From Saccharospirillaceae bacterium (GTDB taxonomy: Bacteria; Pseudomonadota; Gammaproteobacteria; Pseudomonadales; Natronospirillaceae), in the NCBI GenBank assembly GCA_007116635.1, contig SKIB01000070.1, positions 1 to 43,234 of the forward strand: 43,234 nt of DNA. Direction: 5' to 3'. Below, in pieces: positions 1 to 43,234 of the stretch (positions are counted from its first letter, which is position 1; every line of letters begins with the position of its first letter). The position numbers and the translations under genes are program-made. The notes under the pieces are model-generated. The model was not told the origin of the DNA and did no database searches. It saw only the letters and a program-made list of their open reading frames with translations.

Positions 1-2
1 CC

Positions 3-545
3 CTGGATGCTGAGTTGTTGGCTGAGGTCGAGCAGCTGTATTACCGTGCCGACAACCAGAGCGAGCGGGCCATGGCGCTGCGCTTGCTGCTGGATCATGG
101 CAAGGCGGATCAAGCCCAGTTGGCGCAACAGCATTTTTATCAGCACTGGCAGCAGGATCAGCAGATGTTGGAATTCTGGTTGGCGGTGCAGGCAGGTTGC
201 AAGCAAGTCAGTCTGGTGGATGTGCAAGCCTTGCTGCAATCGCTCAGCTTTGACGCCAGTAACCCCAACATGATGCGTAGCCTGCTCGGGCAGTTTGCCG
301 CCAACAGCAATTTTCATCTTGAGCCTCAGGCCAACTATGCTTTCTTGGCGCAGCAGGTGTTGCTGATTGACGGTAAAAACCCGCAAATGGCGGCACGCTT
401 GGTGACGGCTCTAACCCGCTGGCGGCGAGTGGTTGAGCCCTATCAGGGGCTGATGCTGGCGCAACTGAAGAACTTGGCGCAGCAGCCACTGTCGAACGAT
501 CTCTATGAGGTGGTGAGCAAAGCACTGGAGGGCGCTCCGGCATGA
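3..545 (+). CDS. pepN: Aminopeptidase N, C-terminal fragment (partial at window edge)
   Basis: This reading frame is open from the first bases of the window, so only the last ~180 residues of a larger protein are present. The segment resembles the C-terminal helical (ARM-like) domain of gammaproteobacterial PepN, an M1-family zinc aminopeptidase that trims N-terminal residues in the cytoplasm. Recognisable features are the motif around SFDASNPNMMRSLLGQFA, then KNPQMAARLVTAL and the closing LSNDLYEVVSKAL, which match the end of E. coli PepN in order. The catalytic HExxH domain lies upstream of the window and cannot be checked. The stop codon overlaps the next start by ATGA, so the SDR gene is probably translationally coupled. 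Confidence 0.9.
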   Translation: MDAELLAEVEQLYYRADNQSERAMALRLLLDHGKADQAQLAQQHFYQHWQQDQQMLEFWLAVQAGCKQVSLVDVQALLQSLSFDASNPNMMRSLLGQFAANSNFHLEPQANYAFLAQQVLLIDGKNPQMAARLVTALTRWRRVVEPYQGLMLAQLKNLAQQPLSNDLYEVVSKALEGAPA

Positions 546-1339
546 GTTGGCTGTGGTTGACCGGTGCCACAGGTGGCCTGGGCCGCGCCCTGGCTGAGCA
601 ATACGCCCGCCAGGGGCAGTCCTTGCTGCTCAGCGCCCGTGACCCCAAGGCTTTGGCTGAGCTGGCCGCCAGCCTGCCCGGCCAGCATCAATGCTTGGCC
701 TTTGATCTGCTGGATTTGCAGCAGCCAGAGCAGCGCCAACAGCTGCTGCAAGCCTTGCTGCCCTATGTGCAGCAGGGCATTAGCATGGCCATTTTTAATG
801 CTGGCCAAAGTCAACGCAGCTTTGTGCTGCAAACTCAGGTTGAGGTAGAACAGCGGCTGATGTGGATTAACTTTCACGCCCCTGCCATTCTGTCGCGCTT
901 ATTGCTGCCTTACCTGCTGCAGCAGGATCAGCCCAGCCAGTTGGTTTATGTGTCGAGCATGGCCGGGCGATTAGGCTCACCTGGCCGCGCCGGTTACAGT
1001 GCCGCCAAGCATGCCTTGACCGGTTGGGTCGATAGCCTGCGTCAAGAGTTGGTTGGCCAGCCAGTGCGTGTCCGTTTGCTCAGTCCGGACTTCATTGCCA
1101 CCGGCATTGCCAAGGCGGCCTTAACAGGTGATGGTACGGCCTATGGCAAGCTGGATGCTGAAATTGCTCATGGCTTAAGTGCCCAGCAGATGGCCGAAAG
1201 CATGTGCAAGGCCTTGGCCAGTAAGCAAGACGACATTCGTCTGTGCGGTGCTAAGGTTAGGCTGGCGGATTGGATTTATCGTCTCAATCCTGAGTGGTAT
1301 CACCTGCTGCTGGCGAGGTTTTATCGTCGCGATTTTTAG
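542..1339 (+). CDS. Short-chain dehydrogenase/reductase, classical SDR family
   Basis: A 265-residue Rossmann-fold oxidoreductase of the classical SDR family. The nucleotide-binding motif TGATGGLG lies at residues 7-14, NAG at 86-88, the structural Asn near 110, the catalytic Ser at 138/139, and the YxxxK pair at Tyr152 and Lys156. It should therefore be an NAD(P)H-dependent oxidoreductase; the substrate cannot be deduced. The C-terminal ~60 residues, after the cofactor domain, resemble DHRS-type SDRs that act on lipidic or steroid-like carbonyls, but that is only suggestive. It overlaps pepN by ATGA and is followed by the repeat-rich gap, so it is likely the last gene of the pepN transcript. 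Confidence 0.85.
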   Translation: MSWLWLTGATGGLGRALAEQYARQGQSLLLSARDPKALAELAASLPGQHQCLAFDLLDLQQPEQRQQLLQALLPYVQQGISMAIFNAGQSQRSFVLQTQVEVEQRLMWINFHAPAILSRLLLPYLLQQDQPSQLVYVSSMAGRLGSPGRAGYSAAKHALTGWVDSLRQELVGQPVRVRLLSPDFIATGIAKAALTGDGTAYGKLDAEIAHGLSAQQMAESMCKALASKQDDIRLCGAKVRLADWIYRLNPEWYHLLLARFYRRDF

Positions 1340-1348
1340 CTCATTAAG

Positions 1349-1374
1349 TCATCCTGCGCCCAGTCGCAGGATCT
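1349..1374 (+). repeat. REP-like palindromic element, copy 1
   Basis: Imperfect palindrome with arms ATCCTGCG (1351-1358) and CGCAGGAT (1365-1372) around a 6-nt loop CCCAGT, preceded by GTC and followed by CT. It lies just after the SDR stop codon and could act as a transcript-end hairpin, although no T-run follows. Confidence 0.75.
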
Positions 1375-1507
1375 CCTGATCTCGCTCGGGACTGCCGTTT
1401 CCCGCCCTGTCGCCGGTCTGGCAACTGGGCTCTCGGGGACGCTATTCGCCGTCCTGGCCGCTTGACGGCGTCCATCCCTGGCCGCCGACACCCCTCGATC
1501 CCAGTTC

Positions 1508-1528
1508 CCAGCCCGCTCCTTGGGCTGG
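1508..1528. repeat. GC-rich inverted repeat
   Basis: Perfect 7-bp stem CCAGCCC (1508-1514) and GGGCTGG (1522-1528) around a 7-nt loop, within the segment bounded by palindrome copies 1 and 2. No T-run follows, so it is not called a terminator. Confidence 0.5.
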
Positions 1529-1540
1529 TTCTAGGCTGTT

Positions 1541-1567
1541 GTCATCCTGCGCGCAGTCGCAGGATCT
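1541..1567 (+). repeat. REP-like palindromic element, copy 2
   Basis: Same orientation as copy 1 and nearly identical across ~26 bases. Arms ATCCTGCG (1544-1551) and CGCAGGAT (1558-1565) flank loop CGCAGT. Copies 1 and 2 enclose ~165 bp of GC-rich sequence. Confidence 0.75.
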
Positions 1568-1721
1568 TATGATGCGCCGTCACTCTTTTAAGTGAGTCAC
1601 CAACAATGCTCCAGCCAGCCCAGCGTCAAGTGGGTGCTGGCTTGTGGCCGTCGGCGGCGTCAGGAGCACAGGGATGTGCGGATGCGAATGCCCATGGATG
1701 GCGCAAGCGCTGTTGGCGGCC

Positions 1722-1748
1722 TGTCACCCTGCGCGCAGTCGCAGGGTC
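1722..1748 (+). repeat. REP-like palindromic element, copy 3
   Basis: Variant stem ACCCTGCG (1726-1733) and CGCAGGGT (1740-1747) with loop CGCAGT. The A-T to A-C and G-T changes relative to copies 1 and 2 are compensatory across the stem, so pairing is preserved. Confidence 0.7.
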
Positions 1749-1837
1749 TACATAAAAAGCAGCGCGCCGCGAATGCTCGCCAGAGGCCACAAGGCAGCAA
1801 CCGCAGCAGGGCTGGCGCAGCCTGTGGAGTCAGTGAG

Positions 1838-1865
1838 AGACCCTGCGACTTCGCGCAGGTTGACG
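1838..1865 (-). repeat. REP-like palindromic element, copy 4 (reverse orientation)
   Basis: Reads as the reverse complement of the forward copies: ACCCTGCG (1840-1847), ACTTCG centre, CGCAGGTT (1854-1861), then GAC. It merges directly into the tandem array that follows. Confidence 0.6.
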
Positions 1866-1932
1866 GAAGCACACGCAGGGTGACGGAAACACGCAGGGGT
1901 GACGGAAACACACGCAGGGTAGCTGAAACAAG
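1854..1932 (+). repeat. Decayed tandem array of half-palindromes, four units
   Basis: Four head-to-tail units of 18-21 nt begin at 1854, 1874, 1892 and 1913. Each has the form CGCAGGGTGACGGAAACA with small changes. The CGCAGGGT part equals one arm of the neighbouring palindromes, so the array looks like repeated half-elements rather than an independent repeat. Confidence 0.7.
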
Positions 1933-1994
1933 CCCAGCAGCGACTAAGTGTGGTCATTGAGCATCCAGTTACTTTATGTTACGAGCATAGCTGT

Positions 1995-2018
1995 TATAGT
2001 GGTATTTTTAAGATAGGG
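1995..2018 (+). promoter_or_regulatory. Probable -10 box and Shine-Dalgarno for the RNase J-like gene
   Basis: TATAGT at 1995-2000 resembles a sigma-70 -10 box, with only a weak TTTATG-like -35 about 16 bp upstream. AGGG at 2015-2018 lies 7 nt before the ATG at 2026. Confidence 0.4.
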
Positions 2019-2025
2019 TAGTTAC

Positions 2026-3411
2026 ATGCAAGCAAATCACAATGAGCTCTGGCTACTGCCTTTGGGCGGCTGCGGCGAAATCGGCATGAACCTCAATCTG
2101 TATGGCCATGACCAACAATGGTTGATGGTGGATTGCGGCGTGACCTTTGGCAAAAATCAGCCAGGCCAGCCCAACAGAATTTTAATGGCCGATCCGGACT
2201 TTATTGCCAGCCGTCGACAACAATTGCAAGGCATAGTTATTACCCATGGCCATGAGGATCACATCGGAGCCGTACCTTACCTCTGGCCCCTGTTGCTCTG
2301 TCCGGTCTATTGCACACCCTTTGCGGCGCAGATTCTACGGCGCAAATTGCGCGACCTGAAGCTAATCGACCAGGTGCCCATTATTGAGGTAGATCCAAAG
2401 CAGCCCTTGCAGTTAGGGCATTTCCTCCTGCATTGGGTACCCCTGACCCATTCCATTCCAGAGGCCTTTGGCCTGCTGATTGAATGCCCTGCGGGTCGGG
2501 TATTCCATACCGCCGATTGGAAGCTGGATCCGCAGCCCATCTTGGGTGCGCCCTACCAGCCGCAGCGTTATCAGGCACTGGCCAACAAGAAAGTCACTGC
2601 CATGGTATGTGACAGCACCAATGCTACCTTGCCTGGTCATTCGATCAGTGAGGGTGAGTTGTTGGCTGGTCTTGAGCATTACATTGCCAAAGCCAAGGGC
2701 AGGGTGGTGGTCAGTTGTTTTGCCAGTAATCTGGCCCGAGTGGCCAGCGTCTATCGCATTGCCCTGGCCTATGACCGCCAAGTGGCCCTGCTCGGTCGTT
2801 CCTTGAGCGCCATGCTGCAGGCCGCCAGAGCCACTGGCCATTGGCAAGAAGGGCCCTTTGTGCCTAATGAGCATTTGGGCTATTTGCCTGAGCATGCCAC
2901 GCTGGTACTGGCCACTGGCAGCCAGGGCGAGGCCAATGCCGTACTGGCCAAATTGGCCTTTGACCGTCATCAGGACATGGAGTTAGCGGCTGGTGATACC
3001 GTGATTCTCAGTTCGAAAACCATTCCAGGCAACGAAGAGGCCGTAACCAGCCTGCTTAAAGCCCTGCAAGCCAAGGGGGTAGAGGTGGTGGACACCGATA
3101 CCGCCTCGATGCCCATTCATGCCAGTGGTCATCCCTGTCAGGATGAGTTGCAGCTGATGTACCAATGGGTGCAGCCGCAGATTGCCGTGCCGGTGCACGG
3201 TGAGCCCGTGCATTTGCAGGCTCATGCCGAGCTGTGCAAAGCCTGGGGTGTGCCCAGCCAGCTGCTTGGTCGTAACGGTGATCTATTTTTGCTGGCGCCA
3301 ACGCCCGGTATTCGCCGCCAAGTGGTTAAAACGGGTCGCCTGGAATGGCTGCCCGGTGACTGGCGTCAGCCAGGTGAGTTAATTTGCGCTACACTGGATT
3401 CGGACAAATAA
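2026..3411 (+). CDS. RNase J-like metallo-beta-lactamase-fold nuclease (short form)
   Basis: A 461-residue metallo-beta-lactamase/beta-CASP protein of the ribonuclease J group. It opens with LPLGGCGEIGMN (residues 11-22), as in RNase J. The metal-binding HGHEDH motif is at 74-79, further ligand candidates are His142 and Asp164, the beta-CASP ATGSQGE motif is at 297-302, and HASGH is at 365-369, with a final His at 391. These indicate a two-zinc phosphodiesterase acting on RNA. RNase J1/J2 are about 555 residues and carry an extra C-terminal domain; this protein ends ~90 residues earlier, so it should differ in assembly. It is monocistronic by spacing. RNase J function is inferred by family, and a DNA substrate is not excluded. 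Confidence 0.85.
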   Translation: MQANHNELWLLPLGGCGEIGMNLNLYGHDQQWLMVDCGVTFGKNQPGQPNRILMADPDFIASRRQQLQGIVITHGHEDHIGAVPYLWPLLLCPVYCTPFAAQILRRKLRDLKLIDQVPIIEVDPKQPLQLGHFLLHWVPLTHSIPEAFGLLIECPAGRVFHTADWKLDPQPILGAPYQPQRYQALANKKVTAMVCDSTNATLPGHSISEGELLAGLEHYIAKAKGRVVVSCFASNLARVASVYRIALAYDRQVALLGRSLSAMLQAARATGHWQEGPFVPNEHLGYLPEHATLVLATGSQGEANAVLAKLAFDRHQDMELAAGDTVILSSKTIPGNEEAVTSLLKALQAKGVEVVDTDTASMPIHASGHPCQDELQLMYQWVQPQIAVPVHGEPVHLQAHAELCKAWGVPSQLLGRNGDLFLLAPTPGIRRQVVKTGRLEWLPGDWRQPGELICATLDSDK

Positions 3412-3484
3412 ACAGGCTGGTGTTTGTGATTGAAAGGCCTACAATGCCGCTCCTTTGATCGGTGACTCAAGACGGCTGACGTAA

Positions 3485-3535
3485 GTGGTCATTGGGGCAA
3501 TGTGGTCATATGGGTATAGTGGTCATATGGGCATA
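3485..3535 (+). repeat. Three 17-bp tandem repeats upstream of rimB
   Basis: Units at 3485-3501 (diverged), 3502-3518 and 3519-3535. The last two are GTGGTCATATGGGYATA, differing at one base, and a fourth partial unit GTG(C)TCA follows. The array lies 55 bp before the rimB start in the leader/promoter region. Confidence 0.75.
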
Positions 3536-3590
3536 GTGCTCAAAGCAGCTTGGTTCAGTGCTGGATCAGTCAGTGAACAGGAGATAACGA

Positions 3591-4028
3591 ATGCAAATGG
3601 TGGGTTGGCGTGAGTGGGTTGCCTTGCCTGAGTTAGGCCTGGCACGCATCAAATGCAAGGTGGATACTGGTGCCCGAACCTCGGCCTTACATGCCTTTGA
3701 GGTACAGCCCTTTGTGCAGCAGGGAGAACCCTGGGTGCGTTTTGCCATTCATCCTGTGCAGGGTAATACTCAATTGCAGCAATGGTGCGAGGCTCGGGTG
3801 GTGGATCAGCGCATGGTGACCGATTCAGGCGGTCACCGTTCGCAGCGATTTTTCATTCGCACTCTGTTGCGTCTTGGGCCATTCTCTTATCCAATAGACA
3901 TGTCATTGACCAACCGTGATAGCATGAAATTTCGCATGTTGCTTGGGCGGCAAGCATTGAAGCAGTATTCTTTTTTAGTTAATTCGTCGACATCTTATTT
4001 ACAGCCCTGGCAAGAGAGCACTGCATGA
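3591..4028 (+). CDS. rimB: RimB-type retropepsin-like protease (PF05618, annotated as ATP-dependent zinc protease)
   Basis: A 145-residue protein of the PF05618 family, often labelled ATP-dependent zinc protease but structurally a retropepsin-like aspartic protease. The active-site signature KVDTGART spans residues 23-30 with the D-T-G triad at 25-27, followed by SALHA. RimB homologues in Pseudomonas are encoded with rimK and modulate RimK activity on ribosomal protein S6; the same partnership is inferred here from adjacency. The start is fixed by AGGAG at 3579-3583, 7 nt upstream of the ATG. The stop overlaps rimK by ATGA. Three 17-bp repeats precede the gene and may be regulatory. Confidence 0.85.
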
Positions 4029-4942
4029 AAATTGCGATTCTATCCCGCAACGCCAAACTCTATTCGACTCGCAGGCTGGTAGCCGCTGCCGAGGCTCGTG
4101 GTCATCAGGTGAGGGTGATTGATGCCCTGCGCTGTTACATGAACATCACGGCTCATAATCCGCAAATACATTACCGTGGCGAGATTTTGGAAGACTTTGA
4201 TGCGGTCATTCCTCGCATCGGTGCCTCCATCACTTTTTATGGCACCGCAGTGCTGCGCCAGTTCGAAATGATGAATGTCTACCCCCTTAATGAATCCGTG
4301 GCCATCAGTCGTTCGCGTGACAAGTTACGCAGTTTACAGCTGCTATCACGCAAGGGCATTGGTTTGCCGGTTACGGGCTTTGCCCATTCGCCAGACGACA
4401 TTCAAGACTTGCTGGGTATTGTTGGTGGCGCGCCAGCAGTGATTAAACTGCTTGAGGGTACCCAAGGCATTGGCGTGGTGTTAGCGGAAACTCAGGGTGC
4501 TGCTGAAAGTGTGATTCAGGCCTTTATGGGCATGAAGCAACACATCCTAGTGCAAGAATTTATTAAGGAGGCTAAGGGGGCGGATATTCGTGCCTTTGTG
4601 GTAGGTGGTAAAGTTGTGGCAGCCATGAAGCGCCAAGCCAAAGAGGGTGAATTTCGCTCTAACTTGCATCGAGGCGGCAGTGCCAGTCTATGCCGCATTA
4701 CCCCTGAGGAGCGCTCGGTAGCCATCCGTGCGGCGCGGGTGATGGGCTTGAATGTTTGTGGTGTGGATCTATTACGCTCTAATCATGGCCCGGTAGTGAT
4801 GGAGGTAAACTCTTCTCCTGGTCTTGAAGGCATTGAGTCTGCTTCAGGTAAAGATATAGCCGATATGATCATTCAATTCATTGAGCAAAACGTAGGCACT
4901 AAGGAGTCCGGTCGCCGAACTCAAACCAAGGGCAAGGGCTAA
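4025..4942 (+). CDS. rimK: RimK, ATP-grasp glutamate ligase for ribosomal protein S6
   Basis: At 305 residues it is close to E. coli RimK (300). It begins [18 protein letters not shown], typical of the family, and carries ATP-grasp motifs around [18 protein letters not shown], the [18 protein letters not shown] loop, and the metal-binding [14 protein letters not shown] near residue 260. RimK adds glutamate residues to the C-terminus of S6 using ATP, altering the ribosome. A short Lys/Arg/Gly tail (RRTQTKGKG) follows the conserved domain. It overlaps rimB by ATGA and the deacylase gene by TAATG, giving a tightly coupled three-gene operon. Confidence 0.95.
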
Positions 4943-5982
4943 TGGCTCCTAACCCTGGTTTGTTAATTGCTGGGCAGCAAGTCTTGGCCGGTGAGCGTAA
5001 AGCCCTAGCTCTCCCTCTGGGTAGTCTTTATAGCCACATGCCTGCTGAGTTGCCTTTGCAAGTGATTTGCGGCAAGCGAGCAGGGCCGGTGCTCTTTGTC
5101 TCGGCAGCGGTGCATGGTGATGAACTTAATGGTGTAGAAATCATTCGTAGGCTATTACAGTTGCCACAATTGCAGCGTTTACGCGGCAGCTTGATCGCTG
5201 CGCCAATCGTTAACCTTTATGGTTTTTTGCAGCAAAGTCGCTACTTGCCAGACCGACGTGATCTAAATCGCAGTTTTCCCGGCAGTGCTCAGGGGTCGCT
5301 TGCAGCACGCCTAGCCAGAATGGTCGCGCAAGACATATTGCCCTTGGTGACTCATGGCATCGACTTGCATACTGGTGCTGTACACCGAGCAAACTTGCCT
5401 CAGATTCGCGCCGATCTAGACGATGAGGTCACTCTGGCCATGGCCAAGGCCTTTGGTTCGCCGGTGATCCTGAATTCTGCTCTTAGGGACGGTTCACTGC
5501 GAGCGACGGCTAAGGACTTGGGTATTCCTATTCTGGTCTACGAAGCGGGCGAGGCCCTGCGTTTTGACGACATCAGCATCCGTGGTGGCGTACATGGCAT
5601 CCTGCAGGTGATGAAACACCTTGGTATGTTGCCCACTAAAGCCAGCAAGCCAGTTAAAGACCCCATCATGGCACGCAACAGTTCGTGGCAGCGGGCTCCG
5701 CGCAGTGGTGTCTTTCGCAGTCTAAAAAAACTGGGCCAGCGAGTTCAGCGCGATGAGCTGCTGGGCTACATCAGTGACCCCTTTGGTACGGACGAACAAG
5801 AAGTGCGTACCAAAGTTGGTGGTATTATTATTGGCATGCTGTATCTGCCACTGGTGCATGAAGGCGAAGCCCTGTTTCACGTAGCGCAGTTTAATCGCAC
5901 CGATCTGGCAGTCGAGCGAGTGGAGAGCTATCAAGAACGACTGGAGTCCAATCAATTGCTAGACAGTGACTTTCCCAGTTAG
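4942..5982 (+). CDS. Succinylglutamate desuccinylase/aspartoacylase-family zinc hydrolase
   Basis: A 346-residue M14-like protein of the PF04952 family. Zinc-binding His58 and Glu61 lie in AVHGDELNG, the third ligand is probably His143 in DLHTG, and the substrate-binding DRRDLNRSFPG is at 104-114. The C-terminal ~100 residues, with SGVFRSLKKLGQRVQ and DEQEVRT, resemble the beta-barrel domain of this family. Relatives cleave amide bonds of acylated amino acids or peptides. Homologues commonly sit with rimK and rimB, so a role in removing or remodelling glutamyl or acyl modifications is plausible but unproven. It overlaps rimK by one base (TAATG). No strong terminator follows; CCTTAA-C-TTAAGG at 6034-6046 is palindromic without a T-run. 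Confidence 0.8.
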   Translation: MAPNPGLLIAGQQVLAGERKALALPLGSLYSHMPAELPLQVICGKRAGPVLFVSAAVHGDELNGVEIIRRLLQLPQLQRLRGSLIAAPIVNLYGFLQQSRYLPDRRDLNRSFPGSAQGSLAARLARMVAQDILPLVTHGIDLHTGAVHRANLPQIRADLDDEVTLAMAKAFGSPVILNSALRDGSLRATAKDLGIPILVYEAGEALRFDDISIRGGVHGILQVMKHLGMLPTKASKPVKDPIMARNSSWQRAPRSGVFRSLKKLGQRVQRDELLGYISDPFGTDEQEVRTKVGGIIIGMLYLPLVHEGEALFHVAQFNRTDLAVERVESYQERLESNQLLDSDFPS

Positions 5983-6065
5983 TTAGTTCCGACAGATGGA
6001 ATTTCTTGGTCATAACAGCAGTTCAAATAGCCCTTAACTTAAGGCCCAAACTTGGCTGGCGCTGT

Positions 6066-6935
6066 TCATTCCCGCGCTAACGCGCTGTACACGCCCAGCT
6101 GCCAACTGGGGTGTTGAAATCGAAAACCTTGCTCCAGTAAGGCTTGCGGTAGGACTCGCTGACTGCAGAGCAACAGCTTGGCGCGGTCTGCACCCATGCT
6201 CAGGTACAGGGCTGGACTTGGGGTGGGCAGAAAGCTTGGCCGCTTTAAGGCTTGGCCAAGAATGCGGGCAAATTCTTTTTGCTGCAGCGGTTCGGGCGCG
6301 GTAAAATTATAGGCTGGCTTTAGCTCGGGTTGTTCGATCAGGAACCTCATGGCCGCCAGCCAGTCCGCGAGGCTGATCCAGCTCCAATAGTGCTTGCCAA
6401 GGCCCAGAGGGCCGCCCATGCCCAGCTTGAACAGAGGCAACAGTGGCTGCAGGGCTCCGCCCTTGGCCGACATCACCAGGCCGGTTCGCACGCAACACAC
6501 CTCAGTGCCTAACTGACGAAATTGCAACGCGGCCTGCTCCCACTGTTGGCAGAGTAGGCTGGATTGGTCACTGCCGGCGGCACTGTGCTCGGTCAACAGT
6601 TGCTCCCCGCCCTCGCCATAAAAGCCAATGGCTGAACCAGAAATGAGTCGTTTAGGGGGCTGTTGTTGGCAGAGTCTAAACAGCTCTTGGGTCAAGCCGA
6701 TGCGGCTTTCCTCAATGGCTTGCCAGCGCTTGGCCGTCCAACGATGGCTGAACAGGCTTTCACCTGCTAGGTTAATGATCAGTTCCGGTTGCCAGCTAAC
6801 CGCCTGTTGCAGCTGGTTAAACCAGCCGGCCTCAGGTCTGGCTTGCCTGCTGAATACTGCCCATTGATGCTGCGGCAAGGCTTGTCGCAGTGCCGATCCC
6901 AAGAACCCCGAACCACCAGTAATTAATATTTTCAT
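6066..6935 (-). CDS. TIGR01777-family NAD(P)-dependent epimerase/SDR (YfcH-like)
   Basis: A 289-residue extended SDR protein of the TIGR01777/YfcH family, E. coli YfcH being close in size. The N-terminal MKILITGGSGFLG sets the start at 6935 and gives the cofactor motif GGSGFLG at residues 7-13. NLAGES is at 55-60 and SGSAIGFYGEGG near 99-110. The end matches the family's DUF1731 tail (LPTPSPALYLSMG, then SQRVLPQALLEQGFRFQHP). The reaction is unknown for the family. An upstream in-frame extension of 33 codons exists but lacks conservation and overlaps the divergent promoter region. It is divergent from the ABC exporter genes, with ~67 bp between the two starts. Confidence 0.85.
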   Translation of the reverse strand: MKILITGGSGFLGSALRQALPQHQWAVFSRQARPEAGWFNQLQQAVSWQPELIINLAGESLFSHRWTAKRWQAIEESRIGLTQELFRLCQQQPPKRLISGSAIGFYGEGGEQLLTEHSAAGSDQSSLLCQQWEQAALQFRQLGTEVCCVRTGLVMSAKGGALQPLLPLFKLGMGGPLGLGKHYWSWISLADWLAAMRFLIEQPELKPAYNFTAPEPLQQKEFARILGQALKRPSFLPTPSPALYLSMGADRAKLLLCSQRVLPQALLEQGFRFQHPSWQLGVYSALARE

Positions 6936-7002
6936 TGAACCTGCCTTGAATTTTGCAAATCTACCTGCATCATACGCACTACAGCCACCATTGGAGCTTG
7001 GC

Positions 7003-7998
7003 ATGCACGCCATTGAGATCAAAAACCTCAACAAAACCTACGATAACGGCTTTGTTGCTCTCAAAGACATCAGCTTTAGCATAGCAGAGGGAGATTTTTT
7101 TGCCTTGCTGGGGCCAAATGGTGCTGGTAAGTCCACCACCCTTGGTATTCTCTGTGGCCTGGTGCGTAAAACCTCAGGTCAGGTGCGGGTCATGGGGCGG
7201 GATTTGGATCAAGACCCTCAGGCCGTGCGTCGCTTATTGGGCGTGGTGCCGCAAGAATTTAATTTCAACCAGTTTGAAAAGGTGGATGACATCATCTACA
7301 ACCAAGCGGGTTACTATGGCCTAAGCAGGCGACAGGTGCGCCCGCAACTGGAGACCCTGCTTAAAGCGCTCGATTTATGGGATAAGCGCGACAGTCAGGC
7401 TCGTCAGTTGTCTGGCGGCATGAAGCGTCGCTTGATGATCGCCAGAGCCCTGATTCATCAGCCCAAGCTGATCATTTTGGACGAGCCAACCGCCGGGGTC
7501 GACATTGAAATTCGCCGTTCGATGTGGCAATTCATGCGCGAGCTTAATCAGCAGGGCACCAGTATCATTTTGACCACTCATTATTTGGAAGAAGCAGAAA
7601 ACCTGTGCCCCAACCTGGCCATCATTCAGAAGGGTGAAATCATTGCCAACACCAGTACCAAGGCGCTGCTGTCGCAAATGGAGCAAACCACCTTTGTGTT
7701 AGACAGCTTCGCGACCTTGGATCATCTGCCCATGCTGCCCGAGGTGCAGCTGCAGGCGCTATCGGCCACCAGTTTCAGTTTGCAATTGCCCAAGGGTGCC
7801 GATTTGGCTCAGGTAATGGCGTCGCTGCAGCAGCACGGCATTAGGGTGCAAAGCATCCGTCCGCAAAGCAACCGACTCGAAGAGCTATTCATGCAGCTGG
7901 TGCAACAACCCAAGGCCCAACAACCCAAGGCCCAACAATCCAAGGCCAAAGCCGTTACAGGTCAATCCACTGGCAGTCGCCCAACCTCCGAGGTCTAA
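7003..7998 (+). CDS. yadG: ABC exporter ATP-binding subunit (YadG-like)
   Basis: A 331-residue ABC ATPase. Walker A GPNGAGKST is at residues 37-45, the Q-loop Gln near 84, signature LSGGM at 136-140, and Walker B LIILDE at 156-161 followed by PTAGVD and the switch His in TTHYLEEAE. It pairs with the ABC-2 permease that follows, as in E. coli YadGH, whose substrate is unknown. The start at 7003 is set by GGAG at 6993-6996, although an upstream in-frame ATG exists at 6946. The C-terminus carries an unusual QQPKA repeat tail encoded by three 15-bp repeats, beyond the conserved domain. Confidence 0.88.
   Translation: MHAIEIKNLNKTYDNGFVALKDISFSIAEGDFFALLGPNGAGKSTTLGILCGLVRKTSGQVRVMGRDLDQDPQAVRRLLGVVPQEFNFNQFEKVDDIIYNQAGYYGLSRRQVRPQLETLLKALDLWDKRDSQARQLSGGMKRRLMIARALIHQPKLIILDEPTAGVDIEIRRSMWQFMRELNQQGTSIILTTHYLEEAENLCPNLAIIQKGEIIANTSTKALLSQMEQTTFVLDSFATLDHLPMLPEVQLQALSATSFSLQLPKGADLAQVMASLQQHGIRVQSIRPQSNRLEELFMQLVQQPKAQQPKAQQSKAKAVTGQSTGSRPTSEV
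7903..7947 (+). repeat. Three 15-bp coding tandem repeats in the YadG-like C-terminus
   Basis: Units CAACAACCCAAGGCC at 7903-7917 and 7918-7932, and CAACAATCCAAGGCC at 7933-7947. They encode repeated QQPKA/QQSKA. The unit length is a multiple of three, so copy-number change would keep the frame. Confidence 0.85.
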
Positions 7999-8001
7999 CC
8001 C

Positions 8002-8775
8002 ATGATTCAGCATCCCTATTGGGTGATGTTTGCCACCATTGTCAGCAAAGAAATCACCCGTTTTACTCGTATTTGGCCGCAGACCCTGCTGCCACCGGCC
8101 ATCACCATGCTGCTGTACTTCATCATTTTTGGTAACCTGATTGGCAGTCGCATCGGCACCATGGGCGGCTTGGACTACATGAGCTTCATCGTCCCTGGTT
8201 TGATCATGATGTCGGTGATCACCAACTCCTATGGCAATGTGTCCTCTAGCTTTTTCAGTAATAAGTTTCAGCGCAGCATTGAAGAAATGCTGGTAGCACC
8301 CGTGCCTAATTGGGTGATTCTGGCTGGCTTTGTCGGTGGTGGCATGCTGCGAGGTTTGATCGTGGCTGGCATCGTGACCCTGGTGTCCTTGTTTTTTACC
8401 AGCCTGCAGGTGCATTCCTTGGCGGTGATGTTGCTGGTGGTACTGCTCACCGCCATGGTGTTTTCCTTGGCCGGGTTGATCAATGGTGTCTTTGCTCGCA
8501 AGTTCGATGACATCAGCATCATACCCACCTTTGTCCTGACGCCTCTAACCTATTTGGGCGGGGTGTTTTTCTCCATCACTTTGTTGCCCAGTATTTGGCA
8601 ATCTTTGGCTATGGCTAACCCCATACTTTATATGGTCAATGCCTTTCGCTATGGCGTGCATGGGGTGAGTGATATTCCAGTGCTCTGGGCACTGGCCCTG
8701 CTGTCGCTACTGGCAGGTGTGTTCTGGTTTTGGGCTTTAAGACTACTCAGCATTGGTAAGGGGTTGAAGCAATGA
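8002..8775 (+). CDS. yadH: ABC-2 type exporter permease (YadH-like)
   Basis: A 257-residue integral membrane protein with about six hydrophobic segments, including LLPPAITMLLYFIIFGNLIG, YMSFIVPGLIMMSVI, IVAGIVTLVSLFF, LAVMLLVVLLTAMVFSLAGLI, and FVLTPLTYLGGVFFSI. The ABC-2 signature region around FSLAGLINGVFARKFDDIS and LTPLTYLGGVFF matches YadH. It forms the membrane half of the exporter with the ATPase 3 bp upstream. Its stop overlaps queF by ATGA, so a transport gene is translationally coupled to a queuosine gene; no functional link is established. Confidence 0.88.
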   Translation: MIQHPYWVMFATIVSKEITRFTRIWPQTLLPPAITMLLYFIIFGNLIGSRIGTMGGLDYMSFIVPGLIMMSVITNSYGNVSSSFFSNKFQRSIEEMLVAPVPNWVILAGFVGGGMLRGLIVAGIVTLVSLFFTSLQVHSLAVMLLVVLLTAMVFSLAGLINGVFARKFDDISIIPTFVLTPLTYLGGVFFSITLLPSIWQSLAMANPILYMVNAFRYGVHGVSDIPVLWALALLSLLAGVFWFWALRLLSIGKGLKQ

Positions 8776-9593
8776 GCGATAAATTACTTTTGGGGCAAGC
8801 CACTGCTTACCCGCAGCACTATGATCCGGCCTTGTTATTTCCTGTGCCTCGCCTGCCTAAATGGCAAGAGCTGGGCTTAAACAGCGCTCTGGAACTGCCC
8901 TTTGTTGGTGAAGACCTGTGGCAGGCCTTTGAGCTGAGCTGGCTGAACACCAAGGGTAAGCCTGTGGTGGCTTTGGCCGAGTTTCGCATTCCCCTGGCTG
9001 CACCCAACATCATTGAATCCAAGTCCTTTAAGCTGTATCTCAACAGTCTCAACCAGCAATGCTTTGCCAGCTGGAGTGAAGTTGAGCAGCTGCTGGTGCA
9101 AGATTTAAGCAAGGCCGCAGGCGCACCTGTGGGCGTGATGCTGCTTACCCCAGGCCAGGCAGATGGCTACCTTCTGCCCAAGAGGCTGCTTGGTCACTGC
9201 ATTGATGATCTAGACATCAGCTGCAGTCAGTATCAACCAGCTCCTGAATTGTTAAGGCTTGGCAAGCGGCAAGTGGAGCAGCGGTTGTTCAGCCATCTGC
9301 TGAAGTCCAACTGTCCGGTAACGGGGCAGCCCGATTGGGCAACCCTAATCATTGACTATCAGGGTCAGGAGTTGGACCAAGCCGCCTTGCTGCAGTATGT
9401 GGTGTCCTTCCGCCAGCACACTGACTTCCATGAGCAATGCGTGGAGCGCATCTTTGTCGATCTTTGGCGCTTGGGTGGTATGCAGCAGTTAACGGTCAGT
9501 GCCCGCTACTTACGCCGTGGCGGTCTGGACATCAACCCTTGGCGTTCCAGCCATCAAGCTCGGGCGCAGAATTTACGCCTCATACGCCAGTAG
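8772..9593 (+). CDS. queF: QueF, NADPH-dependent 7-cyano-7-deazaguanine reductase (bimodular)
   Basis: A 273-residue bimodular QueF, near the 282 residues of E. coli. It reduces preQ0 nitrile to preQ1 in queuosine tRNA modification. The diagnostic ESKSFKLYLNSLNQ spans residues 82-95 in the N-terminal T-fold half. In the C-terminal half the nucleophile Cys181 lies in SNCPVTGQPDW with Asp188, and His220-Glu221 are in TDFHEQC. The N-terminal YPQHYDPALLFPVPR also matches the family. No other queuosine gene is in the window. It overlaps the permease gene by ATGA and is followed by a possible hairpin. Confidence 0.96.
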   Translation: MSDKLLLGQATAYPQHYDPALLFPVPRLPKWQELGLNSALELPFVGEDLWQAFELSWLNTKGKPVVALAEFRIPLAAPNIIESKSFKLYLNSLNQQCFASWSEVEQLLVQDLSKAAGAPVGVMLLTPGQADGYLLPKRLLGHCIDDLDISCSQYQPAPELLRLGKRQVEQRLFSHLLKSNCPVTGQPDWATLIIDYQGQELDQAALLQYVVSFRQHTDFHEQCVERIFVDLWRLGGMQQLTVSARYLRRGGLDINPWRSSHQARAQNLRLIRQ

Positions 9594-9621
9594 CGCTTTG
9601 CTCATCCTTTCAGGGTCTGTG

Positions 9622-9640
9622 GCAGCCTTTTAAAGGCTGC
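9622..9640 (+). terminator. Possible terminator hairpin after queF
   Basis: Perfect inverted repeat GCAGCCTTT (9622-9630), one base, AAAGGCTGC (9632-9640), 29 bp after the queF stop. Only a short TT follows; a stronger T-run (9705-9711) comes ~65 bp later without an obvious stem, so termination here is uncertain. Confidence 0.4.
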
Positions 9641-9878
9641 TTAAGCCCTTGTAAACTCAATCGCCCTGATTTTGCATTACCCTTTACTAAGGGCCTTTGG
9701 TGGTCTTTTTTGTAAATGCTTGGTTTTCATCAATTTTTTTCTGGCTAATTAACGACTGGCAATAGCTAACCATTTTGTATCTGGTCTTAAGGGCTGGGAA
9801 TTTTTAAGCTGCATGGGTGTCCGATTGATCGAGTTACGCCATGTAAGCCAAGAATTGCCAGTGCCGAAGGAGGCCAAG

Positions 9879-10334
9879 ATGACCGCCATGTCCAATTTGC
9901 ATTATTTAAGTCGCAGTCCGCACCTAGCCAGTTTGTTGCAAATGCACAAACTGGGCTGCCAGCCCAAAAACAACGCCTTTGTATGGTGTGATTGGTGCTA
10001 TGAGACCCATTACCTGGGCCAGTCTCAGCAATGGATTCTGTGGCTGCAAGTGCCTGTGGTGCGGGGTCAGACTTTGTCGCCACTGTTTTTGCATAATTAC
10101 TTTTCAGCGCATCAGCCCATGCATCTGGACCCTGTGGTATTAATGGCCAATATCAGTACTGAGCTCAGTCTGCTGCTTAGAGCGCCGGTGGCGGTGAGCT
10201 TATTGACTCAGGAACAGGCTTCGGCCCAACCGGACTTGCGTCAGGCTAGGCCGCTGGTTGCCTATCTGCGTCGCCATTACGCTCCTAAAGCAACAGACAA
10301 AGCGGGCGATGGTTCTCCTTCGATGCAGGCCTAG
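9879..10334 (+). CDS. Uncharacterised 151-residue protein resembling a degenerate QueF N-terminal half
   Basis: The start at 9879 is fixed by a strong AAGGAGG at 9867-9873, 5 nt away. No family was recognised outright. Residues 101-114, RAPVAVSLLTQEQA, match QueF residues 117-130, GAPVGVMLLTPGQA, at 9 of 14 positions. YETHYL (41-46) lines up with FELSWL (53-58) of QueF at similar spacing. The protein therefore looks like a diverged copy of the QueF N-terminal T-fold, but the ESKSFKLY motif is replaced (SPLFLHNYF) and the catalytic-cysteine half is missing. A Trp/Cys-rich FVWCDWCYE could bind metal. It lies downstream of queF and converges with the next gene, both ending in a shared CTAG. Chance similarity is possible. 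Confidence 0.7.
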   Translation: MTAMSNLHYLSRSPHLASLLQMHKLGCQPKNNAFVWCDWCYETHYLGQSQQWILWLQVPVVRGQTLSPLFLHNYFSAHQPMHLDPVVLMANISTELSLLLRAPVAVSLLTQEQASAQPDLRQARPLVAYLRRHYAPKATDKAGDGSPSMQA

Positions 10335-11491
10335 GATTGTTTGCGAGTCAGTTGATACATCAGTTCACTGAATCCCAACTCGCGGCCATAGCTGCGAATG
10401 CCCGCTTGGAAGATTCGGCCTGCCAGCCAGCGCATTGCCCAAAGGGTAGGCAGTAACAGCGCCAGCGCCAGCAAGGCTTGGCCCCAGCTTGCCTCGCCTG
10501 CCGCCAAGCGCAAGGGCATGACCGCATAGGAAGTGATGGGCACAATGGAGCTGTACAGGGCAAGGTTGCCGTCTAGGCTGTTAAGTAGGCTAAAGCTCAG
10601 CAGCAAGGGCAGCATGGGAATCAGCATCAACAGCGATTTGGAGCTGTGATTGGGGTCGTTTACCAGACTAGCCAAGCCCGCCATTAGGGCTATCACCCAA
10701 TACAGGCCCAACAGGATGAACAGCAGCATGGGTAGCAGCACCCAAGAAAGCTCTAATCTGAGGAGTTGGCCATCATAGTAAAAGAAGATGGCTTGAAACA
10801 CCGCCAGTAGGATCAGGCTGGTGGTGAGCATGGTTTTCAGCGCCAATAGGCCAATGCCGAGGATTTTGCCGCTGATCCAGGTCTGGGCATCGATCAGGGT
10901 TAGCAGCTGCTCGGTCACTCGCTGTTGCTTTTCACTGGTAATGGACTGCAGCAGATAGGCAAAGCTGGTAAAGGCACCAATGCCCACCAAAATTAAGGCG
11001 AAGAATCCCAAGTCTTCGGCACTGAACAGCGAATCCTCCTGCACTTCACCCTGCTCATTAAAGCGCTGCCAGATTAGGCTAGGGCGATTTTGCACCAGTT
11101 CCAGCGCTCGCTCGGGTAGATCCATGGCTTGCAGCTGGTGATCTTGCCACCAGTTGGCTACTTGCCGCGCGATGTCCTGCTGCCAGTCACGCGATTGCTG
11201 ATGATAGAGCTGAACGCTGTTGGGCGTTAAATCAACGATCAGGTCATAGTTTTGCACTAACTCGCTGATGTTTCCCTGTACGGGATGCCAGCGCACCCCA
11301 TCCAATTCGGGAGCCTGTAGTTCGCTGAGCCAACCCAGTTGGCGAACGCGCTGTTCATCGTCCTGTTGCTGTAACAAGCCCCATACGGCCATGAAACCAT
11401 AGATAAAAACGATCAAGCCAAGCGAGATCAACTCTTGCTGCCATTTAAAGAAACGAGAAAATTCAAATTTACAGACTGTCCAGAGTTTCAT
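10331..11491 (-). CDS. ABC-2 type exporter permease (NatB-like)
   Basis: A 386-residue membrane protein of the NatB/ABC-2 type. There is one N-terminal membrane segment (residues ~21-40), a ~125-residue presumably extracytoplasmic domain, and a cluster of about five or six segments from ~168 onward (LGFFALILVGIGAFTSFAYL, then further Leu/Ile-rich stretches). The SITSEKQQRVTEQLLTL motif after the second segment is typical of NatB-type permeases. It pairs with the overlapping upstream ATPase (ATGA), forming an exporter whose substrate cannot be inferred; NatAB exports Na+ in Bacillus, but relatives have varied roles. Its stop codon overlaps the convergent gene by 4 bp. Confidence 0.85.
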   Translation of the reverse strand: MKLWTVCKFEFSRFFKWQQELISLGLIVFIYGFMAVWGLLQQQDDEQRVRQLGWLSELQAPELDGVRWHPVQGNISELVQNYDLIVDLTPNSVQLYHQQSRDWQQDIARQVANWWQDHQLQAMDLPERALELVQNRPSLIWQRFNEQGEVQEDSLFSAEDLGFFALILVGIGAFTSFAYLLQSITSEKQQRVTEQLLTLIDAQTWISGKILGIGLLALKTMLTTSLILLAVFQAIFFYYDGQLLRLELSWVLLPMLLFILLGLYWVIALMAGLASLVNDPNHSSKSLLMLIPMLPLLLSFSLLNSLDGNLALYSSIVPITSYAVMPLRLAAGEASWGQALLALALLLPTLWAMRWLAGRIFQAGIRSYGRELGFSELMYQLTRKQS

Positions 11492-12408
11492 GCTGCCTCC
11501 TGGCTGTTGACGGCTTTGAGATAGAGTTGGTGCAGGCTGCTGTGCTCAAGTTGCCAGTGCTGAATTTGCCCCAGTTGTAACACCTGAGTTAAGAGTTGGT
11601 TGAGGTCGCAGTCAGGCTGGATACTGAGTTGCAGGCAGTTTTGCTGCAATTGGGCAGTGGGATACAGAGTTAAAAACCCTTGCCAGGCCTGAGCCTGTGG
11701 CGGCTGTTGCCAATGCACCTCTAGCTGCTGTTGGTCGCCAAGCTGCTCCCGGATGTCGGTTAGCGGGCCCTGGCCTAGGGTCTTGCCCTGTTGCATCAGG
11801 ATGATGCGATCGGCCAGTCGTTCAATCAGGGCCATTTGGTGGGCGCTGAGTAGAATCAGCTTGCCCTTAGCGCGGTATTCTTGCAGCAAGGCCACCACCA
11901 GCTCTTGATTCACTGGATCCAGACCGGAAAAGGGCTCATCCAAAATCAGGCAGTCGGGTTCACCCAGTAGACAGGAGCAGAGCTGCACTTTTTGCTGATT
12001 GCCCTTAGACAGCTCACTGAGCTTTAATTTGCGCTTGTCGGCCAATTCCAGCCGCTCCAGCCAATGAGTCATTTGCTGTTGATAGCGGCCGGTATCCAGC
12101 CCGCGTAGCTTGGCGATGTAGGCAAGGTTCTGCTCAACACTGCGATCCTGATACAGGCCGCGATCCTCAGGCAGGTAGGCAAAGCAGGCCGGCGGTAAGG
12201 CCGAATGTTGTTGCTCTTGCCACTGAACCTCAATGGTCCCCTGATCCGGCAGGGTTAGGCCAATCAGCATGCGCATCAGTGAGGACTTGCCTGCGCCATT
12301 TGGCCCTAAAAGAGCGGTAATCTGGCCGGCATCGGCAGTGAATGAAACCTGATTAACGGCACGAATTTGATGATAGTCTTTGACAATGCCGTGACATTGG
12401 ATCTGCAT
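11488..12408 (-). CDS. ABC exporter ATP-binding subunit (NatA-like)
   Basis: A 306-residue ABC ATPase with Walker A GPNGAGKSS at residues 35-43, signature LSKGNQQKV, and Walker B CLILDEPFSGLDPV, followed by an LLSAHQMALIE switch region. The YLPEDRGLYQDRSV stretch after the Q-loop is typical of NatA-like ATPases. The ATG at 12408 is preferred because AGGGA sits 6 nt upstream; an in-frame TTG six codons earlier lacks this spacing. It overlaps the permease by ATGA. Upstream, an inverted repeat AGCGCC/GGCGCT (12504-12523) sits in an otherwise featureless ~237-bp gap before folX. Confidence 0.88.
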   Translation of the reverse strand: MQIQCHGIVKDYHQIRAVNQVSFTADAGQITALLGPNGAGKSSLMRMLIGLTLPDQGTIEVQWQEQQHSALPPACFAYLPEDRGLYQDRSVEQNLAYIAKLRGLDTGRYQQQMTHWLERLELADKRKLKLSELSKGNQQKVQLCSCLLGEPDCLILDEPFSGLDPVNQELVVALLQEYRAKGKLILLSAHQMALIERLADRIILMQQGKTLGQGPLTDIREQLGDQQQLEVHWQQPPQAQAWQGFLTLYPTAQLQQNCLQLSIQPDCDLNQLLTQVLQLGQIQHWQLEHSSLHQLYLKAVNSQEAA

Positions 12409-12645
12409 GAAGTATCCCTGACTCAATGAATGAGCTTGGCATTTTAGGGATAATCAGAGGATGAAGAAAGTGACAAAGGTAATGAAATCGCAGCTGGTAT
12501 GACAGCGCCCTAACCCAGGCGCTCTGCCAACCATAACCAACCCCCAAAGCAGAACACTTGCGAGAGCTGCCACACCAGACTGCAGGGCTAGTATGGCAAG
12601 CTGAGCTAAAGTTGCCTTGTCATGGATCAATAAAACAACGGATGA

Positions 12646-13017
12646 TTATTGCCTGGTGGCAGACAGACAAATAGAAACCGAATCTGAAAAGCGTAGGGCA
12701 TAGGGTTTGTCGATCTCCACTTCAGCAGCCCTGACATCTTCATAAGCCATGATGCGCATTAGGACATCATGGGTCATCTTTTCCAATAACATGAAGCGGT
12801 TTTCTTCAACAAAGGCAATGATGTCCTTGGTGATGGTGCGGTAATTCAGGGTGCGGTCAATCTCCATGGCATCAAAGGCATCACTGCCGTCAAAACTAAT
12901 GGTGGCATTGATGATCACATCTTGGCGATTACGGATTTCGTCTTCATTGATGCCAATGTAGGTTCTCAGGCGCAGGTTCTTGATGCGGATGGTGGCTTCA
13001 GGATTGTCGACAATCAT
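12646..13017 (-). CDS. folX: FolX, dihydroneopterin triphosphate 2'-epimerase
   Basis: At 123 residues it aligns along its length with E. coli FolX (120 residues). Recognisable blocks are [16 protein letters not shown] near the start, [38 protein letters not shown], and [17 protein letters not shown]. These match FolX better than FolB. It is a T-fold enzyme that epimerises dihydroneopterin triphosphate to the monapterin isomer, feeding tetrahydromonapterin synthesis. Its start overlaps the folE stop by ATGA, so the product of FolE is made next to the next enzyme. The final reductase, FolM, is encoded 8 kb away in this window. Confidence 0.93.
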
Positions 13018-13580
13018 TGGCTGTTCCTTTGAATCAGGGTTAAAAATTCATGGCGAGTGGCCTGATTGTTGCGCATGGCGCCCAGCATCACTGAGGTGGT
13101 CATCCAGCTGTTTTGCTTTTGCACGCCGCGCATCATCATGCACATGTGCTTGGCTTCCATTACTACGCCAACCCCAGCTGCGCCCGTGACCTCTTGCACC
13201 GCTTGGGCGACCTGCTTGGTAAGGCCTTCTTGGATTTGCAGCCGACGGGCAAACATGTCAACGATACGCGCAAATTTGGACAGGCCCAGTACCTTGCCCT
13301 GTGGCAGATAAGCAATGTGGGCCTTGCCAATAAAAGGCAGCATGTGGTGCTCGCAGAGGGAATAAAATTCGATGCCCTGAACCACCACCATTTCATCGTT
13401 GTCGCTGTCGAAAATGGCACCATTGACCACATCATCAAGGGATTGTTGATAGCCCTGAGTCAGGAATTGCATGGCCTTGGCCGCGCGCTTGGGTGTATCT
13501 TGCAGGCCATCACGAGACAAATCCTCGCCCAGGGTTTGCAAAATGTTGGCGTAATCTTGAGTCAAAGATTCCAGAGCCAT
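13014..13580 (-). CDS. folE: FolE, GTP cyclohydrolase I
   Basis: A 188-residue GTP cyclohydrolase I converting GTP to dihydroneopterin triphosphate, the entry step for folate and monapterin. Zinc ligands are Cys76 and His79 in [10 protein letters not shown] and Cys147 in [11 protein letters not shown], with catalytic His78 and His145 nearby. [15 protein letters not shown] (101-115) is also diagnostic. The ATG at 13580 is chosen because AGAGGA lies 7 nt upstream; a GTG ten codons earlier is unlikely. It starts 29 nt after the bcp stop and overlaps folX by ATGA, so bcp-folE-folX looks like one transcript. Confidence 0.96.
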
Positions 13581-13609
13581 GGTCGTATCCTCTTGAGTAG
13601 TTAGTCGCA

Positions 13610-14092
13610 CTAACGAGTTAAACTCGAAAAAAGATCAAGAACGTCTTGATGATGGCTTTTGGTTTTTACTTTGGTGATGCAATGTAAGACCTTGCCTTGT
13701 TCATCGATGAGGAAACTCATGCGATGGATGCCCTCATAGGTTTTGCCCATGAACTTCTTCTCACCCCAAACGCCAAAGGCATTGGCCAATTCGTTATCAG
13801 GGTCAGCAAGCAGATCGAAATTAAGGCCTTCTTTTTCAATGAAGCGCGCCAAGCGAGTTGCTGGGTCCGGGCTGACACCCAGCACCTTGATGTTGGCGGC
13901 ATGGTATTGTGCCATGCTGTCGCGCAGGCCGCAGGCCTGAGTGGTACAACCCGGTGTCATGGCTTTGGGATAGAAGTATAGAAGCACCTTTTGACCAAGG
14001 TAATCACTAAGCTTAACTGGCTGTTGATCTTGGTTGAGAAGTTCAGTGTTGGGCACCTGAGTGCCAATGGTTAAGGGGTTTATTTGTTTCAT
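13610..14092 (-). CDS. bcp: Bcp/PrxQ thioredoxin-dependent peroxiredoxin
   Basis: A 160-residue atypical 2-Cys peroxiredoxin of the PrxQ/BCP class that reduces hydroperoxides with thioredoxin. The peroxidatic Cys49 and resolving Cys54 are in the motif [12 protein letters not shown], preceded by [11 protein letters not shown]. Later [23 protein letters not shown] and [23 protein letters not shown] match the family. AGGA, 6 nt upstream, supports the ATG. It heads a likely bcp-folE-folX operon on the minus strand. Confidence 0.95.
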
Positions 14093-14193
14093 GATGGGTC
14101 CTTTAAGGATTTTGTGAGTTTACGCTGTTAGACCTCATTTGGATTGTTCAAGCAATCTATGGGTTTAAAGCATATTTAAATAATGAATCATTT

Positions 14194-15666
14194 TTAGCTA
14201 AAAGTTTGCCAGCATTGATGGTAGCTCTTGATCAATGGTTCTAGCCATGGTCGAAACTGTTCGCTGATGCCGATATGTTTATCTGTAATTTTGGTTAAAA
14301 AATCCTGGGATTGACTAAAGTTGCCACTGATCTTTGTCGCCTGTTCCAGTTTCTGATTCAGTAGAGTTAGATCCGATTTAAGTTGGCAGAACTGGAAGAG
14401 CTGCTGTGCACATTTTGAGGGGCTCTTTACTAATTCTTCATAACTTATGGTCATACAGGGATTTGGAAGGCTGCATTGCCAGTGTTGGATCAGCCTTTCA
14501 TAGAGCGCAATTTGCTGACCTAGGGCTCCCAGTTCACTGGCATAACTGTTACCTATGGCATAGACCTTATTAAAGCAGGCTAAACCAAGATCAAGGTGGT
14601 CTCTTGTAATGAAAATTACTTTGGCCTCAGGGTTTAGTAAACCAACGTAACCAAGGTCAGTAATATTCCAAGGCATGGTATAGCTTGAGACCTTTGACGA
14701 GCTAGCAAAACTATGATGGTAGTCTTGTTGCAGCTGAGCCAAATGACTAGCATTCAGATTGTTAATAAATTTACTGAGGTTTGCTTTGGGTCTATTGTCT
14801 AGGTGCCGCCTAACAAAGCGCGTTAAGGTCATACTTTCTTGTTCGGGCTGAATATCGGCGCTTAAATTGAGGATGTTTTCTATTAACGTTTTACCACTAC
14901 GAGACATGCCAATAATGAAGATCTGGTCATTGCTGCTTTGGTTGGTAAGAGGCAGCTGATCACGCCACAGGTTAAAAAAATCTCGGGTGAAGTGCTCAAT
15001 GAGCTTGGTCAAATGCTCATTGTCAAATTGAAGGCGTAAAGGGTGATCTTGTAGGTGTAGTTGGTTGGCCAAACAAATTTTGCTAAAGCCTTTTTCTATT
15101 TGTTGGTCTTCGATTAGCTTGTGGCCAAGAATGAAGGCTGCTAGGGACTTTTGCTTATTGGGCTGTTTAGGGTCATCAAGTACGCTCTTCAAATGTTCAA
15201 TGCTATCTGCAGACAGCATACGGAAGCCAGATAAACCTGTGCTGCTGTACATCAGGTCGATGTTCTTAGGGTTAAGTGCTAAGGCTCGAGCATAACTTTC
15301 TTTGGCAGCTAATGGCTGGGCATTAGCTTTTTGTGCGTTGCCTAAGGCGAACCACAGCTGATAGCTGTCAGGAAATAGTTTTGTCTTTTTCTTGAGAAAC
15401 TCTAGTTGCTGCTTTGGTTGTTTTAGGTACTTAAGACACAGGCTGTAGTTAATTAGATGCTGTGTGCTAACAGACTTTTTTAAGCTAAGAAAAGCGTCAT
15501 ATAGCTGTTTGCATTCGGCGTATCTCTGCCTCTTAAAACTTAGCATAGCTAGTTGCTCGAGCTGAGTTTGTATGCCTTTTCGCCAATGCTCCAGTCCCTT
15601 TTTGAACTGCGGGGCTTTGCTTGCAGCAAGGTGGTCAAGAAAGGTTTGAAATGCGTTATCAATCAT
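14194..15666 (-). CDS. TPR-containing sulfotransferase
   Basis: A 490-residue two-part protein. The N-terminal ~230 residues are helical with TPR-like repeats (for example SYQLWFALGNAQKANAQPLA at ~101-120 and AKESYARALALNPKN after it). The C-terminal half is a sulfotransferase: the PAPS 5'-phosphosulfate loop GMSRSGKTL is at 253-261, with Lys where related proteins often have Thr, and the 3'-phosphate region VIFITRDHLDLGLACF is at 350-365. Related proteins sulfate tyrosine, polysaccharide or other acceptors; the acceptor is unknown here. The gene is visibly richer in A/T (many TTT, AAA, TTA codons) than its neighbours and lacks a clear Shine-Dalgarno, which suggests acquisition. The ATG at 15666 is preferred to a TTG two codons earlier. 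Confidence 0.8.
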   Translation of the reverse strand: MIDNAFQTFLDHLAASKAPQFKKGLEHWRKGIQTQLEQLAMLSFKRQRYAECKQLYDAFLSLKKSVSTQHLINYSLCLKYLKQPKQQLEFLKKKTKLFPDSYQLWFALGNAQKANAQPLAAKESYARALALNPKNIDLMYSSTGLSGFRMLSADSIEHLKSVLDDPKQPNKQKSLAAFILGHKLIEDQQIEKGFSKICLANQLHLQDHPLRLQFDNEHLTKLIEHFTRDFFNLWRDQLPLTNQSSNDQIFIIGMSRSGKTLIENILNLSADIQPEQESMTLTRFVRRHLDNRPKANLSKFINNLNASHLAQLQQDYHHSFASSSKVSSYTMPWNITDLGYVGLLNPEAKVIFITRDHLDLGLACFNKVYAIGNSYASELGALGQQIALYERLIQHWQCSLPNPCMTISYEELVKSPSKCAQQLFQFCQLKSDLTLLNQKLEQATKISGNFSQSQDFLTKITDKHIGISEQFRPWLEPLIKSYHQCWQTFS

Positions 15667-15714
15667 AAGCAATATTATTGTTGTGAAATTTGGTTGTGTT
15701 GAACAAGCCTGGTC

Positions 15715-16335
15715 TTAGCTGCCAGTAAGCCAGCCTTGGCAGGCCTTGGCCATGGCATTGCGTCGCCAAAACAGCTGCCACTGGCTGCCGCCTAATTGCC
15801 GCCATAAATAGGCCGAACGGATGCCAAACAGCAGCAGCATGCGGATCTTGTCGGCATTGGCCTGTTGTTGCAGCAGCTGTGGGTCACCAATTACCTGAAT
15901 GCGATGACCCAGGGGGCTGATGCTGTTCTGATAGGCCTCAGCCAGGCCGCCGATCAGACTGGGGTGCTGGCTCTGTTCAAAGTAGTTAAGCTGGCGCTGT
16001 ACCTTTTGCAGCTCTTGGCCTAGGCGCTCTAGGGCTTGGTCATTTTTGCGCAGCCGCGCCGATAAATGCAGCAGACTGACAAAATAACGCAGGCTGTGTT
16101 GGCTGAGTTGACCTTGGTTTTTGTTCAGTAGCGCGCGCAAGGCGACCAAGCCTTCACGCAATGAGCTTGCGCCCTGATAGAGTTGCTCTGTGGACTCGGG
16201 GTTGGTATTGAGGGTGCTTTCCACCGCTAAGGACAGCAACCCAGGGTCAAATTCTTTGCCCGTGGCCAAGCGGTCAACCAGCTGGGCAGCCTGCATACAG
16301 CCAGCCAGGGCTAGGCATTGATCGGCTAAACTCAT
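15715..16335 (-). CDS. hflD: HflD, high frequency lysogenization protein homologue
   Basis: A 206-residue helical protein matching HflD/YcfC, which in E. coli binds lambda CII and lies at the inner membrane. The start [24 protein letters not shown] is characteristic, and [23 protein letters not shown] near the C-terminus is conserved. The ATG at 16335 follows GGGAGG by 4 nt and overlaps the mnmA stop by ATGA. The cellular role apart from phage is unclear. The order nudJ-mnmA-hflD is as in E. coli, where purB follows; here the downstream gene is the sulfotransferase instead. Confidence 0.93.
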
Positions 16336-17426
16336 GCGTCCTCCCAATTAAAGGTCTGTTCAATAATGGCGCCGCCCAGGCATACCTCGCCCTGATAAAA
16401 AACCGCCGATTGCCCAGGTGTCATGGCGCGCTGAGGCTGACTAAAGCTGAGCCAGTAACCCTGATCGTCCTGATGCAATTGGCAGGCTTGGTCGGGCTGG
16501 CGGTAACGGTGCTTACAGAGCAGTTGGTTGCTGGCTGGCGCTTGGTCACTGATCCAAAAGGGTTGGCTGATGCGCATGGCGTTGCGGTACAGCAGCGGAT
16601 GCTCGCCCTGAACCACGATCAATTGGTTGTTGCTCAGATCTTTGTCGGCCACAAACCAGGGATCCGTGCCGTGGTTGCGAGTGCCGCCAATGCCAAGACC
16701 CTGGCGCTGACCCAGGGTGTAATACATCAGGCCCTGGTGGCGGCCCATGAGTTCGCCTTCAGGGGTGACCATGTCGCCAGGCTGAGCCGGTAGGTACTGC
16801 TGCAAGAAGTCACGAAAGCGTCGCTCGCCAATGAAGCAAATGCCGGTAGAGTCTTTTTTGCGCGCCGTGGCCAGACCTAACCGCTCGGCAATGGCTCGTA
16901 CTTCAGGCTTTGCCAGTTCGCCAACAGGAAATAGGGTTTTACTTAGGGCTTGATGGCCGACAGCATGCAAAAAATAGCTCTGGTCTTTGTTGTCGTCTAG
17001 GCCACGCAGCAGGGCGGCGCGCTGTTGAAACTCACCGCGGCGGCAATAATGGCCTGTAGCAATCCAGTCTGCTCCTAGGCTCAGGGCATAATCCAAAAAA
17101 GCACGGAATTTGATTTCACGGTTACAGAGAATGTCGGGGTTGGGGGTACGACCGGCCGAATATTCAGCCAAAAAGTGCTCAAAAACATTGTCCCAGTACT
17201 CGGCGGCAAAGTTGGCCTTATGCAGGTGAATGCCCAGCTTGTCGCAGACCGCCTGAGCATCGGCCAGGTCTTCTTTGGCGGTGCAGTACTCGGTGCCGTC
17301 GTCCTCTTCCCAGTTTTTCATGAACAGGCCTTCAACCTGGTAGCCTTGCTGTAGGAGCAGATAGGCGCTGACCGAGCTGTCGACTCCGCCGGACATGCCG
17401 ACAATCACTTTTTGCTGTGGTTTCAT
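16332..17426 (-). CDS. mnmA: MnmA, tRNA-specific 2-thiouridylase
   Basis: At 364 residues it is close to E. coli MnmA (368). It adds sulfur at C2 of U34 in Lys, Glu and Gln tRNAs with ATP. The PP-loop GMSGGVDSS is at residues 10-18. Cys101 in [10 protein letters not shown] and Cys197 in [12 protein letters not shown] are the catalytic pair. Further matches are [17 protein letters not shown], and [11 protein letters not shown]. It overlaps nudJ by ATGA upstream and hflD by ATGA downstream, forming a three-gene coupled block. Confidence 0.97.
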
Positions 17427-17857
17427 GCTGGGACTCCAAAATTGTGAATCATCTGCAAGGGGTAGGCCTGCTGCTGTTGATGGTGCTCGATGGCGGCCAG
17501 CACCAGAGGCGAGCGCAGGGGCAGAGTGTTGAGTTCATCGAGGCTTAACCAATCGGTGCGCTCGATGTCCGGGTCCAGCTGATGGCTGATTTGCCCCAGA
17601 CTTTTGGCTGCAAAACAGACGCGGCAATAGGTTTGGCCATTGGCTGCTAGATAGCTGTACAGGCCAATCAGATGCAGCAGCTCGACTTGATGGCCGGTTT
17701 CTTCCAAGCATTCGCGCTGGGCGGCAGCGGTTAGGCTTTCGCCGTTTTCCACATGGCCTGCTGGTTGGTTCCAAACCAGACCCTGTGCTTTGTCTTCTTG
17801 CACCATGAGGTACTTGCCCTGATCTTCAACCACCAGAGCCACGGTTAGATGTTGCAT
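17423..17857 (-). CDS. nudJ: NudJ, Nudix phosphatase
   Basis: A 144-residue Nudix hydrolase. The Nudix box runs from Gly34 in GHVENGES through RECLEETGH at residues 48-56, with the catalytic REXXEE pattern complete. In E. coli NudJ hydrolyses thiamine diphosphate precursors and nucleotides, and sits directly before mnmA, as here. This synteny is the main reason to prefer NudJ over a generic Nudix protein. Its start is divergent from fabV. Confidence 0.92.
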
Positions 17858-18045
17858 GCTTGCATGACCAAAAAAGTTAGCAGGATCAAAAATTTAACTC
17901 CCATTATAGATATTTTGCTGCGCGATGTCTGTTACTCAGGCGTCAGATCGGCCGCCTGGCTGAGCCATTGTTGTCAATTTGGCAAATTTACTGTGCTCAA
18001 GAGCGGTTTTTTTATGGCCATAGATTGGCTACACTGCCGCAACCC

Positions 18046-18075
18046 AAACAAGAATCTAATCGAAACAAGAATCTA
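18046..18075 (+). repeat. 13-bp direct repeat in the fabV leader
   Basis: AAACAAGAATCTA occurs at 18046-18058 and exactly again at 18063-18075, offset by 17 bp, ending one base before the AGGA Shine-Dalgarno at 18077-18080. The position would suit an operator or an RNA-level control. Confidence 0.7.
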
Positions 18076-18088
18076 TAGGACGCCCGTT

Positions 18089-19267
18089 ATGATCATTCAA
18101 CCCAAGGTTCGTGGTTTTATTTGCACCACCGCTCACCCTAAGGGCTGCGCCGAGAACGTGCGCCAGCAAATTGCCTATGTGCAACAGCAACAGCCTGTGT
18201 CCAACGGCCCAAAGCGAGTGTTAGTGCTAGGCTGTTCCACGGGTTATGGTTTGGCCTCGCGCATTGTCTCAACCCTGGCCTTTGGCGCTGACAGCGTCGG
18301 TGTGATGTTTGAAAAAGAGCCAACCGAGCGCAAGACTGCCTCGGCGGGCTTTTACAACAACATGGCGCTGGAGCAAGCTGCCCAGGCGGCGGGCCGTAAG
18401 GCTGTAACCTTAAACGGTGACGCCTTCAGTCAAGAAATTAAGGATCAGACCATTGCCGCCATCAAAGAGCACCTAGGCCAGGTTGATCTGGTGGTTTATT
18501 CCTTAGCAGCGCCAAGACGCAAAGACCCAGTAACTGGCGAGATTTACAACTCTGTGCTCAAGCCGGTGGGCGAGGCCGTGACCCGCAAGACCTACAACAC
18601 CGACAGCAAACAGGTGCATGAAGTGACTCTGGAACCGGCGAGCGAAGAAGAAATTCAGGCCACGGTTAAGGTCATGGGCGGTGAGGACTGGCAGTTATGG
18701 ATGGACCAACTGCAGCAGGCTGGGGTGCTGGCCCAAGGGGTACAAACTCTAGCCTATACCTACATTGGTAAAGAGATTACTTGGCCCATCTATGGCAAGG
18801 CCAGCATTGGCAAGGCCAAGGAAGATCTCGACCGTGCCGCCGGTGAAATCAGCCAGCAGCTGTCAGGCTTGGGTGGCCAAGCACGAGTGGCGGTGCTCAA
18901 GGCACTGGTGACTCAGGCGTCCAGCGCCATTCCGGTGATGCCGCTCTACATTTCTCTACTCTACAAAGTGATGAAAGAGCAAGGCAGCCATGAGGGTTGC
19001 ATTGAGCAGATCTGGCGCTTATTGGGCGAAGAACTCTATGCTGGCCGAGCACCTACTCTGGATGAGCAAGGCCGAGTGCGAGTGGATCTGTGGGAGTTGG
19101 ACGATAAGGTGCAATCCGAAGTAGAAGCCTTGTGGCATCAAGCCACGACCGACAATGTTAGCCAGCTGGCCGATGTTGCCGGCTATCAGCAGGACTTCTT
19201 CCGCCTGTTCGGCTTTGACTGGCCAGGTGTGGATTATCAGGCCGATCTGGACCCAAGAGAAATCTAA
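18089..19267 (+). CDS. fabV: FabV, enoyl-ACP reductase (trans-2-enoyl reductase)
   Basis: A 392-residue enoyl-ACP/CoA reductase of the FabV type, the last step of fatty acid elongation. The start MIIQPKVRGFICTTAHPKGC matches known FabV, so the long upstream in-frame extension is rejected; AGGA lies 8 nt before the ATG. Cofactor motif GCSTGYG is at 48-54. The active-site Y-X8-K pair is Tyr235 and Lys244 in WPIYGKASIGKAKED. FabV is typically less sensitive to triclosan than FabI. It is followed one base later by the lactonase gene, probably co-transcribed. Confidence 0.96.
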   Translation: MIIQPKVRGFICTTAHPKGCAENVRQQIAYVQQQQPVSNGPKRVLVLGCSTGYGLASRIVSTLAFGADSVGVMFEKEPTERKTASAGFYNNMALEQAAQAAGRKAVTLNGDAFSQEIKDQTIAAIKEHLGQVDLVVYSLAAPRRKDPVTGEIYNSVLKPVGEAVTRKTYNTDSKQVHEVTLEPASEEEIQATVKVMGGEDWQLWMDQLQQAGVLAQGVQTLAYTYIGKEITWPIYGKASIGKAKEDLDRAAGEISQQLSGLGGQARVAVLKALVTQASSAIPVMPLYISLLYKVMKEQGSHEGCIEQIWRLLGEELYAGRAPTLDEQGRVRVDLWELDDKVQSEVEALWHQATTDNVSQLADVAGYQQDFFRLFGFDWPGVDYQADLDPREI

Positions 19268-19268
19268 C

Positions 19269-20276
19269 ATGTCCAGAGCAGAGGCCATTGTCGGTGGCTA
19301 CCATGGCCAGCTGAGTTATGTGGTGCGCGACTCGGGTCAGTGGCAGTTGCGCGGCCAAATGCCAACGGTGCCAGCGCCCAGCTTTGTGCTGGTGGATGAG
19401 CAACAACCCTGGCTGTGGGTGCTGAACGAAGGCGAGCAGGACTCGGAGCTGTTGCTCTACCAACTGGGTTCAGGCTGGCCGCTGCGTCTTTTAGCACGGG
19501 CTAAGACTCAGGGCCAGGGGCCTTGCGCGCTGCTCAGCTGGCAGGGCCGGATTTACCTCTGTCACTACGGCTCTGGTCAGCTGGAGGCCATGCACTTTGA
19601 TGGCCAGCAATTGAGTACCCAGGCACTGTGGACGGCCACGGGCCAAGGCGCTTGCCCTGAGCGCCAGGCCAGCCCGCATTTGCACCATCTGCTGCCGACC
19701 CCGGACGGTCAGGCATTGCTGGCGGCGGACCTGGGCAGCGATTCCTTGCATCTGTTAAGCCCAGAGTTGCAATTATTGCAATCCATTGCTTGTCCTGCTG
19801 GCAGTGGCCCTAGGTCACTGCTGTGGCAGGGGCATGATCTATGGGTGACCTATGAGCTTAGCGACCAACTGGCTCGTTGGCGCTGGCAGAGTGGCCAGTT
19901 AATCCCTCTTGATCTGGTGGCGGCTCATGATGCTGCTGTAGGCGACTCAGTCGATTCGAGCGGCCATTCCGCGCCCCGAAATTACCCCAGTATGGCATTG
20001 CTGCTCGACGATCAGCTGTGGTTGGCCAATCGCGGTTTGGATCGTTTGGATGTCTTTGCCAGTCAGACGGCGGAGCATCTGTTTAGCCGGTCGCTCATGG
20101 GGCTCTTTCCCAGGCACATGCAGGCGGTGCCCAGCCTTAATGGCCTTGAGCTATTGATTGCTCAGCAGCTCAGCCATCAATTGGAAGTCTTGGCAGTCAA
20201 CAGTGGCGACCATTACTGCCTGGCGGTCAATAGCCCGACTATGGTTTGCTTGCTGCCTGAGGCGTTCTGGTTGTGA
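19269..20276 (+). CDS. Beta-propeller lactonase-family protein (Pgl-like)
   Basis: A 335-residue protein of the PF10282 seven-bladed propeller lactonase family, which includes YbhE-type 6-phosphogluconolactonase. Family-like motifs are the SPHLHHLLPTPDGQALL block at 135-151, DLGSDSLHLL at 154-163, GPRSLLW at 180-186, and the QPWLWVLNEGEQDSELL blade near 46-62. No signal peptide is seen, so it is probably cytoplasmic. Whether the substrate is 6-phosphogluconolactone is not clear, as sequence divergence is marked. The start is 1 base after the fabV stop. Confidence 0.7.
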   Translation: MSRAEAIVGGYHGQLSYVVRDSGQWQLRGQMPTVPAPSFVLVDEQQPWLWVLNEGEQDSELLLYQLGSGWPLRLLARAKTQGQGPCALLSWQGRIYLCHYGSGQLEAMHFDGQQLSTQALWTATGQGACPERQASPHLHHLLPTPDGQALLAADLGSDSLHLLSPELQLLQSIACPAGSGPRSLLWQGHDLWVTYELSDQLARWRWQSGQLIPLDLVAAHDAAVGDSVDSSGHSAPRNYPSMALLLDDQLWLANRGLDRLDVFASQTAEHLFSRSLMGLFPRHMQAVPSLNGLELLIAQQLSHQLEVLAVNSGDHYCLAVNSPTMVCLLPEAFWL

Positions 20277-20278
20277 GC

Positions 20279-20881
20279 TTAGGGGTAAAAACTAAACTCA
20301 AGCAGTTCTTGGCGCTGGCAACTGTGCTGCCCAGGTAGGCACAGTTGCCAACTCAGCTGTTGTTGGCCACTGGGCATGCCCTGTTTAAACTTGGTTAACC
20401 GGAACTCGGGGCGGCCTTCGAGCAGATTGCTGTTTAAAAAGTCGAGGTTGGCATGGTCTGGGCATAGACTTTTCTCAGCGTCCTCGAAGTAAAAGCAACC
20501 ATTAACCTGGCCTTGTTCCAGGGTTAGCTGGTCGGCATTGCTTTCTAGCCAGGCGCGGCTAGGGGGCAAGAGGCAGCTCAGTTCATTGGCATTGGTATAC
20601 AGGCAACTACCCTTTAATTCGGTCTGCTCCTGAGTGAGTAAATGACTAAAGACGGTTTGATTGCCTAGCTTTAGGCTTAAGTGGGTGTTTTTACCCTGAG
20701 CACTGACTTGCCAATTCAGCGGCGTGCTAGGTTGCCAAACCAAGGGCTGGTCACTGGGCGGTAGGGTGCTCCAGCTGGAATCAATGATTTGATGATTGAC
20801 CATGTCATCAATGGGCATGCAGCCAGCAGCCAAGGCGGTTAGAGCAATAAAACCAATCAGAAAATATCGCCTCACACTCAT
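20279..20881 (-). CDS. Uncharacterised lipoprotein
   Basis: A 200-residue protein with an N-terminal lipobox (ALTALAAGC) and lipidated Cys21; Met at +2 gives no inner-membrane retention signal. Six further cysteines lie in the mature part, suggesting disulfides in the periplasm. No family was recognised. The AGGAG at 20882-20886 directly abuts the ATG at 20881 but lies 6 nt before an in-frame GTG at 20875, so the GTG may be the true start, shortening the protein by two residues. It lies 6 bp after folM on the same strand, so it is probably co-transcribed with it, and is convergent with the lactonase gene. Confidence 0.7.
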   Translation of the reverse strand: MSVRRYFLIGFIALTALAAGCMPIDDMVNHQIIDSSWSTLPPSDQPLVWQPSTPLNWQVSAQGKNTHLSLKLGNQTVFSHLLTQEQTELKGSCLYTNANELSCLLPPSRAWLESNADQLTLEQGQVNGCFYFEDAEKSLCPDHANLDFLNSNLLEGRPEFRLTKFKQGMPSGQQQLSWQLCLPGQHSCQRQELLEFSFYP

Positions 20882-20887
20882 CTCCTG

Positions 20888-21577
20888 CTAGAGCAAATGG
20901 CGTCCGCCATTTAGGTCAATAAAGCTACCGGTAATATAGGGGTTGCTGAGCAAAAAATCGACGGCTTGCACCACAGTTTGATAGCCTGGTTCAATGCCTA
21001 GGGCCGATTTTTTAAGCCTGGACTGGCGATAAGCCTGATCATCATGGTCGTTAAACTTAATCAGGCTGGGGCGGATGCCATTGACTCGCACTCTCGGGGC
21101 CAGCATGGCGGCAAAGGACAGGGTTAGGTTGTCCAGGCTGGCTTTGCTGGCAGCATAGGCCAAATGTTTACTGCTGCCTTTGCTGGCGACATAGTCGGAT
21201 AAATGAATGATTGACCCCTGAGCTTGCTGCAAGGCAGGTGCAAGTTGCTGATTCAGCAAGTAGGGCACCTTAGCGTGGATCAGTTGCATGCGGTCAAACA
21301 GCTGCTCTAGGTTTTCACTTTTTGCCTCGCTGGCCCAGTCGGAGGCGTTGTGAATCAAGGCTTTAATCTGTTTAAGCTCCGCTAATTCGTTTTGCCAGTG
21401 AGCCAAGGAGTTTGGATCATAAAAATCAACCTGTGTCAGGCGTACGCCAAGTTTTTTTAGCTGATCCAGGCTGGCTCGCTCGGTGCGATAGCTGCCCCAA
21501 ACGGTTTCGCCACGGCTGGCAAAATGGATGGCAAGCTCAAGGCCAATGCGTTGGCCAACTCCAGAAATGATGATCAT
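20888..21577 (-). CDS. folM: FolM, dihydromonapterin reductase
   Basis: A 229-residue SDR protein closely resembling E. coli FolM. The cofactor motif SGVGQRIG is at residues 5-12, HNAS at 76-79, Ser127 in HLSDYV, and Tyr141-x3-Lys145 in YAASK. The motif APRVRVNGIRPSLIKFNDHDD and the terminal DLNGGRHL are hallmarks of FolM. It reduces dihydromonapterin to tetrahydromonapterin, completing a route for which FolE and FolX are also in this window. The start at 21577 gives MIIISGVGQ; an upstream extension is not conserved. The Shine-Dalgarno is weak. Confidence 0.92.
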   Translation of the reverse strand: MIIISGVGQRIGLELAIHFASRGETVWGSYRTERASLDQLKKLGVRLTQVDFYDPNSLAHWQNELAELKQIKALIHNASDWASEAKSENLEQLFDRMQLIHAKVPYLLNQQLAPALQQAQGSIIHLSDYVASKGSSKHLAYAASKASLDNLTLSFAAMLAPRVRVNGIRPSLIKFNDHDDQAYRQSRLKKSALGIEPGYQTVVQAVDFLLSNPYITGSFIDLNGGRHLL

Positions 21578-21713
21578 AAAATATATCCAACAATTGTTAA
21601 TGAATTGAGTGGCAAAATTGCAAAGCCCTACTAAGCTCAAAATATACGCCTACAACCCACCTAATGGTTTGCCCTAGAGGTTGGCTGTGGATATCAGTCT
21701 ATCGGAGGTTAGT

Positions 21714-23336
21714 ATGACATTAAAAAATAAAGCCATCATCATTGTTGCTGGGGTGTTTGTTGCTATGTTGGTGGTGATGCTGGTGGGGTTGTTTACCATG
21801 CGTGCCATGAGTGGTAATGACAATAAATCGCGCATCATCCAGCTCACCTCTAGTGCCTACAGTACTGTGGTACAGCTGGAAAATATGGCGCGCCAGGGGT
21901 ATTTGGCTGAAGATCAGGCCCAAGAAATTGCCATTCGTATCTTACGGGAAAATAAATACAACCCCTCGGAATATGTCTGGGTGACGGATGAAAATTTCAC
22001 CTTTTTGGCCACGCCTCACGACCCCGATCTGCACGGTGGCAGCTTCATGGACTTTTTGGATGCCAGTGGTGGCAGTATTGGCAGGGTGATTGAACGGGCT
22101 CTGGCCGGTCAGGGCAATCGTTTGATCGAGTATTATTGGACCAGTGAGCGTGATGGACGAGTGGTTGAGTTGCTGTCGGTTGCTCAGCGCACCCCGCATT
22201 GGGGCTGGGTAGTAGGCAATGGTGTCAGCTTCGCCGAAGCCAATGAGCGCTTTTGGCAGCAAGCACGCTGGCAGGTGATCATCTGCCTGTTGCTAACGGC
22301 TTTGGTGGGTGGCGCTATTTTTGTCTTGCTGCGTGGTATCGTTAGCGATCTGGGTGGTAATCCTTCTGATGTACGCACACAGGCTTTGGCTATGGCTCAG
22401 GGGGATCTGAGTAAGCCTTTGGAGGTGCAGCTAGGTGATAAAAGTAGTTTGCTTTACTCAATGGAGCAAATGCGAATCAGTTTAAATGGTATGGTGGCCA
22501 ATATTCGTGACTTTTCACAACGAGTGAAGTCTGCTGCTGAGTCCATGGCGGAAGTAAATGAACAAACCCTACATGGGGTTGAGCAGCAAACCATGGAGTT
22601 GCACAGCTCGGCCACTGCTATGAATCAAATGACTTCTACTCTTGAAGAGGTTGCCCGCAATACGCAAACCACTGCCGATGCTTCTCAAAGTGCGCGCGTT
22701 GAAGCTAAAGATGGCACCTCAGTGGTCACCTCTACTATTAAAGTTATTGAAAAGTTAGCACAGGAGGTGACCTCATCTTCGCAGGCCATCAGCAGGGTTA
22801 AAGAAGACACTGATCAGATTGACAGTATTTTGCAGGTCATCGAAGGCATTGCCGAGCAGACCAACTTGCTGGCGCTGAATGCAGCCATTGAGGCGGCCCG
22901 TGCCGGCGACAGTGGTCGTGGCTTTGCTGTGGTGGCTGACGAAGTGCGTAGTCTGGCAAGTCGAACCAAGGATTCAACCACTGAGATCAAATCCATGATC
23001 GAACGCTTGCAGTCCGGCGTTGAGAGCGCAGTTGGTGCAATGCAGCAGAGCACTAAGGGCACGGATGAAAGCGTCAGTCAGGCTAAGTTAGCCGGAGAAA
23101 AGCTGTCCATTATTGCCAAGGCGGTGGCCATGATTGATGAAACAGCACAACAGATCGCCGTGGCTACTGAGCAGCAAACCACGGTTTCGCGTGACATTAA
23201 TCAAAGCATTCACAACATCAGTGATGTGGCTTCACACACGGCAGAGATTGTGGGTCAAAGTGTGAGTACTGGCCGTGATCTGACCAAGCAGAGCCAAGAA
23301 TTAATGGCCCTGGTGGGCAAGTTTAGGACCGATTAG
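21714..23336 (+). CDS. Methyl-accepting chemotaxis protein with single Cache domain
   Basis: A 540-residue chemoreceptor. Membrane segments lie at ~8-28 and ~187-207. Between them is an sCache_2-like periplasmic domain ([23 protein letters not shown] at ~86-108, then [11 protein letters not shown]), of the type that often binds small carboxylates. A HAMP region follows, then the signalling domain with hairpin tip near 376-415 ([34 protein letters not shown]). It has no C-terminal pentapeptide for CheR tethering. The ATG at 21714 is set by GGAGG at 21704-21708; an upstream in-frame TTG is rejected. No chemotaxis phosphorelay gene is nearby. Confidence 0.93.
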
Positions 23337-23366
23337 CGGTGAGATGACCTAGCGGTGCGATGACCT
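23335..23366 (+). repeat. 16-bp tandem duplication across the chemoreceptor stop codon
   Basis: AGCGGTGAGATGACCT (23335-23350) is followed by AGCGGTGCGATGACCT (23351-23366), one mismatch. The first unit begins inside the TAG stop of the Cache chemoreceptor. Confidence 0.7.
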
Positions 23367-23381
23367 AGTTGCATTATTGAT

Positions 23382-24065
23382 CTAGCTGCGAAGCTTTGGC
23401 CTGGCACCTAAACCCTTTGGTGCTCTTGGCCTGTCAGCTGGGTTTTTCAACCCCTTGCCTGACCTCTGGTTGGGCTTTTTGCTTTTTAGGTTTTGATTTA
23501 GCAATTGCTCTAGGCTCTGCTGATCAAGATTGAGCAGTCGTTGCTCGCCGGGCTGCAAAGCGCCAAGCTGCCAAGGGCCGATCTGGGCACGAATCAGCCG
23601 CAGGGTGGGAAAGCCAACCGCAGCGGTCATGCGCCTTACCTGACGATTGCGTCCTTCTTTAATGGTCAGGGCAATCCAACTGGTTGGTATCTGGGCACGA
23701 TAGCGCACAGGAGGATGACGAGGCCAAAGATGATGAGGCTCTTTTATGGCTAGGCACTGAGCTGGCCTAGTGAGTCCGTCTTTTAGATTTACTCCTTGGG
23801 TTAGTTGATTGATGGCATTTTGGCTGATGTTACCCTCTACTTGCACCCAATAAGTTTTAGCTAATTTAAAGTCTGGGTGGCTGATGGCTTGTTGCAGTCG
23901 GCCATGGGCTGTCAGTAGTAGTAAGCCCTCGCTGTCATAATCAAGTCGGCCAGCAGGGTAAATCCCTGGAATGTTGATGTGGTCAGCCAGAGTGCTTTTA
24001 TTGTCTACAGGGCTAAATTGACTCATCACTTGAAAGGGTTTGTTAAAAAGAAGAAGTTGGATCAT
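23382..24065 (-). CDS. rluE: RluE-type 23S rRNA pseudouridine synthase (RsuA family)
   Basis: A 227-residue pseudouridine synthase with catalytic Asp42 in PAGRLDYDSEGLLLLT, KTYWVQVEG and the GRNRQVRRM signature near 139-147. It lacks an N-terminal S4 domain, as does E. coli RluE, which modifies U2457 of 23S rRNA. A basic Lys/Arg/Pro-rich tail follows the catalytic domain. In E. coli rluE is divergent from icd and next to nudJ; here it is likewise divergent from icd, but six kilobases separate it from nudJ. Confidence 0.93.
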   Translation of the reverse strand: MIQLLLFNKPFQVMSQFSPVDNKSTLADHINIPGIYPAGRLDYDSEGLLLLTAHGRLQQAISHPDFKLAKTYWVQVEGNISQNAINQLTQGVNLKDGLTRPAQCLAIKEPHHLWPRHPPVRYRAQIPTSWIALTIKEGRNRQVRRMTAAVGFPTLRLIRAQIGPWQLGALQPGEQRLLNLDQQSLEQLLNQNLKSKKPNQRSGKGLKNPADRPRAPKGLGARPKLRS

Positions 24066-24095
24066 AAAATTGAGACAAACCTTGAGTTCTGCCGC

Positions 24096-24129
24096 TTGAC
24101 TATTCTAAAAAACACTTGGCTGCTATACT
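24096..24129 (+). promoter_or_regulatory. Candidate extended -10 promoter for icd
   Basis: TGCTATACT at 24121-24129 matches an extended -10 (TGnTATAAT). A TTGACT at 24096-24101 resembles a -35 but its 22-bp spacing is too long, so recognition would depend on the extended -10. The icd start lies ~90 bp downstream. Confidence 0.45.
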
Positions 24130-24206
24130 TGCCAGCGCTTTGGTGTGGGCTGACTATTATTGCAGTCTTTGCGCATGAATACAGCCCATGAATCCGGACA
24201 TAATAA

Positions 24207-26450
<2,244 letters not shown>

Positions 26451-26497
26451 TTGGTTAGCTGCTTTGCTAGCAGCCTATAGCCTTGTTTGACACATTA

Positions 26498-26532
26498 AAC
26501 GCCTCATTACTTAGGTTTTGAGGCGTTTTTTT
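26498..26532 (+). terminator. Rho-independent terminator of icd
   Basis: Stem AACGCCTCA (26498-26506) and TGAGGCGTT (26519-26527), 12-nt loop, followed by seven T (26526-26532), 48 bp after the icd stop. Confidence 0.9.
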
Positions 26533-26618
26533 GTGCTCGAGTGCACAGGAATTGAAGAGTCTTTATTGGCAGATCTCATTGTTGTGCACTGCTTCAGGTT
26601 TTATTAACGGATTTCAAT

Positions 26619-26654
26619 TATTGTTGTCTATGCATACTGCGTAAACCAACAATA
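26619..26654 (+). promoter_or_regulatory. Inverted repeat in the chitinase leader
   Basis: TATTGTTG (26619-26626) and CAACAATA (26647-26654) form an 8-bp inverted repeat with a 20-nt spacer, ending 12 bp before the chitinase ATG and overlapping its probable AAGAGA Shine-Dalgarno region edge. It could be an operator or leader hairpin. Confidence 0.45.
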
Positions 26655-26666
26655 AAGAGATTTATT

Positions 26667-28931
26667 ATGAAACATCAAATGAAGCTTTTAGTAGCGGGTG
26701 TCAGCGCGGCATTCCTACTTAGTGCTTGTGGAGAGGTTGATCCTGGTGAGGGCATCCCAACTCCAAGTCCGTCAGTAACAGCTGAGCCAGGACCGTCGCA
26801 CCCAGTTGAGCCATCGCCAACTGCTGGTCCATCACCCACTGCCGAGCCATCGCCAACTGCTGGTCCATCACCCACTGCCGAGCCATCGCCAACTGCTGGT
26901 CCATCACCAACTGCTGGTCCATCACCAACTGCAGGTCCATCACCAACTGTAGATCCATCTCCAACCGGAACTCCTGGTTGTGAAGCGACTACTTGGACAG
27001 CCAATGTTGATCACAGCGACGTGACTGCAGGTCAGTTGTTTGCCCATGATGGCAAAGTTTGGGAGCTGCTCAGCACTGCCCATGTTTCAATGGAGCCAGG
27101 CTCTGCTGGTAGTCACTCTGTCTGGAAAGACGTAACTGCTACCTGTGGTGGTGCAGTGTCACCAACGCCTGAGCCAAGCCCAGAGCCAAGCCCGAGCCCA
27201 AGCCCAGAGCCAAGCCCGAGCCCAAGCCCGAGCCCAAGCCCGAGCCCGACGCCTATTGACCCAGGTGCCACATGGTGCCCAACAGGTGATAACTACAACT
27301 CTGCAGTTACCTATTCTGCTGGTGATGAAGTCATGTTCGGTGGCAATATCTACCGTGCTGGTTCATGGGTTGGTGCCAATACGCCACCAAATCCAAACCA
27401 AGACCCTGATGCGCCAAGCTGGGATCAGAATCCATGGCAGTTAGTTGGTCCTATCAATTCGGACTGGTGTGCTGGTAAAGCCATCACCGCCGACGGTCAA
27501 GAATTGCCAATGGGTTCTTGGGGCACCTTGCCAATGAGTCGTATGTTTGAGCGTTACGACATGACTGCTAACGACAAAATGGTAGGTACTTACTATCCTG
27601 AGTGGGGTATTTACAGTCGTGGTTTTGAGGTTGAGCACATCCCATTTGATGGCTTGACTCACATCTACTACGCCTTCGCCTCTGTTTGCGGTGACAACTC
27701 TACGTCCTATAACGAGGGTGCTGCTAACGGTAACGCTGGTGCAACCAACCGTGGTGCTTTCTGTCAACAAGATTTCGAAATAAACATCTATGATGACTGG
27801 GCAGCAACAGAGAAGTCCTTTATTGGTGATGCTTACGCAACGCCACTTAAGGGTCTGTTTGGTCAGTTCACTCGAGCTAAGGCTGTTCACCCGCACATCA
27901 AGATTCAGATGTCTGTAGGTGGCTGGACTCTGTCTCGTCCATTCTATGAAATGGCTGACAGCCCTGCTAAGCGTGCCATCTTTGTTGACTCTGTAAGTCG
28001 CTTCTTGCGTGATTATGTAACTACCTTTGATGGTATTGACATCGACTGGGAGTTCCCTGGTGCTGGTGGTAACGATCCAGACATGGGTTGCGCGTCTGAA
28101 GAGCTGGATTGCTTCAATCCTGATCGTCTGCGTGACGCTGCTAACTTTGCAGATTTGATGCAAGAGCTGCGTGTTGAGCTGGATGGACTGTCTGCTGAAT
28201 ACGGCAAGCACTTTGAATTGGGTGCTGCTGTGTCTCCTGATCCGGTGCGTGCTGCTGATCCTCGTTACATTGATTGGCCAAACACCATTCCTTACATGGA
28301 TTTCGTCAACGTAATGAGTTACGACTACGCCGGTGGTTGGAGTACTGAAAGCCTGGGTTACAACACTTCCATGAGCTACCCATCTTCAGGTAATCCAACT
28401 TGGAATACCAAGGGTACGGTGCAGGCCATCTTGGATGCTGGTGTGCCTCCGCACAAGGTAATCGTTGGTGTGGCTAAGTATGGTCGTGGCTGGCAGGGTG
28501 TGCATGACTGGGAAGGTGATGATCTGTTCACTGGTCGTGCTGAGGCTGCCTTCATGAATGGTAGCAACGCTTGCGGAGATGATGATTGTGAAATTATCAA
28601 CTATGTTGGCCCTAACCCAGTAGGTGCCTTTGGTATCTGGGCTCCTGGTACTGCTGACTATGGCTGGATCGAGCAAGAAGCCATGGGTGGTCCTAACGGT
28701 ACTGGCATCAATGGTTGGGAATTTGTTTACGATGCTGAATACGGCGGTGCCTATGTATGGCATGCTGAGAAAGGCATGTTGCTAGGCTTCGACAGCCGTG
28801 AAACCATTATGGATAAGGGTCGTTATGTTGATGAGCTTGGTCTGGGTGGTTTGTTCTCTTGGGAGATCACAGGCGACACAGGTACTCTGACTAACGCTAT
28901 GAATGAAGCGATGGGCAAACCACGCAAGTAA
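26667..28931 (+). CDS. Lipoprotein GH18 chitinase with two carbohydrate-binding modules
   Basis: A 754-residue secreted glycoside hydrolase family 18 protein that should cleave beta-1,4 bonds in chitin. A lipobox ending LLSAC puts the lipidated cysteine at 21. A Pro/Ser/Thr linker (~44-100) leads to a small module at ~105-160, a second PSPSPEP linker (~165-198), then a CBM5/12-like module at ~204-268 with aromatic residues typical of chitin binding. The catalytic barrel follows from ~303: SVGGW at 416-420, the DGIDIDWE motif at 455-462 with catalytic Glu462, and MSYDY at 550-554. It is probably tethered to the outer membrane and faces outward. Codon use is rich in GGT/CGT/GCT, unlike many neighbours. 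A strong terminator follows. Confidence 0.93.
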   Translation: MKHQMKLLVAGVSAAFLLSACGEVDPGEGIPTPSPSVTAEPGPSHPVEPSPTAGPSPTAEPSPTAGPSPTAEPSPTAGPSPTAGPSPTAGPSPTVDPSPTGTPGCEATTWTANVDHSDVTAGQLFAHDGKVWELLSTAHVSMEPGSAGSHSVWKDVTATCGGAVSPTPEPSPEPSPSPSPEPSPSPSPSPSPSPTPIDPGATWCPTGDNYNSAVTYSAGDEVMFGGNIYRAGSWVGANTPPNPNQDPDAPSWDQNPWQLVGPINSDWCAGKAITADGQELPMGSWGTLPMSRMFERYDMTANDKMVGTYYPEWGIYSRGFEVEHIPFDGLTHIYYAFASVCGDNSTSYNEGAANGNAGATNRGAFCQQDFEINIYDDWAATEKSFIGDAYATPLKGLFGQFTRAKAVHPHIKIQMSVGGWTLSRPFYEMADSPAKRAIFVDSVSRFLRDYVTTFDGIDIDWEFPGAGGNDPDMGCASEELDCFNPDRLRDAANFADLMQELRVELDGLSAEYGKHFELGAAVSPDPVRAADPRYIDWPNTIPYMDFVNVMSYDYAGGWSTESLGYNTSMSYPSSGNPTWNTKGTVQAILDAGVPPHKVIVGVAKYGRGWQGVHDWEGDDLFTGRAEAAFMNGSNACGDDDCEIINYVGPNPVGAFGIWAPGTADYGWIEQEAMGGPNGTGINGWEFVYDAEYGGAYVWHAEKGMLLGFDSRETIMDKGRYVDELGLGGLFSWEITGDTGTLTNAMNEAMGKPRK
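26811..26972 (+). repeat. 18-bp coding minisatellite in the chitinase linker, nine units
   Basis: Nine units start every 18 bp from 26811 to 26955, form CCATCRCCAACTGCTGGT with variants. Each encodes PSPTAG or PSPTAE. Units 1-2 and 3-4 are an exact 36-bp duplication, implying recent expansion. Confidence 0.9.
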
Positions 28932-28951
28932 TTCACCTGTTACTAGTCATT

Positions 28952-28978
28952 AAAAGGCCGCTTTGCGGCCTTTTTTTT
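28952..28978 (+). terminator. Rho-independent terminator of the chitinase gene
   Basis: Stem AAAAGGCCGC (28952-28961), loop TTT, GCGGCCTTTT (28965-28974) and eight T in a row (28971-28978), 20 bp after the stop. It may also work for the convergent suhB-type gene because of the flanking A-run. Confidence 0.92.
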
Positions 28979-29022
28979 ATTTATTTTTAAGTGCTTTAGC
29001 AACTGGTTGGTCAGGAGGCGGC

Positions 29023-29841
29023 CTAGTGTTGTTCGCTTTCGAGTAAGATGGCTTTAAAGCTGGGGTAGAGGTCGGCATTGGCTACTACAATGTCTTTGTT
29101 CCAATAAGCAGCTGGGGTGTGCTCTGGCACGGGGTACAAATGGCCATAAGCGCAGCCGGCTTCTTTGGCTATTACCTGAGCAGCGGCGAAGTCCCAGATG
29201 CTTAGAGTCTCCCAATAGGCATCCAAGCGGCCGCAGGCCACCCAGCAGATGTCCAGTGCGGCTGCACCTAGTCGGCGAATGTCAGCGCAGTGCTCAAGAA
29301 TGGCCTGCACCCTAGGTATGAGTGCCGCGCGTTGGCTGCGATCGTAGGGAAAGCCGGTGGCCACTAGGGCGCGACTGAGATTGACCTCGTGGCTGGGCTT
29401 GATGGCTTGACCATTGAGGAAGGCACCCTGACCCTTGATGGCGGTGAAGGTTTCCTGATTAAAGGGGTTGTGCACCACCCCGACCAAGGGCTCGTCGCCT
29501 TCGCAATAGGCAATGGAGATGGCGCTCTGGGCATGGCCATGAGCAAAGTTTACCGTGCCATCAATGGGGTCAATGATCCACAGGGGTTGGGCTTGGGTTT
29601 TGATGCTGTGCCAGTGTGGGTTGGACTCTTCGGCCAGAATCTGATGCTCAGGGAAGCGCTCAGCTATGCCCTGGCAAATGAGGCGATCGGCGGCAAGATC
29701 GGCGTTGGTCACTAGCTCGGCTTGCTCGCCTTTGAATTCTTTATTCAGGCTTTGTTGGCGCAGTTCGACAACGGTTTTGCCAGCGCTAAAGGCCAGTTGT
29801 TGGGCCAGCTCAAGGATGCTGGCAAGGTGGGCATGACTCAA
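29023..29841 (-). CDS. Inositol monophosphatase-family phosphatase (SuhB-like)
   Basis: A 272-residue Mg2+-dependent phosphatase of the inositol monophosphatase superfamily. Motifs are AEES (first metal ligand Glu), WIIDPIDGTVNFAHG (second and third ligands) and IWDFAAAQVIAKEAG near the end. It could hydrolyse inositol phosphate, or 3'-phosphoadenosine phosphate as CysQ does; the VNFAHG motif favours SuhB/IMPase. The protein contains no internal methionine. The start is taken as TTG at 29841 because AGGAG (29849-29853) lies exactly 7 nt upstream; a TTG nine codons earlier lacks a site. It is divergent from carA and converges on the chitinase terminator. Confidence 0.88.
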   Translation of the reverse strand: MSHAHLASILELAQQLAFSAGKTVVELRQQSLNKEFKGEQAELVTNADLAADRLICQGIAERFPEHQILAEESNPHWHSIKTQAQPLWIIDPIDGTVNFAHGHAQSAISIAYCEGDEPLVGVVHNPFNQETFTAIKGQGAFLNGQAIKPSHEVNLSRALVATGFPYDRSQRAALIPRVQAILEHCADIRRLGAAALDICWVACGRLDAYWETLSIWDFAAAQVIAKEAGCAYGHLYPVPEHTPAAYWNKDIVVANADLYPSFKAILLESEQH

Positions 29842-30030
29842 AGGGCTACTCCTAATAGGTTCTGACAAGGATCTGGGTTGTGATTGGCTTGGTGTTGATG
29901 GTTAAAAAAACCGTCCAAGGGTAATCTTACATGGACAGTCTAAGCGAATTTTATTACATTATGCACAATTTACAGGCTAGATTTTCAGCACCAGCTGCAG
30001 CAGCCACCAATAATTTAGTTGCCAAATTGT

Positions 30031-30057
30031 CGAAGGGGTGATCAGGTCGCCCCTTCG
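30031..30057 (+). promoter_or_regulatory. Leader hairpin upstream of carA
   Basis: Perfect 8-bp stem CGAAGGGG (30031-30038) and CCCCTTCG (30050-30057) with 11-nt loop, 53 bp before the carA start. No T-run follows, so it is not a simple attenuator; a role in carAB control is speculative. Confidence 0.5.
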
Positions 30058-30110
30058 GTATATCTGCACCTAAGCATTTTGTACGCCAGCAACTCGGAGA
30101 GGACATTAAC

Positions 30111-31244
30111 TTGAGCACGCCAGCCATACTCGTACTTGAGGACGGCAGTATCTTTAAGGGTACTGCATTAGGAGCCACAGGCACCACCGTCGGAGAAGTC
30201 GTTTTTAACACTGCCATGACCGGCTACCAAGAAATCGTCACCGATCCTTCCTACACTCGCCAAATCGTGACTCTGACCTACCCGCACATTGGCAACACGG
30301 GTTGCAATGACGAAGACAACGAATCCAAGGCCGTTTGCGCTGCCGGGTTGATCATCCGTGATCTGCCGCTGTTGGCCAGCAACTTTCGCAGCCAAGCCGA
30401 CCTCAGTAGCTGGCTTGCCGAGCGTAACCTAATCGGCATTTGCGACATCGACACTCGCCGCTTGACGCGTCTGTTGCGCACCAAGGGCGCGCTCAATGGC
30501 TGCATCATGTCCGGCTCTGTGGATCAGGACCAAGCCTTGGCCCAAGCCAAAGCCTTCCCTGGGTTGAAAGGCATGGATTTGGCTAAGGTGGTGTCAGTAA
30601 CTCAGCCTTATGTCTGGCAAGAGGGCAGTTGGCACCTGGGCAAGGGTTTTGTTACTCCTAACGAATTACCACATCATGTGGTGGCCTTTGACTATGGCGT
30701 TAAACTAAATATTCTGCGTATGCTGGTGGATCGTGGCTGTAAGGTAACGGTGGTACCGGCTCAGACCTCTGCAGCTGAGGTATTGGCCATGAATCCGGAT
30801 GCGGTCTTTTTGTCCAATGGCCCTGGCGATCCAGCCCCCTGTGATTACGCTATCCAAGCCATTGCTGAAATCCTCGAGAGCAAGCTGCCTGTGTTTGGCA
30901 TTTGCCTAGGGCACCAGTTGCTGGCTCTGGCCAGTGGCGCACAAACACTCAAAATGAAGTTCGGTCATCACGGTGCCAACCACCCTGTGGTGGATTTGGA
31001 CAGCAATAAGGTGATGATTACCAGCCAGAACCACGGTTTTGCCGTTGATGAAGCCAGCCTGCCAACCAATCTGCGCGCCACACACAAATCCTTGTTTGAC
31101 GGCAGTCTGCAAGGCATTGAGCGTACCGATACCCCAGCTTTCAGTTTTCAGGGGCACCCTGAGGCCAGCCCAGGTCCGCATGAATGTGGTCAATTGTTCG
31201 ACCGCTTTATTTCCATGATCCTTGCCCATAAAGCGCAAGGCTAA
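30111..31244 (+). CDS. carA: Carbamoyl phosphate synthase small subunit
   Basis: A 377-residue glutaminase subunit that supplies ammonia to CarB for carbamoyl phosphate, needed for arginine and pyrimidine synthesis. The catalytic Cys265 is in [16 protein letters not shown], with His349 and Glu351 in [18 protein letters not shown] at 235-241 is also typical. The start is TTG at 30111, supported by GGAGAGGA at 30096-30103 with a 7-nt gap; no ATG lies near. It precedes carB by 16 bp. A hairpin lies in the leader. Confidence 0.97.
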
Positions 31245-31260
31245 TAACAGGATACCCATC

Positions 31261-34200
31261 ATGCCCAAAAGAACCGACATTAAAAGTATTTTGATCCTTG
31301 GCGCTGGCCCCATTGTTATTGGTCAGGCCTGTGAATTTGACTACTCAGGCGCACAGGCCTGTAAAGCCCTGCGTGAAGAGGGTTATCGCGTCATTCTGGT
31401 TAACTCCAACCCTGCCACCATCATGACTGATCCGTCCTTGGCCGATGCCACCTACATTGAGCCCATTGTTTGGTCAGAAGTCGCTAAGATCATTGAAAAA
31501 GAGCGTCCGGATGCTTTGTTGCCCACTCTGGGTGGCCAAACGGCACTGAACTGTGCTCTGGACCTCGATCATCATGGCGTATTGGCCAAGTTTGGCGTGG
31601 AAATGATCGGTGCCAATGCCGACACCATCGACAAGGCCGAAAACCGTGAGCGTTTTGATAAAGCCATGAAGGCCATTGGTCTGGAGTGTCCGCGCGCGGC
31701 CATTGCTCATAGCATGGACGAAGCCTGGAAAATCAGTGAAGACATTGGTTTTCCTTGCATCATTCGCCCTAGCTTTACCATGGGTGGCTCAGGTGGCGGT
31801 ATTGCCTATAACAAAGAAGAATTCGAAGAAATCTGTACTCGCGGTCTGGATTTGTCGCCTACCCGTGAGTTGCTGATCGACGAGTCCTTGATTGGTTGGA
31901 AAGAATACGAAATGGAGGTGGTGCGTGACAAAAACGACAACTGCATCATCGTTTGCTCCATTGAAAACTTCGATGCCATGGGTGTGCACACCGGTGACTC
32001 CATCACCGTGGCACCAGCCCAAACCCTGACCGATAAAGAATACCAGTTGATGCGTAACGCTTCGATGGCGGTATTGCGGGAAATTGGCGTTGAAACCGGT
32101 GGCTCTAACGTTCAGTTTGGCATTAACCCAGTTGATGGCCGCATGGTGATCATTGAGATGAACCCTAGGGTGTCGCGTTCATCGGCATTGGCGTCCAAGG
32201 CCACGGGTTTCCCCATAGCCAAGATTGCTGCCAAGTTGGCGGTGGGTTATACCCTGGATGAACTGCAGAACGACATCACTGGCGGCGCTACTCCGGCTTC
32301 CTTTGAGCCAGCCATTGACTATGTGGTCACCAAGATTCCTCGTTTTGCCTTTGAAAAATTCCCTGCCGCCAATGACCGTCTTACCACGCAGATGAAATCC
32401 GTGGGTGAGGTGATGGCCATTGGTCGTAACTTCCAAGAATCCTTGCACAAGGCGTTGCGCGGCCTTGAGACCGGCATCATTGGTTTTGATAACCAGCTGG
32501 ATTTGAACGATGAAGAGGCTGAAACCAAGTTGGTGCGGGAGTTAAAGGAGCCAGGCCCAGATCGTATTCTGTATATTGCCGATGCTTTTCGCCATGGCTA
32601 CAGTCTTGAACAATTGTTTGACTTGACCCATGTTGACCCTTGGTTCTTGGTGCAGGTTGAAGATTTGATCAAAGAAGAGCAGCAATTACTGCAATTAGGT
32701 TTGGCTGACCTGAACGAAGAATTATTGCGCCGTTTGAAGCGCAAAGGCTTTGCCGATGCGCGTTTGGCTAAACTGTTAGGAGTGAGTGAACAAGAGATTC
32801 GTCGTAAACGTCAGGGCTTTGGCATTCGTCCAGTTTATAAACGTGTGGACACTTGTGCTGCCGAATTTGCTACGGCCACGGCCTACATGTACTCCAGTTA
32901 TGACGAAGAGTGCGAGGCCGAGCCAAGCCAGCGGGAAAAAATCATGATTTTGGGCGGTGGTCCAAACCGCATTGGTCAGGGCATTGAGTTTGACTACTGC
33001 TGCGTACATGCGGCGCTGTCGATGCGTGCCGAAGGCTATGAGACCATCATGGTCAACTGTAACCCTGAAACCGTGTCTACCGATTACGACACCTCGGATC
33101 GTCTATACTTCGAGCCTGTAACCCTGGAAGACGTGCTGGAAATTGCCGAACTGGAAAAACCCAAGGGCGTAATTGTGCACTACGGTGGCCAAACGCCGCT
33201 GAAACTGTGCCGTGCCCTCGAGGCCGCTGGTGTGCCCATCATTGGCACCAGCCCAGATGCCATTGACCGCGCCGAAGACCGCGAGCGCTTCCAACAGATG
33301 GTTGACCGCTTGGGTCTGTTGCAGCCAGAGAACGCCACGGTGCGCTCACACGAAGCAGCCATAGCCGAGGCCAGCCGCATTGGCTACCCCTTGGTGGTGC
33401 GCCCATCCTATGTTTTGGGTGGTCGAGCCATGGAAATCGTTTATAACGAAGACGAGCTCAATCGCTACATGCGCGACGCCGTGCAGGTCAGCAACGATGC
33501 GCCGGTACTGCTGGATCGCTTCTTGAATGCTGCCATCGAGATGGACATTGACGCCATTTCTGATGGTACTGAGGTGGTGATCGGAGCCATCATGCAGCAC
33601 ATCGAGCAGGCAGGGGTTCACTCTGGCGACTCGGCCTGTTCGTTGCCGCCCTACAGCCTGGATGCCAAGATTCAAGACATGGTACGGGATCAGGTTAAGC
33701 GCATGGCGCTGGAGCTCAATGTGGTCGGTCTGATGAACGTGCAGATGGCCTGGCAAGACGATAAGCTATATGTGATTGAGGTTAACCCTCGTGCCTCACG
33801 CACCGTGCCCTTTGTCTCTAAGGCCATTGGTGTGTCCTTGGCTGACATCGCTGCTAAGGTGATGGCAGGTAAAACCTTGGCTGAACTGAACTTTACTCAG
33901 GAAATCATTCCTAAGTTCTTCTCGGTCAAAGAATCGGTGTTCCCATTTAACAAGTTCCCTGGCGTTGACCCCATTTTGACTCCTGAAATGAAATCCACGG
34001 GCGAAGTCATGGGTACGGGTGCCACCTTTGGTGAAGCCTTTGGTAAGGGTATGCTGGCTGCAGGTGTAGCTCTACCCAAGCCAGGGGCGGTCATTATATC
34101 GGTGCGTGACGCCGACAAACAGGACGCCATTCAGGCCGCTCGTGAGCTGGCGCAGCTTGGCTTTGAAGTGCATGCTACTAAGGGCACGGCAGCCATTATT

Positions 34201-34482
34201 CAGGCTGCTGGCGTGCCGGTAGTGGCCGTTAATAAGGTGCAGGAAGGCCGTCCGCATCTGGTCGATATGATCAAAAACGACGAAGTTACCTTTGTCATCA
34301 ATACTTCCGAGGGTCGTAAAGCCATTGCCGATTCGGCCAGTATCCGTGCGGCGGCCATGCAGCACAAGGTGGCCTACACCACCACCATGGCCGGTGCTCT
34401 GGCCACGGTCTCGGCACTGCAGAGCAGCAAAGAAACACCAGTGCGTCGCTTGCAAGACCTACATTCAGGAGTGCCAGCATGA
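31261..34482 (+). CDS. carB: Carbamoyl phosphate synthase large subunit
   Basis: At 1073 residues it equals E. coli CarB in length. It has two homologous ATP-grasp halves, starting with [23 protein letters not shown] and, after ~residue 555, the repeat [20 protein letters not shown]. The C-terminal ~140 residues ([16 protein letters not shown] onward) form the methylglyoxal-synthase-like allosteric domain. It makes carbamoyl phosphate from bicarbonate, ATP and ammonia channelled from CarA. The ATG at 31261 follows AGGA by 8 nt; an ATG 39 bp upstream overlaps carA and is rejected. It overlaps greA by ATGA. Confidence 0.98.
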
Positions 34483-34961
34483 GTCAACAACGCTTTCCTA
34501 TGACAGTGGCTGGTGAAAAGGCTCTGCAGCAAGAGTTGAATCAGCTTAAAACGGTTGAGCGGCCTAAGGTTATTGCCGACATCGCCGAAGCTCGCGCCCA
34601 TGGCGACCTGAAAGAAAACGCCGAGTATCACGCTGCGCGTGAACAGCAGGGCTTTATTGAGGGCCGTATTCAGGAGCTGGAGGCTAAGCTAAGCAATGCG
34701 CAGGTGATCGACATTCAGGCCATTGAGAATACCGGTAAGGTGATCTTTGGCGTGACCGTTAGCCTGGTGAATCTCGACACCGATCAAGAAGTGCGCTACC
34801 AGCTGGTGGGTGAAGACGAGGCCGATGTCAAAGCCGGTAAAATCAATGTCACCTCACCCATTGCTCGCGCCCTGATTGGCAAAGAAGAGGGCGACGAAGT
34901 GGTGGTGCGCACCCCTTCGGGTGACCAATTCTTTGAAATCGTTAAGGTCGAGCATCTGTGA
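34479..34961 (+). CDS. greA: GreA, transcript cleavage factor
   Basis: At 160 residues it is close to E. coli GreA (158). It enters the RNA polymerase secondary channel and stimulates cleavage of backtracked RNA. The coiled-coil tip acidic residues are in [20 protein letters not shown], with Asp43 and Glu46 as the likely catalytic pair. The C-terminal domain contains ISPIAR-like [18 protein letters not shown]. It overlaps carB (ATGA) and the following membrane gene (GTGA), matching the carAB-greA order of Pseudomonas. Confidence 0.97.
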
Positions 34962-35317
34962 ACCCTGAGGCCCGCCCTGGTCTGGCACTTAGCTTGCTGA
35001 GTAAAGCCTGGCCGGGCTGGCTATGGTCAGTTACCTTGCTGCTGTTACCCTGGATGCAGCAACAGCAGTTTGCTCAGGGGCTGGCTCTGCTACAGGTCAA
35101 TCTATTTCTACTGCTGCTGGCAGCCTTGCTATTGTTACTGGCTCATCGGTCACAGCCACAGCAAGCCAAACTTTGGTTGTTACAGCTGCTGGCTTTGATG
35201 CTTTCTTTCATCGCCCTATGGCTACAAGCTATGCTCTTCCTCATGCCTCTGATGTCCGTGGCTGCCTTATTGGAGCTCTGGCGTCATTGGTTGCCGAGCC
35301 AATTGCCCAAAAACTGA
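34958..35317 (+). CDS. Small Leu-rich integral membrane protein
   Basis: A 119-residue protein with a GTG start that overlaps the greA stop by GTGA. It has three or four hydrophobic segments (~20-33, ~43-62, ~71-90, ~91-107), made almost wholly of Leu, Ala, Trp and Met, with short polar turns. No family was recognised. Translational coupling to greA is the main support for it being a real gene, and a partial overlapping open frame makes the call less certain. Confidence 0.6.
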
Positions 35318-35371
35318 ACTTTTTCCCTGCCTTTCTTGATCTTGGTCTAAACTGATATCTAGCTTAAAACA

Positions 35372-35385
35372 TTGATCCAGATCAA
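35372..35385. promoter_or_regulatory. Perfect FNR/Anr-type box before the poly-HAMP receptor
   Basis: TTGATCCAGATCAA is an exact TTGAT-N4-ATCAA palindrome. It lies between 34958-35317 and the chemoreceptor start at 35400, ending 14 bp before the ATG and just before the GGGAGA Shine-Dalgarno. Such a position would suit repression rather than classic activation. Confidence 0.65.
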
Positions 35386-35399
35386 ATCGGGAGAACGCG

Positions 35400-37481
35400 A
35401 TGCAAGCATGGTTACAAAGCAGTATTCGTTGGCAATTGTTAGCTATTTTTTTCATTGGCTTGGCCGCAGTGCTGCTCAGTTCGCTGATTGGGCAGGTGGC
35501 GGCTTTATTTGAAGTGCGTAAAGAACGACCAATAGTGCTCGAAGTTGAGGACAGTGTTTGGCAGGCCGATCAACATTTTCGCACTCAGGTTCAGGAGTTT
35601 AAAAACATTCTACTGCGAGGCGCAGACCCGCAGCGCTTTGATTGGCACTTTTCAGCCTTCGAAGCCAGGGAGGCAGATGTGCAGCGGCATTTTGCCTTTG
35701 TATTAGAAAATACAGTCGATGCCGAGGCTTTGGCCATGGCTCAGGAGTTTGTTGAAGCCCATGAGTACATGGCGCAGCGCTACCGTGCGGCTTTGGAGCG
35801 TTTCCAAGCCACTGGCGCCAATGCTCAGCTTGCCGATCAGGTGGTGCAAGGGGTTGATCGTGCTCCCAGTCGATTGTTGATGGATTTGCAAGAACGCTAT
35901 GAGTTTTTGGTGGATGACTATTTAACCAGCAGTGCGCGATCAACAGCCAATATCTTGTTGGCCAGTATTTTGGCTTCTGTGCTGGCAACTCTGGCCGTGC
36001 TTTGGTATGCACAAAGTTGGTTACAACGGCGCATCATCGCCCCAATCAAGGCCTTGCAGCAGTGCTCGCAGCAAGTGGCTCAGGGTGAGCTCAAAGCCAT
36101 TGCCCCAATGTCTGGTCAGGACGAGCTGGCAGGCCTGAACAATGCCATGAGTCAATTAGTGATCAATCTTAACAGCTTCATTGAGCAGCAAAAATCCCTT
36201 GCTGAACAGCACGAACAGGGAGCCATTAGCCAACGGATGGATGCTAGCCATTTTCAAGGGGCCTACCGCGAGATGAGTGAGCAGCTCAATCAGCTGATCA
36301 ATGGCCACATCAGGGTGCAAAGCCTAATACAGGAGCGGGTGGCCGACTATGCCTTGGGTGATCTAAGCCAGCCGATGCAGGACTTGCCTGGTGAACGCAT
36401 GCAGGTGACTCGTTCAATTAATGGCGTTAGGGATAACCTGAACAGCATCAAAGAGGAGATATTGATCTTGTCCGGTGCAGCTGCACGGGGTGATTTTAGC
36501 CTGCGTTCCGATGCCTCGCGTTTTCAATTTGCCTTTAAGCAGATGGTTGAGGGCCTTAATCAACTGATGCAGCAGGGTGACGAGGGGCTAAAAGATCTCG
36601 CTTTGGCCCTCGACGCTCTGGCTCAGGGCGACCTAAGTCTGCAGTTGGAAAATCGTTATCAAGGCAGTTTTGCCGAACTCATTGATTCTTGCAACAGTAC
36701 CTCCAGTGAACTGAGCCTTTTGGTGCAGAGCATCCAGCAGGCAGCCGCAACCATCACCACTGCGTCCGGTGAAATTGCTGTGGCCAATAATGATCTGTCG
36801 CAGCGTACGGAAGAACAGGCTTCCAGCCTAGAAGAAACGGCCGCCAGCATGGAAGAGTTGACCAGCACGGTTAAGATCAATGCCCAGAGTGCGCAACAGG
36901 CCAACAGTCTGGCGTCCAGCGCCACTGAGGTCGCGGAGTCTGGTGGGGAGCTCATTGCTCAGGTGGTTACCACCATGGAAGCCATTAACCATGCCTCGCA
37001 GCGCATTGCCGATATCATAGGCGTCATTGATGGCATTGCTTTTCAAACCAATATTCTGGCCTTAAATGCTGCGGTCGAGGCAGCAAGGGCCGGGGAGCAG
37101 GGTCGAGGTTTTGCGGTGGTGGCTACCGAGGTGCGTACTTTGGCCCAGCGCTCGGCCAATGCCGCTAAAGACATTAAGGTGCTGATCTCCGACTCGGTTA
37201 ACCAGATCAGTAGCTGTAATCAATTGGTGGCTCAGTCTGGAGCCACCATGACGGAAATCGTCAGTGCGATTAAAAAGGTGGATAACATCATGGAAGAGAT
37301 CGCAGCCGCTTCCAGCCAGCAGTCCGCTAGCCTAAATGAGGTCAGCAAGGCAGTGAATCAGATGGATGAAATGACCCAGCAGAACGCGGCCATGGTCGAA
37401 GAATCTGCCGCTGCTGCCAGTAGTTTGCAGCAGCAGGCAGAGGGCTTGGTGGCTCAGGTGGCGAGATTCAAACTTGCTTAA
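35400..37481 (+). CDS. Methyl-accepting chemotaxis protein with multiple HAMP-like units
   Basis: A 693-residue chemoreceptor. Membrane segments are ~13-36 and ~184-204, with a ~147-residue mostly helical periplasmic domain between them, of the four-helix-bundle kind. HAMP follows at ~207-258. Then come repeated HAMP-like units: [17 protein letters not shown] (~276-292), [17 protein letters not shown] (~366-382), and [17 protein letters not shown] (~412-428), a poly-HAMP arrangement. The signalling tip hairpin is at ~543-582 ([20 protein letters not shown]). No C-terminal CheR-tether pentapeptide. GGGAGA precedes the ATG. Its neighbour cluster oxidises sulfide, so redox or sulfide sensing is a possibility only. 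Confidence 0.93.
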
Positions 37482-37492
37482 GCTACAGTTGA

Positions 37493-38257
37493 TCAGGGCA
37501 AGGTTTGGCTAAATTCCAAGCTTTGCCCGTCACTGGTTTGCCATAGCAAAGCCAATTCATCCTGACTACTGCCTGTTATTTGCATTTGCAAGAAGGGATT
37601 GGCACTGACCGCACCGTGCAAGCGTACATCCATTAGTGGCTCACCATTAAGGCTCAGGCTGAGTTGTTCCACAATGCGCCTTGGCACCAGCTCACCATCT
37701 GGCCCCTGGCGCAGGCCAGTGTCCATGGGGTGATTGATTAAAGTGCGTACCTGATACTGGCCGGGCGCGCCGTCAATGGCACGACTGATGACCCTAGGGT
37801 TGGTCATGCCCTGAGTGTCTAGACTGTCTAGGGGTACTAAACAACCACTGGCCAGAACCTCTATTGCCGCTTGCTGTACAAACCATTCACCCGTTTGACT
37901 CTGGCTGAGCAACCAAAGAGATTGGCTTTGATCGATGCGAATGCGGCTGTGTAGGTCAAGGCTGGCTTGCGGCTGATGCAGCTGCCATTCCAACACCTCG
38001 GCATTGGGGTTGCCATCGGCAAAGAGTAATAGCCGGGTTAACCAATCTTCTGGCTCAGCCCCAGACCAGCCAGGGCCTTGAATGCTAACGGGCACTGCTG
38101 CACCGTCCTCAACAAAAACCGGAAGATTCAAGGTCAGCTCACTGGCCTGTGGTTCTGTTCCTTGCAGTAATTGCTCAATGGCTGGAATTTGCTGCCAGCC
38201 AGCTAGGCTCCAACCACCGGCCATGCAGCAGGCGAATAACAGGGGTCGTATGTTCAT
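37493..38257 (-). CDS. SoxYZ fusion, sulfur-carrier protein
   Basis: A 254-residue secreted protein that fuses SoxY-like and SoxZ-like modules. A signal peptide spans ~1-20. The SoxY part (~30-145) includes LNLPVFVEDGAAVPVSI and ends near Cys139 in EVLASGCLVP. The SoxZ part (~153-254) has TLINHPMDTG (172-181), PRRIVEQ and SANPFL (218-223), as in SoxZ. In canonical SoxY the carrier cysteine is in a C-terminal GGCGG arm; here it is internal and the glycines are mostly lost. It lies 57 bp downstream of fccB, so probably in the fcc operon. The ATG at 38257 follows GGAG; a TTG six codons earlier is rejected. Fused SoxYZ-like carriers are known; pairing with FccAB suggests sulfide-derived sulfur binding. 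Confidence 0.82.
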   Translation of the reverse strand: MNIRPLLFACCMAGGWSLAGWQQIPAIEQLLQGTEPQASELTLNLPVFVEDGAAVPVSIQGPGWSGAEPEDWLTRLLLFADGNPNAEVLEWQLHQPQASLDLHSRIRIDQSQSLWLLSQSQTGEWFVQQAAIEVLASGCLVPLDSLDTQGMTNPRVISRAIDGAPGQYQVRTLINHPMDTGLRQGPDGELVPRRIVEQLSLSLNGEPLMDVRLHGAVSANPFLQMQITGSSQDELALLWQTSDGQSLEFSQTLP

Positions 38258-38278
38258 CTTTATGACTCCAAACAATAA

Positions 38279-38295
38279 GGGGCCCTTTAGGCCCC
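38279..38295 (-). promoter_or_regulatory. Intercistronic hairpin between fccB and soxYZ
   Basis: GGGGCC (38279-38284) and GGCCCC (38290-38295), loop CTTTA. On the minus strand it is followed by TTATTGTTT, a broken T-run, so partial termination or mRNA stabilisation between fccB and the SoxYZ gene is possible. Confidence 0.55.
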
Positions 38296-38314
38296 AAAAC
38301 AGTATAAAGCTTAG

Positions 38315-39616
38315 TTATGCCTTAGTTCCCCATACGTCTTGGCAAATGGCATTGTACCAACGGTGCGCGTTTTGCGCTTCGCTACGGCGTAGGGCATCAT
38401 CCGCTTCTCTTGGGCTTAGGCCACCTGAGCCAGGCACTTCTTGTAAATTGCCCTCAGCGTCCAGGTTATAAATACCGGCCACCGAAATGCCATAGTCAGG
38501 TGCCACTAGGCTGTAGCAGGTATTGGTAAAGAAAGGGCTTGGCGCTGGAATGCCGGCAAAAGAAGCGACAATGGCAGCAGCAGCGACCTTGGCTTGCGAA
38601 TTGGCACAGAAGCCTGACTTGGGCATGGGCGCGGCAATGGTGGCATCGCCCACCACATAGACATGTTCAGCCAGTTCGGCTTCAAAGCTGTGAGGCTTAA
38701 CCGGAACCCAGCCACTGGCATTGGTTAGGCCTGCTTGGCGAGCAATGGCGCCTGCTTGCTGTGGGGGAATCACATTAAGCACATCCGCTTTGTGTATGGT
38801 GCCGAACTCGGTTTCCACTTCTTTGTTGGCGGCGTCAACCCGTACTACCTTGCCATCGTTGGACAGGCTGATCCATTCGATCATGCCTGGGTAGTGTTTT
38901 TGCCAGCCGTCGGTAAACAACCCCTGCTTACTGAAGGCGTCTTTGGCATCCAAAATGACGATTCGGCTATTGGGTTTGTGCTCTTTGAAGTAATGCGCAA
39001 TCAGGCTTACCCGCTCGTAGGGGCCAGGCGGGCAACGGTAGGGATTGGGCGGCGCTACCATGACAAAGAGGCCGCCGTCTGGCATGGCTTCCAGTTGCTG
39101 GCGTAAAATTTTGGTTTGCTCTCCGGCCTGCCAGGCATGGGGTGCCAATTGTGCCGCCTGCTCATCGTAGCCTGCGATGCTGTCGTAGCGCATGTCGATG
39201 CCTGGTGACAGTACCAAGCGGTCGTAACTCAATTGTTCGCCATTGGCCAGGGTCACCTGCCGGCCTTGAGTGTCGATGGCGCTGGCCAGGCTATGGATTA
39301 CCTGTACGCCCAGATCGTTTTTCAACTCGTCGTAATTGTGGGCAATCTGATCCCATTCGCGGATGCCGCCCAGGTAAAGATTGCTGAATGGGCAGGTGTA
39401 AAAGGTTTCATTAGGTTCAACCAGGGTCACTGCTAACTCAGGATTGAGCAGCTTGAGGTATTTGGCGGCGGTTGCGCCACCAAAGCCACCACCAACCACC
39501 ACCACATGGCCAAGGGGCTGCTTGGCCTCTGTACTGGCAAGGGCTAGGGGCAAGCTGGATAGGGCGCCTAGTGAACCGGCAGCTTGCAGTAGACCACGAC
39601 GGGAAATATTAGTCAT
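38315..39616 (-). CDS. fccB: Flavocytochrome c sulfide dehydrogenase, flavoprotein subunit
   Basis: A 433-residue FAD protein with a twin-arginine signal (SRRGLLQ, residues 5-11). The dinucleotide motif VVVVGGGFGG is at 38-47. Cys75 in FYTCPFSNL matches the family's covalent FAD-linking position, and Cys195 (NPYRCPPGPYER) with Cys367 (FTNTCYSLV) form the redox-active pair. The enzyme oxidises sulfide in the periplasm and passes electrons to the cytochrome subunit. It overlaps fccA by one base (TAATG). Similar proteins include SoxF, and the adjacent SoxYZ fusion makes SoxF-like use possible. Confidence 0.93.
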   Translation of the reverse strand: MTNISRRGLLQAAGSLGALSSLPLALASTEAKQPLGHVVVVGGGFGGATAAKYLKLLNPELAVTLVEPNETFYTCPFSNLYLGGIREWDQIAHNYDELKNDLGVQVIHSLASAIDTQGRQVTLANGEQLSYDRLVLSPGIDMRYDSIAGYDEQAAQLAPHAWQAGEQTKILRQQLEAMPDGGLFVMVAPPNPYRCPPGPYERVSLIAHYFKEHKPNSRIVILDAKDAFSKQGLFTDGWQKHYPGMIEWISLSNDGKVVRVDAANKEVETEFGTIHKADVLNVIPPQQAGAIARQAGLTNASGWVPVKPHSFEAELAEHVYVVGDATIAAPMPKSGFCANSQAKVAAAAIVASFAGIPAPSPFFTNTCYSLVAPDYGISVAGIYNLDAEGNLQEVPGSGGLSPREADDALRRSEAQNAHRWYNAICQDVWGTKA

Positions 39617-39936
39617 TATTCGGCTCCTATGGCATCGGCATTGGTCAGGAACAGGGCGATCAGTGCCAGTTCTTCGTCACTGTAGCCTCTGGTAATACGG
39701 CCCATGACCGTGCTGTTGACCCTGTCGTGCTTAAAGGCCAGCAACTGTTCGGTTAGGGCATCCGTAGCCCGTAGCTGAAAATTGCTCAGATTGCCATTGG
39801 TGCCATGGCAGCCAGCGCAGCCGCCGGCCAAGACCGCTGCTTGCAGTCTTGCGCTTAGGGCGTCATTGGTTAGCTCGGTTTCTGCTGCTAGCGACAGGCC
39901 GCTAGCCAAAGCCAAAGTCATGATCAGGGATTTCAT
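39616..39936 (-). CDS. fccA: Cytochrome c subunit of flavocytochrome c sulfide dehydrogenase
   Basis: A 106-residue class I c-type cytochrome with a signal peptide (~1-18), one heme motif CAGCH at residues 40-44, and probable distal ligand Met78 in STVMGRI. It accepts electrons from FccB and would pass them to the respiratory chain. Known FccA subunits are mono- or diheme; this is the small monoheme form (like SoxE). The ATG at 39936 follows AGGA by 6 nt; an ATG ten codons earlier overlaps the candidate FNR-like box and is rejected. Confidence 0.9.
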   Translation of the reverse strand: MKSLIMTLALASGLSLAAETELTNDALSARLQAAVLAGGCAGCHGTNGNLSNFQLRATDALTEQLLAFKHDRVNSTVMGRITRGYSDEELALIALFLTNADAIGAE

Positions 39937-39952
39937 GCTGGGTCCTAATTGA

Positions 39953-39966
39953 TTGATGTAAGTCAA
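39953..39966. promoter_or_regulatory. FNR/Anr-like box before fccA, one mismatch
   Basis: On the minus strand it reads TTGACTTACATCAA, matching TTGAT-N4-ATCAA at 9 of 10 positions. Its centre is 23 bp upstream of the fccA ATG. A minus-strand TAAAAT-like -10 lies immediately upstream, so bound regulator would cover the transcription start. Confidence 0.5.
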
Positions 39967-39990
39967 TTTTAGACCCAGTTGTCTTGCTTG

Positions 39991-40013
39991 TCTAAGATCC
40001 CTTTTGTCTTAGA
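39991..40013. promoter_or_regulatory. Inverted repeat upstream of fccA
   Basis: TCTAAGA (39991-39997) and TCTTAGA (40007-40013) are exact inverted 7-mers separated by 9 bp, a size and spacing usual for dimeric regulator sites. Confidence 0.5.
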
Positions 40014-40039
40014 TTACAATTCGACGATTACAATTCGAC
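40012..40039. repeat. 14-bp perfect tandem direct repeat upstream of fccA
   Basis: GATTACAATTCGAC at 40012-40025 and again at 40026-40039 with no gap. It overlaps the end of the inverted repeat and lies ~90 bp upstream of fccA. Confidence 0.8.
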
Positions 40040-40064
40040 CGCAGGGAGCCGTCGGCCAAGAGCC

Positions 40065-41951
40065 TTAGGCCGACAAGGTCTCCAATTGCTCCAGTACATC
40101 CATCCAATCCAGTTCACACTGGTCTAGTTCCTGTTTCAGTTTACCCTGCTGCTGTAACAGGCTTTGCAGCTTGGTTTTGTTGCTTTCTTCGTAAAGACTG
40201 GTGTCCTGAAGCTGTTCTTGCAATTGTTGTAGTTGCTGATCTAGTTTTTGTTGTTGTTTTTCAAATTGCTTGCTTTGTTTCTGCAGCGGTTTTAGCAGTT
40301 CACGCTGGGCTGCGGCCTGCTGGCGCTTGGCTTTCTTGTCTGGCTCTTTGTCCTCGACGCGGTCGCTGCCTGCTTTGCTTTGCTTTTGCTGCTCTTTCAA
40401 CCATTGCTGATAATCGCTGAGATCACCATTAAAGGCTTGCACCCGGCCCTGATGCACCAGATAAAGGTCATCGACGCAGTCGTTCATTAGGCTGCGGTCG
40501 TGCGACACCAGCAGTAGGGCGCCAGGGTAGGCCAACAGGGCTTCACTTAGGGCTTGGCGGCTATTGAGGTCTAGGTGGTTGGTTGGCTCATCAAGCAGCA
40601 GTAGGTTGGGTGAGGCCAAGCTGAGTTCTGCTAGCGCCAAACGAGCACGCTCGCCACCGGACAGTTGGTCGATCTGGGTTTCTACCTTGTTGGCGTTAAA
40701 GCCAAAGCTGCCTAAGTGATCGCGCAGTTGTTGCTCGCGCAGAGCAGGGAACAGTCTTTGTAAATGATTGAGGGGGATTTGCTGCGCGTCCATGGCTTCC
40801 AGTTGGTGCTGGGCAAAGTGACCAATGAAACAATGATGACCCTCAATGCGTTCACCTCCCAGCAAGGGCTGCTTGCCCGTGAGGCTGGCAATAAGAGTCG
40901 ACTTACCAGCACCGTTCATGCCCAGCAGACCAATGCGACTGCCGGGGCGCAGGTCAAGGCTGACTTTGTCTAAAATGCTGTGCTCATAGCCCAGATTGGC
41001 GTTGCGCAGGCTAAGGATGGGGTCGGACATTTGCTCTCGTGCCGGTAAGCGGAACTGTACCTGGCTGTCTAGCCTGACCAGTGCTTGGTCTTCTAGTCGC
41101 GCCAAAGCCTTGATGCGGCTTTGCGCCTGCTTAGCCTTGCTGGCCTTGGCCTTGAAACGGTCGATGTAGGACTGCAGGTGAGCACGCTGCTGCATGACCT
41201 TGTTTTGCTGTGCCTGCTGCTGCGCGATCTGCTCGGCGCGTTGCCGCTCCCAAGCGCTGTAGTTGCCGCGCCAGCGGTGCAGCTGCTGGCCATCGATGTG
41301 GACGATGTGATTGGCGACCTGATCAATGAAGCTGCGGTCGTGGGCAATGAACACCAGGGTGCCTTGATAGGACATCAACCATTTTTCCAGCCACAAGAGG
41401 GCATCCAGATCCAGGTGGTTGGTGGGTTCATCGAGCAGCAGTAAATCGGATGGGGTCAGCAGTGCTCTGGCCAGATTAATGCGCATACGCCAACCACCAG
41501 AGAAGCGCCCCGTTGGCCAGTAGAGCTGTTCGCTACTAAAGCCCAGACCTTCAAGAATGGCCTCGGCCAAATGATTGACCTGATAGGCCTGATAGGCATC
41601 CAGCGCACTGTGAGCACGAATCAAGGCCTGGTCGTCATCCTTGGCCTCGGCCTGGGCCAGGTCGTGCTGTAATTGGCGCAGCTTGCGGTCACCATCCAAT
41701 ACATAGTCTACCGCTGGGCGCTGCAAATCGACGATTTCTTGCTCAAGGCTGACCACGCGCCAGTCGGCAGGGTAAAAGAGTTCGCCCTGATCCAAACTGA
41801 GCTGCCCGGTCAGCAGGCCAAACAAACTGGATTTGCCCGCACCGTTATGGCCGATCAGGGCAACTTTTTCCCCTGGATTAATGACCAGATCGGCAGCATC
41901 CAGTAAGATGTTGCTACCCCGTTGTAAACTGATGTTGTGTAATTTGATCAT
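40065..41951 (-). CDS. yheS: ABC-F family ATPase (YheS-like)
   Basis: A 628-residue soluble protein with two ABC domains and no membrane part, close to YheS (637). Walker A motifs are GHNGAGKSS (~34-42) and GMNGAGKST in the second half. The signatures are FSGGWRMR and LSGGERARL, with Walker B LLLLDEPTNHLDL in both. The linker between domains is the helical P-site tRNA interaction motif region (about 240-290). A long Gln/Lys-rich coiled coil forms the C-terminal ~90 residues. ABC-F proteins act on the ribosome. Its start codon overlaps the divergent TIGR02444 gene start by two bases. Confidence 0.92.
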   Translation of the reverse strand: MIKLHNISLQRGSNILLDAADLVINPGEKVALIGHNGAGKSSLFGLLTGQLSLDQGELFYPADWRVVSLEQEIVDLQRPAVDYVLDGDRKLRQLQHDLAQAEAKDDDQALIRAHSALDAYQAYQVNHLAEAILEGLGFSSEQLYWPTGRFSGGWRMRINLARALLTPSDLLLLDEPTNHLDLDALLWLEKWLMSYQGTLVFIAHDRSFIDQVANHIVHIDGQQLHRWRGNYSAWERQRAEQIAQQQAQQNKVMQQRAHLQSYIDRFKAKASKAKQAQSRIKALARLEDQALVRLDSQVQFRLPAREQMSDPILSLRNANLGYEHSILDKVSLDLRPGSRIGLLGMNGAGKSTLIASLTGKQPLLGGERIEGHHCFIGHFAQHQLEAMDAQQIPLNHLQRLFPALREQQLRDHLGSFGFNANKVETQIDQLSGGERARLALAELSLASPNLLLLDEPTNHLDLNSRQALSEALLAYPGALLLVSHDRSLMNDCVDDLYLVHQGRVQAFNGDLSDYQQWLKEQQKQSKAGSDRVEDKEPDKKAKRQQAAAQRELLKPLQKQSKQFEKQQQKLDQQLQQLQEQLQDTSLYEESNKTKLQSLLQQQGKLKQELDQCELDWMDVLEQLETLSA

Positions 41952-42366
41952 GGTCTTTAGTCAATTAGCAGAGGAATTGTGGCAATTTGCGTTGGCATTC
42001 TACGCCAAAGAAGGGCGCGCCACCAAACTTCTGCAAGCGCAGCAGCAACATGGCCTGTGGATCAACCATTACTTAAGCTATGCTTTCGCTCGGCAACAGG
42101 GCTTGGGTTTAAGGCCCGCCAACGCCCGGCTGTTGCGCATGCATAGTCATTGGGTTAAGCCTGCCCGCTATTGGCGTATGTCCTGTGTGGGGTTGCCCGA
42201 GCTTTATGCCAAGGCTAAGGCTGTGGAATTAGAGTTGGAGCGTCAAGAGTTGGTTCTTTGGTCTTTGCGTTTACATCAGGGCCATCAAAAGCTGAGTTTT
42301 TGGCGCCATTATCCAGCGCTAAGGCAGTCTGATTTGGCCATTGAGTTGGATTCATGGCTGTTATAG
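41950..42366 (+). CDS. TIGR02444 (DUF2390) family protein
   Basis: A 138-residue protein of the TIGR02444/PF09523 family, of unknown function. It starts MVFSQLAEELWQFALAFYAKEG, typical of the group, followed by WINHYLSYAFARQQGLGL and an Arg-rich middle with ELERQELVLWSLRLH. The start is fixed because the previous bases cannot extend with conservation. There is no Shine-Dalgarno, and the ATG (41950-41952) overlaps the minus-strand ATG of the YheS gene. Homologues often adjoin a YheS-type gene, which supports a functional or regulatory link. Confidence 0.82.
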   Translation: MVFSQLAEELWQFALAFYAKEGRATKLLQAQQQHGLWINHYLSYAFARQQGLGLRPANARLLRMHSHWVKPARYWRMSCVGLPELYAKAKAVELELERQELVLWSLRLHQGHQKLSFWRHYPALRQSDLAIELDSWLL

Positions 42367-42421
42367 GAGATGGCTGGTATAGGCGAGTAGGCCTAAGTGG
42401 GTTGGCCTAGCCGCTCTTAAC

Positions 42422-43159
42422 CTAGCCTGCGATCTTGGATGTCTTGGGCTCATGACCCTGCTTGCGTTGCAGCAAAACGCGCTCAGCTTGTTGGTCGAGC
42501 CATTGAATGAGCTGTATCCAAGATTTTTGGTCTTCCTCATGCAGTTCATGCAGTTCCATCACCCCACAGCCACTTTCCGCCGCCTTGATGAAGCTCTGTG
42601 CGTCTCTGAAGCTGGTGACAAATGGAATCCTCAGGGTTTTCAAAAACAGCTCCAGCTTGGTGTAAATTAGGGTGTTGCGCTTGACTCTGTTGGCTAGAGC
42701 CGCGGCACGAATTTGCCCGGTTTTAAGGGCGCTAGACAGCATCACCTGTCTGATGAAGTGTGTGGTGGCACGAATGTCAATGGCCGAGGGGGTAATGGGG
42801 ATGAGCACAATGTCGGCCATACGCAGCAAGTCCTCTAACTGGCTGCTGGACAGGCCCGCAGGGCTGTCAATGAGAATAAATTCGGTATTTTGAGGCAGGG
42901 CATGCAGTTGCCAGCTGCGTGTTAAACGCTCGTGTTGGCGAAAGGCATCCACGCCATGAATGGTGGCCAGTTTGGCTTGCCGAGCCTTCAGCCATTGGCT
43001 GGAAGAGCCTTGGGGGTCATAGTCCATCAGGCTGACGCAGACACCCTGGCTGGCATAATAGGCTGCAAGGTTGGTGCAGACCGTGGTCTTGCCACAGCCA
43101 CCCTTAGCGTTGGCCAGCAAGATTCTCACTGCTTGAGGATGAGCTAGGCTATTGGTCAT
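42422..43159 (-). CDS. ParA-family ATPase, orphan (no ParB seen)
   Basis: A 245-residue ParA/MinD-type ATPase with the deviant Walker A KGGCGKTT at residues 19-26, Walker A' LMDYDPQGSSSQWL, and Walker B-like FILIDSPAGLSSSQLEDLL. Family members position DNA or large complexes. No parB or parS-like site is visible within this window. It ends at 42422, 56 bp after the convergent TIGR02444 gene's stop. The C-terminal tail is basic (RKQGHEPKTSK). The cargo is unknown. The last 75 bp of the window hold no gene that could be supported. Confidence 0.88.
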   Translation of the reverse strand: MTNSLAHPQAVRILLANAKGGCGKTTVCTNLAAYYASQGVCVSLMDYDPQGSSSQWLKARQAKLATIHGVDAFRQHERLTRSWQLHALPQNTEFILIDSPAGLSSSQLEDLLRMADIVLIPITPSAIDIRATTHFIRQVMLSSALKTGQIRAAALANRVKRNTLIYTKLELFLKTLRIPFVTSFRDAQSFIKAAESGCGVMELHELHEEDQKSWIQLIQWLDQQAERVLLQRKQGHEPKTSKIAG

Positions 43160-43234
43160 AACGCCTCATTGTTGCTTCCATGGGTTAAAGGCTACCTAAA
43201 TAGTGCATTCTGCCGTCCGAACTGGCGGCCCATA

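Follow-up and report, generated by a model that had tools for sequence, protein, structure and literature searches.

Three adjacent genes on the minus strand of the window (the whole 43,234-nucleotide stretch of DNA that was analysed) encode a predicted flavocytochrome c sulfide dehydrogenase (FCSD) and a fused SoxYZ sulfur carrier, and the trio is probably a pared-down version of a conserved module for sulfide oxidation. The genes are fccA (39616..39936), encoding a 106-aa monoheme c-type cytochrome subunit as judged from its open reading frame and CxxCH motif; fccB (38315..39616), encoding the 433-aa FAD subunit on the basis of Pfam and PDB matches; and soxYZ (37493..38257), encoding a 254-aa sulfur carrier with SoxY and SoxZ Pfam domains in one frame. 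All three were present where an earlier note on this DNA had placed them, and the TAATG overlap described there was confirmed, with one base common to the fccA stop and the fccB start. fccB and soxYZ are separated by a gap of 57 bases. The 7-bp terminator-like hairpin previously noticed in this gap does exist (38279..38295, minus strand), but it was dropped as a real feature, being at chance level with one terminator-like site found against 3.5 expected in shuffled sequence and a folding z-score of -1.94. A promoter-like site 5' of fccA (39966..39994, minus strand) is a consensus match only, with one such site found and 1.6 expected.

FccB matched the Pfam families FCSD_central with 181.2 bits (curated cut-off 27) and FCSD-flav_bind with 97.8 bits (curated cut-off 26). 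PDB matches were 5n1t, 1fcd and 3vrd, with 5n1t_A matching over the full length (E 3.2e-147). In the alignment, residues C195 and C367 of FccB correspond to 161 and 337 of chain 1fcd_A, which we take to be the redox cysteine pair. By eye, the N-terminus of FccB has a twin-arginine-like start (SRR); Pfam TAT_signal scored 13.5 bits, below its cut-off of 22.7. FccA has a signal peptide, also recognized by eye, and a single CxxCH (the heme motif CAGCH), and its Pfam Cytochrom_C score of 20.3 bits is slightly below the cut-off of 21.3. From their sequences, FccA and FccB are identified as a flavocytochrome c sulfide dehydrogenase. The likeness to known FccAB enzymes (PDB 1fcd, 3vrd, 5n1t) lies in the full-length FccB, the aligned cysteine pair and the cytochrome subunit encoded in front, whereas the short monoheme FccA and the fused SoxYZ as partner gene set the present enzyme apart. 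The A. vinosum enzyme has a diheme cytochrome subunit.

In the fusion, the SoxY part (residues 30-139; 37841..38170, minus strand) scored 63.7 bits and the SoxZ part (residues 168-248; 37514..37756, minus strand) 74.1 bits, with Pfam cut-offs of 28.4 and 25, respectively. An N-terminal signal peptide was seen by eye. The AlphaFold2 model had a pLDDT of 88.3 and a pTM of 0.84, and its two halves matched SoxY and SoxZ structures when the chains were compared one by one; a search of a viral library gave only TM-scores below 0.3 by query length among the matches listed. Apart from Cys10 and Cys11 in the signal region, the only cysteine is Cys139 (codon 37841..37843, minus strand), which lies in the non-terminal motif ASGCL. 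Sequence, conservation and structural alignment mark it as the carrier cysteine. All 82 aligned carriers, including six of a distant Paracoccaceae type, have this cysteine, and [S/G]GC is the usual motif of the family. Since the SoxY profile match and the structural alignment both end there (model residue 139, residue 110 of P. pantotrophus SoxY, 2oxh_D), Cys139 corresponds to the usual SoxY arm cysteine, and it seems internal because SoxZ continues in the same chain. The earlier suggestion that an internal cysteine could mean a different way of binding sulfur is thus not upheld. SoxYZ of the Sox system (PDB 2ox5, 2oxg, 2oxh) has the same two domains and its arm cysteine at the same position, but here a single chain carries SGCL inside it in place of a terminal GGCGG arm, and the genome has no SoxB over the cut-off. 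TIGR04488, which describes the true SoxY of the thiosulfate pathway, gave 47.7 bits against an equivalog cut-off of 125, and a terminal GGCGG is lacking.

The order fccA, fccB, SoxT-like transporter gene and fused soxYZ, all on one strand, was found in 67 of the best 80 of 332 related loci, in Pseudomonadota, Verrucomicrobiota and Kiritimatiellota; 67 of these 80 had a counterpart of fccA at the corresponding place. The count is biased because loci were ranked by likeness to the query, and three of the 67 (L035, L040 and L048) were already in the query alignment. A survey of 390 genomes of the order, with at most six candidates scored per genome and matches taken at E<=1e-15, is less biased. 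It gave ten high-scoring single-frame fusions (197-386 bits), every one with FCSD_central within 1.7 kb, while eight low-scoring ones (58.8-76.0 bits) were restricted to genomes without an FCSD match. Linkage of fccB with fused soxYZ is well above chance, as seen in 10 of 10 carriers in the 390 genomes. Not every FCSD requires SoxYZ, as 6 of 21 FCSD genomes showed no SoxY or SoxZ match within 2 kb at E<=1e-15. Within the window's own family, a full-length fusion was present in 4 of 21 other genomes, a patchiness that would count against a settled account of gain and loss. The literature searched contained no description of this four-gene module.

The gene between fccB and soxYZ in the relatives encodes a Sulf_transp protein; the one tested scored 193.5 bits (cut-off 27), and 89.3 bits against the NCBIfam TsuA cut-off of 400. 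All 16 aligned transporter rows have cysteines 28, 102 and 308, which line up with the cysteines of S. thermophila TsuA. According to PMC11582611, the three homologous cysteines are essential in SoxT1B. The relatives' gene thus shares the Sulf_transp domain and three invariant cysteines with the SoxT/TsuA (YeeE/YedE) importers, whereas the transporter model had no match at E<=1e-10 in the window genome or in a second genome, G250; other, distant Sulf_transp proteins do occur in the window genome. In eight of the ten carriers of the order the transporter gene lies between fccB and soxYZ; the remaining two, the window among them, have none in that place. In the FccB tree, built without L035, L040, L048 and L085 and without L073 and L077 (no FccB in reach), the window genome groups with two genomes of the same family that keep the transporter (support 99/96). 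Because these two retain it, loss of the transporter in the window lineage is the simplest account.

SoxY is present in one copy in the genome, which is 97% complete. The best SoxB match reached 61.8 bits against a cut-off of 550, with below-cut-off matches in 10 of 14 control genomes and none over it. SoxA had no match, a weak result since the control genomes were equally without one, and DsrA had no match in the genome. The earlier statement that no SoxAX, SoxB or SoxCD genes are nearby agrees with the open reading frame lists of the window, read by eye, and with one SoxY and no SoxB over the cut-off a complete sox cluster was not found elsewhere. The wider search for sox, sqr and pdo genes gave no further SoxY, but it did reveal an SQR and a PDO-like protein of the organism's own, together with two TusA-like genes. 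Neither the PDO-like gene nor a rhodanese and YedE-type pair on contig C137 is linked to fccAB-soxYZ. An ordinary thiosulfate Sox pathway with its remaining genes elsewhere would be in keeping with the genuine SoxY and SoxZ domains; the single SoxY, the SoxB score (below the cut-off, as in all 14 controls) and the missing SoxA match (the control being silent) make it very unlikely. Scarcely credible is that the fusion belongs to the quinoprotein-associated SoxYZ-like carriers (TIGR04557), fusions that have PQQ alcohol dehydrogenases and SoxH as neighbours. TIGR04557 was the best NCBIfam match of the fusion (108.4 bits) and of two relatives (127.3 and 106.7 bits), but all three are below its cut-off of 140. 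Three of the eight low-scoring fusions were looked at, and all three are flanked, by eye, by PQQ dehydrogenases and a SoxH-like protein, have GGGCT rather than [S/G]GCL and fall on a tree branch of their own. No neighbours of that type were seen among the open reading frames of the window. The quinoprotein-associated fusion thus has the joining of SoxY and SoxZ in common with the window carrier and differs in partner genes, motif and tree position; it corresponds to SoxYZ-S2/S4 of PMC11237559.

The window carrier is divergent. It is altered at 10 of 42 strongly conserved positions, compared with no more than 7 in any of 72 other carriers and 6-8 in three other transporter-less carriers, and it has EVLA instead of the usual RVTV before SGC. 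This count leaves out L085, an unfused SoxY, as well as L035, L040 and L048, which lie on the contigs of L014, L016 and L015, respectively. Among the 72 are L073 and L077, both on contigs that stop short of fccB and, for L077, of the transporter too. Being divergent, the carrier may be decaying. An unlikely explanation is that the fusion is a remnant, jobless and drifting after transporter loss, with FccAB alone freeing polysulfide or sulfur. The changed positions and the failure to find the transporter at E<=1e-10 are in its favour, as is the end branch of the window carrier, the longest among FCSD-linked fusions in the SoxYZ tree (1.95, followed by 1.58 for G250, also without a transporter; tree built without L035, L040, L048 and L085). 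Against it are the open frame, the good fold model and the retention of Cys139, HPM and other invariant residues. The window FccB is on a long branch as well (0.65; 1.06 for G250), and the speed-up is therefore not peculiar to the carrier; a carrier-specific speed-up after transporter loss is not claimed, other rows having similar ratios (L066, 0.61 for the carrier and 0.20 for FccB). At the fourth residue before the cysteine, 71 of the 72 other carriers have a threonine that none of the four transporter-less rows (the window, G250 and two Bauldia) has, with Fisher p 4e-6 by rows and 6e-5 for three lineages, both before correction for 42 columns. As a transporter-less signature this was rejected: the exception L084 keeps the transporter, the Bauldia rows may be shifted by one residue, and the threonine is kept in six Paracoccaceae fusions for which yedE queries detected no transporter within the stretch fetched. 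The missing threonine is only a hint. It is also rather improbable that SoxYZ is a helper of FccAB and not its main acceptor, for instance a redox partner or a buffer keeping polysulfide off the enzyme. FCSD does pair with both fused and unfused SoxYZ, and a partner of this kind has a precedent in Paracoccus SoxF, an FccB-like flavoprotein encoded in the sox cluster; a conserved transporter between the genes is better suited to a carrier that hands sulfur on. In the SoxF/SoxE system of Paracoccus an FccB-like flavoprotein is likewise encoded with a SoxYZ carrier, but the sox cluster is complete there, whereas no SoxB over the cut-off was found here. In PMC9959259, soxF is listed as an H2S oxidase.

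Sulfur transfer from FccB to SoxYZ is a natural guess, owing to the strong and widespread linkage of the two genes. The reading we favour is that FccAB oxidises sulfide and sulfur goes to Cys139, with import by SoxT in most relatives and that step lost here; direct transfer is inferred. HS- would be oxidised by FccAB in the periplasm, electrons would enter the cytochrome c pool by way of FccA, and Cys139 of the fused carrier would receive the sulfur atom as a persulfide or polysulfide. SoxT, in most relatives, would take over the sulfur from the carrier and deliver it to the cytoplasm. With SoxT gone, the loaded carrier of the window organism would serve another acceptor, or sulfur would be released in the periplasm; the rhodanese and YedE-type pair on contig C137 is a candidate acceptor, with TusA and the PDO-like protein on the inner side. 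The minimal route from FccB to the fused carrier put forward in the earlier note is partly supported, by the single SoxY, the absence of SoxB over the cut-off and the tight, conserved linkage; the note had missed the fourth gene, the transporter, and the genome's own SQR and PDO-like protein. A more tentative proposal is that the cluster represents a sulfide-specific use of SoxYZ without SoxAX or SoxB, in which FccAB loads a one-chain SoxYZ directly and the carrier mostly docks on a dedicated three-cysteine SoxT for import, the module having spread across phyla and working channel-free in the window organism.

These findings bear on two questions, the fate of the sulfur made by FCSD and its route from SoxYZ into the cytoplasm. 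In PMC11582611, sulfur on SoxYZ is said to reach the cytoplasm 'by unknown means'. The gene trio suggests a simple sulfide-handling route that can now be tested. The recurring cluster of FCSD, SoxT-like channel and single-chain SoxYZ is a natural three-part test system, open to experiment in culturable strains of Halomonas, Nitrincola and Thiopseudomonas, and the window species, which lacks the channel, offers a natural way to learn if it is necessary. Judged by their names, many bearers of the module are salt- or alkali-loving.

The genes fccA (39616-39936), fccB (38315-39616) and the soxY-soxZ fusion (37493-38257) were found as neighbours on the minus strand of the window, as the earlier note had claimed, with a one-base overlap of fccA and fccB at TAATG. 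fccA is an ORF with a single heme motif. fccB encodes a full flavocytochrome c sulfide dehydrogenase (FCSD) flavoprotein, with profile scores of 181.2 bits for FCSD_central and 97.8 bits for FCSD-flav_bind, and its closest solved structures were 5n1t, 1fcd and 3vrd. C195 and C367 of FccB line up with the redox disulfide of chain 1fcd_A, at its positions 161 and 337. SoxY (residues 30-139) and SoxZ (residues 168-248) profiles both matched the fusion above cut-off in a single frame.

FCSD and SoxYZ genes form a recurrent module, of which the window cluster is a variant. Scanning of genome_contigs with five fusions as queries, followed by mapping of reference proteins, revealed fccA, fccB, a SoxT-like transporter gene (yedE/SoxT) and soxYZ in the same order and on the same strand in 67 of the 80 loci that were the best of 332. 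One of the 67, L049, has a 2.8-kb gap downstream of fccB. The contig ended before fccA in L029 and L082, before fccB in L073 and before everything in L077. Two Bauldia loci, L092 and L095, were without the transporter, in six Paracoccaceae loci (L096-L101) the motif was GACE and fccAB lay on the other strand, and L085 was the sole locus with an unfused SoxY. The Paracoccaceae fusions, divergent from an fccBA pair, form another, only distantly related type of FCSD-neighbouring fusion. Bauldia sp. TGS_PRO15 carries two module copies in one genome, L090 with the transporter and L095 without it. According to record titles, the 67 module loci came from Halomonas and its segregates, Nitrincola, Marinospirillum, Marinobacter, Thiopseudomonas and Ectothiorhodospiraceae, and also from Opitutales and other Verrucomicrobiota, Kiritimatiellae and several Alpha- and Betaproteobacteria. 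In both midpoint-rooted trees (SoxYZ and FccB) the Verrucomicrobiota and Kiritimatiellota rows were nested inside Pseudomonadota, beside Halorhodospira, which suggests that the module moved between phyla by transfer. Members of the window's family carry the module patchily: of 21 other genomes, four had a full-length fusion, and each of these showed the four-gene order. In three genomes of this family (L013 4284-5174, L015 8169-9050 and L016 6130-7008) a gene judged by eye as pirin-like was noted downstream of the module.

A survey that sampled 390 genomes evenly across the order to which the window organism belongs, less biased than the 80-locus scan, identified a high-scoring single-frame fusion (197-386 bits) in ten genomes, and in all ten an FCSD_central match was located 0.5-1.7 kb away. 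Eight low-scoring single-frame fusions (58.8-76.0 bits) were all in genomes without any FCSD match. The three of these that were inspected have the motif GGGCT, adjoin by eye a SoxH-like metallohydrolase and PQQ dehydrogenases, and match the SoxYZ fusion types tied to alcohol dehydrogenases in the accessible text of PMC11237559 and PMC12997753. FCSD was present in 21 of the 390 genomes. Five further FCSD genomes (G059, G168, G266, G307, G323) had unfused soxY and soxZ, with soxY about 0.8-0.95 kb from FCSD_central and, in at least four of the five, a SoxA-like gene by eye after soxZ; six others (G079, G134, G202, G234, G295, G386) had no SoxYZ match nearby. A second recurrent cluster, fccA-fccB-cytochrome c-soxY-soxZ-SoxA-like gene by eye, was observed in loci L147 (5199-8842), L148 (5079-8814) and L149 (4499-8089), where it adjoins genes judged by eye to encode molybdenum-type aldehyde/xanthine dehydrogenases. 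L150 is of the same kind, with no fccA or cytochrome seen.

Cys139 is the only cysteine of the fused SoxYZ besides Cys10 and Cys11 in the signal region. The SoxY profile match ends exactly on Cys139, and alignment of an AlphaFold2 model (pLDDT 88.3, pTM 0.84) with Paracoccus SoxY (2oxh_D) stops at residue 139 of the model and residue 110 of the chain; SoxY cysteine 110 is given as the sulfur-bearing residue in the accessible text of PMC5371076. Cys139 is therefore the usual SoxY arm cysteine. The observation in the earlier note stands, and its interpretation, a minimal route in which FccB may pass sulfur to the fused carrier, is partly right; a different mode of sulfur binding, proposed from the "internal" cysteine, was not supported, since Cys139 sits at the ordinary arm position. 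Residues 141-150 were modelled with low confidence (mean pLDDT 59), which would fit a flexible linker replacing the free arm. The counterpart of Cys139 was invariant in 72 other same-branch fusions (70 with fccB seen, two on contigs ending first), preceded by SG in 65, GG in 4, and NG, AG and TG in one each, and directly followed by L in 65. The window SoxYZ deviates at 10 of 42 conserved positions, compared to at most 7 in each of the 72 others; the remaining three transporter-less carriers had 6, 8 and 8 of the 42 altered. In the strand preceding the carrier cysteine (residues 133-137, window 37847-37861), the window has EVLAS and most relatives RVTVS or similar.

A model of the relatives' transporter placed the gene between fccB and soxYZ in eight of the ten genomes with the fusion; at E<=1e-10 neither the window's genome nor G250, the second order member without it, had a match anywhere. 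Among the 21 genomes with FCSD, 11 gave a match, and three of the 11 matches were weaker (196-283 bits) and unlinked. In G250 (L146, G250:C24) fccB and soxYZ are almost adjacent, with no fccA match beside fccB. The transporter of the one relative tested was a Sulf_transp protein (193.5 bits). Cysteines 28, 102 and 308 of the module transporter were invariant in 16 of 16 aligned rows and align with cysteines of S. thermophila TsuA. In the accessible text of PMC11582611 three cysteines of SoxT1B are essential and sulfur transit from SoxYZ through SoxT is discussed; the terms fcc, flavocytochrome and FCSD are absent from that text, and SoxF occurs twice.

In the FccB tree the window clusters with two transporter-bearing same-family genomes (support 99/96), so the result is most simply explained by loss of the transporter in the window lineage, and the window cluster is best viewed as a module minus its SoxT-like part. 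A substitute could be provided by the sole other full-length Sulf_transp protein in the window's genome, which is YedE/FdhT-like, 405 aa long and encoded on contig C137, together with an adjoining rhodanese of two domains that by eye has a signal peptide; the longest alignment of the former to a module transporter covered 293 residues at 23.5% identity. The rhodanese gene is directly upstream of the YedE-type gene (G000:C137:4329-6461, locus L102), a possible separate sulfur-import pair.

From the observed gene identities, linkage, cysteine position and missing transporter match, a route can be proposed in which FccAB would form a sulfur product that loads Cys139, and in relatives SoxT would then import the carrier-bound sulfur. 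Persulfurated SoxYZ is chemically reasonable, because SoxYZ treated with sulfide, bearing at least one of the forms with one to four sulfurs, showed activity (PMC5336275, accessible text). Co-induction of pdo genes, yeeE and yedE on thiosulfate is described for a Cupriavidus soxCD deletion (PMC9959259, accessible text). In the window species, the route may end in a different importer, in release outside the cell or in a decaying carrier.

The individual proteins are of known kinds; of greater interest are the conservation of the four genes as a set and the route that they would form. No description of the fccAB-SoxT-soxYZ set was found in accessible parts of the open-licence literature on SoxT, SoxYZ fusions and fccAB contexts (PMC6548844, PMC11582611, PMC11237559, PMC6382920, PMC10568851, PMC6704655, PMC9959259, PMC5371076, PMC5336275 and PMC12997753), which is weak evidence of absence. 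These parts describe Methylophaga with two soxYZ fusions, no soxAB and an fccB of different locus tag (PMC6548844), and Halomonas growing with thiosulfate without annotated Sox genes (PMC10568851).

The earlier note had also proposed looking elsewhere in the genome for sox, sqr and pdo genes, which is now answered in part. Genome-wide, there was one SoxY, with no second copy, and no SoxB above cut-off (best 61.8 vs 550 bits), the control genomes likewise having none above. DsrA had no match in the genome, with a profile giving sub-cut-off matches in 8 of 14 controls, and SoxA had none, the control genomes being silent too. An SQR is encoded, with mitochondrial SQR entries as best solved relatives and a TAT signal above the Pfam cut-off, along with two TusA-like genes. 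The best NCBIfam match of an MBL protein was Blh (sulfur transferase/dioxygenase), at 389.8 bits against a cut-off of 625 and spanning profile positions 142-422 of 423; its match to the solved ETHE1 persulfide dioxygenase (99.6 bits) ranked under five entries named only metallo-beta-lactamase-type. The protein was for these reasons labelled PDO-like. There were also two chitinase-like proteins, assigned by eye to the GH18 type (window 26667-28931 and L102 151-2487), which suggests that the organism is a chitin degrader; the one in the window bears a long proline-rich PSPTAG repeat.
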